From NCBI GenBank assembly GCA_025358305.1, contig JANYJZ010000037.1, forward strand, positions 1 to 64,000: a stretch of 64,000 bases of DNA, given 5' to 3'. This DNA is from Ignavibacteriota bacterium (GTDB lineage: Bacteria; Bacteroidota; Ignavibacteria; UBA10030; SZUA-254). The position numbers and the translations under genes are program-made. Of this stretch, positions 1-64,000 are shown piece by piece. Below the pieces are notes generated by a model, which saw only the letters and a program-made list of their open reading frames with translations, was not told the origin of the DNA and did not search any database. How positions within the stretch are numbered: the stretch's first letter is position 1; each line of letters opens with the position of its first letter.

Positions 1-299
1 AGCGCTTCCGCCTTGACGGTCGGATCGGTCGTCTTTGCGGCGGCGTTGCGGTACTGTTCGGCCGCCTCGTCGAAGCGGTCCTGTTTGTAGAGCGCGTCGC
101 CGAGGTTGAACGGCCCGTGGAGGGTTTCTTTGTTCTTCTCGAGCGACTTCCGGTAGTTCACCTCGGCGTCGGCGTATTTGCCCGACTCATAGAGGCGGTT
201 CCCGTCCCGGAGGAGCGAACGGTCGGATTGCCCAAAGAGCGATCCGGCCGCCGCGATCACCGCGGCGAGGATTACGACAATTTTCTGAGAATATTCCAT
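1..299 (-). CDS. batC: BatC-like TPR protein (3' end outside window)
   Basis: The gene starts near 299 (an in-frame ATG at 311 is an alternative) and runs off the left edge, so only about 99 residues are visible. The start MEYSQKIVVILAAVIAAAG followed by SLFGQ reads as a signal peptide. Two TPR-like helical pairs follow, with the pattern GNRLYESGKYADAEVNYRKS and then FNLGDALYKQDRFDEAAEQY. It overlaps the end of batB by about 28 bp and is last of the visible Bat operon. In Bacteroidota, BatC is the periplasmic TPR partner of the VWA proteins BatA and BatB in the aerotolerance cluster. The name rests on position and TPR content. Neither candidate start has a clear SD. Confidence 0.72.
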   Translation of the reverse strand, partial: MEYSQKIVVILAAVIAAAGSLFGQSDRSLLRDGNRLYESGKYADAEVNYRKSLEKNKETLHGPFNLGDALYKQDRFDEAAEQYRNAAAKTTDPTVKAEA

Positions 300-1309
300 C
301 GTGAGAGCCATGTCGTTTTACGGTCTGAGAGAAAGAACTCCAGCAGCAGGAGCAACAGCGCCGGTAGGAGAAAGTACTGAAATCGGTCTTCAAATTCAGT
401 GAAGAGCTTCGCGCCGTATTCCTTCTTTTCCATCGTCTCGATCTCCTTGAAGATGGCGTCGAGCTCGTTCTGCTGGTTCGTGGCGCGGATGAATTTCCCC
501 CCGCCGGCGTCGGCGATCTCCTGGAGGGCGCGTTCGTCGAGCTTCGTGAGAATAACATTTCCCTCGTTGTCCTTCTTGAATCCGGTCTGCACCTCGTTCT
601 GGTAGATGGGGATCGGCGCGCCTTCCGGCGAGCCCATGCCGATCGTATGGACGATGACGCCGTCGGCCCGGCATTCCTTCGCCGCCGCGATCGCGTCGTC
701 CTCGTGGTTCTCGCCGTCGGTGATGAGGACGATGACCTTGTACTTCTTCACCTCGGCGAGGAACGACTTCATCGAGAGCCGCAGCGCGGAGCCGATGGCC
801 GTCCCGGGGACGGGTACGACGTCGACGTCGATCGTACCGAGAATGAGCCTGCCGGCGGAGTAGTCGGTCGTCAAGGGGAGCTGGAGATAGGCGTCTCCGG
901 CGAACACGACGAGCCCCACACGGTCATTCTGGAGCTTGTCGAACATCCGCGAGATCTCCTGCTTCGCGCTCTCGAGCCTGTTCGGCTTGATGTCCTCCGC
1001 CTTCATGCTGTTGGAGACGTCCAATGCGATCATGATGTCGACCCCTTCGCGCTTCACTTCTTCAAGCTTCGTACCGATCTGGGGGTTCGAGATACCCAGG
1101 ATCACCAGCGCGAGCGCCGAAAAGAGGAGCGCGAATTTCAACGCGCGCTTGTACCGGCCGGAACCGGGCATGAGCTGCGCGAGAAGTTCTGGGTTGCCGA
1201 AGCGGTCAAGAGACCGCCGTCGCGCCCTGAGCGCCCACCAGAACAATACCGCCAGGAGCGGCAGGGCCGCCAGTGCGTAGAGAACCTCGATATAGGCGAA
1301 CTTTATCAT
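272..1309 (-). CDS. batB: BatB-like von Willebrand A domain membrane protein
   Basis: This 345-residue protein begins with an N-terminal membrane segment (VLYALAALPLLAVLFWWALR), has a second near residues 58-74, carries a VWA domain and ends with a membrane helix near residue 315 (FLLPALLLLLLEFFL). The MIDAS motif is visible as DVSNSMKAED, followed by the conserved TDGENHEDD. BatA and BatB are paired VWA membrane proteins of the Bacteroidota aerotolerance operon, thought to assemble a periplasmic or membrane complex helped by the MoxR ATPase. It starts 2 bp after the batA stop and overlaps batC, so the operon is probably translationally coupled. BatA and BatB are assigned by order only. Confidence 0.85.
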   Translation of the reverse strand: MIKFAYIEVLYALAALPLLAVLFWWALRARRRSLDRFGNPELLAQLMPGSGRYKRALKFALLFSALALVILGISNPQIGTKLEEVKREGVDIMIALDVSNSMKAEDIKPNRLESAKQEISRMFDKLQNDRVGLVVFAGDAYLQLPLTTDYSAGRLILGTIDVDVVPVPGTAIGSALRLSMKSFLAEVKKYKVIVLITDGENHEDDAIAAAKECRADGVIVHTIGMGSPEGAPIPIYQNEVQTGFKKDNEGNVILTKLDERALQEIADAGGGKFIRATNQQNELDAIFKEIETMEKKEYGAKLFTEFEDRFQYFLLPALLLLLLEFFLSDRKTTWLSRWNILRKLS

Positions 1310-1311
1310 TG

Positions 1312-2304
1312 TCAGGGAACGGAGCGGAAGATTGTCTGTCCAAGAAGCACTTCAAGAAGCAGCAACAGCCCGCCAAGTGACGCGGCGGCGTAGAATTCTT
1401 CGCTGTGTCGTCGAAACTGGGTCACTTCGATCTTCGTCTTCTCAAGCCGGTCGATCTCGTCATAGATGGCCTTAAGCTTCTTGTTGTCGGTGGCGCGGAA
1501 GTACTGTCCGCCCGTCTGCGATGCGATCTTTTGAAGAAGCGCCTCGTCGATCTCCACCGGAATGTTCTGGTACTGCACGCCGAACGGCGTCTGAACCGGG
1601 TAGGGCGCTGTCCCCATCGTGCCGACGCCGATCGTGTAGACCCGGATGCCGAACGATTGCGCGATCCCGGCGGCGGTCATGGGGTCGATGAATCCGCGGT
1701 TGTTCACGCCGTCGGTCAGCAGGATGATCACGCGGCTCTTCGCCTTGCTGTCCTTCAGGCGGCTCACCGATGTCGCAAGACCCATGCCGATGGCGGTTCC
1801 GTCCTCGACCATGCCGGCCTTCACATCCTTCAATAAATTGAGCACGACCGCATGGTCGAGCGTCAGCGGGCACTGCGTGAAGCTTTCACCCGCGAAAATG
1901 ACGAGCGCGACGCGGTCGTTCTCGCGTCCGTTCACGAAGTCGCTCACGACGCGCTTCGCCGCCTCGATGCGGTTCGGACGGAAGTCCTCCGCGAGCATGC
2001 TGCCGGAGATGTCGGTCGCCAGTACGATATCGATCCCCTCGGTCGTCACGTTCTCGCCGTGCGAGGTCGACTGGGGACGCGCGACGGCGACGATGAAGCA
2101 GACGGTCGACAGGACCCGGAATACGATTAACAGATGCCGCATCCGCTGCCGCCAGCTCCTGGGTGCCAGGTGGAACGGCATCACGGACGAGACCTGGAGG
2201 TCGACGAGCTGGCGCTTCTCCTTGCGCCAGTACCACCACGCCATGACCGGAACGACCGCCAGGAGGAAGAGGTATTCGGGGTTCGCGAAGGTCACGTCCA
2301 TCAT
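1312..2304 (-). CDS. batA: BatA-like von Willebrand A domain membrane protein
   Basis: A 330-residue protein with an N-terminal membrane helix (YLFLLAVVPVMAWWYW), a second around residues 58-75, a VWA domain and a C-terminal helix. The MIDAS sequence DISGSMLAEDFRPNR and the later LTDGVNNRGF are intact, so metal binding is expected. Start codons at 2304 and 2301 are consecutive ATGs; the first overlaps the TGA of the upstream gene in an ATGA arrangement. In Bacteroides fragilis-type Bat operons, this gene and its paralogue batB are needed for oxygen tolerance; here the role is inferred from operon structure. Confidence 0.87.
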   Translation of the reverse strand: MMDVTFANPEYLFLLAVVPVMAWWYWRKEKRQLVDLQVSSVMPFHLAPRSWRQRMRHLLIVFRVLSTVCFIVAVARPQSTSHGENVTTEGIDIVLATDISGSMLAEDFRPNRIEAAKRVVSDFVNGRENDRVALVIFAGESFTQCPLTLDHAVVLNLLKDVKAGMVEDGTAIGMGLATSVSRLKDSKAKSRVIILLTDGVNNRGFIDPMTAAGIAQSFGIRVYTIGVGTMGTAPYPVQTPFGVQYQNIPVEIDEALLQKIASQTGGQYFRATDNKKLKAIYDEIDRLEKTKIEVTQFRRHSEEFYAAASLGGLLLLLEVLLGQTIFRSVP

Positions 2305-3281
2305 GCGCTGAGCTCCGTCGGTTGAGGTTCCGGGGCCTTTGGTTCCTCGCGTTCGATCGTCGACTCCACAAAGGTCTTTGCCGATGCAATGCTTGCGTCG
2401 TGTTCCTCTTTCGGAGGCTCGAACTTCGCGAACTTCACGAGATCGGCCCGGACGAGCATCGTGCGGAGATGCGCGGTCGTTTCCTTGGGCAGTTCGGCGA
2501 TCGTCGATGACGAAAGGACCTCATCGGACGTCTGTTCCAATGCCATCACATGAAATCGCAGTTCGATGTACGCCCGGACGATCTCCGTGACGCGCGAATG
2601 GAACTCCTTGATCTTGCCTCGCTGCCAGAGGTGGTCGGCTTCGAGCGCATTAAGTTGTTCCAGGGCGAGCTCGTGCGGGGGCCGCGGAGGCGCGACCGGG
2701 ATGATGCTCTCTCCGCGCTTGCGCTTCTTCCGAATGTAGAGGAAGAGCCAGACAAGGCCGGCGACGAGGAGTACGCCGAGGAGATACGGCAGGATCTCCA
2801 TGAAGCTCAATGGGAGCGAAAGGGGCGGCTTGATATCCTTGATCGCGAGGCTCGTGTCGACGGCGACGCCGTGGACGAGCACCGAGAACGGCTGCGTTGC
2901 GGCGTATTTCCGGGCAGTATCGGCGCCGACCATGTAGGGTATCCTTACCGCGGGGAACTGGAAACTGCCGGAATCGAACGCCGTCACTGTCAGGAGCGTG
3001 CGCTCGAGCGTCCCGCCGTCGTTTTGGGCCGCCGACGGCGCAGTTCCGCGCTTCACAAGGTCGAAGCCTGGGATCGAGTCTGGGAGCTCCGGCGCACCGA
3101 GGACGACATTCCCGGGGTGAAGCACCTCAATAGAGACGTTAAGCCAGTCGCCGACAGTGATCGTATTCGTATCGACCTTCGCGACGGCCGTGACCGTCTG
3201 CGCGTCCGCTCCGCTCCCGAAGAGGAAGAGGAGAACGGCGCAGAGAATCGCGGTCCGGAAATGTCGGAGCGCCGTCACCAT
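2301..3281 (-). CDS. Signal-peptide, single-pass membrane protein of the Bat operon (BatD-N/DUF4381-like)
   Basis: The start at 3281 (MVTALRHFRTAILCAVLLF) gives a signal peptide ending near GADA; upstream in-frame codons are overlap with the DUF58 gene and were excluded. Residues ~25-170 form a beta-rich periplasmic domain resembling the repeat of BatD (oxygen-tolerance) proteins. One membrane helix (ILPYLLGVLLVAGLVWLFLY) is followed by RKKRKRG and a helical cytoplasmic tail of about 120 residues rich in Glu, Ala and Leu. The start overlaps the DUF58 stop by 7 bp and the stop overlaps batA by 4 bp. The gene sits where Bat operons usually carry a short hypothetical gene between DUF58 and batA. 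Function is inferred only. Confidence 0.7.
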   Translation of the reverse strand: MVTALRHFRTAILCAVLLFLFGSGADAQTVTAVAKVDTNTITVGDWLNVSIEVLHPGNVVLGAPELPDSIPGFDLVKRGTAPSAAQNDGGTLERTLLTVTAFDSGSFQFPAVRIPYMVGADTARKYAATQPFSVLVHGVAVDTSLAIKDIKPPLSLPLSFMEILPYLLGVLLVAGLVWLFLYIRKKRKRGESIIPVAPPRPPHELALEQLNALEADHLWQRGKIKEFHSRVTEIVRAYIELRFHVMALEQTSDEVLSSSTIAELPKETTAHLRTMLVRADLVKFAKFEPPKEEHDASIASAKTFVESTIEREEPKAPEPQPTELSA

Positions 3282-4153
3282 CGCTTCTCCCGGATCCTGA
3301 AGAACGCCATGAGGGGAGTGATATACGATTGATCGATGCGGACATCGACGCTGTCGACGCCGCTTCGCCGGAAGAGCCGCGTCCGGACATCCTGCCGCTC
3401 CTTCCACCATCGGTTGTACTGAGAACGCACGGCGGCGCTGCTCGTGTCGACCCAGAGCGACTCGCCCGATTCGGCGTCTCTGAGCCGCATGAGGCCGACC
3501 GGGACAAGATCGCCCTCCCGAGGATCGAGGAGCCGGACGCCGATGAGATCGTGCTTCTTCGCAGCGATCTTCAACGCGTCCTCGTATCCGTCGTCGAGAA
3601 AATCGGAGATGAGGAATGCGATCGAGCGCTTCTTGATGGCGCTCGTGAGGTAGCGCAGGCCTTCGGTGATGCTCGTCTTGCGGTGGACGGGCTCAAAATT
3701 GAGTACCTCCCGGACGATGCGCAGGATGTGGCTTCGGCCCTTCTTCGGCGGGATGAATTTCTCCACGATGTCGCTAAAGAAGATCACGCCCACCTTGTCG
3801 TTGTTCTGGAGCGCGGAGAACGCCAAGACGGCGCAGAGTTCGGCGGCGACCTCTTTTTTGAGCTGCAGTGCGGTCCCGAACTCGCCCGAGCCGCTCACGT
3901 CGACGACGAGCATGACGGTGAGCTCGCGTTCCTCCTCGAATACCTTGACGAACGGGTGGTTGAACCGAGCCGAGACGTTCCAGTCGATCGTGCGGATGTC
4001 GTCGCCGAACTGGTACTCACGCACCTCGCTGAAGGCCATGCCGCGGCCCTTGAAGACGGAGTGGTACTCGCCCGAGAAGATCTGATTCACCAGTCCCTTC
4101 GTGCGAATCTCGATCTTGCGTACTTTTTTTATGAGTTCAGCGGTTTCCATCAA
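3275..4153 (-). CDS. DUF58 domain protein of the Bat operon
   Basis: A 292-residue cytoplasmic protein. The DUF58 signature is FSEVREYQFGDDIRTIDWN near residues 42-60, followed by a VWA-like fold with VVDVSGSGEFGT, a MIDAS-like site. DUF58 genes lie almost invariably beside moxR-family ATPases, and the two proteins are believed to act together in a chaperone or metal-insertion-like role. The gene begins 32 bp after moxR and its stop overlaps the next gene by 7 bp. Two ATGs in tandem (MM) leave the exact start open by one codon. Confidence 0.87.
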   Translation of the reverse strand: MMETAELIKKVRKIEIRTKGLVNQIFSGEYHSVFKGRGMAFSEVREYQFGDDIRTIDWNVSARFNHPFVKVFEEERELTVMLVVDVSGSGEFGTALQLKKEVAAELCAVLAFSALQNNDKVGVIFFSDIVEKFIPPKKGRSHILRIVREVLNFEPVHRKTSITEGLRYLTSAIKKRSIAFLISDFLDDGYEDALKIAAKKHDLIGVRLLDPREGDLVPVGLMRLRDAESGESLWVDTSSAAVRSQYNRWWKERQDVRTRLFRRSGVDSVDVRIDQSYITPLMAFFRIREKRW

Positions 4154-4185
4154 GTCATTTTCTTTCCCTGGAGCGGGAAACGATG

Positions 4186-5172
<987 letters not shown>

Positions 5173-5259
5173 GGGGTACCCTTTTTGTTATGAACACGAC
5201 AATGGGGATAAATAATTCTTTTGCGGCGCGCTGCGGGGGCGTGCTGCGCTCGTTCGACG

Positions 5260-6894
5260 CTACATCTTCTCCGGCGCGGAAATACCAAGGATCGTGAAAC
5301 CGTTCCCGAGGACGCACTTCGTCGCCTCGCACAGGCCCATCCGGGCGGCCATGAGCTCCAGGTCATCCGTGACGACGCGGTGAGCGTGGTAGAACGCGTG
5401 GAATCTTCCTGCGGCATCGTGGAGATATTCTGCGAGGCGGTGCGGCTCGTACGCGGAAGCGCACGAGGCGACGACATCGGGAAACGTAATGAGCATTTTA
5501 ATGAGTTCCAATTCTTCCGGCTCTCTTAGTAACGAAAAATTCCGCGAAATGTTGCGCCCCTCCGTCTGGGTTCCGGCGTGCCGGACGATGCTCGCGATCC
5601 GAGCGTACGCGTACTGGAGGTAGTAGACGGGGTTCTCCTCCGACTGCTCCTTGGCGAGCTTAAGGTCGAAATTCAGGTGGCTGTTGATCCCCCGCATAAG
5701 GAAGAAGTACCGGACGACGTCCGCGCTCACCTCGTCCATGAGCTGATCCAAGGTAATGTAGTTCGCCTTCCGCGTCGACATCTTCACCACCTCGCCCCCC
5801 TGGACGATCGTGACGAACTGGTGGATCAGGACCTTCACCTTCGCGTCGTCGAACCCCAAGGCCTTCACGGCCGCCAGGACATCGGGGTACGTCGCGATGT
5901 GGTCGGCCCCGAGGACGTCGATGATGAGGTCGAACCCCCGGCGGAACTTCTCCCGGTGGTAGGCGATGTCGGGAAGCCGGTAGGTCGGCTCGCCGGTGCT
6001 CTTGACGATGACCTTGTCCTTCTCCAACCCGAGCGCCGACGTCTTGAACCAGAGGGCTCCCTCCTGCTCGTAGGCGAGCCCTTTCGCCTTGAGCTCGTCA
6101 ATGACCGCTTGTACTTTGCCCGACTCGTAGAGCGTATGTTCGTTATAGAAGACGTCGAACGCCACACCGAGCCTCTTAAGGGATCCCTTGATGTTCTCGA
6201 AGATCTCCTCTTCCGCCCGGGCCTTGAACCGGCCTTCCGCCGGTTCCTCTTTGAGGGTGTCGCCGCATTCCGCTTTGAGATGCTGGGCGATCTCGCGGAT
6301 GTACTCCCCCTGATAGTAGTCTTCGGGGAACGCCTGCGCGGGAACGCCGATCTCTTCGAGGTACCGCAGACGCACCGAGTCGCCCAGGACGCGCATCTGG
6401 CGGCCGGCGTTGTTGAAGTAATATTCTCTGGTCACGTCGAAGTTCGCCCACTCGAGGAGCCGGGAGACCGTGTCGCCGAACACCGCTCCGCGCCCGTGCC
6501 CGACGGTCAAAGGACCTGTCGGATTGGCGCTCACGAACTCGACCTGCGTCTTTCGCCGGCGGCCGACATCAACGCGTCCGAAGCTTGGTCCGGATGCGAG
6601 GATCTCGGCGAGCGCATTCTGATAATAGTCCCTCGTGAACCGGAAATTGATGAAGCCGGGCCCCGCGATATCGACGCCCGCGATGCGCTTCGGGTCCAGG
6701 TCGAGATGATCGACGATCGTCTGGGCAAGCTTGCGCGGCGGAACGCCGAGGACCTTCGAAGCGACCATGGCGACGTTCGTCGTCAGGTCTCCGTGTTCGG
6801 CGATCTTCGGCTTCTCAAACGTGGGGACAACGGAATCGGGGCACCCCGCAAGCGTGAGGCTCGCGAGGACCTTGTCGCGCAAATACTGTTTCAT
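5260..6894 (-). CDS. argS: Arginyl-tRNA synthetase
   Basis: A 544-residue class I aminoacyl-tRNA synthetase that charges tRNA-Arg in the cytoplasm. The N-terminal Add-1 domain covers residues 1-90. The ANPTGPLTVGHGRGAVFGD stretch contains the HIGH-like site, and ADHIATYPDVLAAVKALG is a conserved ArgS block. VVKMSTRKANYITLDQLMDE is the KMSKS-like loop, with the second lysine replaced, as in many bacterial ArgS. The C-terminal DALR anticodon domain ends at ILGISAPEKM. It starts with an ATG overlapping the TGA of rsfS (ATGA), so the pair is co-translated. Confidence 0.96.
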   Translation of the reverse strand: MKQYLRDKVLASLTLAGCPDSVVPTFEKPKIAEHGDLTTNVAMVASKVLGVPPRKLAQTIVDHLDLDPKRIAGVDIAGPGFINFRFTRDYYQNALAEILASGPSFGRVDVGRRRKTQVEFVSANPTGPLTVGHGRGAVFGDTVSRLLEWANFDVTREYYFNNAGRQMRVLGDSVRLRYLEEIGVPAQAFPEDYYQGEYIREIAQHLKAECGDTLKEEPAEGRFKARAEEEIFENIKGSLKRLGVAFDVFYNEHTLYESGKVQAVIDELKAKGLAYEQEGALWFKTSALGLEKDKVIVKSTGEPTYRLPDIAYHREKFRRGFDLIIDVLGADHIATYPDVLAAVKALGFDDAKVKVLIHQFVTIVQGGEVVKMSTRKANYITLDQLMDEVSADVVRYFFLMRGINSHLNFDLKLAKEQSEENPVYYLQYAYARIASIVRHAGTQTEGRNISRNFSLLREPEELELIKMLITFPDVVASCASAYEPHRLAEYLHDAAGRFHAFYHAHRVVTDDLELMAARMGLCEATKCVLGNGFTILGISAPEKM

Positions 6895-7397
6895 TTCGCC
6901 TTGGCGACCCGCGGCTTCCGGGCGGGTGCCGATGTTGCGGTCTTGGGTTTCACTGCCTTGGCCTTGACGGCCTTGGCTTTCACGGGCTTGGCCTTGACGG
7001 CCTTCACCTTGGCGGGCTTCGCTTTTGCAGCCTTTGCTTTCGGCGCGACGGGCTCATCGACGACGACCTCGGATTTCGCATCGCCCCAGAGCTTCTCGAG
7101 GCCATAGAACTTCCGGGCTTCTCTGTGGAAGACGTGGACGACGACGTCGACATAATCGAGGAGCACCCACTGGCGTTCCGTGAGCCCTTCCCGGTGCCAC
7201 GCCTGGACGCCGGCTTGGTCCATGCCGTCGGTGATGGCGTCGGCGATCGCCTTAACCTGCGTGTCGGAATCCCCCGAGCAGATGACGAAGAAGTCCGCCA
7301 TGTCGGTCACTTTCCGAAGGTCCATGATGGTCACGTCCGCCGCCTTCTTGGTCAGCGCGAAGAGCGCTGTCTTCTTTGCGAGTATCTTTGGTGTCAA
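6891..7397 (-). CDS. rsfS: Ribosomal silencing factor RsfS with Lys/Ala-rich tail
   Basis: Residues 1-115 match the Iojap/RsfS family: VTIMDLRKVTDMADFFVICS, SDTQVKAIADAI and GLTERQWVLLDYVDVVVHVF are typical. RsfS binds uL14 (L14) and blocks joining of the 50S and 30S subunits in poor growth conditions. The start is TTG, supported by AGGAG 5 nt upstream and no competing ATG. After residue ~120 there is an extra tail of about 45 residues made of KAK/AVKAKPVK repeats, absent from standard RsfS (about 105-130 residues). The gene overlaps argS by 4 bp. Confidence 0.92.
   Translation of the reverse strand: MTPKILAKKTALFALTKKAADVTIMDLRKVTDMADFFVICSGDSDTQVKAIADAITDGMDQAGVQAWHREGLTERQWVLLDYVDVVVHVFHREARKFYGLEKLWGDAKSEVVVDEPVAPKAKAAKAKPAKVKAVKAKPVKAKAVKAKAVKPKTATSAPARKPRVAKAK
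6940..7040. repeat. Imperfect tandem repeats coding the Lys/Ala-rich RsfS tail
   Basis: On the plus strand the blocks GGCCTTGACGGCCTTGGCTT and close variants recur every 12-30 nt between about 6950 and 7035. They encode the repeated (A/V)KAKPVK units of the rsfS tail. The repeat is coding and in frame, so it probably arose by slippage-type expansion within the gene. Confidence 0.6.
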
Positions 7398-7414
7398 CGA
7401 GTCTCCTCTAGAGG

Positions 7415-7894
7415 TTAATGTCCCACGCGGAGCGACGGGTAGTCCGCTCCGATGATGACGGATACATCTACGAAATAATCCTGATTTATTTGCTGCACGA
7501 CGTTCTTTTCGACGACGCCGAGCGCTGCCGCCACCCGGCGCGCGAGCGCGAGGTCGCCGACGCGGTCGACCACCAGGGTCTGCGCCACGTTGAACGTCTT
7601 GTAGTTCTTCAATTCCACGACGTCGAACCCGTTGGTCCGGAGGAAGCTCGTGAACTTCACCCCTACGCCCTTCGCCCCGCAGCCGTTGAGGACGTCAAGC
7701 TGGATGACCTTCGCCGGCCTCGCCGGGGCCGTCTCCGGCGGGGGGACCGCCGGGCTCTTCGCGAGGAACGCGTACGAGAAGTAGCAGACCGCCCCCAGCA
7801 TGCAGACGATGAGCACGTTGAGGCCCGCCTTCAGGACCGAGCGCGTCTTTTTCGGCGCGGGATGTTCGGGGTGTTGGTGTTGGTCGTTTTCCAT
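7415..7894 (-). CDS. Membrane-anchored LytR_C-domain protein
   Basis: A 159-residue protein. Residues 1-20 are polar with HQHPEHP and a basic KKTR, then one membrane helix (VLIVCMLGAVCYFSYAFLA) and an exported domain. VIQLDVLNGCGAKGVGVKFT and FDVVELKNYKTFNVAQTLVV are the hallmarks of the LytR C-terminal domain, normally the tail of LytR-CpsA-Psr cell-wall ligases. Here it stands alone, without the LCP catalytic domain. It lies 17 bp before rsfS and could be co-transcribed with it. The ATG sits only 5 nt after the T-run of an upstream terminator and has no visible SD, so the start is not firm. Role in envelope biology is inference. Confidence 0.75.
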   Translation of the reverse strand: MENDQHQHPEHPAPKKTRSVLKAGLNVLIVCMLGAVCYFSYAFLAKSPAVPPPETAPARPAKVIQLDVLNGCGAKGVGVKFTSFLRTNGFDVVELKNYKTFNVAQTLVVDRVGDLALARRVAAALGVVEKNVVQQINQDYFVDVSVIIGADYPSLRVGH

Positions 7895-7898
7895 AGAG

Positions 7899-7941
7899 AA
7901 AAAAAATCGAGTTAGCCTTCCCCCACAGGGAGACTAACTCG
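7899..7941 (-). terminator. Intrinsic terminator of the 7995-8477 gene
   Basis: Read on the minus strand, CGAGTTAG (7941-7934) pairs with CTAACTCG (7915-7908) around an inner TCCC/GGGA stem. The hairpin is followed at once by eight T (7906-7899). This is a textbook Rho-independent terminator directly downstream of the small secreted-protein gene. It also separates that gene from the LytR_C gene. Confidence 0.88.
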
Positions 7942-7994
7942 GGAGTATGTCAAACAGCGGTGAACGCACACATGAGCATCGAACCAGCGCTTAC

Positions 7995-8477
7995 TCATTC
8001 CCCCCAGCGGTGATCGCTGAACGGAGAGTCGTACCAGCCGAAGCGGCCGTACGGGTTGCGCTGATACTGCAGGGAGATCATGAAGTCGTGCGACGGCCGG
8101 TAATTGAGCTCTGCGCGGCTCAGGAAGATACCGTTAAGACTGCTTTGAGCGACGTTCCCGTACTGGCCGAAGGGAGACCCCTGGAGCGTGACATCCATTC
8201 GGACGTCGAGCGGGTCGGCGATCTTGTAGAACATGCTGTTCGTGTAGTCCGCGATCGAGAGCCCCTGTCCGCCAGAGGTGATGAAACTCATCCCGACGCT
8301 GTGATGCATCCTGAAGTTCTCAGCGTTGAGGAGGCCGAAAAAGCTTGTGATACCTGCCGAAGGGTGGATCAAGGACCGGGAGGCGCTCATATCCTCCTGA
8401 GCCTGGGTCTTCAACTGCGCGGAAAGAGGAACGCTCACACACAACAGCGCGATAACAACCGCAAACGCCCATTTCAT
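7995..8477 (-). CDS. Small secreted protein of unknown function
   Basis: I do not recognise the family. The ATG at 8477 is preferred over an upstream in-frame GTG (8492) because AAAGG lies 7 nt before it. The 160-residue product starts with a clear signal peptide (MKWAFAVVIALLCVSVPLSA, then Q). The mature part is rich in aromatic and small residues with alternating patterns (MHHSVGMSFITSGGQGLSIA, YRPSHDFMISLQYQRNPYGR) that look like outer-membrane or surface beta strands. It has its own strong promoter (8505-8533) and terminator (7899-7941), so it is a monocistronic, probably well expressed unit. Confidence 0.72.
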   Translation of the reverse strand: MKWAFAVVIALLCVSVPLSAQLKTQAQEDMSASRSLIHPSAGITSFFGLLNAENFRMHHSVGMSFITSGGQGLSIADYTNSMFYKIADPLDVRMDVTLQGSPFGQYGNVAQSSLNGIFLSRAELNYRPSHDFMISLQYQRNPYGRFGWYDSPFSDHRWGE

Positions 8478-8504
8478 GCCAGAACCTTTCACTTTTCCTT
8501 CATA

Positions 8505-8533
8505 ATAATACAGAAAAAGAGGCTGAGAGTCAA
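8505..8533 (-). promoter_or_regulatory. Sigma-70-type promoter for the 7995-8477 gene
   Basis: On the minus strand TTGACT (8533-8528) is followed by a 17-nt spacer and TATTAT (8510-8505). The predicted transcription start near 8498 leaves a 21-nt leader containing the AAAGG ribosome-binding site of the downstream ATG at 8477. Confidence 0.7.
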
Positions 8534-8537
8534 ACCA

Positions 8538-9308
8538 TCACCCGGGCAGCCGGCGCTGCATGACTCGTCGGGCCTCCTCGAGCTGCGCCAGGTCGTTGAT
8601 GCCCATAACTTCAATTGCGTCAATGACTTTCACCGCCGAAACGAGCCATGTATTCTTCCAGAACGATTCAAAGACGTCGGTGAGATAATACTCCCCCTGG
8701 GCGTTGTTCGGCTTGAGCTCCTGAAGGCAGGCGAAGAGCTTTTCCTTCTCGAAGAGGTAGATGCCGGAATTGATCTCCGTGATGGCGAGCTCCTTCTTCG
8801 AGGCGTCCTTGTGCTCGACGATCTTCTGCACCGAGTCGTCGCTGTTCCTGACGATACGGCCGTAGCCGGTAGGATCCTCGAGCTCGGCCGTCAGGATCGT
8901 CGCGGATGCGCCGGTCGCGCGGTGATACCCGAGGAGCGCGCGGGCGGTCTTCTCCGTTAGGAGCGGCACGTCGCCGGAAAGGACGAGGACGTCCCCGTCG
9001 AACTCCATAAGCTGGGCGGTCGTCTGCATGATGGCATGGCCGGTCCCTTTCTGCTCGTTCTGCTCCGCAAACTCCACGGCCGGGAAGACGGCCGAGATCC
9101 GCGCCATGACGGATTCCTTCTGATGGCCGACGATGAGAAGGATCCGTTGGGCCTGGAGCTTCATCGCGAGGTCGACGACGTACTCCACCATGGGCTTTCC
9201 TTCGATCTCGTGCATCACCTTCGCCATTTCGGGGTTCTTCATCCGGGTCCCCTTCCCGGCGGCCATGATGGCAACGGCCAGCTGCGGTGTCTTTATCGGA
9301 TCGGGCAT
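8538..9308 (-). CDS. GlmU-type N-acetylglucosamine-1-phosphate uridylyltransferase, pyrophosphorylase domain only
   Basis: The 256-residue protein has the nucleotidyltransferase signature MAAGKGTRMKNPEMAKVMHE near residue 15, EQNEQKGTGHAI for uridine contact, VLVLSGDVPLL for the metal-binding aspartate, and INSGIYLFEKEKL. These match the N-terminal half of GlmU, which makes UDP-GlcNAc for peptidoglycan and LPS. The C-terminal left-handed beta-helix acetyltransferase domain (normally to about 450 residues) is missing and the reading frame ends cleanly. The acetyl transfer must be done elsewhere, or the enzyme activates another sugar. It sits 8 bp downstream of panC. Confidence 0.85.
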   Translation of the reverse strand: MPDPIKTPQLAVAIMAAGKGTRMKNPEMAKVMHEIEGKPMVEYVVDLAMKLQAQRILLIVGHQKESVMARISAVFPAVEFAEQNEQKGTGHAIMQTTAQLMEFDGDVLVLSGDVPLLTEKTARALLGYHRATGASATILTAELEDPTGYGRIVRNSDDSVQKIVEHKDASKKELAITEINSGIYLFEKEKLFACLQELKPNNAQGEYYLTDVFESFWKNTWLVSAVKVIDAIEVMGINDLAQLEEARRVMQRRLPG

Positions 9309-9316
9309 ATGGTCGG

Positions 9317-10168
9317 CTAGAGGTTCACAAGTGAGTTATCTATCAGGCGCGTTGCGCCGAACCGGACGGCGAGGGAGAGAAGCACCGAGGCTCCCTGCGC
9401 GAGGACCTGCAGCTCCTTGAGCGTGTCCGCGTCAGCGACCGAAATGTAGTCGACCTTCGCGGCCGCCTGGGCTGCGATCAGGTCGCTCATCGCGCCGATG
9501 AGCACACCGGCGCGGCGTTCGCCGGCCCGGATGAGCTCCCCTGCTTTGGCGAGCGAACGGTGGAGCACTGTACTCTGGCGGCGCTCCTCCGGTGAAAGAT
9601 AGACGTTTCTCGAGCTCATTGCAAGTCCATCCGCCTCGCGGACGATCGGGCCGACGATGATCTCGACCGGGAAGTTCAAATCGAGAGTCATGCGTCTCAG
9701 AACGGCAACCTGCTGGGCGTCCTTTTGGCCGAAAACGGCGACATGGGGGGCAGCGCAGTGAAAGAGCTTCGCCACGACCGTGGCGACGCCTCGGAAATGA
9801 CCCGGGCGCACCTTCCCTTCGAGCACGTCGGTGATCCGGTCCACGCTCGCGTAGGTCGCATAGCCGTCGGGATACATCTCTGCAACCGTCGGTACGAAGA
9901 GGATAGCCGTGCCGGCCGACGCGGCCAGGCGCGTGTCGCGTTCGATGTCCCGAGGGTACTTCTCGAAGTCTTCTGCGGGACCGAACTGGGTAGGGTTGAC
10001 GAAGATGCTCGTCACGACGGCGTCGGCATGCGAGCGCGCGATGCGCATGAGGCTCAGGTGGCCTTCGTGGAGGAACCCCATGGTGGGGACCATGCCGATC
10101 CGTTTCCCAGACCGGCGTAGCTCCTCGGCCGCGCTCTGCATCTCGGCGATGCCGGAAATGACGTTCAT
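9317..10168 (-). CDS. panC: Pantoate--beta-alanine ligase
   Basis: PanC condenses pantoate and beta-alanine with ATP in pantothenate (coenzyme A) synthesis. The 283-residue protein shows the nucleotide-binding MVPTMGFLHEGHLSLM, the substrate motif IFVNPTQFGPAEDFEKYPR, FGQKDAQQVAVLRRM and SSRNVYLSPEER, all in the expected order. The start at 10168 (MNVISGIAEM) overlaps the TGA of the upstream barrel gene as ATGA; the longer frame upstream is overlap with that gene. Grouping of a vitamin gene with envelope genes is common in compact genomes and need not be functional. Confidence 0.96.
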   Translation of the reverse strand: MNVISGIAEMQSAAEELRRSGKRIGMVPTMGFLHEGHLSLMRIARSHADAVVTSIFVNPTQFGPAEDFEKYPRDIERDTRLAASAGTAILFVPTVAEMYPDGYATYASVDRITDVLEGKVRPGHFRGVATVVAKLFHCAAPHVAVFGQKDAQQVAVLRRMTLDLNFPVEIIVGPIVREADGLAMSSRNVYLSPEERRQSTVLHRSLAKAGELIRAGERRAGVLIGAMSDLIAAQAAAKVDYISVADADTLKELQVLAQGASVLLSLAVRFGATRLIDNSLVNL

Positions 10169-11814
10169 TGGAGCCGGAGCTTCGCACCGAGCGTCAGCAC
10201 CCTGCCGGGGGCGGGATACCCGTCCCACCAGGAGTAGCTGCTGTTCAAAAGATTCGCGGCGTCGAACGACAGCACGACCCTCGAGAGAACCGAGACCGTC
10301 GCGCCCGCCCCGACCAAGACGAGATCGCCGAGGGTGCGGGTCCCCGTGCGGTCGATATTCTCCTTGCTCCGGTAGTCGACCGACGACCAAACGGTGAGGA
10401 TCGGAAGCACATCGAGCTCGCCCTTCGCCCCGAGCTTGAGGACAGGCGTCATCGGCAACTGAGTCGTCGTGCCGTCTTCGAACGACGGCTGGAGCGTGCC
10501 GGAGAAGTTGATCCTCGTCCGCTCCGACGCCCGGACGGTCCCTTCCGCCGCGACGATACTCTGGAACACTTCGGCGGGTTCCAGACGGATCCTCCCGCTG
10601 TCGGCGATCGTCAGGCTCTTGCCCGAACTTTTGATGAACGTCGCTTTGACCTCGAGCGTGAGCATGCCGCGGTTGTACCAGACGGCGCTCCCAAAATTGA
10701 GGATTTGGCGCTCAGGCTGGAGCACGAGTTCACGGCCGATATACGGATTGAGCTTCACCGCCTCGTCGTACGTTTCGAGGCGCATCTGCGGTTCGAACCA
10801 GAACGAGATGGAGCGGCCGTCGTCGATCTCCCACGTCAGCCGGGCCAAGGGCGCAACGAGTGAGCGCCTCCCCCCAGAGGAGTTCGATCCGCCTGAGTAC
10901 CGGCCCCCGGCCTGGAGGAACACCCTGTTCCCGATCCCCCAGCGCACGCTTCCCGCGAACGAGAGGAGCGACGGAGATTCGGTCGGATGCTGGTAGTCGA
11001 GCGAGGAGCTCTCGTACGAAAAATCCCCGAGGAGCCTTCCCGCGCCGATGTCGGCGGCGAGGCTCGCGTCCACCTTCGGCGACACGACGCTCACCTCGGA
11101 ATCAGCCGGCGCATGCTCGTCGCTCACCTTCCAGATATTCGCGCCGAGGTTCATGTCGAGAACGAGGCCCTGCCGGTTGAGCGAGCCCATTCGGCCGTCC
11201 ACGACGATGTTGTTTCTCGAGCGGTGCGCACTGGGGCCGACGATGCCGGTGAGGCCGTACGATTCATGCTGGAGGGAGACGCCGAACGAGGCACGCATGG
11301 TCCTGAGGACGTCGTTGTCGGTTGCAACGAGCGAATGGATCGTCGCGCCCGCGAGCGTCGTTGTTCCGGAGCTGTTCTCGGTATGGCCGCCCGTGCGGTG
11401 GAATCCCCCCTTGCCCGAGATGCCCCAGCGTTCGGCCGAGTAGTCGATATATCCGCCCGCGCCCGCGCTCGCGTAGTTGCCGAGAGCCCCTTCAAGAGAC
11501 CAGCGCCACGGCATCTGCCGTTGCTCGTACCGGGGAAGCGAGCCGACCGGAATGCCCGGCTGCAGCCTCTCCAGGAGAAGGCTGGAATCGGGCGCCGGCG
11601 CTTCGTACACCGGCACGTCGTAGATCTCTCCCTTCCGAGCGAACGGAAGCTCGATCGCCTTCTTTCCAACGATCGTCAATTCGGGGATCTCCAGCGTCGG
11701 CAGTTCCTTACGTACAGTGGTGGTGGTGTCCGCGCCCTGCTGCCGGGCGAGCGACGGCGAAGGCGCGACGACCAGGAAAAGGACAACCAAGCAGAACAGT
11801 GTTCTTGTCGTCAT
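10165..11814 (-). CDS. Outer-membrane beta-barrel protein (TonB-receptor-like, no plug domain)
   Basis: A 549-residue protein with a signal peptide (LFCLVVLFLVVAPSPSLA, RQQ). A short proline-rich segment contains TLEIPELTIVGKKAIELPF, then alternating hydrophobic/aromatic strands continue to the last residues GAKLRLQ, consistent with about 20 beta strands. It resembles the barrel part of TonB-dependent receptors but has no plug domain. The gene overlaps the preceding TPR gene by 4 bp (ATGA), suggesting the two products are made together and may form an outer-membrane/periplasmic pair. Substrate unknown. Confidence 0.72.
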   Translation of the reverse strand: MTTRTLFCLVVLFLVVAPSPSLARQQGADTTTTVRKELPTLEIPELTIVGKKAIELPFARKGEIYDVPVYEAPAPDSSLLLERLQPGIPVGSLPRYEQRQMPWRWSLEGALGNYASAGAGGYIDYSAERWGISGKGGFHRTGGHTENSSGTTTLAGATIHSLVATDNDVLRTMRASFGVSLQHESYGLTGIVGPSAHRSRNNIVVDGRMGSLNRQGLVLDMNLGANIWKVSDEHAPADSEVSVVSPKVDASLAADIGAGRLLGDFSYESSSLDYQHPTESPSLLSFAGSVRWGIGNRVFLQAGGRYSGGSNSSGGRRSLVAPLARLTWEIDDGRSISFWFEPQMRLETYDEAVKLNPYIGRELVLQPERQILNFGSAVWYNRGMLTLEVKATFIKSSGKSLTIADSGRIRLEPAEVFQSIVAAEGTVRASERTRINFSGTLQPSFEDGTTTQLPMTPVLKLGAKGELDVLPILTVWSSVDYRSKENIDRTGTRTLGDLVLVGAGATVSVLSRVVLSFDAANLLNSSYSWWDGYPAPGRVLTLGAKLRLQ

Positions 11815-14813
11815 CGCCGGAGCCTCTTCAATCGTTCCTGGGCATCTTTCCGCACCGTCGGATCGACGGCGTTGTTCGCGACCGCCTCGTAGGCGGCGCG
11901 CGCCTTCGGGATGTCACGGAGCTTTTCATAGCATCCGCCGGCGCCCAAGCGCGCCCGCTCGACGAACAGCGGGAACTCGGCGTACTGCTCGTAGACGTCC
12001 TTGTACGCCTGGAGCGCGTCGGGGGTCTTCTTCATCGAGAGGTAGCAATCGGCGATGATGAGGAGGCCTTCGGCTGCCAGGTCGTCGTTTCGCCGGGAGA
12101 CGAGCGCGTTGAGCGTGTCAAGCGCGGCCCTATGTTCTTTCTTCGCGACGTGAATCCGAGCGATCTGGATGCGGCTTCTGTCCGCGAAGATGTCGGTCGG
12201 GTAGTGCTCGATGACGAATTGGAACTGCTCCGTTGCCTCGGAGAGACTCGGGACGAGCGAGAGGGCCACCCCGCGGTTGTACCGTGATTCCGTGAGGAGC
12301 GGCGAATCGGGATGCCGGTGCTCGAAATCCTCGAGTTCGGCGACCGCCGCCTTGTACTGCTTCGTCTTGATCTCCGCCAGGCCCAAGGCCAGCCCCGCCG
12401 TCGGGGCGACCTCCGCGTCGGAGAACTCCTTGCGGATCCGTTCGTAGTACGGGATCGCCTGCTGGGGGTTATTCTCGAGCTCGTACGAGCGCCCCAATTG
12501 GTAGAGCGCCTTCGCCTCGACCGTCTTCGACGGCTTCAGCGCAAGGAGCTTCTGGTATTCCAGAACCGCGCCGCCGAAGTCGGATTGGCCGAAGAGGATG
12601 TCCCCTTTCCGCAGGACAAGCTCCTCCTGCGGCGAACCGGCGGGCGTTGCGCGCAAGAGCGTATCGATCTCCGCAAGGGCCCCGGCCGGGTGCCCTTCCG
12701 CCTCGTACGTATACTGAAGCCCCGACATGGCGTCGGGAACAAGCGGCGTCGAAGGGTACTCCTTCAGAACGCGCTGGTAGTAGACTCGGGCGCTGTCGTA
12801 CTGCTTCATGTTGTAGAAGGCGTCGCCAGTGTTGAACAGAACGCGCGGCATGAGCTGACTCTGCGGATAATCGCGCATGACGCCGCGGAACTCCGTCAAG
12901 GCCTCCGGGAACTGGTCCTTCGAAAAATAGGTCCATCCGATGTTGAACGCCACGACCTCGTTGTAGACGGACGAGGGGTAGCGCATGAGGAAGTTCCGCA
13001 AGTGCGTGATCCCCCGCTCCGATTCCCCGCGCTGGATGTACGACATGCCGAGCTGGAAGGCGGCGTACTCGGCCTGGCGGCTCCCGCCCTTCTCCTCGGC
13101 CAGGGATGCGTAGAGCGCGCTCGACTTCTCGTACTCGCCCATGAAGAAGTAGCAGTCGGCCTTGCGCAGCGAGGCGTCGAGGACGTGCTCGTCGTTCGGG
13201 AAATCCGTCGTGAACTTGTCGAATGCCGCGGCCGCCTGCGCGAATTTCTTCTGTTCGAACAGCGTCCAGGCGATGCCGTAGGAGGCGGTGGCCTTGTGGT
13301 TCCCGGCCGACTCGAGCCGCAGCGCGTCGTTATAGGCATGTTCCGCATCGGCGAAGCGGCCGTCCTGGTAGAGCGCTTCGCCGCGCCAGAGGTTCACCTC
13401 GGCGATGCGCGGATCGTTCGGGTACTTATGGAGGAAGTCCGCGAGAAGGTCCGCGCTCGACTTGAACCGGCCGAGATGATACATCGCGATCCCTTCCTCG
13501 TACATTGCGCCCGGGATAAGGTCGGGGTTCGTGCCGAGGCGCCGTACTTGGGCGAACGCGTACTGCGCGTTGGAGAAGTCGCTCAATGCGACGCTCGCTT
13601 CGCCCGACATGCGGTAGGCTTCAGCGCGGTGTCCGCTCTCGGGAAACAGCCGCGCCGAAAGCTGGAAGTAGTGCCGAGCGTCCTTGTAGCGCTTCATCCG
13701 GTACTGGATGAGGCCCATCTGGTAGTAGGAACGTTCCGCGAACTGGTCGTACGGCGAGACCGCCGTCAGGGAATCGAACCGCGACATCGCGGAGAGGACA
13801 TTGTTCTGAAGAAGGGTCAGGACGCTCGCCTGGTACATCGCGGCGTACGCCAGCGAGTCCTTCCCCCGGAGGCTCAGGGCGTCAAAATCGGTCTGCGCGC
13901 CCGCCGCGTCGCCCCGCTTGAGTTTCGACCAGGCGATGCCGTAGTTCGCCGCCTTCCGAAGCGCGTCATTCCCGGCGATCTTTAAGAGATCCTCATAGTC
14001 CGACTGGGCCGGCTCGTACCGGCCGGTAAGGTATTCCGCTTCCGCGCGGAGGAAGAGCGATTCCTCGCGCTGCCGCGGAGTCGACGGGTTGGCCTGTTCG
14101 AGGTGCTTCAGTGTCCCCGCGAAGTCGCGCTGCCGAAGGGCGAGGGAGGCGAGCCGGATCTGCGCGTCGGTGATGAGCTCGCTCGACGGGTACTCCGTGA
14201 CGAGCCGCTGGAGGTAGTCGGACGCCTTCGGGTATTCCCCGCGTCGTTCGAGCGAAAGGGCCCATCCCATGAGGGCGTTGTCCCGGAACTCGGTCGACGA
14301 GGAGTCGTCGAAGCAGTGCTGAATGTCCGATTCGGCCGGACCCCAGTCCCCTTGGTCGATGGCGCACATCGCGCGCCAGAAGAACGCCGCGCCGCGCTGC
14401 CGATGCGCTGGATTCTCGTCGAGGAAGAGCGTCAGGGATTCCCGGGCGTCGCGGATCTGGTGGATCTGGTAGGCGCTCACCCCTTTTCGCAAGAGCGCTT
14501 CGCCTCGGGAGCCGTCGGCGGAGTACTCCGAGAGAAATTCCGCCGCCCACTGGAACGCCTCCACGTAGTCGCGGTCTTCGTACGAGCTCTGGAGAAGAAG
14601 GTAGAGGACGTCGCGGTCCCGGTCGTTCGCACCGCCCCGCTCGAGCATACGCTCAAGTTCCTGCCGGGCGACATGGTACGATCCGATGCCGATCCATTCG
14701 GCCGCGTCGGCCGTACCGGCCCGGCGTTCCGCTCGGGAAAGATCCTGCGCGCGCGCCTGCGGCACGCCGCAGAGCGCCGCGCAGAACAGAATGACGCAGC
14801 AATGTCTCTTCAC
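11811..14813 (-). CDS. Periplasmic TPR-repeat protein, 1000 residues
   Basis: The protein has a signal peptide (MKRHCCVILFCAALCGVPQA, RAQ) and then about 20 tetratricopeptide-like repeats throughout, e.g. ALMGWALSLERRGEYPKASD, AYGIAWTLFEQKKFAQAAAA-type units and YYQRVLKEYPSTPLVPDAM, ending KDAQERLKRLRR. The repeats are of the YbgF/BamD type with frequent YP or FP turns (DEFAYP-like), typical of periplasmic scaffold proteins. It is 4 bp overlapped with the plug-less barrel and 6 bp from the OmpA-family gene. That three-gene run suggests a joint envelope role, perhaps assembly or transport. No catalytic motif is seen. Confidence 0.8.
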   Translation of the reverse strand: MKRHCCVILFCAALCGVPQARAQDLSRAERRAGTADAAEWIGIGSYHVARQELERMLERGGANDRDRDVLYLLLQSSYEDRDYVEAFQWAAEFLSEYSADGSRGEALLRKGVSAYQIHQIRDARESLTLFLDENPAHRQRGAAFFWRAMCAIDQGDWGPAESDIQHCFDDSSSTEFRDNALMGWALSLERRGEYPKASDYLQRLVTEYPSSELITDAQIRLASLALRQRDFAGTLKHLEQANPSTPRQREESLFLRAEAEYLTGRYEPAQSDYEDLLKIAGNDALRKAANYGIAWSKLKRGDAAGAQTDFDALSLRGKDSLAYAAMYQASVLTLLQNNVLSAMSRFDSLTAVSPYDQFAERSYYQMGLIQYRMKRYKDARHYFQLSARLFPESGHRAEAYRMSGEASVALSDFSNAQYAFAQVRRLGTNPDLIPGAMYEEGIAMYHLGRFKSSADLLADFLHKYPNDPRIAEVNLWRGEALYQDGRFADAEHAYNDALRLESAGNHKATASYGIAWTLFEQKKFAQAAAAFDKFTTDFPNDEHVLDASLRKADCYFFMGEYEKSSALYASLAEEKGGSRQAEYAAFQLGMSYIQRGESERGITHLRNFLMRYPSSVYNEVVAFNIGWTYFSKDQFPEALTEFRGVMRDYPQSQLMPRVLFNTGDAFYNMKQYDSARVYYQRVLKEYPSTPLVPDAMSGLQYTYEAEGHPAGALAEIDTLLRATPAGSPQEELVLRKGDILFGQSDFGGAVLEYQKLLALKPSKTVEAKALYQLGRSYELENNPQQAIPYYERIRKEFSDAEVAPTAGLALGLAEIKTKQYKAAVAELEDFEHRHPDSPLLTESRYNRGVALSLVPSLSEATEQFQFVIEHYPTDIFADRSRIQIARIHVAKKEHRAALDTLNALVSRRNDDLAAEGLLIIADCYLSMKKTPDALQAYKDVYEQYAEFPLFVERARLGAGGCYEKLRDIPKARAAYEAVANNAVDPTVRKDAQERLKRLRR

Positions 14814-14819
14814 CGAGCG

Positions 14820-16718
14820 CTACTCCGGAAGGATGTCGATGATGACGGTCCTATTGTAGAACCGCTCTTCGGGCAGCGTGTTTTCGAACGGCGCCCGGCG
14901 CAGGTCCTCGCCGAACCCGTACGCGTCGAACTTCACGCGGCGCTTGCCGGCCTTCGCCAGCGCGTTGGCGATGATCGCCTTCGTCTCCTCGGCGCGGTCT
15001 TTCGAGAGCTTCAGATTGTGGCTCTCTTCGCCGATGAGATCGGTGTGGCCGTGGATGATGACGCTTCCGCCCTCGGGGACGAGCGGTGCGACGACGTCGG
15101 TGAGGAAGCGCTCGTACGTCGCGACGGTCCGGGACTGGTCGAACTCGAAGAGGATGCTGAACCGAAGTCCGAGGTCCTCGACCGGCTCGTCGGACCGAGT
15201 GAGCGTGACGGTCTCCTCTTTCCGGAACGTCTGGCCGCTCTTTGTCTGCGCGAGGAGGGCCATCGTATACTTGCCTTTAAAGCGGGTGCCCATGATCTGG
15301 CGTCCGCCGATGCGCCCCTGGTCGCCCGTGAACGGGCCGTACCGGTTCACACTGCCGTTCTCATCGATCGCCTCGACCGACCATGACGCGAGTTTCTCGT
15401 CGCCGTTCGTCACGTTCACCAGAACGTCGGAGTCGAGCGGATCTTCCTGGAGGGAGACGATCTGAACCGGTTCAAGAAGGCCGGCCGTCGTGCTCGTGAT
15501 GTCGACGCGGCGGTCTTCCGGCCGGACGAGGTCGAGCTCGCGCGTCGCGCCGGAGGCCACCGAGGGGACCTCGGGCTTGTCGCGTCCGGCCGTCGTGATG
15601 CGCCCGCCGTCGATGCCGAAGACGTCGACGAGGTAGCGTTTCACTTCTTCCGCGTACATTTTGCCCGTCGCAGCGCCCTTGTCGGAGGCCCCGGAGAGCG
15701 TCACCGACGCGTTGGCATGGTCGCGCATACGGTCGCCGAGGATGTTGAGGATATTATGATAGACGGTAAGCTGCCGGCGGGACCGGCCGGTGAGGTCCTT
15801 CGGCTCGGGCTGGACGAGCTGTTCCTCCTTGAACGAGGAGGCTTGGTCGTGCGTCAGCTGGACGTAGCGGCTCGGGACCGCCGTGGAGCCTTCGTCGAAG
15901 AAGACGAAGTTGCGCATCGGGAAGGTCTCCTTCACCCGGCGCTCCGTCGGGATGAGGCGCGGGGCGCGGACCGAGAACTGGACGTCGCGGCTCAGTGCTT
16001 CGGTCGTGCCGGCGGTGCTGCCGAATTTCAGCGCGACGCCGAACCGGACGCTCGAGAGCGTCCAGTTGTCCTCCGAGCGCGGGCCCTGCCCGAAATGGAT
16101 CGCAAGGAACGGGGCGAGGTCGATCCTGGTGCTCTGATTGGCGGAGGTGAGCGCGATGTCATACCCGGCGCCCAGTTGGAGCCCCAGGACCGTGCCGCGC
16201 ACCCCGCTCCAATCGCCGATGGCGGTGCCGGCGGCGTTGTTGTCTTCGGTGTAGGTGAACGATTTTGCGACGTTGAACCCTAGACGCGGACCGGCGAAGA
16301 AGTAGACGTTCGCGGGAAACGGGGAGATCTTCAGGCTCGGTTCGAGGCTCAGGTAGTTCATCGATGCCTTGACCCGTGAGGTCACTCCGGCGGCCGTGAC
16401 GGCGTCAAAGTCGCCGCTCCGGTTGTCGAATCCGAGCGTCACCATGGCGCCCCAGACCGGATCGGGCCGGTACTCGACCAGGGGGGCGAGCCACAGACCG
16501 GTCCCCGACCCCTTCGTGTACGAGGCGGGTGCGATGGATTTTGCCGCGTTGAGCGTGCTCGTGTTCCCGCCGTAGTAGTTGAAGTTCAGGCCCAGACCGC
16601 CGCCGAACCACCACTCGGGTTGGACCGAGCGGCTCTCCTGTGCCGTCAGCATGAGTGTGAACAGGAGCGTGAATAGCACGGCAGCCTGCGTTCGTTTTCC
16701 CATCGTCATCATCTTCAT
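14820..16718 (-). CDS. OmpA-family outer-membrane protein
   Basis: The start at 16718 (MKMMTMGKRTQ) has AAGGAG 6 nt upstream; the longer frame extends into the promoter region and was trimmed. The 632-residue protein has a signal peptide, an N-terminal eight-strand-type barrel of about 220 residues (WWFGGGLGLNFNYYGGN to VRFGVALKFGS), a middle domain, and a C-terminal OmpA-like peptidoglycan-binding domain. The last shows VIIHGHTDLIGEESHNLKLS and KDRAEETKAII with the final NRTVIIDI, so the diaminopimelate-binding Asp/Arg region appears intact. An additional OmpA-like stretch (VTLSGASDKGAATGKMYAEE) precedes it, hinting at a duplicated, degenerate domain. It probably anchors the outer membrane to the wall. 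Confidence 0.85.
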   Translation of the reverse strand: MKMMTMGKRTQAAVLFTLLFTLMLTAQESRSVQPEWWFGGGLGLNFNYYGGNTSTLNAAKSIAPASYTKGSGTGLWLAPLVEYRPDPVWGAMVTLGFDNRSGDFDAVTAAGVTSRVKASMNYLSLEPSLKISPFPANVYFFAGPRLGFNVAKSFTYTEDNNAAGTAIGDWSGVRGTVLGLQLGAGYDIALTSANQSTRIDLAPFLAIHFGQGPRSEDNWTLSSVRFGVALKFGSTAGTTEALSRDVQFSVRAPRLIPTERRVKETFPMRNFVFFDEGSTAVPSRYVQLTHDQASSFKEEQLVQPEPKDLTGRSRRQLTVYHNILNILGDRMRDHANASVTLSGASDKGAATGKMYAEEVKRYLVDVFGIDGGRITTAGRDKPEVPSVASGATRELDLVRPEDRRVDITSTTAGLLEPVQIVSLQEDPLDSDVLVNVTNGDEKLASWSVEAIDENGSVNRYGPFTGDQGRIGGRQIMGTRFKGKYTMALLAQTKSGQTFRKEETVTLTRSDEPVEDLGLRFSILFEFDQSRTVATYERFLTDVVAPLVPEGGSVIIHGHTDLIGEESHNLKLSKDRAEETKAIIANALAKAGKRRVKFDAYGFGEDLRRAPFENTLPEERFYNRTVIIDILPE

Positions 16719-16818
16719 TGCGTCTCCTTGTGCGAGGTAATGGTTCTTGTGGTACTCTGGCGCTGCTTCGCCCCAGGCATGAGGTCTCCAGCGATGCGCG
16801 TTCAACGGCACGGGTCCG

Positions 16819-17724
16819 CTACAGGATCTTCTTGCCGAAAGCGGACTGTACCAACTCTACGGCGAATTCAGCCGATTGGTTACGGTTGTCGAGGATGGGG
16901 TTCACCTCGACGAGCTCGAGCGACGTCATCTTCTTCGATTCGGCGAGCATTTCCATGATGAGGTGGGCTTCACGGTAGTCGAGCCCTCCCTTGACCGGCG
17001 TACCGACGCCCGGGGCGTAGATCGGGTCGACGCTGTCCAAATCGAAGCTCACGTGGAGATAGTCGACGTTGTTCGCTACCTGGTCGAACGCCCGCTTCAT
17101 GACCTTGTGGACGCCGTACTTGTCGATGTCCTCCATCGTGTAGAGGTGAACGCCGAACTTCTTCAGGTTCTCCCGTTCGCTCTTGTCGAGGTCCCTGAGG
17201 CCGATGATGGCGATGTTCTTGGCGTCGACCTTCGTGAACGATCCTCCGACATTGACGAGCTGGCGCGGCCCCAGGCCGGCGCAGATCGCCAAGGGCATGC
17301 CATGGATGTTCCCCGACGGGGAGCTCCCGGGGGTGTTGAAATCGCCATGAGCGTCGATCCAGAAGATGCCGAGCTTCTTCTTCCGGCGCCGGGCGTTCAG
17401 AGAGAGCCCCGCGACCGTCCCGATCGCGATCGAATGGTCGCCCCCGAGGACGAGCGGAAACTGCCCTTTCTGCGAGATCTTCTCGACCTTCCGGGCGAGT
17501 ACGGTGCAGGCCCGGGCGATTTCGGGGAGGTACTTCGCCTTGGCGTCCTTCACCTGCTGCTCTTCCTGGGTCTTGATCGTCAGGTCGCCGTCATCGATGA
17601 CCTTGTAGCCGAGTTCCTTCAGCCGGGCGCCTATCCCGGCGTAGCGGATCGCCGAAGGGCCCATATCGACGCCGCGACGCCCCTGGCCCAGATCCATCGG
17701 CATACCAATGATGTTGATCGTCAT
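16819..17724 (-). CDS. rocF: Arginase
   Basis: This 301-residue ureohydrolase converts arginine to ornithine and urea. Manganese-binding motifs are intact: LVLGGDHSIAIGTVAG, IFWIDAHGDFNTP and HVSFDLDSVDPIYAPGVG. SLELVEVNPILDNRNQSAE is the C-terminal arginase block. The ATG at 17724 is preferred because AAGGA lies 4 nt upstream and a good promoter ends at 17751, which would place the transcription start very near the other in-frame ATG at 17748. Agmatinase is less likely given the VNP..D arginase-type C-terminus. The gene appears to be transcribed alone or at the head of the OmpA run. Confidence 0.93.
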   Translation of the reverse strand: MTINIIGMPMDLGQGRRGVDMGPSAIRYAGIGARLKELGYKVIDDGDLTIKTQEEQQVKDAKAKYLPEIARACTVLARKVEKISQKGQFPLVLGGDHSIAIGTVAGLSLNARRRKKKLGIFWIDAHGDFNTPGSSPSGNIHGMPLAICAGLGPRQLVNVGGSFTKVDAKNIAIIGLRDLDKSERENLKKFGVHLYTMEDIDKYGVHKVMKRAFDQVANNVDYLHVSFDLDSVDPIYAPGVGTPVKGGLDYREAHLIMEMLAESKKMTSLELVEVNPILDNRNQSAEFAVELVQSAFGKKIL

Positions 17725-17750
17725 TCGATCCTTGTCTAAGAGGTTCATCT

Positions 17751-17779
17751 ATAATAGGAACGGAAATCTGTACACTCAA
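17751..17779 (-). promoter_or_regulatory. Sigma-70-type promoter for arginase
   Basis: On the minus strand TTGAGT (17779-17774), a 17-nt spacer and TATTAT (17756-17751) precede the arginase gene. The predicted start of transcription is around 17744, giving a 20-nt leader if translation begins at 17724. It makes the ATG at 17748 unlikely. Confidence 0.62.
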
Positions 17780-17967
17780 ATCATATCAAATTACGCCACA
17801 TTGAAGCATCGCGGCAACGGCCGAACAGACACATACCCGTAAGATATTAAAATCTTTGAATGTTACCAAACTTTGCTAAGGTAATTCGTAAAGGGGGAGC
17901 ACCGAGGATGGAAGAAACTGGTGAAAAACAGGAGAAAAGGAATGTCTTAAGAGGGTTTTCAAGGCCG

Positions 17968-18009
17968 CCCCTCACATTCGTTGAAAAAACATCGCTTTTT
18001 TAGGAGGGG
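17968..18009 (-). terminator. Hairpin downstream of the 18098-18655 lipoprotein gene
   Basis: CCCCTC (17968-17973) pairs with GAGGGG (18004-18009) and an inner A6 (17984-17989) pairs with T6 (17996-18001). On the minus strand the structure lies about 90 nt after the lipoprotein stop, and the inner arm ends in TTTTTT. It may terminate that transcript. The rest of the 17749-18097 gap holds the arginase promoter and no credible gene. Confidence 0.5.
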
Positions 18010-18097
18010 TCAATTCATGCTGATATCAAGGCTTGTCCGGTGCTATCCGTGTGAACACACCCCGGGGAATGAGGCGGCGGTGCAAGGTGACAGGTCC

Positions 18098-18655
18098 TTA
18101 GTCTACCTTGATGTCTCCGTGTCCGGAGACGGTCAGATCGATCATCTGCGAACAGGACGTTCCGGGCGGTCCATCGCACACGGCCGTGTTCCACGAGTAG
18201 ACGCACCGGTAATACCCCGGCGGCACCCTGTTGCCGGCCTCGTCGTCGAGATGCCAGACGATCAATTCGGCACCCGCATCGATCGGATCCTTGAAGAGCG
18301 TCTTGACAAGTACCCCCTGGCTCGTGTACATCCTGAACGATGGAAGGCCTCCGAGTCCCATGGTGAACTCCAAGGAGGTCGAATCATGCGCCGGGTTCGG
18401 ATATGCCGGAGTGATCCTCGGATCGAGTTGCCGGCCCCCCAGCGCGTAATGGACGATCTTGGAAGGATGGATCTGCCAATCATCCGGGTCCTGCGACACG
18501 ATGGTGAAGGAACCGGGGCCATTGGAGACGGTGACCGTTATCTTGGTGTCGGGGAAGACCGATTCGCCGTTCCCCGTCGGCGAACTGCATGACACGAGCC
18601 AAGCGCACATGGCCGCAATCCCGATGAGACCGGCAGCGTTTAGACGAGTTGCCAT
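18098..18655 (-). CDS. Lipoprotein with FlgD/T9SS-CTD-like beta-sandwich
   Basis: The ATG at 18655 follows AAGGA by 8 nt; the upstream in-frame stretch is non-coding. The 185-residue product has a lipobox (AWLVSC, SSPTG) and is expected to be a lipid-anchored envelope protein. Its second half contains YPNPAHDSTSLEFTM, FRMYTSQGVLVKTLF and GNRVPPGYYRCVYSW, the pattern of FlgD-like Ig folds that also occur as T9SS sorting domains. The protein therefore has both a lipobox and a CTD-like fold, though residues after the fold (about 30) make it a poor C-terminal sorting signal. Function unknown. Confidence 0.7.
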   Translation of the reverse strand: MATRLNAAGLIGIAAMCAWLVSCSSPTGNGESVFPDTKITVTVSNGPGSFTIVSQDPDDWQIHPSKIVHYALGGRQLDPRITPAYPNPAHDSTSLEFTMGLGGLPSFRMYTSQGVLVKTLFKDPIDAGAELIVWHLDDEAGNRVPPGYYRCVYSWNTAVCDGPPGTSCSQMIDLTVSGHGDIKVD

Positions 18656-18790
18656 AGATGATTCCTTCTCTTGGTCTTGACGATGGGACAAAAGCGAACG
18701 AGCGGCCGTCGGCCTGCGTGCTTCACGGGTAAAACAGAACCGTCCGGACCGGGACACCGAGCCGAGCGGAATATCGCATGAGCCGTAAGG

Positions 18791-19636
18791 CTACGCCCAG
18801 AGATAGTTCAGGAGCTTGGTGACGGTCTCCTTCATCTCTTTCCTGTGGACGACCATGTCGACGAACCCGTGCTCCATCTGGAACTCGGAGCGCTGGAATC
18901 CCGGCGGCAGGTCCTTGCCGATCGTCTGCTTGATGACGCGCGGCCCGGCGAACCCGATGAGCGCCGCCGGTTCCGCCAGGTTGACGTCCCCGAGCATCGC
19001 GTAGCTCGCGGTAACGCCGCCGGTCGTCGGATCGGTCATCAAGGATATGTACGGGATCCCCGCATCGGAGAGCTGCGCGAGCCGTCCGCTCGTCTTGGCG
19101 AGCTGCATGAGGGAAAGGGCTCCCTCCATCATGCGGGCGCCGCCGCTCGAGGATATGATGATGAGCGGGCACTTCGATTTGAGCGCCTTTTCCGCGGCCC
19201 GTGCGACCTTCTCCCCCACAACCGAGCCCATGCTCCCGCCGATGAACCCGAAGTCCATCGCCGCGATGGCGATCGGCATGCCCGAGATCTTCCCGGTCCC
19301 GGTCCTCACCGCGTCCTGGAGCCCCGTTTTGCGCATCGACTCCTTGATCCGTTCCTTGTACAGCTTCGTATCCTTGAAGTTGATCGGATCGGTGGAGCGC
19401 ATCTTGCGGTCCATCTCCTTGAAGGAGCCTTCGTCGAGGAGGAACGAGAGGTACTGCTCGCTCGTGATTCGGAAATGGTACTGGCACTTGAGGCAGGTGA
19501 ACAGCTGCTGTTCCAGCTGAGACCGGTGGATGATCTCCCCGCAGCTCTCGCACTTGATCCACATCCCGTCGGGAATATCCTTCCTCTGCGCGTCGTTGAC
19601 GTTGATGCTGACTTTGGAACGGCGGAACCATGCCAT
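18791..19636 (-). CDS. accD: Acetyl-CoA carboxylase carboxyltransferase subunit beta
   Basis: AccD is one half of the carboxyltransferase that moves CO2 from biotin to acetyl-CoA, making malonyl-CoA for fatty acid synthesis. The 281-residue protein has the N-terminal four-cysteine zinc ribbon (CESCGEIIHRSQLEQQ then CLKCQYHF), GMPIAIAAMDFGFIGGSMGS and LIIISSSGGARMMEGALSLM, with the oxyanion-hole glycines, and GFAGPRVIKQTIGKDLPPGF. Length and order match bacterial AccD. The start has AAGGG 9 nt upstream. It is 5 bp downstream of tsaB, an arrangement suggesting one transcript porX-tsaE-tsaB-accD. Confidence 0.96.
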   Translation of the reverse strand: MAWFRRSKVSINVNDAQRKDIPDGMWIKCESCGEIIHRSQLEQQLFTCLKCQYHFRITSEQYLSFLLDEGSFKEMDRKMRSTDPINFKDTKLYKERIKESMRKTGLQDAVRTGTGKISGMPIAIAAMDFGFIGGSMGSVVGEKVARAAEKALKSKCPLIIISSSGGARMMEGALSLMQLAKTSGRLAQLSDAGIPYISLMTDPTTGGVTASYAMLGDVNLAEPAALIGFAGPRVIKQTIGKDLPPGFQRSEFQMEHGFVDMVVHRKEMKETVTKLLNYLWA

Positions 19637-19641
19637 GGGAG

Positions 19642-20352
19642 TTACCCTTGTTGTGGAAGTGGGATCGCTGTCGTGTAGAATTCCTTGCCGTACTCGGGCT
19701 CGAGCGACTCGAGATCGGCCCGTTCGCCGTAAAGGAGTCTCGCTTCTCCGAGGATCGCCACCGCAGCAGCTGAGCAGAGCTCCTGGCCCGGCAGGGGCAC
19801 CGCAAAGAGTTCGGCCGCGGCACGCTCGATCTTCGCGCTGCCGTCACCGGTCAGAACGATCTTCTCCCCCCCCGCGAACTGCGCCAGCTGGGCGAGGAGA
19901 GCGTGCACTGTGAGTGCCGCCCGGGGCATGAGCGCTCCGAGCGCAGAGCCGTTCCACGAGAAGAGCGCGGCGAAGACCTCGTCCCGGCGCGCGTCGAGCG
20001 CCGCGAGGACGCGGCCGCCGGACAAAAGCCGGCCGTCTCTGACGGCCCGGAGCGCGAGCGCTTCGAGCGTCGGTACGGCAACAAGCGGCAGATCGGCCGC
20101 AAAGGCGAGCCCTTTCGCCGTGCTGAGCCCAATGCGCAGGCCCGTGAACGAACCGGGGCCGATGGAACAGGCGATGCCGTCGAGCTCCCGTACCGGAACG
20201 CCGGCGGATCGGAGAAGGCCGTCAATGAGCGACAAAAGCATTTCCGAATGGATCTGCGGCGCGATACGCTGCGACTCTCCGATGACGGCACCGTCTCTGA
20301 CGAGCGCCGCTCCGCAGACGACCGAGGCCGTTTCGATGCCGAGGATGGTCAC
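19642..20352 (-). CDS. tsaB: tRNA threonylcarbamoyladenosine biosynthesis protein TsaB
   Basis: TsaB is a YeaZ-type, ASKHA-fold partner of TsaD in making t6A37 of tRNAs decoding ANN codons. The 236-residue protein starts ILGIETASVVCGAALVRDGA, then carries ACSIGPGSFTGLRIGLSTAK, the family signature. A GTG at 20352 is the start: it overlaps the TGA of tsaE as GTGA, and longer frames run into tsaE. Neighbouring tsaE belongs to the same pathway. The C-terminal region (SLEPEYGKEFYTT) is normal. Confidence 0.93.
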   Translation of the reverse strand: MTILGIETASVVCGAALVRDGAVIGESQRIAPQIHSEMLLSLIDGLLRSAGVPVRELDGIACSIGPGSFTGLRIGLSTAKGLAFAADLPLVAVPTLEALALRAVRDGRLLSGGRVLAALDARRDEVFAALFSWNGSALGALMPRAALTVHALLAQLAQFAGGEKIVLTGDGSAKIERAAAELFAVPLPGQELCSAAAVAILGEARLLYGERADLESLEPEYGKEFYTTAIPLPQQG

Positions 20353-20789
20353 GCGGTCACCGCCGATGGCTCTTCGATGGCGATCCGGCGGCCGCCGTCG
20401 GTGGAGCCGTGCGCGAGACGCACATTGTAGCGCCGCGCGGGAAGGAACGCTTCCACCTGTTCGGCCCATTCCACGAGACAGATGCCGCCGGAGGAGAGGT
20501 ACTCCTCAAAGCCGATCTCCCGGAGCTCGCTCCGGCTTTTCAGCCGGTAGAAGTCAAAATGGTACACGATCCCCGTCCTTCCCTCGTACTGATTGACGAT
20601 CGTGAAGGTCGGGCTCGTGACGTGGACGGCGACCCCGAGGCCGCGGCAGATCCCCTTGATGAACCGGGTCTTGCCGGTGCCGAGCGTCCCGAAGAGTGCG
20701 ACGACGTCTCCGGGCCGCAGTCGGGACGCGAACGACGCGCCCAGGGCGATCGTCTCCTCTTCGGTCGATGTGTCGACGGTGCGGGCCAT
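20349..20789 (-). CDS. tsaE: tRNA threonylcarbamoyladenosine biosynthesis ATPase TsaE
   Basis: A P-loop ATPase of 146 residues that works with TsaB and TsaD in t6A formation. Walker A is visible as FGTLGTGKTRFIKG; VTSPTFTIVNQYEG, YHFDFYRLKS and the Walker B-like LVEWAEQVEAFLP are diagnostic. The ATG at 20789 lies 12 nt after the porX stop; a TTG at 20798 is possible but has no SD either. The stop overlaps tsaB by 4 bp. Confidence 0.94.
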   Translation of the reverse strand: MARTVDTSTEEETIALGASFASRLRPGDVVALFGTLGTGKTRFIKGICRGLGVAVHVTSPTFTIVNQYEGRTGIVYHFDFYRLKSRSELREIGFEEYLSSGGICLVEWAEQVEAFLPARRYNVRLAHGSTDGGRRIAIEEPSAVTA

Positions 20790-20801
20790 CGAGTGCAAGG
20801 C

Positions 20802-22373
20802 TTACTTCGGCTCGAGTTTTACGACCGGGAGGATCATCTCCTCCATGGAGATGCCGCCGTGCTGGAAGCTGTCCCGGTACTGGTTGACGTACTTGTGGTA
20901 GTCCGTCGGATAGACGAAGTAATAGTCTTCCTTCGCGATGAGGTAGTTGATCGTCGAACTCCGCTTCGGGAGCCGGAAGTCCTTCGGATTCTTCACGAGG
21001 ATCGCGTGCCGATCGTCGCACTTCAGGTTGCGGCCGTACTTGTACCGCAAGTTCGTCGAGGCTTCCCGGTCGCCGATGACCTTGACGCCGCGCAGGCTCC
21101 GGATGCTCCCGTGATCGGTGGTGAGGATGATCGTGACGTTCTTCTGGCGCGAGAGCGTCTTGAGCATGCCGAACAGCGCGCTGTGCCGAAACCAGGACGC
21201 CGTGAGCGACCGGTACGCGGCCTCGTCGGGGGCGATTTCCTTCAAAAGGTCGGAGTCCGACCGCCCGTGCGCGAGCATGTCGACGAAGTTCACGACGATC
21301 GCCGTGAGGCGGTTCTTCGTGTAGGAGAGGATGTTGTTCTCGATGCTGCGGCCGAACTCCGCGTCGAGGATCTTCACGTACTTCGAGTCGGGCTTCAGCT
21401 GGATCTTGCGCCGCTCAAGGAGGTTGTCCATGAACTGGTGCTCGTGGCGGTTGAGGCTGTTGTCGTCGTCCTCCATCTGCGCCCAGATATCGGGGAACCG
21501 GACCTCTATCTCGTCCGGGAACGCGCCGCTGAAGATCGCGTTGCGCGAATACGGCGTCGCCGTCGGAAGGATCGAGTAGTAGTACTCGCGCGAGATCGAA
21601 TAGTACTCCCGCAGGACCGTCTCCATGAGCATCCACTGGTCGAGCCTGAGGCAGTCGATGACGAAGAAGAAGACGGACTTGTCCGGGGTCAGCTCGGGGA
21701 TGAGGTAGCGCTCGATGACGTCGACCGACAGGGTCGGCCGGTTCTTCTGCTCAAGCCAGTTGCGGTAGTTCCGCTCGATGAACTTCGAGAACTCGACGTT
21801 GCATTCCCGGATCTGATCGATGAGCGTTTGGGTCAGGCCCAGCTCCGGGTGCGAGTCCATCTCGATGGACCAGTCGACGAGGCGCGCGGCGATGCCGGTC
21901 CAGTCCGAGGCGTTCAAAGGCCCCTGAAGCGCGAGCGAGATCTCGTTGAATTCTTTGATGTAGTCGCGAGAGACGGCCGCGCCGGTGATCTTCTTCCGCT
22001 CGAGAAACTTCTTGCAGGCCAACAGCACCTGGCTCGGGTTCACGGGCTTCGTGAGGTAATCGCTGATCTTGACGCCGATGGCGTCCTCCATGAGCCCCTC
22101 GTCCTCGTTCTTCGTGACCATGACGACCGGAACCTCGGGGCGCAGGTTGTTGATGGCCGACAAGGTCTTGAGGCCCCCCATTCCGGCCATCATCTCGTCG
22201 AGGAAGACGAGGTCGAACGCTCGGTCCTTCACCATGTCGATGGCGTCCTCGCCGTTCGTCGCCGTTTCGACGGAGTAGCCTTTCTCCGACAGGAGAAGGA
22301 TATGGGGCCGAAGGAGCTCGATTTCGTCGTCAACCCAGAGTATTTTGCCTTTTGTCGCGGTCATGACAGCCAT
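20802..22373 (-). CDS. porX: PorX-type response regulator with PglZ domain (T9SS regulator)
   Basis: Residues 1-125 are a response-regulator receiver domain: ILWVDDEIELLRPHILLLSE, the phosphoacceptor in LVFLDEMMAGMGG and the switch lysine in DYLTKPVNP. A helical linker follows, then a PglZ/alkaline-phosphatase-superfamily domain with FFFVIDCLRLDQW, PTATPYSRNAIFSG and ILTTDHGSIRS as metal or nucleotide ligands. This fusion is the hallmark of PorX, which with PorY controls T9SS genes and activity and whose PglZ domain has phosphodiesterase activity in characterised members. AGGA lies 5 nt before the ATG at 22373. It is 67 bp downstream of sprA and could share its message. Confidence 0.93.
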   Translation of the reverse strand: MAVMTATKGKILWVDDEIELLRPHILLLSEKGYSVETATNGEDAIDMVKDRAFDLVFLDEMMAGMGGLKTLSAINNLRPEVPVVMVTKNEDEGLMEDAIGVKISDYLTKPVNPSQVLLACKKFLERKKITGAAVSRDYIKEFNEISLALQGPLNASDWTGIAARLVDWSIEMDSHPELGLTQTLIDQIRECNVEFSKFIERNYRNWLEQKNRPTLSVDVIERYLIPELTPDKSVFFFVIDCLRLDQWMLMETVLREYYSISREYYYSILPTATPYSRNAIFSGAFPDEIEVRFPDIWAQMEDDDNSLNRHEHQFMDNLLERRKIQLKPDSKYVKILDAEFGRSIENNILSYTKNRLTAIVVNFVDMLAHGRSDSDLLKEIAPDEAAYRSLTASWFRHSALFGMLKTLSRQKNVTIILTTDHGSIRSLRGVKVIGDREASTNLRYKYGRNLKCDDRHAILVKNPKDFRLPKRSSTINYLIAKEDYYFVYPTDYHKYVNQYRDSFQHGGISMEEMILPVVKLEPK

Positions 22374-22440
22374 GGGGGTCCTCGCTGGTAAAGTAAGGAA
22401 ATCGTGAGAGAGAATCAATGAAGCTGGTCCGGGGGGCGGA

Positions 22441-25400
22441 TCAGATCGAGATGTGGATGTCGATCCCAGCCTCGTTGGTCGTATTGCCGACGATGAACGA
22501 ACCGCCCTCGTCGGGAGCGATCCTGGTGTACCGGTAGTAGAGGCCGGCGGTGACGCGCGTGCTCAGGACGTACTTCACCTGCGGTTCGATCGACGTGCGC
22601 GTGTTGCCGTCAAGAGGCGTCCCTTCCTGGTTGAGGGAGAGATACTGCAGGAGATGCTGCCGCTTGGAGTTCTTCGTCCGGGAGTAGGTGAGGCTCACGT
22701 CGATGTCGTTCGAGAGGTTCAGCCCGAAGAGCGGGAACGAGAACCCTCGCCGGTTGAACGAGAGCGAGAGAGACATCTCGTTCGCAAGCGTCTCGACGAT
22801 ATTCTTTGAGGAGGCGTTGAGATTGAGGTCGTACGAGGTCGTCGTGTTGTACCGGATCGAGCCCGTGAGGTTCCCCTTCATGATCTGCTTGAAGGTGGCG
22901 TTGATGCTCGCCAGCGGCGAGAATCCGTATGTGATGCGCTCCGCGTCGGTCTGCTCTTCCCCCGTCGGCAATCCGCGGAAGTCACGCCGGAACCCGGAGA
23001 CGTACGCGTGCTCGAGCGTCATCCGTTCGATGACGTTGGAGAAACCGAGCGTCTTCTCGACGCCGTCCCACCGGAGCGACCAGTTGGGGCGCGGGACGTA
23101 CTGGCCGAAGAGCTTGCTCAAGAAAGGCAGGGCCTCGAACCCCTTCTCAAATGCGTTCGAGATCGCCGCGTTCGAATTCTGATCTTCCGGCGAGAGCGCA
23201 TCGTACTTCTTCCCGACATCCTCGAGGCTGCTCTTGAACACCTTGAAGAAGAGCACCGGCGGCAGCGTGAGGTACGACCGTTCGATGTTCCCCGAGGTCG
23301 AGACGAGGCCGGCGACCGGGGTGCCGGCGGCGTCGGTGGTGATGGAGGTCGACTTGTTAAACTGCCAGGCGACCTTCCAGTCGATGTCGAGCGTCGCGCC
23401 GGCCCACAAGGGACGGTTCGTCTTGAGCGTGATGCCGTTCGCTTGGGAGAACTGGTCCGTGAGGTTTGCGTTCGCGGCGCGCAGGCCGTGCTCGGTCTTC
23501 CATCCGACGAACGGGAAGCTCGAGGAGGGCGACCACCGAAGCTTGCCGCTCGGATCGGAGATTAGCCCGAGCTGGTAGAGCCGGGACGGGCCGTTCTCGA
23601 GCCGGGGTTCCTGGAACGGGAGCCTGCCCCAGAAGTTCTGGAACCCGGGGGCCCCGACGACGCCGGTGTTTGTCGCCCGGTTGCTCTGCGTGAACGAAAC
23701 GTTGATGTTCTCGTAGTCGAGGAACGGATACTTGATGAACATCTTTGCCATCGATTTCAGCTCGTTGAGGATGTTCAAGGGCTTCCCCTTCGGGGCCGCC
23801 GGCGCTTCCGGCTTTTCCGCCTTCTTCCCCGGATTCGTGGAGTCGGCGGAAGCCGTGGAGGTCGTGTCGCGCTCCTTCGTACGGACAGGTGCGGGTCGTG
23901 CAGGCGTCGTCGGCGGTTCCTTGTCCTCGACGAACCAGGGATCGGTGAGCGCCTTCAAGCGGAAGCTCATCGCAAGGTTGCCGCTGTTGTCCCAGCCCGC
24001 GCTTTTGCCGATATCGCCCTGCTGAAAAGAGTTCTGCCAGCTGTAGTTCACCCCGTAGCCCGCCTGAAAGTCGAGGTACTTCGTCACGTCCAGGATGTTC
24101 GGGATCCTCGGCTTCATGTTCACCGTCACTCGCTGCCGATAGCTCCGGTCGGAGCCGCCAAAGAGGATGCTGTTCAGGATCGATCCGAACCCCCGTCCGA
24201 CCGAGTCGTTGTCGAGGGGCTGGAGGTTCCGGTCGGTGCCGAGGCTGTAGTCGCCGCCGAACCCGAGGAGGCCGCCTTCGGTGAGCTTCCAGGCGAAGCC
24301 GAGGGATTTCGTGACGGTGAAGCTCCTCGTGTCGCGCGGGATGGCGTCCGGGATGCGCGTCAGTTCGAGAGTCCGTGCGCGGTTCGCCGACACGTCGGCC
24401 CGGACGTTGAGGATCGGGAGGTAGTAGAACTTCCAGTCCTTGAACTCTCTGAGGATGAAGATCGACGAGAAGAGGCTCTTGAACGGCTGGAAGTAGCCGT
24501 CCTGGGGAAGCGTTACGGCGTATCCTCCGCGCATGCCCCAGAGCCACGCCGTCCGGGCAAGGATCGCCGGATCGCGGTCGTTCGCCTTGTTGTAATTGAA
24601 GCTGAACGCCAGCTTGTTGATGGTCTCCCGGATGTACCACTTCTGCGACGGGATGAGGACGCGCATGTTCGTCAAGGCGTACGTGCTTTGCACATGGAGC
24701 GTCTGCGACTGCCGGATGAGGCTGTCCGCGGCGGCGGCCCCGCCGCCGAGCGAATCAGGCCGTGCCGCGGTCCGCGCCGCCGCCTCGCTGACGACGACGT
24801 CGGTGTTCGGCATGTACTTCGGCTTCGAGATGTTCTCCGTATGGGAGAACGCAAACGGGATGCTCGAGCCCGCCCAGTCGCTCGGGAGGAACTTGTCGAG
24901 CGCGAAGTTCGTCGTCACCGACCAGGTGATGCCGGTCGTCTGACTTCCGAAGCGGTCGGTGAGCGAGTGGAAGTTCGGGTCGACCTTCGAGTAATTGAAC
25001 GCGACGTTGCCGAAGTCCGCGAGCTTGATCTGCGTGTCGAACCGGTATGCGATCCCGGGATCGCTGTTGACGTCGACGAGCCGCAGTTCGTTCACCCAGA
25101 CGTCCCCCGTCAGGGTGCTGTTGGTCCCCTGGGGCGACGGGTTCGCGATGCCGATCGAGATCTCCTGGACCTGCCGAAGCGAGGGATTTCCCTGAATGGC
25201 GTATGTCGCCCCGGGGACGCCGTTCTCCGCCGGGACCCGAAAGAGTTTGTTGATGGAATCCCGGGCCGTTTTGATCGACGTGATCTGCGCGAAGACGATG
25301 TTGATCTCATTCAAGGGGTCCCATCCCCGTCTGATCGGAGCTCGGTATTCATAGAAATTGAGCGAGTCCGCTCCGAACCGGATGAATGCCTCCGCGTCGT

Positions 25401-28400
25401 ACTGGTCGGGCGAATTGAAGGTGAAAGCGTCGTCGCCGTGGACGAACATCTTCAACGACTTGTAGTTGAACAGGTCGATCGGCCGCGTGATGAACTTCTT
25501 TACGACCTGCCGGGAGTCTCCCTTGGCGAGACCGCGGATCAAGAGTTCCAGGGACTGCTCGTTCCCCTGGATGACCTGGTCGGGCTGCGTCCGGTCCACT
25601 TCGCGCTGCACGCCCGGCGGGCCGACGTACCCCGGGTTGTCCTCGATGTTCACGACCGAGACCTTCATGATGGAATCGTTGTGCACCCGCTCTTCCCACT
25701 GGTTGCCGACGAACCCGATGTCCGCAATGTGGAGGCTCACCGAGTCCTTGAACCCGCTCAGCCAGAGACGGAAGTACTGGACCGACCGCAGGATCGACGC
25801 CGCGTCGCCGCTGCTCCCGACGACCCTGGTCGGTTGGAGAAGCGGGATCCGGTACTGGTACCACTTGTTGCTCCCCCCGCCGACGATGTAGTTGTTCTGG
25901 AACTCCGCCGAGCCGGTGGAATCGGTGATGTAGCTCTTGTCGAGCGGGACCTCGTACTCCAGGTACTCGTTGTTCAGATTGACGGTATAGTCGCTGTTGA
26001 GGTCCTCGGTGTTCGGAAAGAGCCCCGATGCGTCTCCGCCGTCCTGGGCGTTCTTCTCCGACCCGTTTCGATGAGAGAAATCGGTCTGGCTTTTGAAGGA
26101 GTAGTCGTCCCCCGCCGGGTCGTTCGGATCGACGTCCGGGTCGCCGGCGTTGGCGACGAGGAAGTCGTGGTGGAGACGGATCTCCACCGCGTCCGGCTCC
26201 ATGTCAAGACCGACGTCCTCCTCATCCTTGTTGAGAATGCCGTTCGGGAGACCGTTCGGATTCGAGGGCGTCACAAGGTAGTCCTCGGAGTTCAGCTTGC
26301 CGTCGGGGATGACGTCCTCGCTGATGCGTCCGATATTGACCATCATGCGCCCCGATTTCAGATTGATGCTGTCCGCGGCGGACGCCCGCATCCAGATCTC
26401 GAGGTAGTTCACGTTCTGTTCGAGGAGGCTGCCGGCGGTCGCGCCGATGTACCGCATGATGCCGTTCCAGTTGTTCTTCACTTCCGGCAGACCCCGGTGC
26501 AGCCACAGGTTGAGGGCGGGCGCGTAGTTGTACATCGCGCGGCGGCTCGGGTAATAGTCGATGTCGAGGACCTGCACGATGTCCTGGCCCGGCCGGTACT
26601 GCTTGTTCGGCCAGATCTCCCGGATCGTTGCGGCGTTCGGACGATTGTACCAGAGCATCCGGGCCCTGGACCAGTCCTTCACGCTGTCGGGGACGTCCCC
26701 GAGCCTGCTCGAGATCGGCGCGCTCGAAGGTGTCCAGGAGGAAAAGAACACCGTCATCGGGATCGTCCGGCGGGCGCCCTCAAAATCGTCGAGGTATGCG
26801 ATGCTCGCTCCGTTGTCGCTCGGGATCGTGCTCTTCTTCGTGTTCGGGTCGGGGAGGATGTACGCCGCCTCGCCCGAAAACCGAATGTTCGACATCTCCC
26901 GGGTGCGGAGGAACGGAAGGGCGTCGATCGCTTCGGTGAGGAACGGCAGGTCGAACGCCGACGAAAAATCCGTGCCGAGGATCATGTTCTTCGTCGGCTC
27001 CTCGCCGAGCCGCACTTTGTCGCTCAGCGTCGCCTGGCTCAGGGTCATGAGCGTGAACCCGAGGTTCGTCTTCGGGATCAACGCAAGCTCGGCGCGGGCG
27101 CCGATAAGGGTCTTCGAGGCGAGCTGGAAGAGGTCGTTCTGCTCGTACTTCACCTGCACGTCCGCCCCCGGCACGAGCGCCTCGGGCTTCCGGATCGTCA
27201 CCTGGCCGCCGATGTAGTCGACGGTGTAGTCGACGTTCGCCACCAAGGGCGTCCCGTTGTAGAGGACCTGGACAGACCCCTCGACGACGTTGAATCCGAG
27301 GTTGTAGCTCGTCGAGACGGCGCTCGAGAACTTCCCCTTCATGATGTAACGGTTCTTGAAGGAGTTCCTCTGCGCGGCGACCTGGGTCGTGTCGTAGATG
27401 TCGCTGAATAGAAGCGAATCGGTGACCGCGATGCCCCCGTTGGTCGGCAACGCGAAATAGTTCCGGATCGTCTGATCGAGGGGCCGGAGCGTTGGGAAGA
27501 TGACCTCGCCCCGCTCGGGATCGACCGTCAGGCCGGGGATGAAGTCGAATTGGTTGTTCGGCACGGGTGAGTTGTTGTCGTCGAAGCGGTCGAGGCCAAC
27601 GACCTCCATGATGCTCTTGCCGAGGACGACGTCGACGTCCGCGGCTCCCGGGGTCCGGCGGAAGACCCTCAAGTCGAACCCTTCCTTCTTGAGCCCCGTC
27701 CCGCCGAGAGAATAGATGTTCTTCATCATGAGGTCCCAGGCAGGCTTGTAGTTCGGGTGGTTCTGGATGTCCTTCGGCTTGATGAGCTTCAGGATGAGGC
27801 GGTTCTCGCCCTGGACGCTGTCGCCGTAGACCTGGCTCTCGGCCTGGCCCAGGATGCGGTAGGTCACGGCGAGGGCGTGCGTCGCATCGTTGAAGCTCGT
27901 GAGGATCGCGACGTGGCCGTCGAAGCCGTTGAGGTCGTACTTGTAATCCTTCCCCGGCTCGAGCCTGATCCAGCGACCCTGTTCGAAGTTCCCCTCGTCG
28001 ATCCTCAATCCCGTGGTGTCCTGGCCGACATAGCCGTGCTGGGAGACTGGGTGCGGCGGCAGGTCGACGTAGGCGGTGGCGTTGACGAGGTTCTGGCTTC
28101 CGTTGGGATTCTCGACGAAGAGCCGGTAGACGTCGAGCTGGATGATCTGGTTGTAGCGCATCTCCGGGGTGATCAACGGGACGATCTGACGCAGCGACGG
28201 CCAGAAGCTCCGGTAGAGCGTATCGACGAAGAAGTGATTTTCCGCGTAATGGTCGAAGTAGAGTTCCGTCAGCGACGACTGCTGGCCGCCCTTGAGGGAG
28301 AGCTCCTTCGTCTGGCCCTTCTTCTGGGAGAGGAGGGTCGTAAGGGTGAGCGGTCCGGCCTGCATCCTCGCCTTGATGCCGAAGAGAGCTTGACCGCCGC

Positions 28401-29424
28401 CGACCAAGGAGGGTGTCTGAAGTGAGACGTTGCCCGCCTCGATCGACTGGACGATCTCGTCGTCGTAGCCGGTGTACTTGATCTTCAGCTGGTTCTCGTA
28501 GTCGAACGTGCGCTCCGTGTTCCAGTCGGCGAGGATGTTGAGCTTGTCGCCGATGCCGCCGCTGACGTTGATCCGGACGGTCTGGTTGAAGTTCGGCTCG
28601 TTGCGGATCTGGTTCTGCTGGGTCCCGGTCGACTGGTCGGACGCGATGCGCTTGAACCCGAACCGAATGTCGACGCCGCCGGAGACCTTCAGGCTGATGA
28701 TATTGCGGCCGAAGATGCTAAAGAGCGGGTTCGCTGGAATCGGTATCTCGATGTTCGTGAAGTTGCTCAGGAGTCCTCCGAGCTCGTCGCGGTTCTCCTT
28801 GAATTGATACGACGTGACGAGGCTCCGCCACGACGTCTCACGTTCGAACGCATACCGGTTGTGGATGTACTCGTCGAGGGTCACCGTGACGGGGACCTTT
28901 ACGTCGAGGCCGTTGACGGTCTCGTGGATCGTCACGTACCGACCCGTGGAGTCGAGTTGGAGGTCGCGCTTGAGCGCCGGGGACTTCACGTCGCCGTAGA
29001 GGCTGTACGCGGGCCGCACAAAGAAGTTCACAACGGGGTCGTCCGACCGCTGGTGGACGAACTGTTCCATCCGCGCAGTCGAGTCGAGATAGGCGGTCCA
29101 GGTCGTATCGATGACGAGCGTATCGGATGCGAGGCCGAGCGAATCGGGACGGCGACCGAAATGGTCGCGTCCAGTGGAATCGAGTCCGCGCGCTGCGAGC
29201 GAATCGAGCCGGTGCTGCCGAACGGCGTTCACCGAGTCCGTGGAATCGGCGTAGTCGTACGTCGTGAGTTCGAAGGGTGTACTGTGGAATGGGAACGACG
29301 CGTCCGCTGCAATGGCAGGAACGAAATGGTCGGACAGCCTCGGCGACGACGCGCGCGTCAGCGCAAGCGTGCACGCGATGGCTCCGATGAGGAGGAGGAA
29401 CCGAAACGTGCGCCGGAGGAGCAC
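22441..29424 (-). CDS. sprA: SprA/Sov, outer-membrane translocon of the type IX secretion system
   Basis: This 2327-residue protein matches SprA in size and motifs. A signal peptide (LLRRTFRFLLLIGAIACTLA) precedes long beta-strand segments that form the 36-strand pore in characterised SprA. Conserved stretches include VTLDEYIHNRYAFERETSWR and SIAYLDDFEGARRTIPM near residue 875. The start is a GTG at 29424 with GAGG 4 nt upstream. Longer frames (GTG 29457, TTG 29517) lie within or before the predicted promoter (29462-29489). PorV encoded further on binds the SprA lateral gate in known systems. The gene is divergent from lptF. Confidence 0.93.
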   Translation of the reverse strand: MLLRRTFRFLLLIGAIACTLALTRASSPRLSDHFVPAIAADASFPFHSTPFELTTYDYADSTDSVNAVRQHRLDSLAARGLDSTGRDHFGRRPDSLGLASDTLVIDTTWTAYLDSTARMEQFVHQRSDDPVVNFFVRPAYSLYGDVKSPALKRDLQLDSTGRYVTIHETVNGLDVKVPVTVTLDEYIHNRYAFERETSWRSLVTSYQFKENRDELGGLLSNFTNIEIPIPANPLFSIFGRNIISLKVSGGVDIRFGFKRIASDQSTGTQQNQIRNEPNFNQTVRINVSGGIGDKLNILADWNTERTFDYENQLKIKYTGYDDEIVQSIEAGNVSLQTPSLVGGGQALFGIKARMQAGPLTLTTLLSQKKGQTKELSLKGGQQSSLTELYFDHYAENHFFVDTLYRSFWPSLRQIVPLITPEMRYNQIIQLDVYRLFVENPNGSQNLVNATAYVDLPPHPVSQHGYVGQDTTGLRIDEGNFEQGRWIRLEPGKDYKYDLNGFDGHVAILTSFNDATHALAVTYRILGQAESQVYGDSVQGENRLILKLIKPKDIQNHPNYKPAWDLMMKNIYSLGGTGLKKEGFDLRVFRRTPGAADVDVVLGKSIMEVVGLDRFDDNNSPVPNNQFDFIPGLTVDPERGEVIFPTLRPLDQTIRNYFALPTNGGIAVTDSLLFSDIYDTTQVAAQRNSFKNRYIMKGKFSSAVSTSYNLGFNVVEGSVQVLYNGTPLVANVDYTVDYIGGQVTIRKPEALVPGADVQVKYEQNDLFQLASKTLIGARAELALIPKTNLGFTLMTLSQATLSDKVRLGEEPTKNMILGTDFSSAFDLPFLTEAIDALPFLRTREMSNIRFSGEAAYILPDPNTKKSTIPSDNGASIAYLDDFEGARRTIPMTVFFSSWTPSSAPISSRLGDVPDSVKDWSRARMLWYNRPNAATIREIWPNKQYRPGQDIVQVLDIDYYPSRRAMYNYAPALNLWLHRGLPEVKNNWNGIMRYIGATAGSLLEQNVNYLEIWMRASAADSINLKSGRMMVNIGRISEDVIPDGKLNSEDYLVTPSNPNGLPNGILNKDEEDVGLDMEPDAVEIRLHHDFLVANAGDPDVDPNDPAGDDYSFKSQTDFSHRNGSEKNAQDGGDASGLFPNTEDLNSDYTVNLNNEYLEYEVPLDKSYITDSTGSAEFQNNYIVGGGSNKWYQYRIPLLQPTRVVGSSGDAASILRSVQYFRLWLSGFKDSVSLHIADIGFVGNQWEERVHNDSIMKVSVVNIEDNPGYVGPPGVQREVDRTQPDQVIQGNEQSLELLIRGLAKGDSRQVVKKFITRPIDLFNYKSLKMFVHGDDAFTFNSPDQYDAEAFIRFGADSLNFYEYRAPIRRGWDPLNEINIVFAQITSIKTARDSINKLFRVPAENGVPGATYAIQGNPSLRQVQEISIGIANPSPQGTNSTLTGDVWVNELRLVDVNSDPGIAYRFDTQIKLADFGNVAFNYSKVDPNFHSLTDRFGSQTTGITWSVTTNFALDKFLPSDWAGSSIPFAFSHTENISKPKYMPNTDVVVSEAAARTAARPDSLGGGAAAADSLIRQSQTLHVQSTYALTNMRVLIPSQKWYIRETINKLAFSFNYNKANDRDPAILARTAWLWGMRGGYAVTLPQDGYFQPFKSLFSSIFILREFKDWKFYYLPILNVRADVSANRARTLELTRIPDAIPRDTRSFTVTKSLGFAWKLTEGGLLGFGGDYSLGTDRNLQPLDNDSVGRGFGSILNSILFGGSDRSYRQRVTVNMKPRIPNILDVTKYLDFQAGYGVNYSWQNSFQQGDIGKSAGWDNSGNLAMSFRLKALTDPWFVEDKEPPTTPARPAPVRTKERDTTSTASADSTNPGKKAEKPEAPAAPKGKPLNILNELKSMAKMFIKYPFLDYENINVSFTQSNRATNTGVVGAPGFQNFWGRLPFQEPRLENGPSRLYQLGLISDPSGKLRWSPSSSFPFVGWKTEHGLRAANANLTDQFSQANGITLKTNRPLWAGATLDIDWKVAWQFNKSTSITTDAAGTPVAGLVSTSGNIERSYLTLPPVLFFKVFKSSLEDVGKKYDALSPEDQNSNAAISNAFEKGFEALPFLSKLFGQYVPRPNWSLRWDGVEKTLGFSNVIERMTLEHAYVSGFRRDFRGLPTGEEQTDAERITYGFSPLASINATFKQIMKGNLTGSIRYNTTTSYDLNLNASSKNIVETLANEMSLSLSFNRRGFSFPLFGLNLSNDIDVSLTYSRTKNSKRQHLLQYLSLNQEGTPLDGNTRTSIEPQVKYVLSTRVTAGLYYRYTRIAPDEGGSFIVGNTTNEAGIDIHISI

Positions 29425-29461
29425 GGAGCCTCGGTGAGGCGCGCGAAAGCGAGTCACGTGT

Positions 29462-29489
29462 AGTATATGATCTTGTGATCGTTCAACAA
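29462..29489 (-). promoter_or_regulatory. Candidate promoter of sprA
   Basis: On the minus strand TTGTTG (29489-29484), a 16-nt spacer and TATACT (29467-29462) are found. The start of transcription would fall near 29455, giving a leader of about 30 nt up to the GTG at 29424. The -35 box is weaker than in the other promoters listed. Confidence 0.5.
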
Positions 29490-29608
29490 TGCGGCATGAC
29501 CGCTGATCATGGTCCAACCGAACAACCTGCCGCTAAACTGTTACCAAGACTCTATACTAACGGCTCCTTTCGCGTCAGAGGGAAGAAATACCTTGAACTA
29601 CGCGTTGG

Positions 29609-29645
29609 GGATCACCGGAACTCACGCGTGAAACCCCGGTAATCC
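29609..29645. promoter_or_regulatory. Inverted repeat in the sprA-lptF divergent region
   Basis: GGATCACCGG (29609-29618) pairs with CCGGTAATCC (29636-29645) with a single mismatch, and the loop contains the palindrome CACGCGTG. It lies between the sprA promoter and lptF start. It could be an operator for a dimeric regulator or a hairpin in the lptF leader. There is no T-run on either side, so it is not a standard terminator. Confidence 0.45.
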
Positions 29646-29722
29646 TCTTAAAAATGTAGGGAAAAGCAAATTCAATTGCAAGTTGCGCGTGATGCCCCTC
29701 CACAGCTTGTAAAAGCGGTGAA

Positions 29723-31138
29723 ATGGGGCTATATTCTTCCATGAAGCTCCACTGGCATATCCTCAGGGCGCACGCCGGACCGTTCGTTTTTTCGCTGGTG
29801 ACGCTCATGTTCATCTTTCTCCTCCAGTTCGTGATGAAATTCATCGATCAGCTGGTCGGAAAGGGCCTCAGCGGATGGGTCATCAGCGAGCTCATTGCCC
29901 TCAATCTGGCCTGGATGGTCGTCCTGGCGGTCCCCATGTCGGTACTCGTGGCGACCCTCATGGCGTTCGGAGCCCTTTCGGCCGGAAACGAGGTCACCGC
30001 CATGAAGGCGACCGGGATGAGCCTCTACCGGATGCTCACGACCGTCGTTCTCGCCTCGGTCGTCCTGGCGTACCTCCTCGTCCTGTTCAACAACGACGTG
30101 CTCCCGGACGCGAACCACCGCGCGAAGACCCTCATCACGGACATCCGCCGGATCAAGCCGACGCTCGCGATCTCCCCGGGGCTTTTTTCCCAGGACGTCG
30201 CGGGCTACAGCATCCTCGCCCGAAAAACGTTCGAGCACTCGAACGACCTCGAAGGCGTGACGATCTACGATTACACCGACCCGGCGTCGAGCGTCGTGGT
30301 CACGGCGGAGCGCGGGACGGTGTCGTTCACACCCGACTACCGCAAGCTCATCATGGATCTTTACGATGGGGAGATCCACCGGCTCGACGTCCACGATATG
30401 GGGACCTACCGCCGGATGCGCTACCACCGCCACCGCATCATCATGAACGCCGAGGGGTTCGATTTCGAGCGGTCCGACAATGAGAGCTTCGCGAACAGCC
30501 GCGGGGACCGCGAACTGAGCGCCCACGCGATGACGACGATCGTCGACAGCCTCAAGCGCCTCAACGCCGACGCACGGGCGCACGCCGTAGCCGTGACGAG
30601 CCAGAGCGCCGCGGCCCCCTCCTCCCGTCTCGCGTATGCGGCCACGGCCGATTCCGACGTCCACAACACGGCACTCATCGTCGCCCTGAACCGCTCCAAG
30701 AACACGCTCCAGACGATCGAGAACCAGATGCTCCTCACGGAGATCAACCAGACGCAGATCAACAGCTATCTCGTCGAGATCCACAAGAAGTACTCGATCC
30801 CCGTCGCCTGCATCGTCTTCGTCTTCATCGGCGCGCCCCTGGGCATCATGTCGCGCAGGGGAACCTTCGGCGCCGGCGCCAGCTTGAGCCTCGGGTTCTT
30901 CCTCCTCTATTGGGCGTCCCTCATCGGCGGGGAGAAGCTCGCCGACAGGGGCATCATCGCGCCATGGGTAGGGATGTGGATGGCGAACATCGCCCTCGGG
31001 GCCGTCGGCATCTACCTCACGGTCCGCACCGCCCGGGAGACCCCGTCGCTCTCGTTCGCCTGGGCCGAACGCCTCGTGCCGCGGTTCATCAGGAAGCGCG
31101 CGGGCGGCGCGGGCGCGGGAGAGGCCGCGAACGCATGA
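29723..31138 (+). CDS. lptF: LptF-type lipopolysaccharide export permease
   Basis: LptF and LptG form the inner-membrane part of the LptB2FGC exporter that extracts LPS. The protein has membrane segments near residues 20-42, 60-85 and 100-120, and a C-terminal trio (IPVACIVFVFIGAPLGIM, ASLSLGFFLLYWASLIG, WVGMWMANIALGAVGIYL). A periplasmic beta-jellyroll lies in between. At 471 residues it is about 100 longer than usual; the extra part is an acid/alanine-rich stretch around residues 250-330 (FANSRGDRELSAHAMTTIVD onward). An ATG at 29741 is an alternative start. It overlaps lptG by 4 bp. Confidence 0.9.
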   Translation: MGLYSSMKLHWHILRAHAGPFVFSLVTLMFIFLLQFVMKFIDQLVGKGLSGWVISELIALNLAWMVVLAVPMSVLVATLMAFGALSAGNEVTAMKATGMSLYRMLTTVVLASVVLAYLLVLFNNDVLPDANHRAKTLITDIRRIKPTLAISPGLFSQDVAGYSILARKTFEHSNDLEGVTIYDYTDPASSVVVTAERGTVSFTPDYRKLIMDLYDGEIHRLDVHDMGTYRRMRYHRHRIIMNAEGFDFERSDNESFANSRGDRELSAHAMTTIVDSLKRLNADARAHAVAVTSQSAAAPSSRLAYAATADSDVHNTALIVALNRSKNTLQTIENQMLLTEINQTQINSYLVEIHKKYSIPVACIVFVFIGAPLGIMSRRGTFGAGASLSLGFFLLYWASLIGGEKLADRGIIAPWVGMWMANIALGAVGIYLTVRTARETPSLSFAWAERLVPRFIRKRAGGAGAGEAANA

Positions 31139-32220
31139 ACCGCGTCGACCGGTACGTCCTCAGGCAGTTCATCGTGACGGCGTTCTTCGCCCTGATCGCG
31201 TTCGTCCTCATCTTCGTCATCATCGACCTCATGGAGAACCTCGACGACTTCCTCGATCGGAACGCGACGTCGGCGGTCATCACCGCGTATTACTTCTACT
31301 TCACGCCGGAGATCATCAAGCTCATGGTGCCGCTCTCGATGCTCCTCTCGGCGCTCTTCACGACGGGCCGCCTCTCCGGCCTCAACGAGATCACCGCGCT
31401 CAAGGCCGGGGGCATGAGCCTCTACCGCTTCATGGCGCCGATCGTCCTGTTCTCGCTCATCGTGAGCGGCCTGTCGATCTACTTCAACGGCTGGGTCGTG
31501 CCGTATGCGAACCACGAGAAGCTCCAGATCGGGAGGCTCTACTTTCAGAAGAACATCGAGTTCGTCTCGAAGAACAACATCTACATCCAGGACACCGAGA
31601 CGAAGATCCTCGCCATCGGGCTCTTTGACGACAACCGGAACATCGCGTCGCGCGTGAGCGTCCAGGAGTTCGACAACAAGGACCATACCCGACTCATTGA
31701 ACGACATGACGCACCGGAGATGCGGTGGAATGTGAAGGACCGCTCCTGGACGCTCATGAACGGGATCGAGCGGACGTTTTCGGACAGCGGCGAGACGATG
31801 CGGCCGTTCGCGAGCGAGGCGCTCGCCGGACTCCACTTCTCTCCCGAAGACATCAAGAAGAAGCAGGAGAAGCCGGACGAGATGGATTACACGGAACTGG
31901 GGGAGTTCATCAAGGACCAGCAGAGGGCGGGACAGGACGCGTCGCACTGGCTTGTCGACTATTACGGGAAGATCGCGTTCCCGTTCTCAAATTTCATCGT
32001 GGTACTTTTCGGGATCCCGTTCTCATCGATGAAGCGGAGGGCTGGCCTCGGCATCGAGTTCGGCATCGCCATGGGGATCTGCTTTCTGTACATGATCTTC
32101 CTCAAGATCAGCCAGGCGTTCGGCTATAACGGCGACCTCGACCCGCTCCTCACCGCGTGGCTCGCCAACATCCTCTTCCTCCTCGCCGGCATCTACAACC
32201 TCTGGCGCGTCCCGAAGTAG
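31135..32220 (+). CDS. lptG: LptG-type lipopolysaccharide export permease
   Basis: The 361-residue partner of LptF. It has N-terminal membrane helices (FIVTAFFALIAFVLIFVII and LMVPLSMLLSALFTTGRLSG), a periplasmic jellyroll domain, and three C-terminal helices beginning PFSNFIVVLFGIPFSSM. NEITALKAGGMSLYRFMAPI is the cytoplasmic coupling-helix region that contacts LptB and is nearly the same in LptF (NEVTAMKATGMSLYRMLTTV), showing common ancestry. The start overlaps lptF as ATGA. LptB and LptC are not in this window. The stop is 20 bp from a convergent gene. Confidence 0.92.
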   Translation: MNRVDRYVLRQFIVTAFFALIAFVLIFVIIDLMENLDDFLDRNATSAVITAYYFYFTPEIIKLMVPLSMLLSALFTTGRLSGLNEITALKAGGMSLYRFMAPIVLFSLIVSGLSIYFNGWVVPYANHEKLQIGRLYFQKNIEFVSKNNIYIQDTETKILAIGLFDDNRNIASRVSVQEFDNKDHTRLIERHDAPEMRWNVKDRSWTLMNGIERTFSDSGETMRPFASEALAGLHFSPEDIKKKQEKPDEMDYTELGEFIKDQQRAGQDASHWLVDYYGKIAFPFSNFIVVLFGIPFSSMKRRAGLGIEFGIAMGICFLYMIFLKISQAFGYNGDLDPLLTAWLANILFLLAGIYNLWRVPK

Positions 32221-32225
32221 GCGAC

Positions 32226-32240
32226 GCCACCTTCGGTGGC
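32226..32240. terminator. Short hairpin between convergent lptG and the DUF5683-like gene
   Basis: GCCACC (32226-32231) pairs perfectly with GGTGGC (32235-32240) around a TTC loop. The hairpin sits in the 20-bp gap between two convergent stops and could serve both strands. There is no T-run, so efficiency is uncertain. Confidence 0.45.
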
Positions 32241-33203
32241 TCAGAAATCGAACCGGAAGTTCGCCTGCGTCACCGGCGCGTAGTAGCCGTACGGCGTGCG
32301 CTGCATCTTCATGCGGAGCTCGGCGTGGAGCGCCTTGTTGTACCGCGTCGCGGACCAGAAGGCGTCGGCAGCGCTCAAAATATGATTGATGACGGCGACG
32401 CTCACGAACGTACTCGCGACGTCGTAGTAGTTGTTCGCCTGCGCGCGCATCTCCGCGTACTGGAACATCCGCGCCGACGTGCTCCGGATGGGGACGTTGT
32501 TCTCCACGGGGCTTGACGGGTCGGAGTCGTCCCACCCGCGGCTGAACTGCTCGTACTTCCCGATGAGCTCGTAGTACTGTTGTTCGCCGTAGTACGGCAG
32601 CGAATGCGTGTAGCCGTTGCTCCCGCCGGCCGCGATGTCGCGTTCCATGGCGTTGAGCTCGGCCCAGTTGATGCAGTCGAACGGCGGCGGACACGGCTGG
32701 GACGGGTCGGGATCGTAGACGTAGATGGCGTCATGGTACTCCGTCGCGGAGTGCGGGATCAAGGGGTTGAGGGCGCTCAGGTGCGCGAGCGTCCAGTTCG
32801 CGTAGCGGTCGACGCTGTAGTGCTCGTCGGCGTACGCCTTGAACAGCGCCGTCTGATTATCCCCCTTCTTGTCGTACGAGAAGTGGATGATCCAGGAGGC
32901 GGCTTCCACAGCGAAGAAGGCCGCGCCTTTGATGTAGTTCTTCGTGTAGACCTCGCCCGCGCCGGGGATGGCGAGCGACATCGCTCCCGCCAACCAGGGG
33001 GACTTTTCGGTGCCGTCCGGCGATTCGGAGAGTTCCTGGAGCGAGACGGGCCGGTCCTTCAGGGCGAGCGCGGGCTCGGCCGAACCGAAGAAGTCAACCT
33101 GGCGGTTCCCCGTCAGGTGAACGGCGGCGGCGGCGGCAGGCTTCTCCCCCGCGAAGGCCGCAAGCGGCACGAGGAGCGTGAGGACGAACAGGAGGCGTTT
33201 CAT
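32241..33203 (-). CDS. DUF5683-like exported membrane-associated protein
   Basis: The ATG at 33203 has AAAGGG 7 nt upstream, so the in-frame GTG/ATG at 33221 is not used. The 320-residue product has a signal peptide (RLLFVLTLLVPLAAFA, GEK), then LAGAMSLAIPGAGEVYTKNY and AAFFAVEAASWIIHFSYDKK, a pair of helices typical of DUF5683 proteins that sit by the inner or outer membrane in Bacteroidota. The C-terminal part ends in possible beta strands (YYAPVTQANFRFDF). An unusual PDPSQPCPPPFDC segment lies mid-protein. Function unknown. It starts 17 bp after the stop of the peptidase-MA/PD40 gene and is probably co-transcribed. Confidence 0.72.
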   Translation of the reverse strand: MKRLLFVLTLLVPLAAFAGEKPAAAAAVHLTGNRQVDFFGSAEPALALKDRPVSLQELSESPDGTEKSPWLAGAMSLAIPGAGEVYTKNYIKGAAFFAVEAASWIIHFSYDKKGDNQTALFKAYADEHYSVDRYANWTLAHLSALNPLIPHSATEYHDAIYVYDPDPSQPCPPPFDCINWAELNAMERDIAAGGSNGYTHSLPYYGEQQYYELIGKYEQFSRGWDDSDPSSPVENNVPIRSTSARMFQYAEMRAQANNYYDVASTFVSVAVINHILSAADAFWSATRYNKALHAELRMKMQRTPYGYYAPVTQANFRFDF

Positions 33204-33220
33204 GTGTGATCCCTTTCTCA

Positions 33221-36200
33221 TCAGTCAAAATCAAAGCCGAACAGGACCCCGACGTGGAAGTTCCATTCTTTTCCATACGTCACGGTCGTGCCGCTGCTTG
33301 CGATATAGTGGTTGAACTGGTCGAGGCCGTACGTGGCGTTGAAGAAGATCCTCGTCGGATACGAATAGTAGGAGAACGCCTCGAGCCGAAGCTCCATGCC
33401 GACGTCGCGCTTGAACTTCTGGCCCTTGAGCCCCCCTTCGGTCCAGGCGTTGCCGACGTCGCCGTAGACCGCCGCGTAGAGCTTGTCGAAGTAGAGCTGC
33501 GCGACGCGCAGGTCGATGTGCTCGGCGACCGGGAACCGGTACGTCAGGTTCATCGTAGCGAACTCGTTCCCTCCGAGGGAGTAGAAGGGGTACCCCTTCA
33601 TGCCGGCGAGCCCGCCGATGTAGAAGTCGAAGAAGTCGTCGACCGCGGGGCCGAAGATCGTCCCGCCCCGGACCTGTGCCGAAAGCGTGTGGCGGCCCCA
33701 GGGGAGGCGCCGGGATTCCCGCCAGCTCGCCTCGAGCTTGTGGAACGACGGGTGCTCGTAGAGGTGGACGAGCTCCCCGCGGGAGTTCACCGTGTCGGTC
33801 GGGTTGAACTTGTTGAACTCATGGTCGTACCGCAGCCGGATCTTCGACCCGACCGGGTTGATCTCCTGGGTGCGCGAGGGGGCGATCCCGTCGAAGGTCA
33901 ATCCGACGGAAAGGTCGTTCCCGACGAGATAGAGGACGTCGGTCGCCTGCACGAGAAAGCCCGCCTCCGGCAGGAAGAACGACGATAGCGAGGCCGTGTA
34001 GCGGCTGTGGGCGTAGCGGAGCTCGAGCTCGAGCGCCTCTGAGAAGATCTTCTGCTTGAACGCGATGTCAAGCTCGAGGAGGTGGTACGCGATGCCGACC
34101 CCTATCGTATCGAGGGGAAGCGGGATGAACGAATCGGTCTTCCGGGTGATGTCGTACACCTCGAGCGACATCGCCGGCTCGAGGCCGAGCTGGTAGAACC
34201 CGGGGATCTTCCCGCGATAATCGACGGTGAAGAAAAGGTCGCGCTCCCCCTTGCGGTTCATCGCCGCGCTGGCAAAGAACCCGTAGTGCTCGAGGACGTC
34301 GTACGAGAACGCGTAGAAGCCCGGCTTGATGACGTCGATGCCCTTGTTCTTGGGGTTGTAATTGTCCACGCGGAGGAACGGCACGATCGTGAGGCTCGTT
34401 GCGATGTTCTTGTACTTCGTGTCGGTGTACGAGGTCGCCGTCGTGTCGTTGAAATGCCGGAGCGCTTGCCAGTCGAACTCCTTCGGCGTTGCGGGCGGGT
34501 CGGAGGCGACGCCCGGCGCGAGCGGCGTGCGCTCAACGGCGAGCGGCGTGCGGTCGTAGCCGGCGGAGCTTGCGAGCGGCTTCGCGTCGGCGAGGAGGGA
34601 GAGCTTGTAGCCCGTCGAGGTGTAGTTCGCGAAGGCGACCTTCCCGTCGGGCGCGACGGACGGCATGAACGCGCCCCCCAGGACGTTCGTCACTTGCGCG
34701 GTCTCCTTCGTCCGGAGGTCGTACCGATAGATATTAAAGATGCCCGAGCGGTCGGAGGCGAAGACGACCGACGCGCCGTCGGCGCTGAAGACGCCGTTCC
34801 GCTCGTCGTCCGGGGTCGCCAACAGCATCGACACCTCTCCCCCGTCGGCGCTGACCGTCGCGAGGTCCCTCCCGTTCGTCAAGGAGTAGTCGAAGAGGAT
34901 CGTGCGGCCGTCGGGCGACCAGGCCGGGTTGTAGACCTGCTCCCCCTGGGCGTAGTTCGTGCGGCGGGCCATGTTCTTCCCGTCGATGTCCATGACGAAG
35001 AGGTTGAGCGTTCCGTCGGACCCGGCGACGTAGGCGATCCTCTTGCCGTCGGGGGATACCGCCGGCGAGCCGGCCCGACGCCCGAATGTCAGGCGCGTCT
35101 CGTCCTTCTTCTCGATGTCGTAGGAGTAGAGGTCGAGGTAGTTCGACCAGTGCGCGTTGTCGCGGCTGTGCTTCGCGTAGTAGAGGCGCTTGCCGTCGGG
35201 GGACCAGGAGATGCCGGAGCGGACGCCCGGCTGGATGAGCTGTTCGGTCTTCGACGCGACGTCGTAGACGTAGAGGCCGGACTGGAAGAAGTAGTCCCCC
35301 TCTTTGTTGCTCGTGTAGGCGATCTTCTTCCCGTCGGGCGAGAACGCGGGGGAAAGGTTCGCGAACCCGACGCCGGCGAACTGTTCGCCCGCGACGACCT
35401 GACCTTCCAGGCTGGCGACTCGGTTCTTGTAGTCGCTCTTGAGGTACTCCTTCCACTCGTTGTAGACGTCAGAGCCGCTCTTGCCGACGGCCCGTTCGAT
35501 CGCGGCGTCGATCGTGAGCGTGGTCAAGGACGAGAGGTTCCGGGAGATCGCCGGAAGGGCCTCGTCCCCGTACCGGTCGTTGAGGTAGCGCACGAAGGAG
35601 AACCCGGCGTTGTACGACGACTCGTTCCCGAGGCTCGTCTTGCCGAACACCGCCATCTCGTTCCAGGAGAGCATGTTGCCGTCGAGGGCGTACATCCGAA
35701 GGATCATGTCACGGTGGGTGTCCCACGAATCGTACTGGAGCTCCTTGCGGTTGAACTGGGCGACGCCTTCGGCGAACCAGCTCGGCACGACAAACCCTGA
35801 GATGGGGTACGAGACGATGGTGTTGGGGTAGCCGTAGAGGACGTCGGTGCGGCGTTCCGATTCATAGCCGAGCCACTGGAGGTAGATGCCGGGGACCTTC
35901 CGGCCGAACTTGATCGTCGTCTGGATCTGGACGATGTGCGTGAACTCGTGCGTGATGACGTTTCGGAGCCAGTTGTGCGTCCCGCGCAGGTCGGTATCGA
36001 GCGACGGGGCCCAGATCTCGATCTTGTTGTCGAAGAAGTACGCCGCGCCGTTCGAGTAGTCGTCGTAATCCTTGATGATGAAGCTCACCTTCGTGTCGGG
36101 GACGTGGTTGTAGAGCGTCGTCACCGGCCCGTAGATCTCCTCGGCCACCTTCGCGGCGATCCGCGCGGTCCGTTCCGTGCCTTCGTGGTAATGGACGTAA

Positions 36201-36316
36201 AAATGTTCCGTCTCGATGGTCCGCCATTCAAGTTCCGGGTGGTAGAAGTCGTCCTGGGCCCGTGCGCCGGAAAAGGCGATCACAGCGACAAACAGTGCAC
36301 ACAACGATCTCATCAT
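33221..36316 (-). CDS. Peptidase-MA / PD40 propeller / outer-membrane barrel fusion protein
   Basis: A 1031-residue three-part protein. After a signal peptide, residues 30-290 form a gluzincin peptidase-MA-like domain with HEFTH at 123-127 and a downstream glutamate in WFAEGVAQF (E183), so zinc binding looks intact. Residues ~320-610 contain six or seven PD40/TolB-type propeller blades (AFSPDGKKIAYTS, SWSPDGKRLYYAK, AVSPDGKRIAYVA, AWSPDGRTILFDY). The last 350 residues are aromatic beta strands ending VLFGFDFD, as in surface-antigen/Omp85-like barrels. It overlaps the upstream lipoprotein gene by 4 bp. A surface protease or a sensor-barrel role is possible; nothing here fixes its substrate. 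Confidence 0.8.
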   Translation of the reverse strand: MMRSLCALFVAVIAFSGARAQDDFYHPELEWRTIETEHFYVHYHEGTERTARIAAKVAEEIYGPVTTLYNHVPDTKVSFIIKDYDDYSNGAAYFFDNKIEIWAPSLDTDLRGTHNWLRNVITHEFTHIVQIQTTIKFGRKVPGIYLQWLGYESERRTDVLYGYPNTIVSYPISGFVVPSWFAEGVAQFNRKELQYDSWDTHRDMILRMYALDGNMLSWNEMAVFGKTSLGNESSYNAGFSFVRYLNDRYGDEALPAISRNLSSLTTLTIDAAIERAVGKSGSDVYNEWKEYLKSDYKNRVASLEGQVVAGEQFAGVGFANLSPAFSPDGKKIAYTSNKEGDYFFQSGLYVYDVASKTEQLIQPGVRSGISWSPDGKRLYYAKHSRDNAHWSNYLDLYSYDIEKKDETRLTFGRRAGSPAVSPDGKRIAYVAGSDGTLNLFVMDIDGKNMARRTNYAQGEQVYNPAWSPDGRTILFDYSLTNGRDLATVSADGGEVSMLLATPDDERNGVFSADGASVVFASDRSGIFNIYRYDLRTKETAQVTNVLGGAFMPSVAPDGKVAFANYTSTGYKLSLLADAKPLASSAGYDRTPLAVERTPLAPGVASDPPATPKEFDWQALRHFNDTTATSYTDTKYKNIATSLTIVPFLRVDNYNPKNKGIDVIKPGFYAFSYDVLEHYGFFASAAMNRKGERDLFFTVDYRGKIPGFYQLGLEPAMSLEVYDITRKTDSFIPLPLDTIGVGIAYHLLELDIAFKQKIFSEALELELRYAHSRYTASLSSFFLPEAGFLVQATDVLYLVGNDLSVGLTFDGIAPSRTQEINPVGSKIRLRYDHEFNKFNPTDTVNSRGELVHLYEHPSFHKLEASWRESRRLPWGRHTLSAQVRGGTIFGPAVDDFFDFYIGGLAGMKGYPFYSLGGNEFATMNLTYRFPVAEHIDLRVAQLYFDKLYAAVYGDVGNAWTEGGLKGQKFKRDVGMELRLEAFSYYSYPTRIFFNATYGLDQFNHYIASSGTTVTYGKEWNFHVGVLFGFDFD

Positions 36317-36966
36317 CGGACAGTAAAGGCTGCGGTGGTTATCTGGTTCAGTTGAAGCGTGACGCTCGACGCGCCGAAGAGGCTCCCCTTGCGGAGTTCC
36401 AGGTCGATCTTCGGCAGCACGACGTACGTTCCTGCGTACTGGTCCTGCACGGTATAAATGTCAAAATTCTTGCCGACGGGGAAACGGTCCATCCCGATCG
36501 AAAACCGACCGCCCGCGTCGCTGTACGCCGTCGGCGTTCCCTCGACGATCCGGTGTTCGCGCTTCACCACGATGGTATCGAACGCGTACCTGACGATATA
36601 CTCGCCGCTCGGAACGAACAACCCATGGGAATCGAAATAGTCCCACTGAAACCTCGGCACGTCGCCCGGAGCGCGGTAACTGAGGTAGAGCTGCCGCACG
36701 AATGCCCCCTGCAGCGTCGTCACGGAGACGTCGACGATCTTCGTCGGATCGGTCACGACCACGTGCGTCGTGTCGACCGGAGGAACGCCGGCGGTGTCAA
36801 AATTGTACCAGAGCCGCACTTCCACGCTGTCGAGCGCGATCCCGCCGGTCGTCGTGACGGTCCCGCGGAGCTCATACCCGTCGGCCGCTTCCGGAACGAC
36901 GTTGACCGGTTGGATCTCCCGGCAGGAGAGCGCGGCGAGACAGCAAGCGAACAGGAGCGCACGCAC
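36313..36966 (-). CDS. Lipoprotein of unknown function with FlgD-like fold
   Basis: The GTG start at 36966 has a strong AGGAGGAG site upstream. The 217-residue product has a lipobox (LLFACCLAALSC, then REIQP) and beta-rich content: LRGTVTTTGGIALDSVEVRL suggests a carboxypeptidase-regulatory-like segment, and VSVTTLQGAFVRQLYLSYR with LFVPSGEYIVRYAFD resembles a FlgD-like Ig fold. It lies 13 bp after the M6-like gene and overlaps the peptidase-MA gene, so these three are likely one operon. I do not recognise a named family. Confidence 0.7.
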   Translation of the reverse strand: MRALLFACCLAALSCREIQPVNVVPEAADGYELRGTVTTTGGIALDSVEVRLWYNFDTAGVPPVDTTHVVVTDPTKIVDVSVTTLQGAFVRQLYLSYRAPGDVPRFQWDYFDSHGLFVPSGEYIVRYAFDTIVVKREHRIVEGTPTAYSDAGGRFSIGMDRFPVGKNFDIYTVQDQYAGTYVVLPKIDLELRKGSLFGASSVTLQLNQITTAAFTVR

Positions 36967-36979
36967 GCGTCAACTCCTC

Positions 36980-39900
36980 CTACTTCACGACGGCGATCTT
37001 GATGACCGCAGAGCCGGCCGAGCCCGCTCCGTCAGCCTGAATGTGCGCGAAATAGACGCCGCTCTGGATCCCCGACACGTCCCAGAGGAGCTCATGGTCG
37101 GCGCCGCCCGACGAGGCGATATTCGGGAACTCCGCCACGAGGTCGCCGGCAAGGTCGACGATCTTGATCGAGACGGTCGCATCGGTGCCGACATACCACC
37201 GGATATGCGTCTTGAAGCCGTCCTCGGGCCCCACCGGGTTCGGCCAGTTATAGGACCGAGACGCCGGGAGGAGATCGGTCGAGATCACGCGGACCGTCGT
37301 CGTGAAGCCTTCGTACCCGGAATGCCCCGCATCATGGAGATAGACCGGCCATGGCATCGCTGCTGGATCGTACGCCGCGCCGGTCTCGAACGCGTAGAGA
37401 TAATGGTCTTCCGCCGCGACCGCGATGCCGACCTTGCCGGAAGCCGTCCGGAAGAGCGCCGGCGATGAACGTATGCCGCGTCCGGCCTGGACGGGAAATC
37501 CTTCCAGGCGGGCGCCGCGAGCATTGTACGCGTCGATCGCCCCTTCGACCGTGCCGACACAGACGTCGGCGACCTGGTCGCCGTCGATGTCACCGACGAC
37601 CGGCGAACTCTCGAGCGGGAACGCCGTCTGGACTGTGATCGGAAAATGATCGAGGATCGCGCCGTGCGCGTTGACCGCGATGATCGTGCGCCCCGCCGCG
37701 ACGATGATATCCTTGTACCCGTCGCCGTCAAGGTCCGCGATCACGGGCGATGTCATCACGTCCGCGTGCAGATCGATTGGGAACGGCGCGATCATATGAA
37801 GAGAAGAGTCGAGAACGGCGAGCATCCCGCTCTTGGAGACAACGACGATCTCCGGGATCCCGTCGTGGTTCAGGTCTCCCACCGCAGGAGATCCGGAGAT
37901 GTGGAACCCGAGGTCTAGCCGGCGCAGCGTATCGGCCGGGAGTCCGAGTTCGACCGACTGCGTATCGCCCGCCGCGGCAAGGATGTCCGTGGACCCAAGC
38001 GTGGAAACACCCGAGAGCAGATCGTGTTGACCGCTGATGGAGACAAATGCGCCGGACGCCCTGTTCATGGAGATATGCCCGCTTCCGCCCCAGACGAGGT
38101 ATGAAGGCGTTGCGGTCACCACCACCGGGCTCAACAGCTCGGGCGGAAAGCGCGTCACGCCCGTCGAGTAGAGGAGATCAGGTGCGTTGTCCGCATTGCC
38201 GTCCAGGGGAGAGTAGACCGCGGCCGTACCGGACGCATGCGACCACTGGGAGGCGTGTGAGAAGACGGCTATTTCCGACTTGCCGTCGCCTGTGATGTCG
38301 GCCGCCGCAACCTGGTCATAGGATTGTCCGACCGAGCCGAGGAACAGCGACGTCGGAAAATAGGTTGAACCGTTCTGCCGCCAAGCGAGCACCTGCCCGT
38401 CCGACGTGTAGGTCGTATCGGACGCTGACGCCCTGCCGGTCGTCGTCACAAGGAGTTCCGGCACGCCGTCGCCGTCAAGGTCTGCCACGAGGACTCCCGA
38501 GGCGTCAGGGGCGGACCCAAGGGCTTTCGGAAATCCCGCCATCGGCCGGATCTCGGCGTCCCCGAGCTCGATCCGCGCGGTCATCCGGGGTCCGCGGGCC
38601 GAAAAGTCCTTCACCGTAATGTGGCTGTTCGCCAGATCGTTGGAGAGGCTGCTGGGGTTGGAATTCGGCGTGAACGCATTGGACCGGAGACGCAGCGGCG
38701 CGGCGTTCCCCTGGAACCAGAAGTCGAGCGCGGTGCCGTCCTCGCTTCCCGAACCGGCCGACAGGAACCCGTACGACTGGCCGATGTCCTGCGACCCGTC
38801 CGCTTCTTCGAGATCGACTCCGCGGCGGTCCGGGTCGGCGTTCACCGTCCCAGCCGCGATGTTGGCCTCGATGACGTTCTCGTCGATGTGCCAGATGAGA
38901 ATGCCGCCGTCGAAGAACTCGTGCGTGCGGCTGCTGACACCGCCGGGGAGGCTCCAGTCGAACTCGTCGACGTCGGTGATGACGCCGTCGAGGTCGGACT
39001 GGTTAAACGCGTTGAACCCCGTTGTGTCCTGCGGGAACTGCTTCACGGTCGTCACGCCGCCGCGGACCATCGTCACGTGCGCGCCGTCGCGCAAGGCGTC
39101 GCGGTTCCGGTTCTCGATCAGGAAATATTCCTTCGCGCTGATGGGAACGCGGTAGACCGTATCGGGGGAGCCGGCGACGCCGACGGCCGGAAGATCGTAG
39201 ACGTTGCTCCCCGGTGGGACAGTGACGGGCTCCACCCAGCCGAGGCACCATCGCTCCCACGCGCTCGGTTCGGGAGGGAAGACGCCGTTCCAGCTAAAGA
39301 TCGACTGCCCGTCCATGAGTCCGAAGCGCCCGATGCCCGAGCGGCCCGTCTTCGTGTTGAAGAGGTCCGGGAGGCCCAAGTGGCTGCCGATGCTCGCGGC
39401 AAGGAGTCCGTTGATGCTGAGTTCGAGGAGCGCCGAGCCGCCGATGGTGGAAATTTCACGGTTCTCCGTCTCCGGGAGGATCATCGAGCTCCTGATGTGG
39501 AACGAGCCGCCTGCGACGCTTACACCGTTATACGACGAGCCGAAGATCGTGTGGAGGCTCTGGATATTGAGATAGAGCGACGGGATGTCGTACGGGGTGG
39601 GATCGTAGCCGTAGATGCTCACAAGATCGATGTCCCTCCCGACGCCCGCGTGGAAGAGAATGAAGCCGTCGTACTGATCGAACGGAAGCCCCGGCGTCAA
39701 AGAATCGACCTCGTGCCACGCATCCTCCATGAACGCGCCGAGCTGGGCGTTCGTCGCGCTCGAGCGCGGCGGGCTGTAGTGCTGCATGTTGTGCGGAAGC
39801 CGGTAGACGCTGTCAAGGACGGTGCCGACGACGACGAGCGCGCCGTGGGAGACCTTTCGAAAATAGTTCTGTGCGAACAGAAGGTGGTTCTCGAAATAGT

Positions 39901-40219
39901 TCTTGTCGCGCGGCGCGGGATCGACCACGCCGGCCTGCGACATGGTCTGGTCGAAGCTGCCGGTCCCGGAGGTGCGGGTGTCGTTGTCCTCCTGGAATGC
40001 GATCATCGCCGCCAGGACGTGGAGCGTCTCGGCCGCGGAGGCCGCCGTGTGCGGCGGGTGCGCCAACCGGACCGCGTTCTGCGGCGCGAGGGCATGGCTG
40101 AAGATCGGCTGTATGGGCTTCTGCGCGATCGCGCCGGAGGCGAACAGCAGGACGAACAGACTGAGACGAGCTGGGATCGTGCGCACGGAGATTTGTCCGA
40201 AGGTTAGTTCGTTCGACAT
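36980..40219 (-). CDS. M6-like protein with FG-GAP propeller and T9SS C-terminal domain; catalytic HExxH absent
   Basis: A 1079-residue secreted protein: signal peptide (LSLFVLLFASGAIA, QKP), M6-metalloprotease-like region to about residue 430, a seven-bladed-type FG-GAP/VCBS region (DLDGDGVPELLV, DITGDGKSEIAVF, DLNHDGIPEIVVV, DLDGDGYKDIIVA, DIDGDQVADVCVG) and a C-terminal T9SS domain starting at YNWPNPVGP and ending AVIKIAVVK. In active M6 enzymes the block before LGLPD reads HExxH. Here it is AASIGSHLGLPD, so both histidines and the glutamate are replaced (A275, S276, S279), leaving only D285. The scaffold blocks FGLMDGQSIFSW and WCLGWVEPV remain. Most likely a surface-exposed pseudopeptidase. 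Confidence 0.85.
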   Translation of the reverse strand: MSNELTFGQISVRTIPARLSLFVLLFASGAIAQKPIQPIFSHALAPQNAVRLAHPPHTAASAAETLHVLAAMIAFQEDNDTRTSGTGSFDQTMSQAGVVDPAPRDKNYFENHLLFAQNYFRKVSHGALVVVGTVLDSVYRLPHNMQHYSPPRSSATNAQLGAFMEDAWHEVDSLTPGLPFDQYDGFILFHAGVGRDIDLVSIYGYDPTPYDIPSLYLNIQSLHTIFGSSYNGVSVAGGSFHIRSSMILPETENREISTIGGSALLELSINGLLAASIGSHLGLPDLFNTKTGRSGIGRFGLMDGQSIFSWNGVFPPEPSAWERWCLGWVEPVTVPPGSNVYDLPAVGVAGSPDTVYRVPISAKEYFLIENRNRDALRDGAHVTMVRGGVTTVKQFPQDTTGFNAFNQSDLDGVITDVDEFDWSLPGGVSSRTHEFFDGGILIWHIDENVIEANIAAGTVNADPDRRGVDLEEADGSQDIGQSYGFLSAGSGSEDGTALDFWFQGNAAPLRLRSNAFTPNSNPSSLSNDLANSHITVKDFSARGPRMTARIELGDAEIRPMAGFPKALGSAPDASGVLVADLDGDGVPELLVTTTGRASASDTTYTSDGQVLAWRQNGSTYFPTSLFLGSVGQSYDQVAAADITGDGKSEIAVFSHASQWSHASGTAAVYSPLDGNADNAPDLLYSTGVTRFPPELLSPVVVTATPSYLVWGGSGHISMNRASGAFVSISGQHDLLSGVSTLGSTDILAAAGDTQSVELGLPADTLRRLDLGFHISGSPAVGDLNHDGIPEIVVVSKSGMLAVLDSSLHMIAPFPIDLHADVMTSPVIADLDGDGYKDIIVAAGRTIIAVNAHGAILDHFPITVQTAFPLESSPVVGDIDGDQVADVCVGTVEGAIDAYNARGARLEGFPVQAGRGIRSSPALFRTASGKVGIAVAAEDHYLYAFETGAAYDPAAMPWPVYLHDAGHSGYEGFTTTVRVISTDLLPASRSYNWPNPVGPEDGFKTHIRWYVGTDATVSIKIVDLAGDLVAEFPNIASSGGADHELLWDVSGIQSGVYFAHIQADGAGSAGSAVIKIAVVK

Positions 40220-40261
40220 GGGGGATATCCCACAACACCGGTGAGACGCGGGGAGCAGAAT

Positions 40262-40311
40262 GAGAAAGCCCGCCCCGCGATGCTTCGAGTGAAGAACCTG
40301 TCGGGGCGGGC
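40262..40311 (-). terminator. Stem-loop downstream of porV
   Basis: GCCCGCCCCG (40268-40277) and CGGGGCGGGC (40302-40311) form a perfect 10-bp stem around a 24-nt loop. On the minus strand it lies about 30 nt after the porV stop and is followed by TTTCTCATT. The loop is long for a terminator and the T-run is broken, so it may be weak or Rho-assisted. Confidence 0.6.
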
Positions 40312-40339
40312 GATCATCACTATGGGCCCGTTCGGCCTC

Positions 40340-41476
40340 TTAGCTCCCGCCCCAGGCGATGAGAAGCGTGAACCGCAAGGTTTCGCTCAAGGGGTGATTC
40401 TCCTCGATCGCGGAGAGGTAGCTGAAGTCGAAGCCGTAGACGTCGTAGCGCACGCCCGCGCCGAACGTCATGAACTTCCTGCCGCCGTAATTGGGGTTCT
40501 CGTAGAAGTACCCGAACCGGAGCGCGACGAGCTTCGGCGCGCCGTACCAGTACTCGATGCCGGTGCCGATGGTGACCTTCTTCAGGCCGCCGTCGCCCCA
40601 GGAGGTGAAGATGGCCTTGTAGAAGTTGTCGGGCTGGGGCGAGGTGATGACCGTCCCGTTCGAGTCCGTGATCTGGGGATACCGGCGCACGAGGAGCCGC
40701 GCGAAATCCACGACGATGTTCATGTTGTTGTACTCGCTCTTCACGATATTGGCCGCGATGCCCAAGCGGAGGTTCGTCGGAAGGGGATCCGCCTGCTCCG
40801 CGTCGATGTACGTGAGCTTCGGTCCGAGGTTCGAGAGGTTCAAACCGACGCTGACGCGGTCGCCGATGTCGCCGAGCCCCGTCGGCTTCCAGAGAGTGGC
40901 GAGATCGAAGCTGATGCTGCTTGCGACGCCCTGGCGGTCCTGACCCTGCACGTTGAACGGCGCCAAGGAGCTGTGGATGAAGCGCAAGTTGAGGCCGACG
41001 CCGAAGTCGTTCGTAACCTTCATCGCGTAGCCGAGCGTTGCCGCGAGTTCGTACGCGCGGAACGTGTTGATGACCTCGGGGCCGTCCGGCGTCGTCTCAT
41101 TGAACTCGCCGAGGCTCAGGTAGGTGACGCTCGCTCCGAGGGTCCCGCCCCAGTCGTCGAGATGGTTCCGGTAGGCCAGATAGTCGTAGAAGAGGTCGGA
41201 CTGCTGGAACTGCGGAAGCCAAGCGGAGTGCGTCAGGCTGATCTCCTGCCCGGGAAGGAACGCCAGAGCTGCGGGATTCCAGAAGGACGCGGAGGCATCA
41301 TCCGCGAGAGCCGCCCCGGACTCGCCCATCGCATCTGCGCGGGCGTTCGGCGCGATCAGCAGGAACGGCACGGCTGATTCACCCTGACCGAACAGCGCGT
41401 GGGGCGCAAGAGTCCCCATCACCAGGAGCGCGAAGAGCACCACCAGCGATACTCTCCCTGATTTTGTGAAAGCCAT
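40340..41476 (-). CDS. porV: PorV (LptO), T9SS outer-membrane barrel
   Basis: The 378-residue product has a signal peptide (VSLVVLFALLVMGTLAPHAL, FGQ) and then the PorV/PorQ signature NARADAMGESGAALADDASA followed by SFWNPAALAFLPG, typical of FadL-like 14-strand barrels. In known T9SS, PorV takes cargo from the SprA pore to the PorU sortase. The ATG at 41476 lies 8 nt after AAGGA; the first ATG at 41482 is too close to it. It is 109 bp downstream of porU, and the pair is probably co-transcribed. A close paralogue-type barrel is encoded at 48548-49819. Confidence 0.92.
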   Translation of the reverse strand: MAFTKSGRVSLVVLFALLVMGTLAPHALFGQGESAVPFLLIAPNARADAMGESGAALADDASASFWNPAALAFLPGQEISLTHSAWLPQFQQSDLFYDYLAYRNHLDDWGGTLGASVTYLSLGEFNETTPDGPEVINTFRAYELAATLGYAMKVTNDFGVGLNLRFIHSSLAPFNVQGQDRQGVASSISFDLATLWKPTGLGDIGDRVSVGLNLSNLGPKLTYIDAEQADPLPTNLRLGIAANIVKSEYNNMNIVVDFARLLVRRYPQITDSNGTVITSPQPDNFYKAIFTSWGDGGLKKVTIGTGIEYWYGAPKLVALRFGYFYENPNYGGRKFMTFGAGVRYDVYGFDFSYLSAIEENHPLSETLRFTLLIAWGGS

Positions 41477-41585
41477 AGTCATATTCCTTTAATGAAATGG
41501 ATGTGTGAAGGTAGCGTAATTTAATTGCGTCAGGGGATTGAAATTTACCACCTTTCGCTGTGAGAAGCAACTCGTTGAGAGCGTA

Positions 41586-44500
41586 TCATCTCAAAATGCT
41601 CAATTTTCCAAGAACTTCGCTCGTATACCGGCCGTCGTGCGTCCGTGCGGTGACCTTGTACAGGTAGACCCCGTTCGCCAGCTCGTCGCCGTCCCGGTCG
41701 CGTCCGTCCCACGGGATCTGGATGCGTTCGTCGGTCGCGTTCGCGGTCGCGAGGGTCTGGATGAGCCGGCCCGCCACGGTGTAGATCCGGACCTCCGCGT
41801 CGATGCCGGAGACCTGGTTCTGCTCGAACGTGAAGAGCGTCGAACGCGAGACCGGGTTCGGGTAGTTCAGGACGTTCGTGAGCCTGAGGCCCGTGTTCGT
41901 GCCGACGTCGAAGACCGTCTCCTCGATCGAGGAGTTGTTGTACGTGTCCCAGGCGCGCATGCGCAGACGGTGCGTCCCCTCGGCGAGGTTCGTCAGGCGG
42001 TATTCCACCGTCCCCTCTCGGTACGTGTCCTTCTTGCTCGTATAGTAGTTCGTAAGATCGATGCTCTCGGGGTTTCCGTCGAGCCAGGCCTCGAGCCGGT
42101 GGCCGATCCCCGCGCCGGAGGTGTTGATGCCGTTCGAGTCGGAGAGTTCCGCGATGAGGAGCGGCGAGCCGCTCACGAGGTCCCCGGGGCGAAAGCCCTT
42201 CGAATCAAGGTAGAGCGCGATGCCGGGCCCCTTGCTGTCCGCGGCGGCGAGGCTGTCGGTCCCGCCGATCCGCACGTTCGCCGAGTAGCCTGCGCCGTCC
42301 TCTTGGGAATTCCAAAAGTACGAGACGATGCGGCCGAGGTTGTTGCCGTACGAGATGTCCTTCGGGACGACGAACGACGCGGAGATCGCGCCGCCGGTGA
42401 CGCTCTGGTCCCCGCGAAACAAGATGTTGCCGTCGACGGGGTAGCTGAAGGTGCCCCAGCGCGGGTCGACGATCTGCGCCGTCTGGTTCGCGTCATAGAC
42501 GACGACCTGCGCCTGTCCGTTGAATGGCCGGGCCGGGCCGGCGGCGCTGTCGCGGACCGTCGCATTCACCGTCGCATGGCCGAGCGCCTTGAGCTGCGCC
42601 ACCTGGGTCGAGGGGACGCCGTTGATGCTGTCGACCGTCGCCGAAAGCCTCGGGAACGCCATGACCATGGCGGGATCGCCGAGGAGGAAGTACTTCCGGT
42701 CGTTGTCCGAGGTCCGGGTCTGCTTCGTCTCGTAGAGGATGTCCCCGAGCCGCTGGGTGATGACCGCGCCGGAGCTGTTCACCTGGAACATGTTCGCGAA
42801 GAAGGCCTCGTTGATGAGGAGGTTCTCCCAGGCGAACACGACGCGCGTCGCCGAAAAGACGCCGATCGCCCCCGCGCCGGGCATCGAGAGGAGGAGCTCT
42901 CCACCGCTCTGATCGCTCAGGGCGTCGAAATCGGAGAAATTGCAGGTCGCCGCCACCAGGAGGAAGCTCTTGTTCGTGTTGTGGAGGAACGCGAAATCGG
43001 TCTCCCGGACGAAGACGTTCTCGTGCGCCCAGAGGCGCGGATTGCCGTGCCCGGAGTAATTCAGGATGACGGTCCCCTCGTTTACCTGGTCGTGGATCGC
43101 GAGGTTCACCGCGGGCTTCCGCCGGCCGCCGGCGGCAATGACCGTGGGATACTGGTAGAGATAGATCTTCCGCTGTTCGAAGAGCGGCGGGAGGTGCTTC
43201 GCGACGGTCTCCGCGTGGCTCACGTGCGTGAAACCGTTGTCCTCGCCGGGACCGGCGAGGCCGTCATCGGCGACGAACGTGACCCGGAGCTTCCAGGGAT
43301 CGTTCACCGGGCCGGTCTCGTACGCGATGATCTTATCGACGATCGCGTTCGCCTCAGGAAGGCTCCGCGAGGTCAGGCGTCCGATGCCGAGGTTCACCCG
43401 GTCCGCGGTGTTGAAGATGACGAAATCGTCCTCCGGCGCGTAGGTATCGAGCGGCTGGTATGATTCCGCGGTCTCCCAGGGGGGGACCCAGTTCGGGCCG
43501 CGCGCGATGGCCCGCTTGTAGTCGTAATCGCCGTCCCCGAACAGGAGCGCGTACCTCGGCGGCACGCTCTGGTTGTTGTACCGATAGCGCAGGTAGTTCC
43601 GGATGGCCGACGGGGAGGCGATGCCTCCGCCGAACTCGTTGTAGATCTCCTCGGTCGTCACGACGACCGTTCTGAGGAAATCGCTCCCCGGACGTTCGCG
43701 GTGAGCCTTCAGCCTGAGCGCCGCCGGGAGAAAATCGGGATGCGTGATGATAATGTTCTCGGCTTCGGTCGGGTCGCCGTGGAGATCCTGGTTCGGCACC
43801 GGCGTCAGGGCGCCGGGCGTCTTGAATCCGCCGGGACCCACCATGAACAGGTCGGACGCCGTCCCGGGGACTCCCGGAGTCTGAAACGTGCAGGTGTCGC
43901 CGGAGATCCGCGCGGGAGTCACTTCCACGACGCTGTCAAAGCGCGTCACGTCGAAGATGCGCACCGTCCCTCCGGAAAATCCCCGCACGCTGAATTCCAT
44001 CACGGCCGAAGTGTCCGCGGCGCGGAACCGAAACTGGTCGGCGAGCGCCACGAGGTTCCGGCGGTACGTGATCTCCAGCCAGTCCAGGAACCCCTTCCCC
44101 GTGGCGCTCGGCGTGTTGTAGGCGAAGCGCAGCTGGCTCTGCTGGTCGGGGATGGAGGGCGAGATCGTGCGGTCGAGAATGCCGTTGATGAACTGCGATG
44201 CGAAATAGTCGCCGACTTGGGTCCCCCCGAGGCCGATCGATCCGATGACCGCGCCGTGTTCCGTCACCGTGAACGACGAGCTCGAGTTCGACTGCGAGCC
44301 GAGATGGAACCGGTATCGCACGGGGGCCGCGGGGTCGATGCCAGGGAGCGGTTGGACGAGCGTGATCTGGTCGCCGCCGTTGAACGACTGTCCCTGCCAT
44401 TCGAGGCCGGACGCGAGAATGTTCGTCTTTTCGTCTTCGCGGACCACCCGGTCGATGACCGAGGAGAGGACATACGGAGCGGGGTCGGCGGCCGACGGTA

Positions 44501-45584
44501 CTTGCGTCATCGGCTTGGGGGCGCCAGTGCCGTAGGTGAGCCAGTAGACGTTCGTCTCCGAAAAATGGTTGAGGTAGTGCGCGAACGACTTCGTCGCGGG
44601 CTGATACGCCCAGCCGCGCGGCGTTTTACCGTACATGAGAATGTAATCGCTCGGATCGAGCGCGCCGATCGAGCCGGCGTCGACCACGTCGACCGCGTTC
44701 TGGACGAGGTCGTCGGGGGCGGGGGCGGAAACGTCGAGGGGGGTCTCGGTGCCGCCGTTGCCGTAGATGCTGATCGTATGCGGGTCGACGGACGCTGGCA
44801 CGCCGGCGTCGAGGAGCGCCTGTCCGGTAAGCTTGTAGATCCCTTCTTCGGTGACGTTGAACCGGAACCACTGGCCGGAGGCGAGAACGCTGCTCGCAAG
44901 GACCGCGGACTTCGTGCGAACGGGCCTCGAGCCGCGGGCGCCGGCGTCATTCAGGACGAACCCTTTCGGCATCGCGCCGCCTTTCGGGCGTTCGGCCGGA
45001 CCGAAGCTCACCCGCACGATGATCCTCGTGTACCGCCTGAGGAGTCTCCGGGCGGCATTGTACTGCATCGGCGCGAACTCGAGATCGGCCAGCACCCTCC
45101 CCTGCGTTTCGGCGACGCGCCGGAGCGTGCAGAGGTCCGCGGGAAGAAGATCGTTCCGGCCGTACGCCGCCGCGTCGACCGAGTATCGCTGGACCGGTTC
45201 TCCGTTTTGGTCGACGGCGCTCGGCAGCGGGGCGAGGAGGACGCCGGTGAGTTCCTCGAACTCCGTGGTGACCGTTTCGACGCTGTTGCCGCGGGTGCCG
45301 GCTAGCGCGACCGTCACTGAGCGCACCGGAAGCTCCGGGGCCCCCGATGTGCGGCCGGCGGCGGCGATGCCGCCTTCAAGGTCATAACGCTGGTACGTCG
45401 TTCCATCGACCGTCACGGGGGTCGGAGCCGCATAGTGGGGCGTGAACTCGACGAGCAATCCGCCCGCGTCGGATTGAAGGATGCGGAGATCACCCTCGGC
45501 CGCCAGTGCGGTCTGGAGGAAGAAAAGCGAGAAAAACACGATCGCCGTCCCCGTGGTGAGCCTATGTCCTAACACTTGAATCAA
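41586..45584 (-). CDS. porU: PorU, T9SS sortase (C25 gingipain-family)
   Basis: PorU removes the sorting domain of T9SS cargo and attaches cargo to a surface lipid. The 1332-residue protein has a signal peptide (LTTGTAIVFFSLFFLQTALA), N-terminal beta domains, and a caspase-like C25 domain with ENIIITHPDFLPAA, catalytic His846 in LNYSGHGNPRLWAH and Cys881 in LLVAATCNFSDFD. A C-terminal Ig-like domain (LNYPNPVSRSTLFTFEQ to the last residues) resembles a sorting domain, as in known PorU. I place the start at TTG 45584, with AGGGGAG 5 nt upstream; the ATG at 45629 lies in a terminator loop. Expression requires reading through that terminator. Confidence 0.92.
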   Translation of the reverse strand: MIQVLGHRLTTGTAIVFFSLFFLQTALAAEGDLRILQSDAGGLLVEFTPHYAAPTPVTVDGTTYQRYDLEGGIAAAGRTSGAPELPVRSVTVALAGTRGNSVETVTTEFEELTGVLLAPLPSAVDQNGEPVQRYSVDAAAYGRNDLLPADLCTLRRVAETQGRVLADLEFAPMQYNAARRLLRRYTRIIVRVSFGPAERPKGGAMPKGFVLNDAGARGSRPVRTKSAVLASSVLASGQWFRFNVTEEGIYKLTGQALLDAGVPASVDPHTISIYGNGGTETPLDVSAPAPDDLVQNAVDVVDAGSIGALDPSDYILMYGKTPRGWAYQPATKSFAHYLNHFSETNVYWLTYGTGAPKPMTQVPSAADPAPYVLSSVIDRVVREDEKTNILASGLEWQGQSFNGGDQITLVQPLPGIDPAAPVRYRFHLGSQSNSSSSFTVTEHGAVIGSIGLGGTQVGDYFASQFINGILDRTISPSIPDQQSQLRFAYNTPSATGKGFLDWLEITYRRNLVALADQFRFRAADTSAVMEFSVRGFSGGTVRIFDVTRFDSVVEVTPARISGDTCTFQTPGVPGTASDLFMVGPGGFKTPGALTPVPNQDLHGDPTEAENIIITHPDFLPAALRLKAHRERPGSDFLRTVVVTTEEIYNEFGGGIASPSAIRNYLRYRYNNQSVPPRYALLFGDGDYDYKRAIARGPNWVPPWETAESYQPLDTYAPEDDFVIFNTADRVNLGIGRLTSRSLPEANAIVDKIIAYETGPVNDPWKLRVTFVADDGLAGPGEDNGFTHVSHAETVAKHLPPLFEQRKIYLYQYPTVIAAGGRRKPAVNLAIHDQVNEGTVILNYSGHGNPRLWAHENVFVRETDFAFLHNTNKSFLLVAATCNFSDFDALSDQSGGELLLSMPGAGAIGVFSATRVVFAWENLLINEAFFANMFQVNSSGAVITQRLGDILYETKQTRTSDNDRKYFLLGDPAMVMAFPRLSATVDSINGVPSTQVAQLKALGHATVNATVRDSAAGPARPFNGQAQVVVYDANQTAQIVDPRWGTFSYPVDGNILFRGDQSVTGGAISASFVVPKDISYGNNLGRIVSYFWNSQEDGAGYSANVRIGGTDSLAAADSKGPGIALYLDSKGFRPGDLVSGSPLLIAELSDSNGINTSGAGIGHRLEAWLDGNPESIDLTNYYTSKKDTYREGTVEYRLTNLAEGTHRLRMRAWDTYNNSSIEETVFDVGTNTGLRLTNVLNYPNPVSRSTLFTFEQNQVSGIDAEVRIYTVAGRLIQTLATANATDERIQIPWDGRDRDGDELANGVYLYKVTARTHDGRYTSEVLGKLSILR

Positions 45585-45603
45585 CCGGACTCCCCTATAC
45601 AAT

Positions 45604-45823
45604 GAAAAAACCGAATGTCGGAATTCCATGACATTCGGTCGCGATTGGCTGCCACGATGGGCCCAAGGCGTCTGTCAAAGGTTTTCCTTCTCTTCGATTC
45701 CGCCCCCCGAAAATGCGAAGGAGGCGTCATAAGCGTGAGAAAATCTCACGTAGTCATCTCAGATCAACCTTTAACAACAAGCGCCAGCAGCGTACTCCTT
45801 GGGTTTAACATCGGTACACGTCT
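45604..45823 (-). ncRNA. Candidate structured leader RNA / riboregulator or sRNA upstream of porU
   Basis: Between a consensus promoter and a perfect terminator, the minus-strand transcript has nested complementary segments: 45813-45809 with 45659-45655 (CGATG/CATCG), 45803-45797 with 45668-45662 (CCCAAGG/CCTTGGG), and 45772-45766 with 45683-45677 (AAAGGTT/AACCTTT). Two hairpins sit inside: 45750-45734 (CGTGAGA/TCTCACG, perfect) and 45726-45701. The shape, an interrupted closing stem with a central bubble and inner hairpins, is RNA-like. No open frame of note occupies it. It could be a riboswitch-type attenuator for porU, a 6S-like or other sRNA, or both. I found no motif of a known riboswitch class. 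Confidence 0.6.
45605..45639 (-). terminator. Intrinsic terminator in the porU leader
   Basis: On the minus strand ACCGAATGTC (45639-45630) pairs perfectly with GACATTCGGT (45619-45610) around a 10-nt loop, followed by TTTTTT (45610-45605). The porU SD (45596-45590) begins only about 8 nt later. No promoter fits between this hairpin and the porU start, so porU mRNA must pass through it. Confidence 0.88.
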
Positions 45824-45829
45824 TGAAAT

Positions 45830-45858
45830 AATATAGAAAATGTTTGCCAGATTGTCAA
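45830..45858 (-). promoter_or_regulatory. Sigma-70-type promoter upstream of the porU leader RNA
   Basis: On the minus strand TTGACA (45858-45853), a 17-nt spacer and TATATT (45835-45830): a perfect -35 and a near-perfect -10. The expected transcription start is close to 45823. It is back to back with a plus-strand promoter at 45867-45895. Confidence 0.75.
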
Positions 45859-45866
45859 GATGCGAG

Positions 45867-45895
45867 TTGTATTTGTGGCATTAAATTCGTAAATT
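45867..45895 (+). promoter_or_regulatory. Candidate promoter of the GT5-gmhB operon
   Basis: TTGTAT (45867-45872), a 17-nt spacer and TAAATT (45890-45895) precede the GT5 gene. The predicted start near 45902 excludes the in-frame TTG at 45897 and supports ATG 45936 as the translation start. The boxes are moderate matches. Confidence 0.5.
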
Positions 45896-45935
45896 ATTGA
45901 AGAAACTTCCCGTTTTCTACCTTTTTTGGTCCCTC

Positions 45936-46811
45936 ATGTCAAAGAACATTGGCGTTCTCTATGTAGCCAGCGAGGCGGACCCGTTTATCAAAACGGGGAC
46001 CATCGGAGAACTTGCCGGCAACCTACCGAAGTCGATCAAGTCGCAGGGGCATGACATCCGCGTGATGCTTCCCGGGTACAGTTCCATCAACAGCCGGCGT
46101 TTCCAGATCCACAACCTCCTGAGAATGAAGGACATTGACATTCCGGTGGGCGCGGACGTGGAGCGGGCGTACATCAAGTCGTCCTATCTCAACGGCGACA
46201 GCCAGAAGGTCCTCGTCTATTTCCTGGCGAATGACCGCTACTACAACCGGGAGGGGCTCTACTTCCATCCCGACTCGAAGAAGCATTTCGTCGACAACGA
46301 CGAGCGCTTCATCTTCTTCTGCCGCGGCGTCCTCGAGACCTTGAAGCGTCTTCAGTGGCAGCCGCAGATCATCCACTGCAACGACTGGCAGTGCGGCCTC
46401 ATCCCGGCCTACCTCAAGACGATCTACAAGGATGACCCGTACTTCCGGAATGTGAAGACGGTCTTCACCGTCTACAGTATGGCGTCCTACGCGAGTTTCC
46501 CGAAGTCGACCTTCGCAAAGGCAGGCCTCGCCACGTCGCTCTTCGATACGAACGGATCGGTGAACGGGGCTGCGAACGGCAAGTTCAACTTCCTCAAGGC
46601 CGGCCTCACCTTCGCCGACGTCGTCACGACCTTCGGCAGCAAGGCGGACAAGGGCATCCGACTCTCCCCCCAGGACGGCATGGGGGAGATCATGAACGCC
46701 CGGAAGAACGCGATCGTCTCCATGGGGAACGACGCTCACAACGGCAGCGGACAGACCGTCCTCGCCCAACGGTTCATCGACGTCTATCGCGATCTGGTGA
46801 AGCATCCCTGA
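45936..46811 (+). CDS. Glycogen/starch synthase-like protein, N-terminal GT5 domain only
   Basis: The 291-residue protein matches the N-terminal Rossmann half of GT5 glycogen synthases: VLYVASEADPFIKTGTIGEL at the start, DERFIFFCRGVLETLKRLQW, and PQIIHCNDWQCGLIPAYLKT are recognisable. Full-length enzymes have about 480 residues; the C-terminal donor-binding half is missing and the gene ends cleanly. The ADP-glucose loop KxGGL is changed to KTGTIGEL. It is therefore unlikely to be an ordinary glycogen synthase and may bind a sugar or act with a partner. The stop and the next start share one base (TGATG), coupling it to the gmhB-like gene. Confidence 0.82.
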   Translation: MSKNIGVLYVASEADPFIKTGTIGELAGNLPKSIKSQGHDIRVMLPGYSSINSRRFQIHNLLRMKDIDIPVGADVERAYIKSSYLNGDSQKVLVYFLANDRYYNREGLYFHPDSKKHFVDNDERFIFFCRGVLETLKRLQWQPQIIHCNDWQCGLIPAYLKTIYKDDPYFRNVKTVFTVYSMASYASFPKSTFAKAGLATSLFDTNGSVNGAANGKFNFLKAGLTFADVVTTFGSKADKGIRLSPQDGMGEIMNARKNAIVSMGNDAHNGSGQTVLAQRFIDVYRDLVKHP

Positions 46812-47389
46812 TGGGCCGTATCGGGATCTTCCTTGACCGGGACGGCACCATCAACGTCGAAGTTGACTATCTCACCTCTCCAAAGGACCTCCAACTGATC
46901 CCAGGCTCGGCCGATGCCGTCCGCGAAGCGAACGGGCTCGACGCCGTCGTCTGCGTCATCACGAACCAGGCGGGCATCGCCCGGGGGCTCCTCACCGAAG
47001 AGCGGCTCGCGGAGATCCACACGGCGCTCCGTGAACAGCTCGCCGTAGCCGGCGCGCGCGTCGACGCCATCTACTACTGCCCGCACCACCCGACGATGGG
47101 AGAGCCCCCCTACCGGAAGGAATGCGACTGCCGGAAGCCGCTGCCCGGCATGGTGAACGCCGCCGTACGGGAGTTCGGCATCGATGTGAAGCGCTCCTTC
47201 GTCGTGGGGGATCGCCTCCTCGACGTCGGATTGGCGAACGCGGTCGGCGCAACGGCCATCCTCGTCCGGACCGGCTACGGCGAGACGGAACTCTCTCGGC
47301 CGATACCGGAAGGGGTCAAGATTGATTATGTTGCAAAGGATTTGTATGATGCAATACAGTTTGTCAAACGTATGATCCAGCATGATTAA
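46811..47389 (+). CDS. gmhB: GmhB-like HAD phosphatase (heptose-1,7-bisphosphate 7-phosphatase)
   Basis: A 192-residue HAD phosphatase of the HisB-N/GmhB group: FLDRDGTINVEVDYLTSP has the nucleophile and acid aspartates, VCVITNQAGIARGLL is motif 2, and FVVGDRLLDVGLANAVGATA is motif 4. The zinc-binding loop with CPHHP and ECDCRKPLPGM is present, as in GmhB, which dephosphorylates heptose bisphosphate on the way to LPS core heptose. It starts on the last base of the GT5 stop. Its position beside envelope genes suits an LPS role; a histidinol-phosphatase role is less likely without his genes. Confidence 0.88.
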   Translation: MGRIGIFLDRDGTINVEVDYLTSPKDLQLIPGSADAVREANGLDAVVCVITNQAGIARGLLTEERLAEIHTALREQLAVAGARVDAIYYCPHHPTMGEPPYRKECDCRKPLPGMVNAAVREFGIDVKRSFVVGDRLLDVGLANAVGATAILVRTGYGETELSRPIPEGVKIDYVAKDLYDAIQFVKRMIQHD

Positions 47390-48551
47390 CATCCAGCGCG
47401 GTTCCACCCTCATCTCGCAGCTCGTTCTCCTTGCCGTCACGGCCTTCCTCCTCGCCGGGACCCTCTCCTCGTGCAGCGATGAGCCGAACGCCACCGGCGT
47501 CAGCCTCATCCCCGACACCCTGCACATCGGCACGCTCATCGCCCCGCTTACCGGCGACACGACCGTCCGAACAAGGATAGGGGGCAACGCCGCGAACCTC
47601 CTCACGGGCAAGAGCGGCACATATGAGGCCCGGTCACTCATGGAGTTCCTCTTTACCCCGTCGGACCTTGTCTCCGGGATCGTCATCGATTCCGCGGTCT
47701 TGACGCTCAAGGTGCTCTACCGGTTCCCCGACTCCACCGGCGACCTCGGGTTCGAGGCGCATGCGATGACGAGGACATGGGACGCGAAGACCTTCAATTG
47801 GGACAGCCTCCCGGGCTCGGCGAGCGCCACCTCCGCCGGCAGCTTCCTGAAGACCATCACCTCCGCGGACACCCTCATCCGGGTCCAGCTCGACACCGCA
47901 CAGATCCGAACGTGGTGGCAGACGGGCAACGTCACGCTCCAGCTCGTCCCGTCCCCCGCCTCCGGGATCATCGCCGGGTTCTCGAACATCCTCTCCACCG
48001 TCGAGGACACGCGGCCGGATATACTCATCAGCTACCATAACGCGACGGTCGACTCCCTGAAACTTGAACGGCGAAGCCCGCGCGTCGTCTTTGTCGCCAC
48101 AGACGACCTCCTTCCCGTACCTGCGGGGCTGACGCTCCAGGCGGGCGTCGCCCGCCGGGCGCTCCTCCGGTTCGACTCACTCTCGGTACCGCCGCTGGCG
48201 AGCATTACGAGCGCGGTCTTCGAGGTCGCCGTCGACGGCGCCAACTCGATCACGAACGGGTTCACGCGCGACAGCCTCTACGTCTACCTCCTCAGAAAGA
48301 CCACGGCGCCCTACGACTCGCTCGCGGTCCAGATCGTCTGCACGCCGGTCACCGAGGGGGGACAGAAGTACTTCCGCGGCGACATTCGTGCGATCGTCCA
48401 GCAGTGGATCAGCCGGGAGCCGAACAAGGGCCTCCTTTTGAGGACCCTCGGCGATTTCACGACGATGGACAAGTTCACGCTCTACGACGGCACGGCGAGC
48501 GCGGCGCTCCAGCCGAAGATCAAGATCACTTATACGCTCCTTCCCCCATGA
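47382..48551 (+). CDS. Large lipoprotein, beta-rich (DUF4270/DNRLRE-like)
   Basis: The 389-residue product has a lipobox (AFLLAGTLSSC, SDEPN) and a repetitive beta structure: SLMEFLFTPSDLVSGIVIDS, AVLTLKVLYRF and ALLRFDSLSVPPLASITSAV fit the DNRLRE-type jellyroll found in secreted and adhesive proteins. The early sequence GVSLIPDTLHIGT also recalls DUF4270 lipoproteins, which in Bacteroidota often sit next to a short glycogen-synthase gene as here. It overlaps gmhB by 8 bp and the next gene by 4 bp. Domain naming is tentative; lipoprotein nature is well supported. Confidence 0.75.
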   Translation: MINIQRGSTLISQLVLLAVTAFLLAGTLSSCSDEPNATGVSLIPDTLHIGTLIAPLTGDTTVRTRIGGNAANLLTGKSGTYEARSLMEFLFTPSDLVSGIVIDSAVLTLKVLYRFPDSTGDLGFEAHAMTRTWDAKTFNWDSLPGSASATSAGSFLKTITSADTLIRVQLDTAQIRTWWQTGNVTLQLVPSPASGIIAGFSNILSTVEDTRPDILISYHNATVDSLKLERRSPRVVFVATDDLLPVPAGLTLQAGVARRALLRFDSLSVPPLASITSAVFEVAVDGANSITNGFTRDSLYVYLLRKTTAPYDSLAVQIVCTPVTEGGQKYFRGDIRAIVQQWISREPNKGLLLRTLGDFTTMDKFTLYDGTASAALQPKIKITYTLLPP

Positions 48552-49819
48552 ACCAGAACGCCCTTCGGACGATCATGCGTGTGATCTCCATGTTGCTCCT
48601 CCTCCCCGTCGGCGCGCTCGCGGCGGGCAACGGTGGGTCCATCTACTCCCGGTTCGGGATCGGCGACCTGCGCTACGGCTATTCTGCACAGTCGCTCGGC
48701 ATGGCGGAAACCGGCCTCTCCATCCGCTCCATGAGCAATATCGACCAGACGAACCCCGCCTCCTGGAGCTCCATCAACCGGACCCGGTGGACCATCGGCG
48801 CGCTCTACGAGGGATATTCCTCGACCGATGGGATCTCGTCGACGCGGCTCGGCAGCGCGGAGTTCAACGGCGCCATGATCGCGTTCCCCATCGCCCCGAA
48901 GTCCGGCGTCGTCTTCGCCGGCGGCATCACGCCCTACAGCCGGGTGAACTATAACACCGTCACGCCGTCGTCGCAGGGCGGTCTCGACTACACGCTCCAC
49001 TTCATCGGCACGGGCGGCCTCTCGGCCGCGCACGCCGGCTTCTCCGCGTCGCTCACCGACGAGCTCCACGCGGGCATCCAGCTGCAGTACTACTTCGGTT
49101 CGCTCAAGCACACCGTCCAGCAGTCCTTCAGCGGTTCAGATTACACCAGCGCTGAGGTGATCCGCTCGACGCAGCTCAGAGGGACGGGGCTCACGCTTGG
49201 ACTCATCTACACCGGGCTGTCCGGCGTACTGCGCCTTCCGGAGACGGACCATTTCAGCGTCGGGGGATTCTTCTCGACGGCGGCACATCTCTCGTCGGAC
49301 CAGGACGACTTCCTGAAGTACGTCGCCGGCGGCCTCACGACGTACGATACATCGACCGTCGCGAGCGGTTCGAATCACCTCCCCCTCTCCGCCGGCGCCG
49401 GCATCTCGTATGCCACCGAGCGCGTCACGGTCGGGGCGGACATGCAGTACCAGAACTGGAACGCCTACACGGACCGGGGCATCCACCCGACCGAGCTCCG
49501 GGACAGCTACCGCTACAGCGGCGGGATGGAGCTCGCCGCACGGCGCGACCCCACGGCGCCGTTCACCCAGCGCATGGCCTTCCGGGCGGGGCTCTTCTAC
49601 AACCAGACCTATTATATCCTCAAGAACCAGCCGGTGAACGAGTACGGCGTCAGCGCGGGTACGGGCATCCCGATCTTCGGCGAGACCCGCCTCCACATCG
49701 GCGCGGAGTACTCCTTGCGCGGCACGACCGACCTTCAGCTCCAGAAGGACAAGATCCTGCGGTTTTCGTTCACGGTGACCGGCGGCGAACTCTGGTTCGT
49801 CCGTCCGGCGGAAGAATAA
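48548..49819 (+). CDS. FadL/PorV-like outer-membrane barrel protein
   Basis: A 423-residue protein with a signal peptide (VISMLLLLPVGALAAG). SIYSRFGIGDLRYGYSAQSL, MAETGLSIRSMSNIDQTNPA and SWSSINRTRWTIGALY is the N-terminal pattern of the FadL/PorV barrel superfamily with NPA near the hatch. Strands continue to the end (TVTGGELWFVRPAEE). The start at 48548 overlaps the lipoprotein stop as ATGA. A lipoprotein plus barrel translated together suggests a complex on the outer membrane. Cargo or substrate unknown. Confidence 0.78.
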   Translation: MNQNALRTIMRVISMLLLLPVGALAAGNGGSIYSRFGIGDLRYGYSAQSLGMAETGLSIRSMSNIDQTNPASWSSINRTRWTIGALYEGYSSTDGISSTRLGSAEFNGAMIAFPIAPKSGVVFAGGITPYSRVNYNTVTPSSQGGLDYTLHFIGTGGLSAAHAGFSASLTDELHAGIQLQYYFGSLKHTVQQSFSGSDYTSAEVIRSTQLRGTGLTLGLIYTGLSGVLRLPETDHFSVGGFFSTAAHLSSDQDDFLKYVAGGLTTYDTSTVASGSNHLPLSAGAGISYATERVTVGADMQYQNWNAYTDRGIHPTELRDSYRYSGGMELAARRDPTAPFTQRMAFRAGLFYNQTYYILKNQPVNEYGVSAGTGIPIFGETRLHIGAEYSLRGTTDLQLQKDKILRFSFTVTGGELWFVRPAEE

Positions 49820-49836
49820 CAATCTCTCACACGACC

Positions 49837-50274
49837 ATGATCGCTCTCGGCGCGGACCACGCGGGCTTTGAATACAAGGAAAAGATCAAGGCGCTCCTCC
49901 AGTCGATGAATGTGCCGTTCGAGGACCTCGGGACGCACTCCCTGGACTCCACCGATTACCCCGACTACGCGCATCAGGTGTCCCTGGCCGTCGCCGCCGG
50001 CAAGGCGGAGTTCGGCATCCTCGTCTGCGGCACCGGCATCGGCATGTCCATCGTCGCCAACAAGCACTCAGGCATCCGCGCAGCAAATACCGAGTCGGTC
50101 GCGGGCGCGAAGCTCGCCCGGCAGCACAACAACGCGAACATCCTCGCCCTCGGCGCACGTTTGACCCCGTGGGAGACGGCGAAGGAGATCGTCCAGGCAT
50201 TCCTCGCGACGCCGTTCGAGGGCGGGAGGCACCAGCGCCGCGTCGACAAGATCCACACTCTCACGAACCTGTAG
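49837..50274 (+). CDS. rpiB: Ribose-5-phosphate isomerase B
   Basis: RpiB interconverts ribose-5-phosphate and ribulose-5-phosphate in the pentose phosphate pathway. The 145-residue length, the start [17 protein letters not shown], the catalytic-cysteine loop [16 protein letters not shown] and [20 protein letters not shown] are all family typical. Galactose-6-phosphate isomerase subunits (LacA/LacB) share the fold but would come as a pair. It lies 17 bp after the barrel gene, in line with glyA and tatC. Confidence 0.95.
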
Positions 50275-50302
50275 CGAACCGACACCCCTTTCGAGCTTTT
50301 CT

Positions 50303-51601
50303 ATGAACAGACTCCAGACCGCAGATCCCGCGATCGCCGCAACGATCCGGAAAGAGACGCATCGCCAGAACACCAAACTCGAGCTCATCGCCTCGGAGAA
50401 CTTCGTGAGCCTCGCGGTCCTCGAGGCACTCGGATCGGTCATGACGAACAAGTACGCCGAAGGGTATCCCGGCAAGCGCTATTACGGGGGCTGCGAGTTC
50501 GTCGACGAGGCGGAGAACCTGGCCCGGGACCGCGCGAAGCAGCTCTTCGGGGCGGCCTACGCGAACGTCCAGCCTCACTCCGGCTCCCAGGCGAACATGG
50601 CGGTCTATTTCACGTTCATCAAGCCGGGCGACACCGTCATGGGGATGAACCTCTCGCACGGCGGACACCTCACCCACGGTTCCGCGGTGAACTTCTCCGG
50701 ACAGTTATACAAGTTCGTGGCGTACGGCGTCAAGAAGGAGACCGGCCTCATCGACTACGATGAGGTCGAGACCGTCGCCTTGCGCGAGCGCCCGAAGATG
50801 ATCACGGTCGGAGCGAGCGCCTACTCCCGGAACATCGACTACAAGGCCTTCCGGCAGATCGCCGACAAGGCCGGCGCGTTCCTCTTCGCCGACATCGCCC
50901 ACCCGGCGGGGCTCATCGCCAAGGGGCTCCTTCATAACCCCCTCCCCCACTGCCACGTCGTCACCTCGACGACGCACAAGACCCTGCGAGGCCCGCGCGG
51001 CGGGCTCATCCTCATGGGGAGCGATTTTGACAACCCCTTCGGCATCGTCGCACCGAAATCCGGCAGGAACAAAATGATGTCGGAGCTCCTCGATTCCATG
51101 GTCATCCCCGGCATCCAGGGCGGGCCGCTCATGCACGTCATCGCCGCGAAGGCGACGGGGTTCCTCGAGAATCTCGACCCCTCGTTCGCGACGTATGCGA
51201 AGCAGATCATCCTCAACGCCCAGGCCCTGGCCGGCGCGCTTATGAAGCTCGGGTACTACGTCGTGTCGAACGGGACCGACAACCACCTCATGCTCCTCGA
51301 CCTGAGGAACCGCAACCTCACCGGCAAGGAGGCCCAGGAAGCGCTCGATCTCGCCGGCATCACCGTGAACAAGAACGGCGTGCCGTTCGACGACAAGAGC
51401 CCCCTCATCACATCAGGCATCAGGATCGGCACCCCCGCCTTGACGACGCGCGGGATGAAGGAACCCGAAATGGCGATCGTCGCCGGTTTTATCCACGAGG
51501 TCCTCACGCACATCGGCGACACCAAGGTCTACACGAAGGTGGAAGAGGACATCCGGAAGTTCTGCGAGCGGTTCCCGCTTTACCCAGAGCTCCCGCAGTA
51601 A
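50303..51601 (+). CDS. glyA: Serine hydroxymethyltransferase
   Basis: A 432-residue PLP enzyme that makes glycine and 5,10-methylene-THF from serine. [40 protein letters not shown], and the PLP-lysine block [17 protein letters not shown] are intact, and [19 protein letters not shown] follows. Length matches bacterial GlyA. It is 28 bp after rpiB and 27 bp before tatC, so probably one housekeeping operon. Confidence 0.97.
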
Positions 51602-51628
51602 TCAATCGAAAGCGAAAGCGCACGCACC

Positions 51629-52435
51629 ATGTCATTTCTTGAACAGCTATCACGAGCCGTCGCCGACGACGACGGCCTGGAGCACGAAGGCGACGAACAC
51701 GAGATGTCGTTCCTCGACCATCTCGAGGAACTCCGGTGGCGGGTCGTCAAGGCCGCCCTGGGCCTCCTCGTCGCGATCATCGTCTGCACCGTCTTTTCGG
51801 ACTGGCTCGTCAACGTCGTCGTCCTCCGGCCGAGCCAGACCACGACGCCCCCCTTGAACCTCATCAACACCGTCCCGTACGGCCAGATCACGTTCTACAT
51901 GATGACGGTCGTCGTTGCGGCGCTCATCATCACCTCGCCCTGGATCCTCTACCAGGTCTGGAAGTTCATCCAACCCGGGCTCCTGCCCAAAGAGCGGCGC
52001 TACATCTCCGGGATCGTCTTTTTCACGACGTTCTGCTTCCTCGCCGGCGTCGCGTTCGCGTACTTCCTCATGCTGCCGTACATGCTCCAGTTCTTCGCCA
52101 CTTTCGGGACGACGGGGATCCAGAACCTCATTTCCGTCAGCGAATACATCTCGTTCGTCATTCAGCTCGTGCTCCTGTCCGGGCTCATCTTCGAACTCCC
52201 CATGATCTCGTACTTCCTGGCGCGCCTGGGCATCTTGACGCCCGCGTTCATGCGCCATTACCGCCGGCACTCGATCATCGTCATCCTGTTCATCGCCGCC
52301 GTCGTCACGCCGACGACCGATCCGTTCACGATGTCCATTTTCTCGATCCCGATGCTCCTCCTCTACGAGGTGAGCATTTTGGTCGCCGTCATCGCGCAGC
52401 GCCGCCGCACCGCAGCAAAAGCTCCCATCGACTAG
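51629..52435 (+). CDS. tatC: Sec-independent protein translocase TatC
   Basis: TatC recognises twin-arginine signal peptides at the inner membrane. After an unusually acidic N-terminal extension of about 25 residues (DDDGLEHEGDEHE), the family start MSFLDHLEELRWRVVKAALG is found, then six membrane helices; PWILYQVWKFIQPGLLPKER is the conserved cytoplasmic-loop block. The 268-residue length is normal. The extension begins with MSFLEQL, a near copy of the later MSFLDHL, so an internal start at the second Met (51704) is conceivable. TatA/B are not in the window. Confidence 0.94.
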   Translation: MSFLEQLSRAVADDDGLEHEGDEHEMSFLDHLEELRWRVVKAALGLLVAIIVCTVFSDWLVNVVVLRPSQTTTPPLNLINTVPYGQITFYMMTVVVAALIITSPWILYQVWKFIQPGLLPKERRYISGIVFFTTFCFLAGVAFAYFLMLPYMLQFFATFGTTGIQNLISVSEYISFVIQLVLLSGLIFELPMISYFLARLGILTPAFMRHYRRHSIIVILFIAAVVTPTTDPFTMSIFSIPMLLLYEVSILVAVIAQRRRTAAKAPID

Positions 52436-52451
52436 CCCCCTCGCGCCCCCG

Positions 52452-53423
52452 GTGAAACTCGACGCCATCATTGAGCCCATCAGCACAGAACTCGACGAGT
52501 TCGACGCGCAGTTCCGCGTCGCCATGCAGTCGAAGGTCGCCTTCGTCGACATGATCGCGCGGTACATCGTGAAGCAGAAGGGGAAACGCATCCGTCCCGC
52601 GCTCGTCCTCTTGACCGCGAAGGCGTGCGGCGCGGTGAACGACAGCACATACCGCGGGGCGTCCTTGGTCGAGATCCTCCACACGGCGACGCTCATCCAC
52701 GACGACGTCGTCGACGACGCCGACACCCGCCGGGGGTTCGCGTCGATCAACGCGGTCTGGAAGAACAAGATCGCGGTCCTCATGGGAGACTACATGCTCG
52801 CGAAGGGGCTCCTCCTCTCGCTCGACAACAACGACTTTCAGTTCCTGAAGATCACTTCCGACGCCGTCCGGCGGATGAGCGAGGCGGAGATCCTCCAGAT
52901 CGCGAAGAGCAAGGACCTCGACCTCGACGAACAGACATACCTTTCGATCATCTCGGACAAGACCGCATCGCTCCTGTCGACCTGCACGCAGATCGGAGCC
53001 GCGAGCGTGTCGCGCGACGAGGCGCTCGTCCAGCGAATGAAGGTGTTCGGGGAGAACCTCGGTATGGTCTTCCAGATCAAGGACGACCTCCTCGACTACA
53101 CCGGTCGGAAGAGCATCACCGGCAAGCCGACAGGCATCGACCTGAAGGAGAAGAAGCTCACCTTGCCGCTCATCTACGCGTTCACACAGGCGCCCCGGAG
53201 CGAGTCAAAGCAGGTGCTCAAAGTGATCAAGAACGGGCCGTCGAAGAAGGACGTGCTCAACGTCGTGGAGTTCGCGCACGAATACGGCGGGATCGACTAC
53301 GCCGTTCGGCGCGCCGAGGAGTATTCCGAAGCGGCGCGCGAAGCGCTTGCGGCGCTCCCTCCCTCCCCTTCCAAGGACGCGCTCGTCGCATTCGTCACGT
53401 TCGTCATGGACCGCACGAAGTAA
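52452..53423 (+). CDS. Polyprenyl synthetase (trans-isoprenyl diphosphate synthase)
   Basis: A 323-residue enzyme that condenses isopentenyl diphosphate into longer prenyl chains. The first Asp-rich motif is LIHDDVVDDADTRRG, the second FQIKDDLLDYTG; GKRIRPALVLLTAKACGA and LPLIYAFTQAPRSE are also conserved. Residues before the first motif (TATLIH) are small, suggesting a long product such as octaprenyl diphosphate for menaquinone, but chain length cannot be fixed from reading. The start is GTG at 52452. It is the last gene of the plus-strand run from 45.9 kb. Confidence 0.93.
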   Translation: MKLDAIIEPISTELDEFDAQFRVAMQSKVAFVDMIARYIVKQKGKRIRPALVLLTAKACGAVNDSTYRGASLVEILHTATLIHDDVVDDADTRRGFASINAVWKNKIAVLMGDYMLAKGLLLSLDNNDFQFLKITSDAVRRMSEAEILQIAKSKDLDLDEQTYLSIISDKTASLLSTCTQIGAASVSRDEALVQRMKVFGENLGMVFQIKDDLLDYTGRKSITGKPTGIDLKEKKLTLPLIYAFTQAPRSESKQVLKVIKNGPSKKDVLNVVEFAHEYGGIDYAVRRAEEYSEAAREALAALPPSPSKDALVAFVTFVMDRTK

Positions 53424-53450
53424 GTTCAGTTCCCCGCATGAAAGGGTCGT

Positions 53451-55718
53451 ATGAAGAAGCTCCTGTGCATCGCAGTATGGATATGCTTTACCAATCTTGG
53501 CGTGAGCCAAGCCATCTTCTTCCCACAGGCCGACTACGCCGACAGCGCATCATTGGCAAGAGCCATGCCGATCCTCGCCAAGCGAGTCATTGCCGAATAC
53601 CGGAACCCCGACACCTCTGCATTGTATGGTACTCTGTACCGCGCGCAAATTGTGGCGCAAGAGTATACCGGCGCAGAAAGAACGCTCGCGGCGTACTCGG
53701 ACGTGATCGAGCCGGACAGCACGTTCAGACGCTCGATCGCTTTCTCCTACAAGGTCTATTGCCGCGTGATGGCTCTGAAGGAAGCGGACCGCGGCAGGCC
53801 GTTCAGCGATCTCTATGACGAGGCATTTAGCGAGCTCTTCCGCCCGCTCTCAGAAAAAGAGAGGGAGGACGCAGGATTCTTCTTTACGTACGATCTGACC
53901 GAGTTCAAAAAGACACTCGATGAGCTCATCGCATCGCAGAGGAATGCGCAGAGCGATTCCATCGCACTCACGCCGGCCGTGGCGCTCTGCAAGAACTACT
54001 GCAGATGGCTGGTGTATGCCACCACCGGGACGCTGGCCACAGAGCTCCTGACCAAGTTTGAGAATGAGACATACATCAGCGAGGACAGCGTGTTGGTCAA
54101 AACGGCGGACGGCGGGACGGTCTCGCTCACCGTGGTACGAAAGAAGGACGCGGTGCTCCCCCAGGCTGTCGCATTGATGTATACCATCTATCCCGGGTTC
54201 GACCATCTCATGGCCAGGGAGGCCGCGATGAGAGGGTATGTCGGCGTCGTGGCAAACACGCGGGGCAAACGCCTGAGCCCGGACGCGGTGGAGCCCTTCG
54301 AGCACGATGCGAAGGACGCCTACTCGATCATCGATTGGATCACGAAGCAGCCCTGGTGCAATGGAAAAGTGGGCATGTGGGGCGGGAGCTATCTCGGCTT
54401 CGCGCAATGGAGCGCCGCAAAGCACCTCCACCCGTCGCTACTGACGATCGTCCCGCAGGTCGCCGTAGGGATTGGCATCGACTACCCCATGCAAAACGGC
54501 ATCTTCTGCACGTACATGCTGCGATGGATACATCTTGTGTCGGACACTAAGCTCACCGACTGGAATAATTTCCAAGATACCGCCAAATGGAATAACGTCT
54601 TTGCGAAGTGGTATCGAAGCGGGAGCAGCATGCGTCAGCTGGACACCGTCGAAGGCCGGCCGAACGCGATCTTCCAGCGATGGCTCGATCACCCGTCATA
54701 CGATCGTTACTGGAAGGATATGACGCCGCAACAAGATGAGTTCTCCCGGATCACCATTCCCGTTCTCACCATCACCGGCTACTGGGATGACGACCAACTG
54801 GGCGCCATGTACTATTACAAGCAGCACCATCAATGGAACAAGAATACGAACCACTATCTGCTCATCGGACCGTATGACCATGGGGGTTCGCAGGGATTTC
54901 CCAGTCCGAAATTGTCTGGCTATACGATCGATTCGGTCGCAAATATTCCGATCTCGGACATCGTCTTTCAGTGGTTCGACCACGTCATGAAGGATAGCGC
55001 CATGCCGGCGATCCTCTCCGACAAGGTCAACTTTGAGGTGATGGGCGCGAACCAGTGGAGGCATGTCTCGTCACTGGAAAAGATGAACAACGACACCTTG
55101 TCGTTCTCGTTGAGCGATTCCATGAGCGACGGCCAGTACCGGCTTCTTCCGACGACACCCGGGGCGGCGGGATTCATAGAAAGCAAAGTGGATTTCAAGG
55201 ACAGGACGGTCATAGAACCGACCGGAGATGCCATCGATGCATTTCCCGCACTTCTCGACAGCGTTCTGCATCCCGGGAAGAAACTCGTATTCATGAGCGA
55301 TCGCCTCAAGGAGGACATGACGATCTCCGGTTCGATGAAGGCGTCCATCCGGGCGGCCATCAACAAGAAGGACATGGATGTCGTCGTCGATCTCTACGCA
55401 CAAATGCCCGATGGACATTATCTCGCCCTCAATGAAAATGTGCAGCGGGCCAGCTATGCGAAGGACAGGACCACGAGACGCCTTCTGGAGCCAAATACAA
55501 TCGAACAGATTGAACTCACCAATACGTTCATGACGAGCATTCGATTGACAAAGGGCAGCAGGATCGTCGTGATGGTTGGCGTCAATCTGAATCCGCAGTG
55601 GCAGATCAACTATGGCACCGGCAAGGATGTCAGTGAAGAAGATATCCGGGATGCGAATACCCCACTGGACGTGAAATGGTACACGAGCAGCACGATTAAA
55701 ATACCTATCTGGAAATAA
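53451..55718 (+). CDS. Secreted CocE/NonD-family alpha/beta hydrolase
   Basis: A 755-residue X-Pro dipeptidyl-peptidase/CocE-type serine hydrolase. After a signal peptide (LCIAVWICFTNLGVSQA) comes a helical N-terminal extension of about 190 residues, then the hydrolase. VVANTRGKRLSPDAVEPFEH and GKVGMWGGSYLGFAQWSAAK place the nucleophile at Ser313; TITGYWDDDQLGAMYYY gives the acid and IGPYDHGGSQG the histidine. A C-terminal jellyroll follows. The usual R-G-x-S pattern here reads TRGKRLS. GC content is lower than that of neighbours, a sign of recent acquisition. Peptide or ester substrates are both possible. Confidence 0.9.
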   Translation: MKKLLCIAVWICFTNLGVSQAIFFPQADYADSASLARAMPILAKRVIAEYRNPDTSALYGTLYRAQIVAQEYTGAERTLAAYSDVIEPDSTFRRSIAFSYKVYCRVMALKEADRGRPFSDLYDEAFSELFRPLSEKEREDAGFFFTYDLTEFKKTLDELIASQRNAQSDSIALTPAVALCKNYCRWLVYATTGTLATELLTKFENETYISEDSVLVKTADGGTVSLTVVRKKDAVLPQAVALMYTIYPGFDHLMAREAAMRGYVGVVANTRGKRLSPDAVEPFEHDAKDAYSIIDWITKQPWCNGKVGMWGGSYLGFAQWSAAKHLHPSLLTIVPQVAVGIGIDYPMQNGIFCTYMLRWIHLVSDTKLTDWNNFQDTAKWNNVFAKWYRSGSSMRQLDTVEGRPNAIFQRWLDHPSYDRYWKDMTPQQDEFSRITIPVLTITGYWDDDQLGAMYYYKQHHQWNKNTNHYLLIGPYDHGGSQGFPSPKLSGYTIDSVANIPISDIVFQWFDHVMKDSAMPAILSDKVNFEVMGANQWRHVSSLEKMNNDTLSFSLSDSMSDGQYRLLPTTPGAAGFIESKVDFKDRTVIEPTGDAIDAFPALLDSVLHPGKKLVFMSDRLKEDMTISGSMKASIRAAINKKDMDVVVDLYAQMPDGHYLALNENVQRASYAKDRTTRRLLEPNTIEQIELTNTFMTSIRLTKGSRIVVMVGVNLNPQWQINYGTGKDVSEEDIRDANTPLDVKWYTSSTIKIPIWK

Positions 55719-55766
55719 TACAATTCACCTATGTGTGCAAGAGCAATCCTCAAACTGGAGGATGAA

Positions 55767-56528
55767 ATGAAACAGAGTTGCCTATTCCTCATCGCAACAA
55801 TTATCTCCGTCATTTTATCTGGTTGTCAAAGTGGTCCGTCAAAAACAACTGGGTCGTATGATGCTGACAGTATTAAGACGATTATTATGGATATTCAGCA
55901 GCAGATGTTGGATGCTTCGGCGATCCCTGATGCACAGAAGCGTGCGAAAACATACGAATCCTTTTGCGAAGACAGTCTTGTAGCTACTTCATATGAGAAT
56001 GATTTTTCCACACATTCTTCTATGGTATCGCATGATTTATATACAAGATTTCTTGTTCCACCACACGATTACACTTTCCGTCTCTTCGGCGGCACAGCCA
56101 TTCTTAGTTTTCTTGAAACCGCTTTGGAGATCATCAATGCTGACACTGTTTTTCATAATGTCCGCATTACGAAAACATTTTCCCTTGACCATGAGACATG
56201 GAAAATGGCCTCAATGAGTTCCACCCTTCAGCCTCATAATTATTTCAGACCTGTTCCGGAGAAACATCGGAATTCATATCCCAACTATGCGGGTATCTAC
56301 CAATGGGGCCCATCGCAAATGGATACAGCCTTCGTGCAAAACGGAGAACTCTATGGTGGATCCACTGCCAACTCGTTGTCACACCTTTTTCCCGTGGATG
56401 ATTCGACATATATGGATGGATATGATTTAGGTCGGGTAATTTTCGGGCGGGATGAGAACGGAAAGGTGACCCATTACACGTATGTGAGATACGATGGTCA
56501 AAGAATGAGAATTCCTAAAATCAAATAA
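55767..56528 (+). CDS. Low-GC lipoprotein of unknown function
   Basis: The ATG at 55767 is preceded by GGAGG with 5-nt spacing; an earlier ATG at 55731 lacks an SD. The 253-residue product has a lipobox (CLFLIATIISVILSGC, QSGPS). The middle part resembles a SnoaL/NTF2-like fold (ETALEIINADTVFHNVRITK) and the end (YAGIYQWGPSQMDTAFVQNG, YVRYDGQRMRIP) a DUF3471-like tail of hydrolases. Its base composition is the most AT-rich of the window, together with the hydrolase just upstream. No catalytic residues are recognised. Confidence 0.72.
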   Translation: MKQSCLFLIATIISVILSGCQSGPSKTTGSYDADSIKTIIMDIQQQMLDASAIPDAQKRAKTYESFCEDSLVATSYENDFSTHSSMVSHDLYTRFLVPPHDYTFRLFGGTAILSFLETALEIINADTVFHNVRITKTFSLDHETWKMASMSSTLQPHNYFRPVPEKHRNSYPNYAGIYQWGPSQMDTAFVQNGELYGGSTANSLSHLFPVDDSTYMDGYDLGRVIFGRDENGKVTHYTYVRYDGQRMRIPKIK

Positions 56529-56564
56529 GGAACTTTACTCCCTTCAACGTGTAACACTTGAATC

Positions 56565-56993
56565 TCACGAGCTGAGTTGACTCGCCGACGAATCGTATTC
56601 CAACTCAAAATGATAACCGTCTCGGTTGGCCAGATACATTCCAACTCCGCGAATGCCTTCGAGTTGACCGGTGCCGGAACCTTTCGCGATCCGCAACACC
56701 GCTTTTGCCTCTCCACCTTCAAAGGTACCATTGTCTTCGAGGACAAAACTGCCTGATCTTCCCGAGAGCGACCCTTTGAAATAGATGAGCCCTACTATCG
56801 AAGCGGAAGCGTTATGTTGATCATTCGGGTCAGAGTGACTGTAGAACATCAGATACTCGACAATGGCCTTGCCTTCGATCTCTCCGGTGAGGCTGTATTC
56901 GACGGAGGCTTTCGTCATCTTCTTGTCGGGCGCCATTTGTCGATAACTTGACTCTTCCCACTTCGTTAGCGTGTAGGTGCCTTTGGCCTTCAT
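56565..56993 (-). CDS. DUF3224 domain protein
   Basis: A 142-residue single-domain protein. GTYTLTKWEESSYRQMAPDK, GEIEGKAIVEYLMFYS, IVGLIYFKGSLSGRSGSFVL and GSGTGQLEGIRGVGMYL follow the DUF3224 pattern, a small beta-barrel related to allene-oxide-cyclase-like folds. No signal peptide is seen, so it is probably cytoplasmic. GGAGGGAGA lies upstream of the ATG. It stands alone in antisense orientation between the lipoprotein and the T9SS cargo gene. Molecular function is unknown in the family. Confidence 0.85.
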   Translation of the reverse strand: MKAKGTYTLTKWEESSYRQMAPDKKMTKASVEYSLTGEIEGKAIVEYLMFYSHSDPNDQHNASASIVGLIYFKGSLSGRSGSFVLEDNGTFEGGEAKAVLRIAKGSGTGQLEGIRGVGMYLANRDGYHFELEYDSSASQLSS

Positions 56994-57028
56994 GTCTCTC
57001 TCCCTCCATTTGTTGTCATTTTCTGTGC

Positions 57029-57059
57029 ATATGCCAAGGCAAGAATTCCGATGGCATAT
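57029..57059. promoter_or_regulatory. Perfect 8-bp inverted repeat upstream of the DUF3224 gene
   Basis: ATATGCCA (57029-57036) and TGGCATAT (57052-57059) are separated by 15 nt. It lies 36-66 nt before the DUF3224 ATG, where an operator could overlap the promoter. It could also be a simple hairpin; there is no T-run. Confidence 0.45.
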
Positions 57060-57082
57060 TCACACCAGCCTCCACGGCCTTA

Positions 57083-57137
57083 GGAAGCTCTCAAGAGCTT
57101 TCTAGCGAAAGACGGGCCCTTTTGGCCGCGTCTTTCG
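57083..57137. terminator. Two adjacent hairpins between DUF3224 and T9SS-cargo genes
   Basis: AAGCTCT (57085-57091) pairs with AGAGCTT (57094-57100) over a 2-nt loop, likely opened in RNA. Right after it, CGAAAGACG (57106-57114) pairs with CGTCTTTCG (57129-57137), with an inner GGCC/GGCC stem and TTTG after the stem on the plus strand. The second looks like an intrinsic terminator with a short T-run. No gene ends just before it on the plus strand, so its client is unclear. The rest of 56994-57290 holds no gene that I can support. Confidence 0.5.
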
Positions 57138-57290
57138 TTTGAAGGAGAGGGATGCGGAACTCCCCCCCTTCTTTTTCCATCATCCTGCACGAACGCCGGC
57201 CCGGATCTATTCCCTGTCACACCCCCCTTGATTCAGGGCGAGGTTTTGCCCTCTTTCCATCGACAAGATGAACGACGCCTAGGAGGAATA

Positions 57291-58472
57291 GTGTCACAGA
57301 GAATCAATTTCTGCGCCCGATCCGGCAGCATGAGGCTTTTCCTTTCTGCCATGGTGTGCATCACCATGGCGGCCGGGACGGTCTCCCGCGCTCAACTGAT
57401 CTCGTCGGAGAGTTTCCAATACGCCACAGGCAATGTCACCGGGAAGAATGGTGGAACGGGTTGGAGCGGGGCGTGGTTCAACAGCCCCTTGAACTCCACC
57501 GACAACAAGGTCGATACCCTCGGGTTGTCGTCATCGCCTCAGGTCATTGGGGCAGGAAACAAGAATCGACAGATCGGGAGTGATGTCCGGAATTTCCGAT
57601 ATCTCGATACCACGAGTGCGTGGCTGGCGTCGTATCTTGTCAATGGAACGTACGGAAAGACGTTCGGCAAGGATTCAACGACCATCTGGATCAGTTTTTT
57701 GATCTCGTGCAGTTCGTACCCGACGCTCGCGTACGGCGGGCTTCATCTCATGGACGGGGTTGGCGACGTCACGCTCGATCCGTTCGGGTTCAAACAGCTC
57801 CACCAGCGATTTCAGTTCGGGGCCGACAACACGCATCCAAATTTCATCATGTCGCGCGTGACCAACGGACTGCCCGGCGGCGCGACGTGGCAGGGTCACG
57901 TACCGGTCAACGCACAAGTGCGGCTCCTGGTCCATCGGATCGACTTCCATGCGGGCCCCGAAGAAGCCTGGATGTGGATCGACCCGTCCGGATCGGGAGC
58001 TCCTGACACCTCCACGGCCGATCTTCACGCCGTGAATATCACGGATTTCAAGTTCAACGCCGTGAACATCGGCTCGGGCTCCAGCGCGAAGTTCTCGTTC
58101 GATGAGCTGCGCATCGGGACGACGTATCAATCAGTGGTCCCCGGGGCGGTGAGCGGCGTCGAAGAAGCGGACGTATCATCCCCGACAGCATTTTCCTTAG
58201 GACAAAACTATCCGAACCCCTTCAATCCGACAACCACAATCGAATATCATGTACGTTCCGGCGAAAGTCATATTCTCTTGAACGTGTTCGACCTGCTCGG
58301 ACGGGAGATCACGACACTCGTCGACGACCGGAGGACCCAGGGCGATTACCGCATCATATGGGATGCTTCGCATTTGGCGAGTGGCACATATTTCTATCGT
58401 CTCAGCGCGACCCCGACAGCCGGAATGTTGAACGGATATGTCGAGACGAGGAAGGTCGTGCTGGCAAAATAG
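57291..58472 (+). CDS. Secreted T9SS cargo protein with C-terminal sorting domain
   Basis: I choose GTG 57291, with AGGAGG 4 nt upstream, over ATG 57330 which has no SD. The 393-residue product has a signal peptide, then a lectin/jellyroll-like domain with a recognisable start SSESFQYATGNVTGKNGGTG. The C-terminal 85 residues are a type A T9SS sorting domain: FSLGQNYPNPFNPTTTIEYH, VFDLLGREITTLVDD and SGTYFYRLSATP, ending in the basic TRKVVLAK. It is therefore likely exported through SprA, cleaved by PorU and displayed or released. A role in binding glycans is a guess. Confidence 0.85.
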   Translation: MSQRINFCARSGSMRLFLSAMVCITMAAGTVSRAQLISSESFQYATGNVTGKNGGTGWSGAWFNSPLNSTDNKVDTLGLSSSPQVIGAGNKNRQIGSDVRNFRYLDTTSAWLASYLVNGTYGKTFGKDSTTIWISFLISCSSYPTLAYGGLHLMDGVGDVTLDPFGFKQLHQRFQFGADNTHPNFIMSRVTNGLPGGATWQGHVPVNAQVRLLVHRIDFHAGPEEAWMWIDPSGSGAPDTSTADLHAVNITDFKFNAVNIGSGSSAKFSFDELRIGTTYQSVVPGAVSGVEEADVSSPTAFSLGQNYPNPFNPTTTIEYHVRSGESHILLNVFDLLGREITTLVDDRRTQGDYRIIWDASHLASGTYFYRLSATPTAGMLNGYVETRKVVLAK

Positions 58473-58500
58473 GTAGCGTGCAGTTCCTTACTGCGTAGAA

Positions 58501-58521
58501 GCGGGGGCTGTATGCCTCCGC
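58501..58521 (+). terminator. Hairpin after the T9SS-cargo gene
   Basis: GCGGGGGC (58501-58508) pairs with GCCTCCGC (58514-58521), with one G-U pair, around TGTAT, 29 nt after the stop codon. There is no T-run, so termination is uncertain. The remainder of 58473-58693 shows no gene. Confidence 0.4.
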
Positions 58522-58693
58522 GAGGGGGATGGCCGATGCCAGCCATTCGGTCGACGGGGGGAGGCGGGCGCGGTTACCTCGAGCCAGCTTGGAACGTTGA
58601 CTCTCGCTCAATCGTCTCAGCCGTTTGTTGCGGAGTCGTCTATCCCCTTATGGTCATCGCCGGTGAATGCCATGTTGGCGAATGCCAGCAGGA

Positions 58694-59155
58694 TCACCGC
58701 ACGACGAGCACGTCGCACGGCGCCTTCCGTACGACCTTCTCCGCATTGCTGCCGAAGAGGATGTGCTCCACCCCCGTGTGGCCGTGCGTCGCGATGACGA
58801 TGAGGTCGACCTTCTCTTCCTCGGTCGTCTTGATGATCTCCAGGAACGGCTTGCCGCTGCAGACGATCGTACGCGCCGGGACCGCGCCGGCGATCTGCTG
58901 CTTCACGAGCTTCGCCAGTTCCGCCTCCCCCCGCTCCGTCATCTCTCTTTCGATCGCGGGGACCGCCACCTGGCCGAACCCGAAATCCGCCGGATAGACC
59001 GCGCTCTCCACGACATAGAGGAGGATGAGTTCCGCCTGAAAGGTCTTGGCGAGGGTGATGGACGACAGAAGCGCCTTCTTCGAGGAGTCGGAAAAATCGA
59101 TGGGCACGAGGATGCGTTTGTAGACGGGGGCGTGCGGGGGCGCGTGGTGTGCCAT
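58694..59155 (-). CDS. Universal stress protein (UspA family)
   Basis: A 153-residue single-domain USP. KRILVPIDFSDSSKKALLSS at the start and IVIATHGHTGVEHILFGSNA followed by EKVVRKAPCDVLVV at the end contain the G-2x-G-9x-G(S) nucleotide-binding motif, so ATP binding is expected. An N-terminal MAHHAPPHAP leader is extra. AAAGGG precedes the ATG. It lies downstream of ilvE, past a strong hairpin, and may be partly co-transcribed with it. Stress role is by family. Confidence 0.93.
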   Translation of the reverse strand: MAHHAPPHAPVYKRILVPIDFSDSSKKALLSSITLAKTFQAELILLYVVESAVYPADFGFGQVAVPAIEREMTERGEAELAKLVKQQIAGAVPARTIVCSGKPFLEIIKTTEEEKVDLIVIATHGHTGVEHILFGSNAEKVVRKAPCDVLVVR

Positions 59156-59198
59156 GGCGGTGTTCCCTTTCTTGGGGGCCTGGATCCGCGCCTCCGGA

Positions 59199-59224
59199 GG
59201 CCGTCCCCTGGCGAGGGGACGGCC
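59199..59224 (-). terminator. Perfect 10-bp hairpin between ilvE and uspA
   Basis: GGCCGTCCCC (59199-59208) pairs with GGGGACGGCC (59215-59224) around TGGCGA. It lies 37 nt after the ilvE stop. With no T-run on either strand it may stall polymerase, act with Rho, or protect the ilvE mRNA end. Confidence 0.55.
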
Positions 59225-59260
59225 CCGTTCCGGGCGCGCGTATGTCTCGAGTCTTCGCTG

Positions 59261-60178
59261 CTAGATGAACTTCAGCCATCCATGCGGGTCGTTCCCGTTA
59301 TGGACGACGTCGAAGAACCGGCGCTGGACCTCTTTCGTGATCGGTCCGGGGATCGTCGTGCCGACCGTGAGTCGGTCGACGGAGCGGATCGGGGTGATCT
59401 CGGCGGCCGTGCCTGTGAAGAAGAGCTCGTCGGCGATCGAGAGCATCTCCCGGGCGACGGTGACCTCCTGAACGCGGTAGCCCATCTCTTTCAAGAGATG
59501 CATGGCCGAGGACCGCGTCACTCCGGCGAGGATGCTCGAGGTGAACGGCGGCGTGTAGACGTCCTTGTTCTTCACCATAAAGATGTTCTCGCCGCTTCCC
59601 TCGCTCACGTAGCCTCGGACGTCCAAGGCGATACCTTCGGTGAAGCCGGCCTTGATCGCCTCGATCTTGATGAGCTGCGCGTTGAGATAGTTCCCTCCGG
59701 CCTTCGCGATCGTGGGGAACGTGTTCGGCGCGGGACGCGTCCAGGAGGAGACGCAGACGTCGATGCCTTCGGTCAAGGCTTCCTTCCCGAGGTACGTGCC
59801 CCATTCCCAGACCGCGATCGCGACGTCGATCGGGTTGTTCAGGGGGTTCACGCCGACGTCGCCGTAGCCGCGGTACACGATGGGCCGGATGTAGCACGAC
59901 TTCATCTTGTTCACCCTGATCGTCTCGATGATCGCGTCCTCGAGCTGCTGCTTTGTGTAGGGGATCTCGGCGTGGTAGATCCGCACGGAGTCATAGAGCC
60001 GCTCGAGATGTTTGTCAAGGCGGAAGATCGCAGGGCCCTTCTTCGTCTCGTAGCAGCGGATCCCTTCGAACCAGCTCGATCCGTAATGGACCACATGGGA
60101 GAGCACATGGATCTGCGCGTCGGCCCAATTGACGAGCTTTCCATTCATCCATATTTTTTCAACAGGCTTCACTGGCAT
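59261..60178 (-). CDS. ilvE: Branched-chain amino acid aminotransferase
   Basis: A fold-type IV PLP aminotransferase of 305 residues that performs the last step of Val, Leu and Ile synthesis. FEGIRCYETKKGPAIFRLDK at the start, the PLP lysine in FPTIAKAGGNYLNAQLIK, and LDVRGYVSEGSGENIFMVKN with the cofactor-binding glutamate match BCAT I of bacteria. D-amino-acid transaminase and ADC lyase are related but the WFEGIRCY block favours IlvE. AAGGA lies 9 nt before the ATG. It starts 43 bp after the GNAT gene, so it may belong to the same message as the sphingolipid genes. Confidence 0.94.
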   Translation of the reverse strand: MPVKPVEKIWMNGKLVNWADAQIHVLSHVVHYGSSWFEGIRCYETKKGPAIFRLDKHLERLYDSVRIYHAEIPYTKQQLEDAIIETIRVNKMKSCYIRPIVYRGYGDVGVNPLNNPIDVAIAVWEWGTYLGKEALTEGIDVCVSSWTRPAPNTFPTIAKAGGNYLNAQLIKIEAIKAGFTEGIALDVRGYVSEGSGENIFMVKNKDVYTPPFTSSILAGVTRSSAMHLLKEMGYRVQEVTVAREMLSIADELFFTGTAAEITPIRSVDRLTVGTTIPGPITKEVQRRFFDVVHNGNDPHGWLKFI

Positions 60179-60221
60179 TGGTCGATTCCTTCGGTTAGAG
60201 AGAGAGCGTTACTCCATCGGT

Positions 60222-61340
60222 TCACAGACTCGCTTCATAGATACGATACGTCTTGTACTTCTCGCCGTTCATGAACTCGGCAGCCCTGTTCATCATCACG
60301 TTGTCCTCGAGGACCCAGCTCGCCTCGCCGAAGGGGTACCCCATCTCGATGCCCCGCTTCCCCGTCTCATACAGGAGGAGCGAACCGGCGCCGCTCTTGA
60401 TCTTCTCCGGGATGATCCCCAGGACGATGATCCGGACGAGCTTGATCTCCTTCTTTCGCGTCATCAGGTGGAAGAGGCCCGGGAGAAGCCGGCCCTTCTT
60501 GTTGTGCTTCAGGGCGATGTTGAGGTCGGGGAGCGACAGGGAGAAGCCGACCGGTACCCCCTTGTGCTCCGCGATGAGGACGAGCTCGGGCACGACGACC
60601 GGCTTGAGGTCCTTCGCCAGGGCGTTGAACTCGTCGTCCGTCATCGGCACGGCGCCCCAATTGTGCTGCCAGGCGCTGTTATAGAGCCCCTTGATGAGCT
60701 TGATCTCGTTCTTGAAGTCCTTCATGTTGATCGGCCGCACGGTGAGGTCCTCGCGCTTTCGGACGAGCTCCGCGACGCGCGCGAACTTCGGGCTGAAGAC
60801 GTTCTCTTCGCGCATGAGGTAGGCGTAGAGATCCTTGCACTTCGCCAGGCCGGCCCCTTCGAGGAGCCGCGCGTAATAGGGGGGATTGTAGGGCATGAGC
60901 ACCGCCGGGGTATGCTGGAACCCGTCGATGAGGAGCCCGTACTCGTCGTTCACCGACGGGGAAGCGGGGCCGCGCAGGGCGGTCATGCCGCGTGCCCTGA
61001 GCCACTCGCGCGCCGTCTGGACAAGTGCGGTGGCCACCGACTGGTCGTCGATGCACTCGAAGAACCCGAAGAACCCGAGCTTGTCTGCGTGTTCCTTGTT
61101 GTGGTTGCGGTTGACGATGGCGCCGATGCGCCCGACGATCTTCTCGTCGCGCCGCGCGAGGAAGAACTCAGCCTCTGAGTGGGAGTAGAAGGGGTTGCCT
61201 TTGCGGTCCATGAGCTTCCGGCGGTCCATGAGGAGCGGCGGCACCCATGCGGGGGAATCGCGGTAGATCTCCCAGGCAAAACGGATGAACGCTTCGGTTT
61301 CCTTCTTGGAAGCGATGGGTCGTATGCTCAAGGAGCTCAT
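60222..61340 (-). CDS. GNAT-superfamily acyltransferase, candidate bacterial ceramide synthase
   Basis: A 372-residue cytoplasmic protein of the Acyl-CoA N-acyltransferase superfamily. SIRPIASKKETEAFIRFAWE, YSHSEAEFFLARRDEKIVGR and IGAIVNRNHNKEH form an N-terminal GNAT-like half; VPELVLIAEHKGVPVGFSLS and GAGSLLLYETGKRGIEMGYP a second. No signal peptide or membrane helix is evident. It follows the spt-like gene on the same strand. The bacterial ceramide synthase of Caulobacter (bCerS) is a GNAT-type enzyme in a cluster with spt, which makes the same role plausible: N-acylation of a sphingoid base. This is inference from context and fold; other acyl acceptors remain possible. Confidence 0.62.
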   Translation of the reverse strand: MSSLSIRPIASKKETEAFIRFAWEIYRDSPAWVPPLLMDRRKLMDRKGNPFYSHSEAEFFLARRDEKIVGRIGAIVNRNHNKEHADKLGFFGFFECIDDQSVATALVQTAREWLRARGMTALRGPASPSVNDEYGLLIDGFQHTPAVLMPYNPPYYARLLEGAGLAKCKDLYAYLMREENVFSPKFARVAELVRKREDLTVRPINMKDFKNEIKLIKGLYNSAWQHNWGAVPMTDDEFNALAKDLKPVVVPELVLIAEHKGVPVGFSLSLPDLNIALKHNKKGRLLPGLFHLMTRKKEIKLVRIIVLGIIPEKIKSGAGSLLLYETGKRGIEMGYPFGEASWVLEDNVMMNRAAEFMNGEKYKTYRIYEASL

Positions 61341-61394
61341 GGGCTAGCGAAGAATAGTGATGCAGCGGTGAACGGTCACGGCCCAGAGGGGGCA

Positions 61395-61429
61395 CAGCCG
61401 CACGCCCGCATGGCGCGGGCGTCCGGCTG
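61395..61429 (-). terminator. Long hairpin between spt-like and GNAT genes
   Basis: AGCCG (61396-61400) plus ACGCCCGC (61402-61409) pair with GCGGGCGT (61415-61422) plus CGGCT (61424-61428), with one C-C mismatch and a 5-nt loop. On the minus strand it lies 15 nt after the spt-like stop. It lacks a T-run, so an mRNA-processing or attenuating hairpin inside an operon is as likely as a terminator. Confidence 0.55.
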
Positions 61430-61443
61430 GCACGGAAGAAGTG

Positions 61444-62694
61444 CTAGATGATGCCGAGCTTTTTGCCCGTCTTCTCAAAGGCTTCCAGAATGCGGTCAAG
61501 ATGGACATCCTCATGCGCCGACATGTAGCTTGTGCGCATCATCTGCATGCCCGGGGGCACCCCGGGGCTGATGAACGCATTGACGAACACGCCGTCGTCG
61601 AACAGCGCGCGCCAGAACTGGAACGCCAGCATGTCGTCGCCGACGATGACGGGGACGACCGCGGTCTGGCCTTCGATGATCTTGAACCCGAGGCGCTTGA
61701 AGCTCTGTCGCATCTTGTCCGCGTTCCGGATGAGCTTGTCGATCCGTTCGGGCTCCTTCTCGAGGATGTCGAGGGCGGCAAGCGCGGCCGCGACCGACGC
61801 GGGCGTCGGGCTCGCGCTGAAGATGAGCGCCGGAGAATGGTGCTTCAAATAGTTGATGATCCGCTCGTCGCCGACGACAAAACCGCCCAAGGACGCGAAC
61901 GTCTTGCTGAAGGTTCCCATCGTCATGTCGACCTCGGCCTCGAGGCCGTAATGGCTCGCCGTTCCGCGTCCGCCTCGGCCGATGACGCCGACCGAATGGG
62001 CGTCGTCGACGAGGATGCGGGCGTTGTACTTCTTCGCCATCGCAACGAGGTCGGGGAGGTTGACGATCTCTCCGGTCGTGCTGAAGACGCCGTCGGTGAC
62101 GATGAGCTTTCCGGCGCCGCGGGGGAGCTTCGAGATCACCCGTTCGAGGTCGGTCATCTCGTTATGCTTGTACCGGACGAAGTCCGCGAACATCCCCTTC
62201 GCCATCATGTAGCCGGCGACGATGCACGCGTGGTTGTCCTTGTCCGTAACGAGGTATTCGCCGCGCTGGACGAGCGTGGGGATGATCCCCTGCGCGGTCT
62301 GGTAGCCGGTGCTGAACAGGAGGCAGGATTCCTTGCCCATGTACCGGGCGAGGCGCACTTCGAGCTCGTTGTGGAGATCGAGCGTGCCCGTGAGGTAGCG
62401 CGATCCGGAGCATCCAGTGCCGTATTTTTCGACCGCCTTGATGGCGGCTTCCTTCACTTTCGGGTGCGCGGTGAGACCGAGGTAGTTGTTCGACCCGGCC
62501 ATGACGATCTTTCTCCCCTCGATCTGCACGACAGGACCTTCATTCGCCTCGATCGCGCGGAAATATGGATAGAAACCGGCCGCTTTTACCTCGTCAGCCC
62601 GCGTAAAATCGAAGCATTTCTGGAAAAGGTCCGATACTCCCTTCGCGGCTTCTGCTGCGGGTGCTGGCGTCGGAGTTCCTGTGGAATGACTCAT
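61444..62694 (-). CDS. spt: Serine palmitoyltransferase-like alpha-oxoamine synthase
   Basis: A 416-residue fold-type I PLP enzyme. [20 protein letters not shown] and [20 protein letters not shown] are shared by serine palmitoyltransferase, BioF and [21 protein letters not shown] is the cofactor-binding DAHS block and [13 protein letters not shown] holds the PLP lysine K264. The N-terminal FYPYFRAIE, and the C-terminal [13 protein letters not shown], look most like SPT of sphingolipid-making Bacteroidota. SPT joins serine and palmitoyl-CoA to 3-ketosphinganine. The ATG at 62694 has AGG 6 nt upstream; 62715 and 62769 are alternatives. BioF or KBL is less likely because no biotin or threonine-degradation genes lie near. 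Confidence 0.82.
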
Positions 62695-62813
62695 GAAGTA
62701 CCTAAGGTTGCGCATGTCGCCGGAGAAGGATCCCGGTCGTTCAAGTAGAGATGCGTCGATTGAATTCAACCAATTCGCGCGGATTCGGCAGGTTGAATGT
62801 AATTTTTTTTTTC

Positions 62814-62842
62814 AATATACTTGATTGCCGTCTAAAAGTCAA
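62814..62842 (-). promoter_or_regulatory. Sigma-70-type promoter for the spt-like operon
   Basis: On the minus strand TTGACT (62842-62837), a 17-nt spacer and TATATT (62819-62814) precede a run of ten A (62812-62803). The transcription start is expected near 62807, inside the A-run. The leader of about 110 nt also holds an 8-bp inverted repeat (ATTCAACC 62764-62771 with GGTTGAAT 62791-62798). Confidence 0.7.
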
Positions 62843-62891
62843 TTAATGGCCGACGAGCGGCTCTCCAGTCACTCTCTACGCACCCCCTTTC

Positions 62892-63875
62892 ATGACCCGC
62901 ATTCTCATCACTGGCGCCAACGGCTTCATCGGGAGCCACCTCGCCGAGGCGCTTGCCGCGAAAAAGTATCAGATACGCTGCCTAGTGAGGAAATCTTCCG
63001 ATCTTCACTCGATCAAGGACTTGCCGGTCGAATTTGTCTACGGCGATCTCCTTGATCTACCGGCTCTGACCGCCGCCGTCCAGGGCGTCGATATGGTCTA
63101 CCATCTCGCCGGCCTGACGAAAGCGAAGACGAAGGAGGAGTACGACCGAGGGAACCACATCGCCACGAAGAATCTCCTCGAGGCGGTCCTCCGGGTGAAC
63201 CCCGGGCTCCGGCGGTTCGTCCACGTGAGCACGCAGGCGGCCGTCGGCCCAAGCACGGGCGGGAAGCCGGTCGACGAGACGACGCCCTTCCATCCCCTTA
63301 CCACGTATGGAATTACGAAGATGGAGGCAGAGAAAGAATGCCTTCGGCTCATGGACAGACTCCCGATCACGATCACCCGGCCCCCGGCGGTCTACGGCCC
63401 TCGGGACAAAGACGTCTTCGAGTTCTTCCACACGATGGCGAAGGGCCTCCAGCCGATGGTAGGGTTCAACAACAAGGAGGTAAGCCTCATCCATGTGAAG
63501 GACCTCGTCGACGGCATCATCGCGGCGGGGGAGCACCCGAAGGCCGTCGGGCAGACCTACTTCATCTCGAGCGAGCGCTATTACGACTGGAAGACCATCG
63601 GCGCTGTGACGGCGAAGGTCATGGGAAAGCGCGCGCTCCGGTTGCGCATCCCGGAGTTCGGCGTCTACATCATCGCCGCGTTCTCCGAACTCTACGGGCT
63701 CGTGAGCCGTCAGCCCGTCCTCATCAACTTCGAGAAGGCTCGGGACATGGTCCAGGACGCGTGGACCTGCTCCATCGCGAAGGCGCAACGGGATCTCAAC
63801 TTCCGCGAGTCGTTCACGCTCGAATCGGGCATTCGGAACACCGTGGAGTGGTACAAGCGCGAAGGGTGGATCTGA
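62892..63875 (+). CDS. NAD(P)-dependent epimerase/reductase (extended SDR), CerR candidate
   Basis: A 327-residue extended short-chain dehydrogenase. ILITGANGFIGSHLAEALAA is the GxxGxxG nucleotide site; VDMVYHLAGLTK and the catalytic YxxxK in TTYGITKMEAEKE follow; RPPAVYGPRDKDVFEFF is the conserved substrate-side block. The C-terminal part (IPEFGVYIIAAFSELYGLVS) is hydrophobic, as in 3-beta-HSD-like enzymes acting on lipids. It is divergent from the spt-like gene across a shared 200-bp region. In Caulobacter an SDR/epimerase-like enzyme (CerR) reduces the ketone in ceramide synthesis; that role is possible here. A nucleotide-sugar epimerase is the main alternative. Confidence 0.85.
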   Translation: MTRILITGANGFIGSHLAEALAAKKYQIRCLVRKSSDLHSIKDLPVEFVYGDLLDLPALTAAVQGVDMVYHLAGLTKAKTKEEYDRGNHIATKNLLEAVLRVNPGLRRFVHVSTQAAVGPSTGGKPVDETTPFHPLTTYGITKMEAEKECLRLMDRLPITITRPPAVYGPRDKDVFEFFHTMAKGLQPMVGFNNKEVSLIHVKDLVDGIIAAGEHPKAVGQTYFISSERYYDWKTIGAVTAKVMGKRALRLRIPEFGVYIIAAFSELYGLVSRQPVLINFEKARDMVQDAWTCSIAKAQRDLNFRESFTLESGIRNTVEWYKREGWI

Positions 63876-63918
63876 TCCTCGTGCCGCGAACTTCTCCGAA
63901 TATCGCACTCCGGGGCCT

Positions 63919-64000
63919 ATGAACTATCTCCTCTGGTTCCTCATCAGCTGCGCCATCATCGCCACCGGATGCGGATACGTCGGCTGGCGCATCATCAGCG
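63919..64000 (+). CDS. Start of a membrane protein (cut by window edge)
   Basis: An ATG at 63919 opens a frame of 27 codons to the window end, starting MNYLLWFLISCAIIATGCGY and continuing VGWRII. It encodes a hydrophobic N-terminal helix. The YVGWR pattern recalls the first helix of membrane metallophosphoesterases of the YkuE/YaeI kind, but this is too short to call. It lies 43 bp after the SDR gene on the same strand. Confidence 0.5.
   Translation, partial: MNYLLWFLISCAIIATGCGYVGWRIIS

Follow-up and report, generated by a model that had tools for sequence, protein, structure and literature searches.

In attenuators of the trp and his type, four strands of the leader RNA can form helices 1:2, 2:3 and 3:4, the terminator lies just before the first gene, and the off state combines 1:2 with 3:4. 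The leader described here, which lies ahead of porU, the sortase gene of the type IX secretion system (T9SS), in an Ignavibacteriota bacterium, shares this plan, but it apparently lacks a leader peptide and would control a secretion sortase, and its invariant strand is s1, which s3 resembles. The TRAP, PyrR, LicT/SacY RAT and ANTAR leaders offer a further parallel, in that a protein on the leader would decide between terminator and antiterminator, whereas in the porU leader the putative site spans some 35 nt of one strand and contains GGAG, AU[AC]G and GUUAAAGGUU. For ANTAR-controlled leaders, the available sections of one account describe mutually exclusive antiterminator and terminator helices (PMC3369936). 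Closer in phylogeny, the Flavobacterium psychrophilum transcriptome contains structured 5′ cis-regulatory leaders, several without an Rfam match, at pheA, hisG, ftsY and other genes (PMC9723704). Structured 5′ regions in Bacteroidota are thus common ground, but the genes listed in the available portion of that study are others, and porU is placed there under alternative sigma-factor promoters, not RNA leaders (PMC9723704). PorXY-SigP, a two-component system with an ECF sigma factor, also regulates T9SS component genes, with no attenuation in the accessible part of that report (PMC7712824). We found no description of a porU leader in the open-access literature searched.

The window, that is, the whole stretch of 64,000 nt of contig JANYJZ010000037.1 that was analysed, carries the following features of the leader and its genes, where P1 is the outer helix around the pairing of s1 with s2.

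45858-45830, minus strand: promoter, −35 TTGACA (45858-45853), spacer of 17, −10 TATATT (45835-45830), 11/12 consensus matches
near 45823, minus strand: predicted transcription start
45809-45813 with 45655-45659, minus strand: CGATG with CATCG, an extension of P1 particular to this genome
45797-45803, minus strand: 5′ strand of P1, CCCAAGG
45795-45800, minus strand: AAGGAG, the first conserved 5′ element
45766-45776, minus strand: s1, UGUUAAAGGUU, the near-invariant putative anti-antiterminator strand
45734-45750, minus strand: variable hairpin inside the loop, CGUGAGA/UCUCACG, not conserved
45701-45726, minus strand: variable hairpin inside the loop, CGCCUCC../GGGGGCG, not conserved
45672-45688, minus strand: s2, AGGAAAACCUUUGACAG, whose core (45673-45683) is predicted to pair with s1 (off), and core plus 5′ flank with s3 (on)
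45662-45668, minus strand: 3′ strand of P1, CCUUGGG
45639-45610, minus strand: arms of the intrinsic terminator (s3:s4), ACCGAAUGUC/GACAUUCGGU, with U6 ending at 45605
45618-45633, minus strand: s3, AUGUCAUGGAAUUCCG, the terminator 5′ arm and loop, predicted antiterminator partner of s2
45590-45595, minus strand: porU Shine-Dalgarno sequence GGGGAG, 9 nt after the T-run
41586-45584, minus strand: porU, T9SS sortase, start TTG at 45584 (NCBIfam NF033707 equivalog, 966.7 bits, cut-off 420)
40340-41482, minus strand: porV, which follows porU on the same strand (NCBIfam NF033710, 273.7 bits, cut-off 250)

The original prediction had described the promoter TTGACA-17-TATATT on the minus strand, a structured leader of about 220 nt with two internal hairpins, and a 10-bp terminator with T6 ahead of porU (45639-45605), and each of these was found where it had been placed. 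It had also seen no promoter between the terminator and porU, and a consensus scan of 45300-46300 agrees, since the leader promoter is the only one of its four promoter-like sites (0.5 expected) on the minus strand and the gap spans only about 20 nt. The layout is thus that of an attenuator with an intrinsic terminator, in which promoter, leader and terminator stand directly before the gene with no promoter between, and the same is seen in relatives. The terminator is missing from the list of a simple terminator scan that allowed loops of 3-8, probably because its 10-nt apical gap exceeds that limit. It is probable that porV is read from the same leader as porU, and a T9SS-dependent M6-like protein is encoded after the two genes in the same direction. 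On the other side, the leader has a glycogen-synthase-like gene as its neighbour. A plus-strand promoter-like site, TTAACA-16-AATAAT (45805-45832), faces that gene at 45897 and overlaps the start of the leader, so both genes may share a divergent control region.

The single-sequence fold of the leader RNA is unexceptional (z −1.4), and such stability proves little, because 18/200 shuffled sequences were equally stable. The covariance models of Rfam 15 were run against the window, the locus and 11 loci of relatives, and none of them matched a leader at the gathering score; the best chance matches had E values of 4 and 8. The original prediction had likewise recognised no motif of a known riboswitch class. 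With regard to T-box, PyrR, TRAP and ANTAR leaders, too, the Rfam scan returned nothing. For 6S RNA, RF00013 found nothing in the window or in the bacterium's own genome and did find matches in control genomes; the 6S-Flavo model, RF01685, matched neither here nor in any control genome. As neither the lone fold nor Rfam was informative, we turned to comparison to decide the case.

When 60 relatives were searched at the DNA level, only the promoter and terminator pieces gave matches, but upstream of porU orthologues the same layout was present in 12 genomes from the bacterium's own family and order. Among the named relatives, which are Ignavibacteria MAGs, JACOSX010000074 has the closest PorU, with 54 percent identity. 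The covariance search that had been proposed as a check proved productive: a first model, built from 9 leaders, matched 28/98 genomes of the order, and a second, built from 27, matched 74/98 and revealed further leaders in four other families of the class (f9, f12, f17 and f20). Outside the class, a sample of the phylum gave only three matches, all weak. Twenty-four genomes of the order had no match, and in at least one of them porU is broken at a contig end. The matches fetched from the order all lie directly before porU, except for two before PorV2-type genes (L112, L132) and one at a contig end (L059), and the leader keeps its place ahead of porU while the upstream neighbour gene varies among relatives; this tie to T9SS genes makes a role in cis likely. 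The promoter spacing is exactly 17 in all 76 relatives in which a promoter was found. A pattern search of the order mostly returned known leaders; it added a new one in G041, where it stands ahead of porU, and a hit in G060 that by eye falls within a coding sequence. Other matches in the class are weak (L126, L127, L129, L134), and one in f9 (L122) stops at a contig edge. One of these loci, L129 (1400-2400; G300, f24), contains a rod that has GGAG, UAUAA and UUGUUAAAAG as well as a U-run, resembling the shortest porU leaders, ahead of a 267-aa ORF without a family match in Pfam or NCBIfam.

Four strands recur in these leaders, namely s1 (GUUAAAGGUU), s2 (AACCUUURACA plus a 5′ flank), s3 (the 5′ arm and loop of the terminator) and s4 (its 3′ arm), and they lie within or after P1, whose sequences vary while the helix covaries. 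Duplex energies were calculated both for strands taken from one genome and for strands swapped between genomes, using 73 distinct leaders from 9 families. For P1, s1:s2, s3:s4 and s2:s3 alike, the true combinations beat every permutation, both overall and within families. In the case of s2:s3, the energy was −11.1 against −7.0 for strands swapped between families (0/5000 permutations as good overall and 0/5000 within families), and the 5′ flank of s2, most of which lies beyond the s1-pairing segment, shows complementarity to s3 on its own (−5.8 against −3.6; 0/3000, also within families). The swapped values were likewise inferior for P1 (−16.4 against −9.6), s1:s2 (−13.1 against −11.4) and the terminator s3:s4 (−14.9 against −10.3), each with 0/3000 permutations, whereas a control pairing of the P1 5′ strand with s3 showed no preference (−7.72 against −7.69; 1763/3000 permutations). 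In the window leader (G000), the s2:s3 duplex reaches −12.0 kcal/mol, compared with −7.5 for swapped partners. The compensatory changes that the original prediction had asked for are seen as covariation in P1 and in s1:s2 (AAAGGUU/AACCUUU). Its three nested pairings all exist in the window, but they differ in conservation: AAAGGUU/AACCUUU is found across the group, the outer helix persists with other sequences, and CGATG/CATCG belongs to this genome only.

Column counts were taken from an alignment of 71 rows that had been fitted to s1:s2 and the terminator, not to s2:s3. In it, s1:s2 is paired in 93.2 percent and the terminator in 97.8 percent, and the four pairs of the s2:s3 core are paired in 86.8%, compared with 69.5% in shuffles and 20-45% when the strands are slid. 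Covariation of s2:s3 is 0.50 against 0.24 in shuffles (0/500), and the four core pairs have 19, 19, 1 and 15 double changes; as the 71 rows are related, the shuffles do not amount to probabilities, and the within-family permutations and the comparison with PorV2-type leaders are the safer evidence. In family f6, a base of the s2 core has changed from A to U, which breaks the pair with s1 in many members and is matched by a change in s3. From these comparisons, s2:s3 is an antiterminator helix that would exclude both s1:s2 and the terminator, and it is conserved by covariation except in families f3, f5, f9 and f17, where it is weak or absent, as it also is in some members of f1 and f6 (G007, G009, G046). 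A few leaders, such as G090 (f4) and G217 (f20), have only a rod followed by U's, with no second terminator, so the switch is not identical everywhere and these leaders must work more simply. The core of s2 at 45673-45683 on the minus strand (ACCUUUGACA; CCUUUAACA in many relatives) resembles the rrn boxA antitermination sequence, but this boxA-like strand is the more variable one.

We consider it very probable that the leader is a cis-acting transcription attenuator of porU, and with it porV, that is switched by a factor. In the models, two folds of the leader RNA exclude each other, and one of them is predicted to end transcription ahead of porU. Transcription would start near 45823, and by default P1 and s1:s2 would form first, leaving s3 free, so that the terminator s3:s4 could form and RNA polymerase would stop near 45605 (off). 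A trans-acting factor holding GGAG..AU[AC]G..GUUAAAGGUU would keep s1 from taking s2, which would then pair with s3 and so occupy the terminator's 5′ arm and loop, preventing termination and allowing porU to be transcribed (on). The competing helices P1, s1:s2, s2:s3 and s3:s4, together with the constant association with T9SS genes, emerge from the comparison and support this model, and the attenuator geometry first proposed for the locus is strongly supported by the leader's fixed place ahead of porU, its covarying helices and the antiterminator s2:s3. We infer the remaining elements, namely that off is the default, that a factor acts on the 5′ strand and in which direction the system responds. 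In each of the nine genomes modelled, the energies favoured the off state with P1, s1:s2 and the terminator, the window leader having −74.8 kcal/mol for off against −61.7 for on. Given this large difference, a factor must be assumed for the on state, and we propose that it acts on the 5′ strand.

The most conserved part of the leader is in fact this 5′ strand, GGAG..AU[AC]G..GUUAAAGGUU, which is invariant even where it is unpaired. Although its partner varies, s1 is exactly GUUAAAGGUU in 54/71 rows, and some of its positions remain constant despite mismatches with the partner in up to 17/71. GGA occurs no more than 45 nt before s1 in 75/81 relatives, and GGA together with AU[AC]G, usually at a distance of 5-8 nt, was found in 61/81 leaders, compared with 3.9 in shuffled segments; the window leader keeps GGAG and s1 and has no AU[AC]G. 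Conservation beyond what pairing needs suggests that something binds this strand, probably a trans-acting factor that would switch porU on. A leader peptide is unlikely, as none of the 81 leaders has AUG or GUG 4-12 nt after GGA and reading frames are not conserved by eye. The one case of an AUG after GGAG that we saw is L183 (Ignavibacteria GWC2_36_12), just upstream of porU, where a short ORF by eye ends at the porU start. CsrA was considered as the factor and rejected: PF02599 has no match in the bacterium's own genome and does give matches in control genomes.

A similar 5′ segment, but no rod, is found in 26 porU leaders that belong to other lineages (Melioribacter-like and others) among the named Ignavibacteria, and in most of them it is complementary to the region of the porU start codon, with an average of −21.6 kcal/mol against −14.5 for swapped partners (0/5000 permutations). 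A pattern search of the class with the 5′ motif of these translation-type leaders hit four genomes, including one clear porU leader (L216) and one hit that by eye lies in a coding sequence (L215). Upstream of porU in L168, L171 and L194, three of these leaders, a third design has a hairpin and then a terminator instead of pairing with the start region: CUAUAUAGAUUUCUUUAC pairs with GUAAAGGAAUCUAUAUAG or similar, and a separate terminator is formed by CCGAGUGUUUAU../..AAACAGUCGG-U6. Across the designs, the 5′ segment is apparently held in common and its partner exchanged, and we infer that the rod and start-codon designs are homologous.

A second leader with the same plan as that of porU stands ahead of many PorV2-type T9SS genes in families f6 and f4 (L246-L268, L284, L285, L288-L289, L294). 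Its s1 is typically UUGUUAGAG and its s2 CUCUAACAAU, with a terminator that typically contains GUUAGAG, GUUAGGG or GUUGGAG, and s1, s2 and s3 have changed together when set against the porU leader that the genome also carries. Averaged over 13 genomes, the s2 of porV2 pairs with its own s3 at −12.9 kcal/mol and with the porU s3 of the same genome at −5.4, and the s2 of porU pairs with its own s3 at −14.4 and with that of porV2 at −7.8. The PorV2 gene of the window genome itself (L276) has no leader of this plan.

Other explanations of the locus have to be weighed against these results. The original prediction had allowed for a small RNA of 6S-like shape as the main product, with porU as a read-through target. 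In a fuller form of this alternative, a small RNA in its own right, either 6S-like or acting in trans by base-pairing, would stop at the terminator, porU would be expressed only through leaky read-through and the structure would serve the small RNA. Its own promoter and strong terminator, the long rod-like fold and the conservation of s1 beyond pairing need would all suit such a molecule, but there is no 6S match in the window or the genome, the place ahead of porU is near-invariant despite a changing upstream gene, a second copy stands before another T9SS gene, an antiterminator s2:s3 would be purposeless in a terminated small RNA, and, apart from a few weak matches, no credible member was found away from a T9SS gene, so that we regard this alternative as very improbable. 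Still harder to credit is the idea that a plain terminator shields porU from transcription coming from upstream, with porU read from an undetected promoter. It is true that promoters were sought by consensus scans only, but the sole minus-strand promoter in the scanned region is that at 45858-45830, which faces porU with a spacing conserved in every relative that has one, the T-run and porU are too close together to leave more than about 20 nt, and the covarying competing helices would have no explanation.

Two further readings concern what acts on the 5′ strand; both are sub-readings of the attenuator, and our confidence in them therefore overlaps with that in the attenuator itself. It is possible, if doubtful, that a 30S subunit or ribosome docks at the Shine-Dalgarno-like GGAG and so keeps the 5′ strand from pairing. 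The frequency of GGA, the start-codon-like AU[AC]G that follows it at a short distance and the similar arrangement in leaders of other design are consistent with this, but the lack of any suitably placed AUG or GUG in the 81 leaders, AUA/AUC frames that are not conserved by eye and the missing AU[AC]G in the window leader are not. Somewhat less probable still is a riboswitch in the narrow sense, in which GGAG..AU[AC]G..GUUAAAGG would fold as an aptamer for a small molecule and withdraw s1 from s2. A conserved 5′ strand common to the porU leaders, the PorV2-type leaders and those of other design is what one would expect of it, but it matches no known class, what is conserved is a single strand of variable spacing in which we could see no fold that is itself conserved, and a ligand for a sortase gene is not obvious.

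We thus return to a factor-switched attenuator as the preferred reading. The T9SS is a defining secretion machine of Bacteroidota, and the published T9SS regulation that we found acts, in the available sections of the studies, through sigma factors and promoters (PorXY-SigP, sigma-factor motifs). The comparison names the exact bases to change, so both the mechanism and the regulator are directly testable. The presence of the same 5′ strand at PorV2-type genes and in leaders that would sequester the start codon points to one common regulator, and, if our reading is true, a conserved attenuator of the sortase gene would mean that an RNA decision determines the cell's export capacity.
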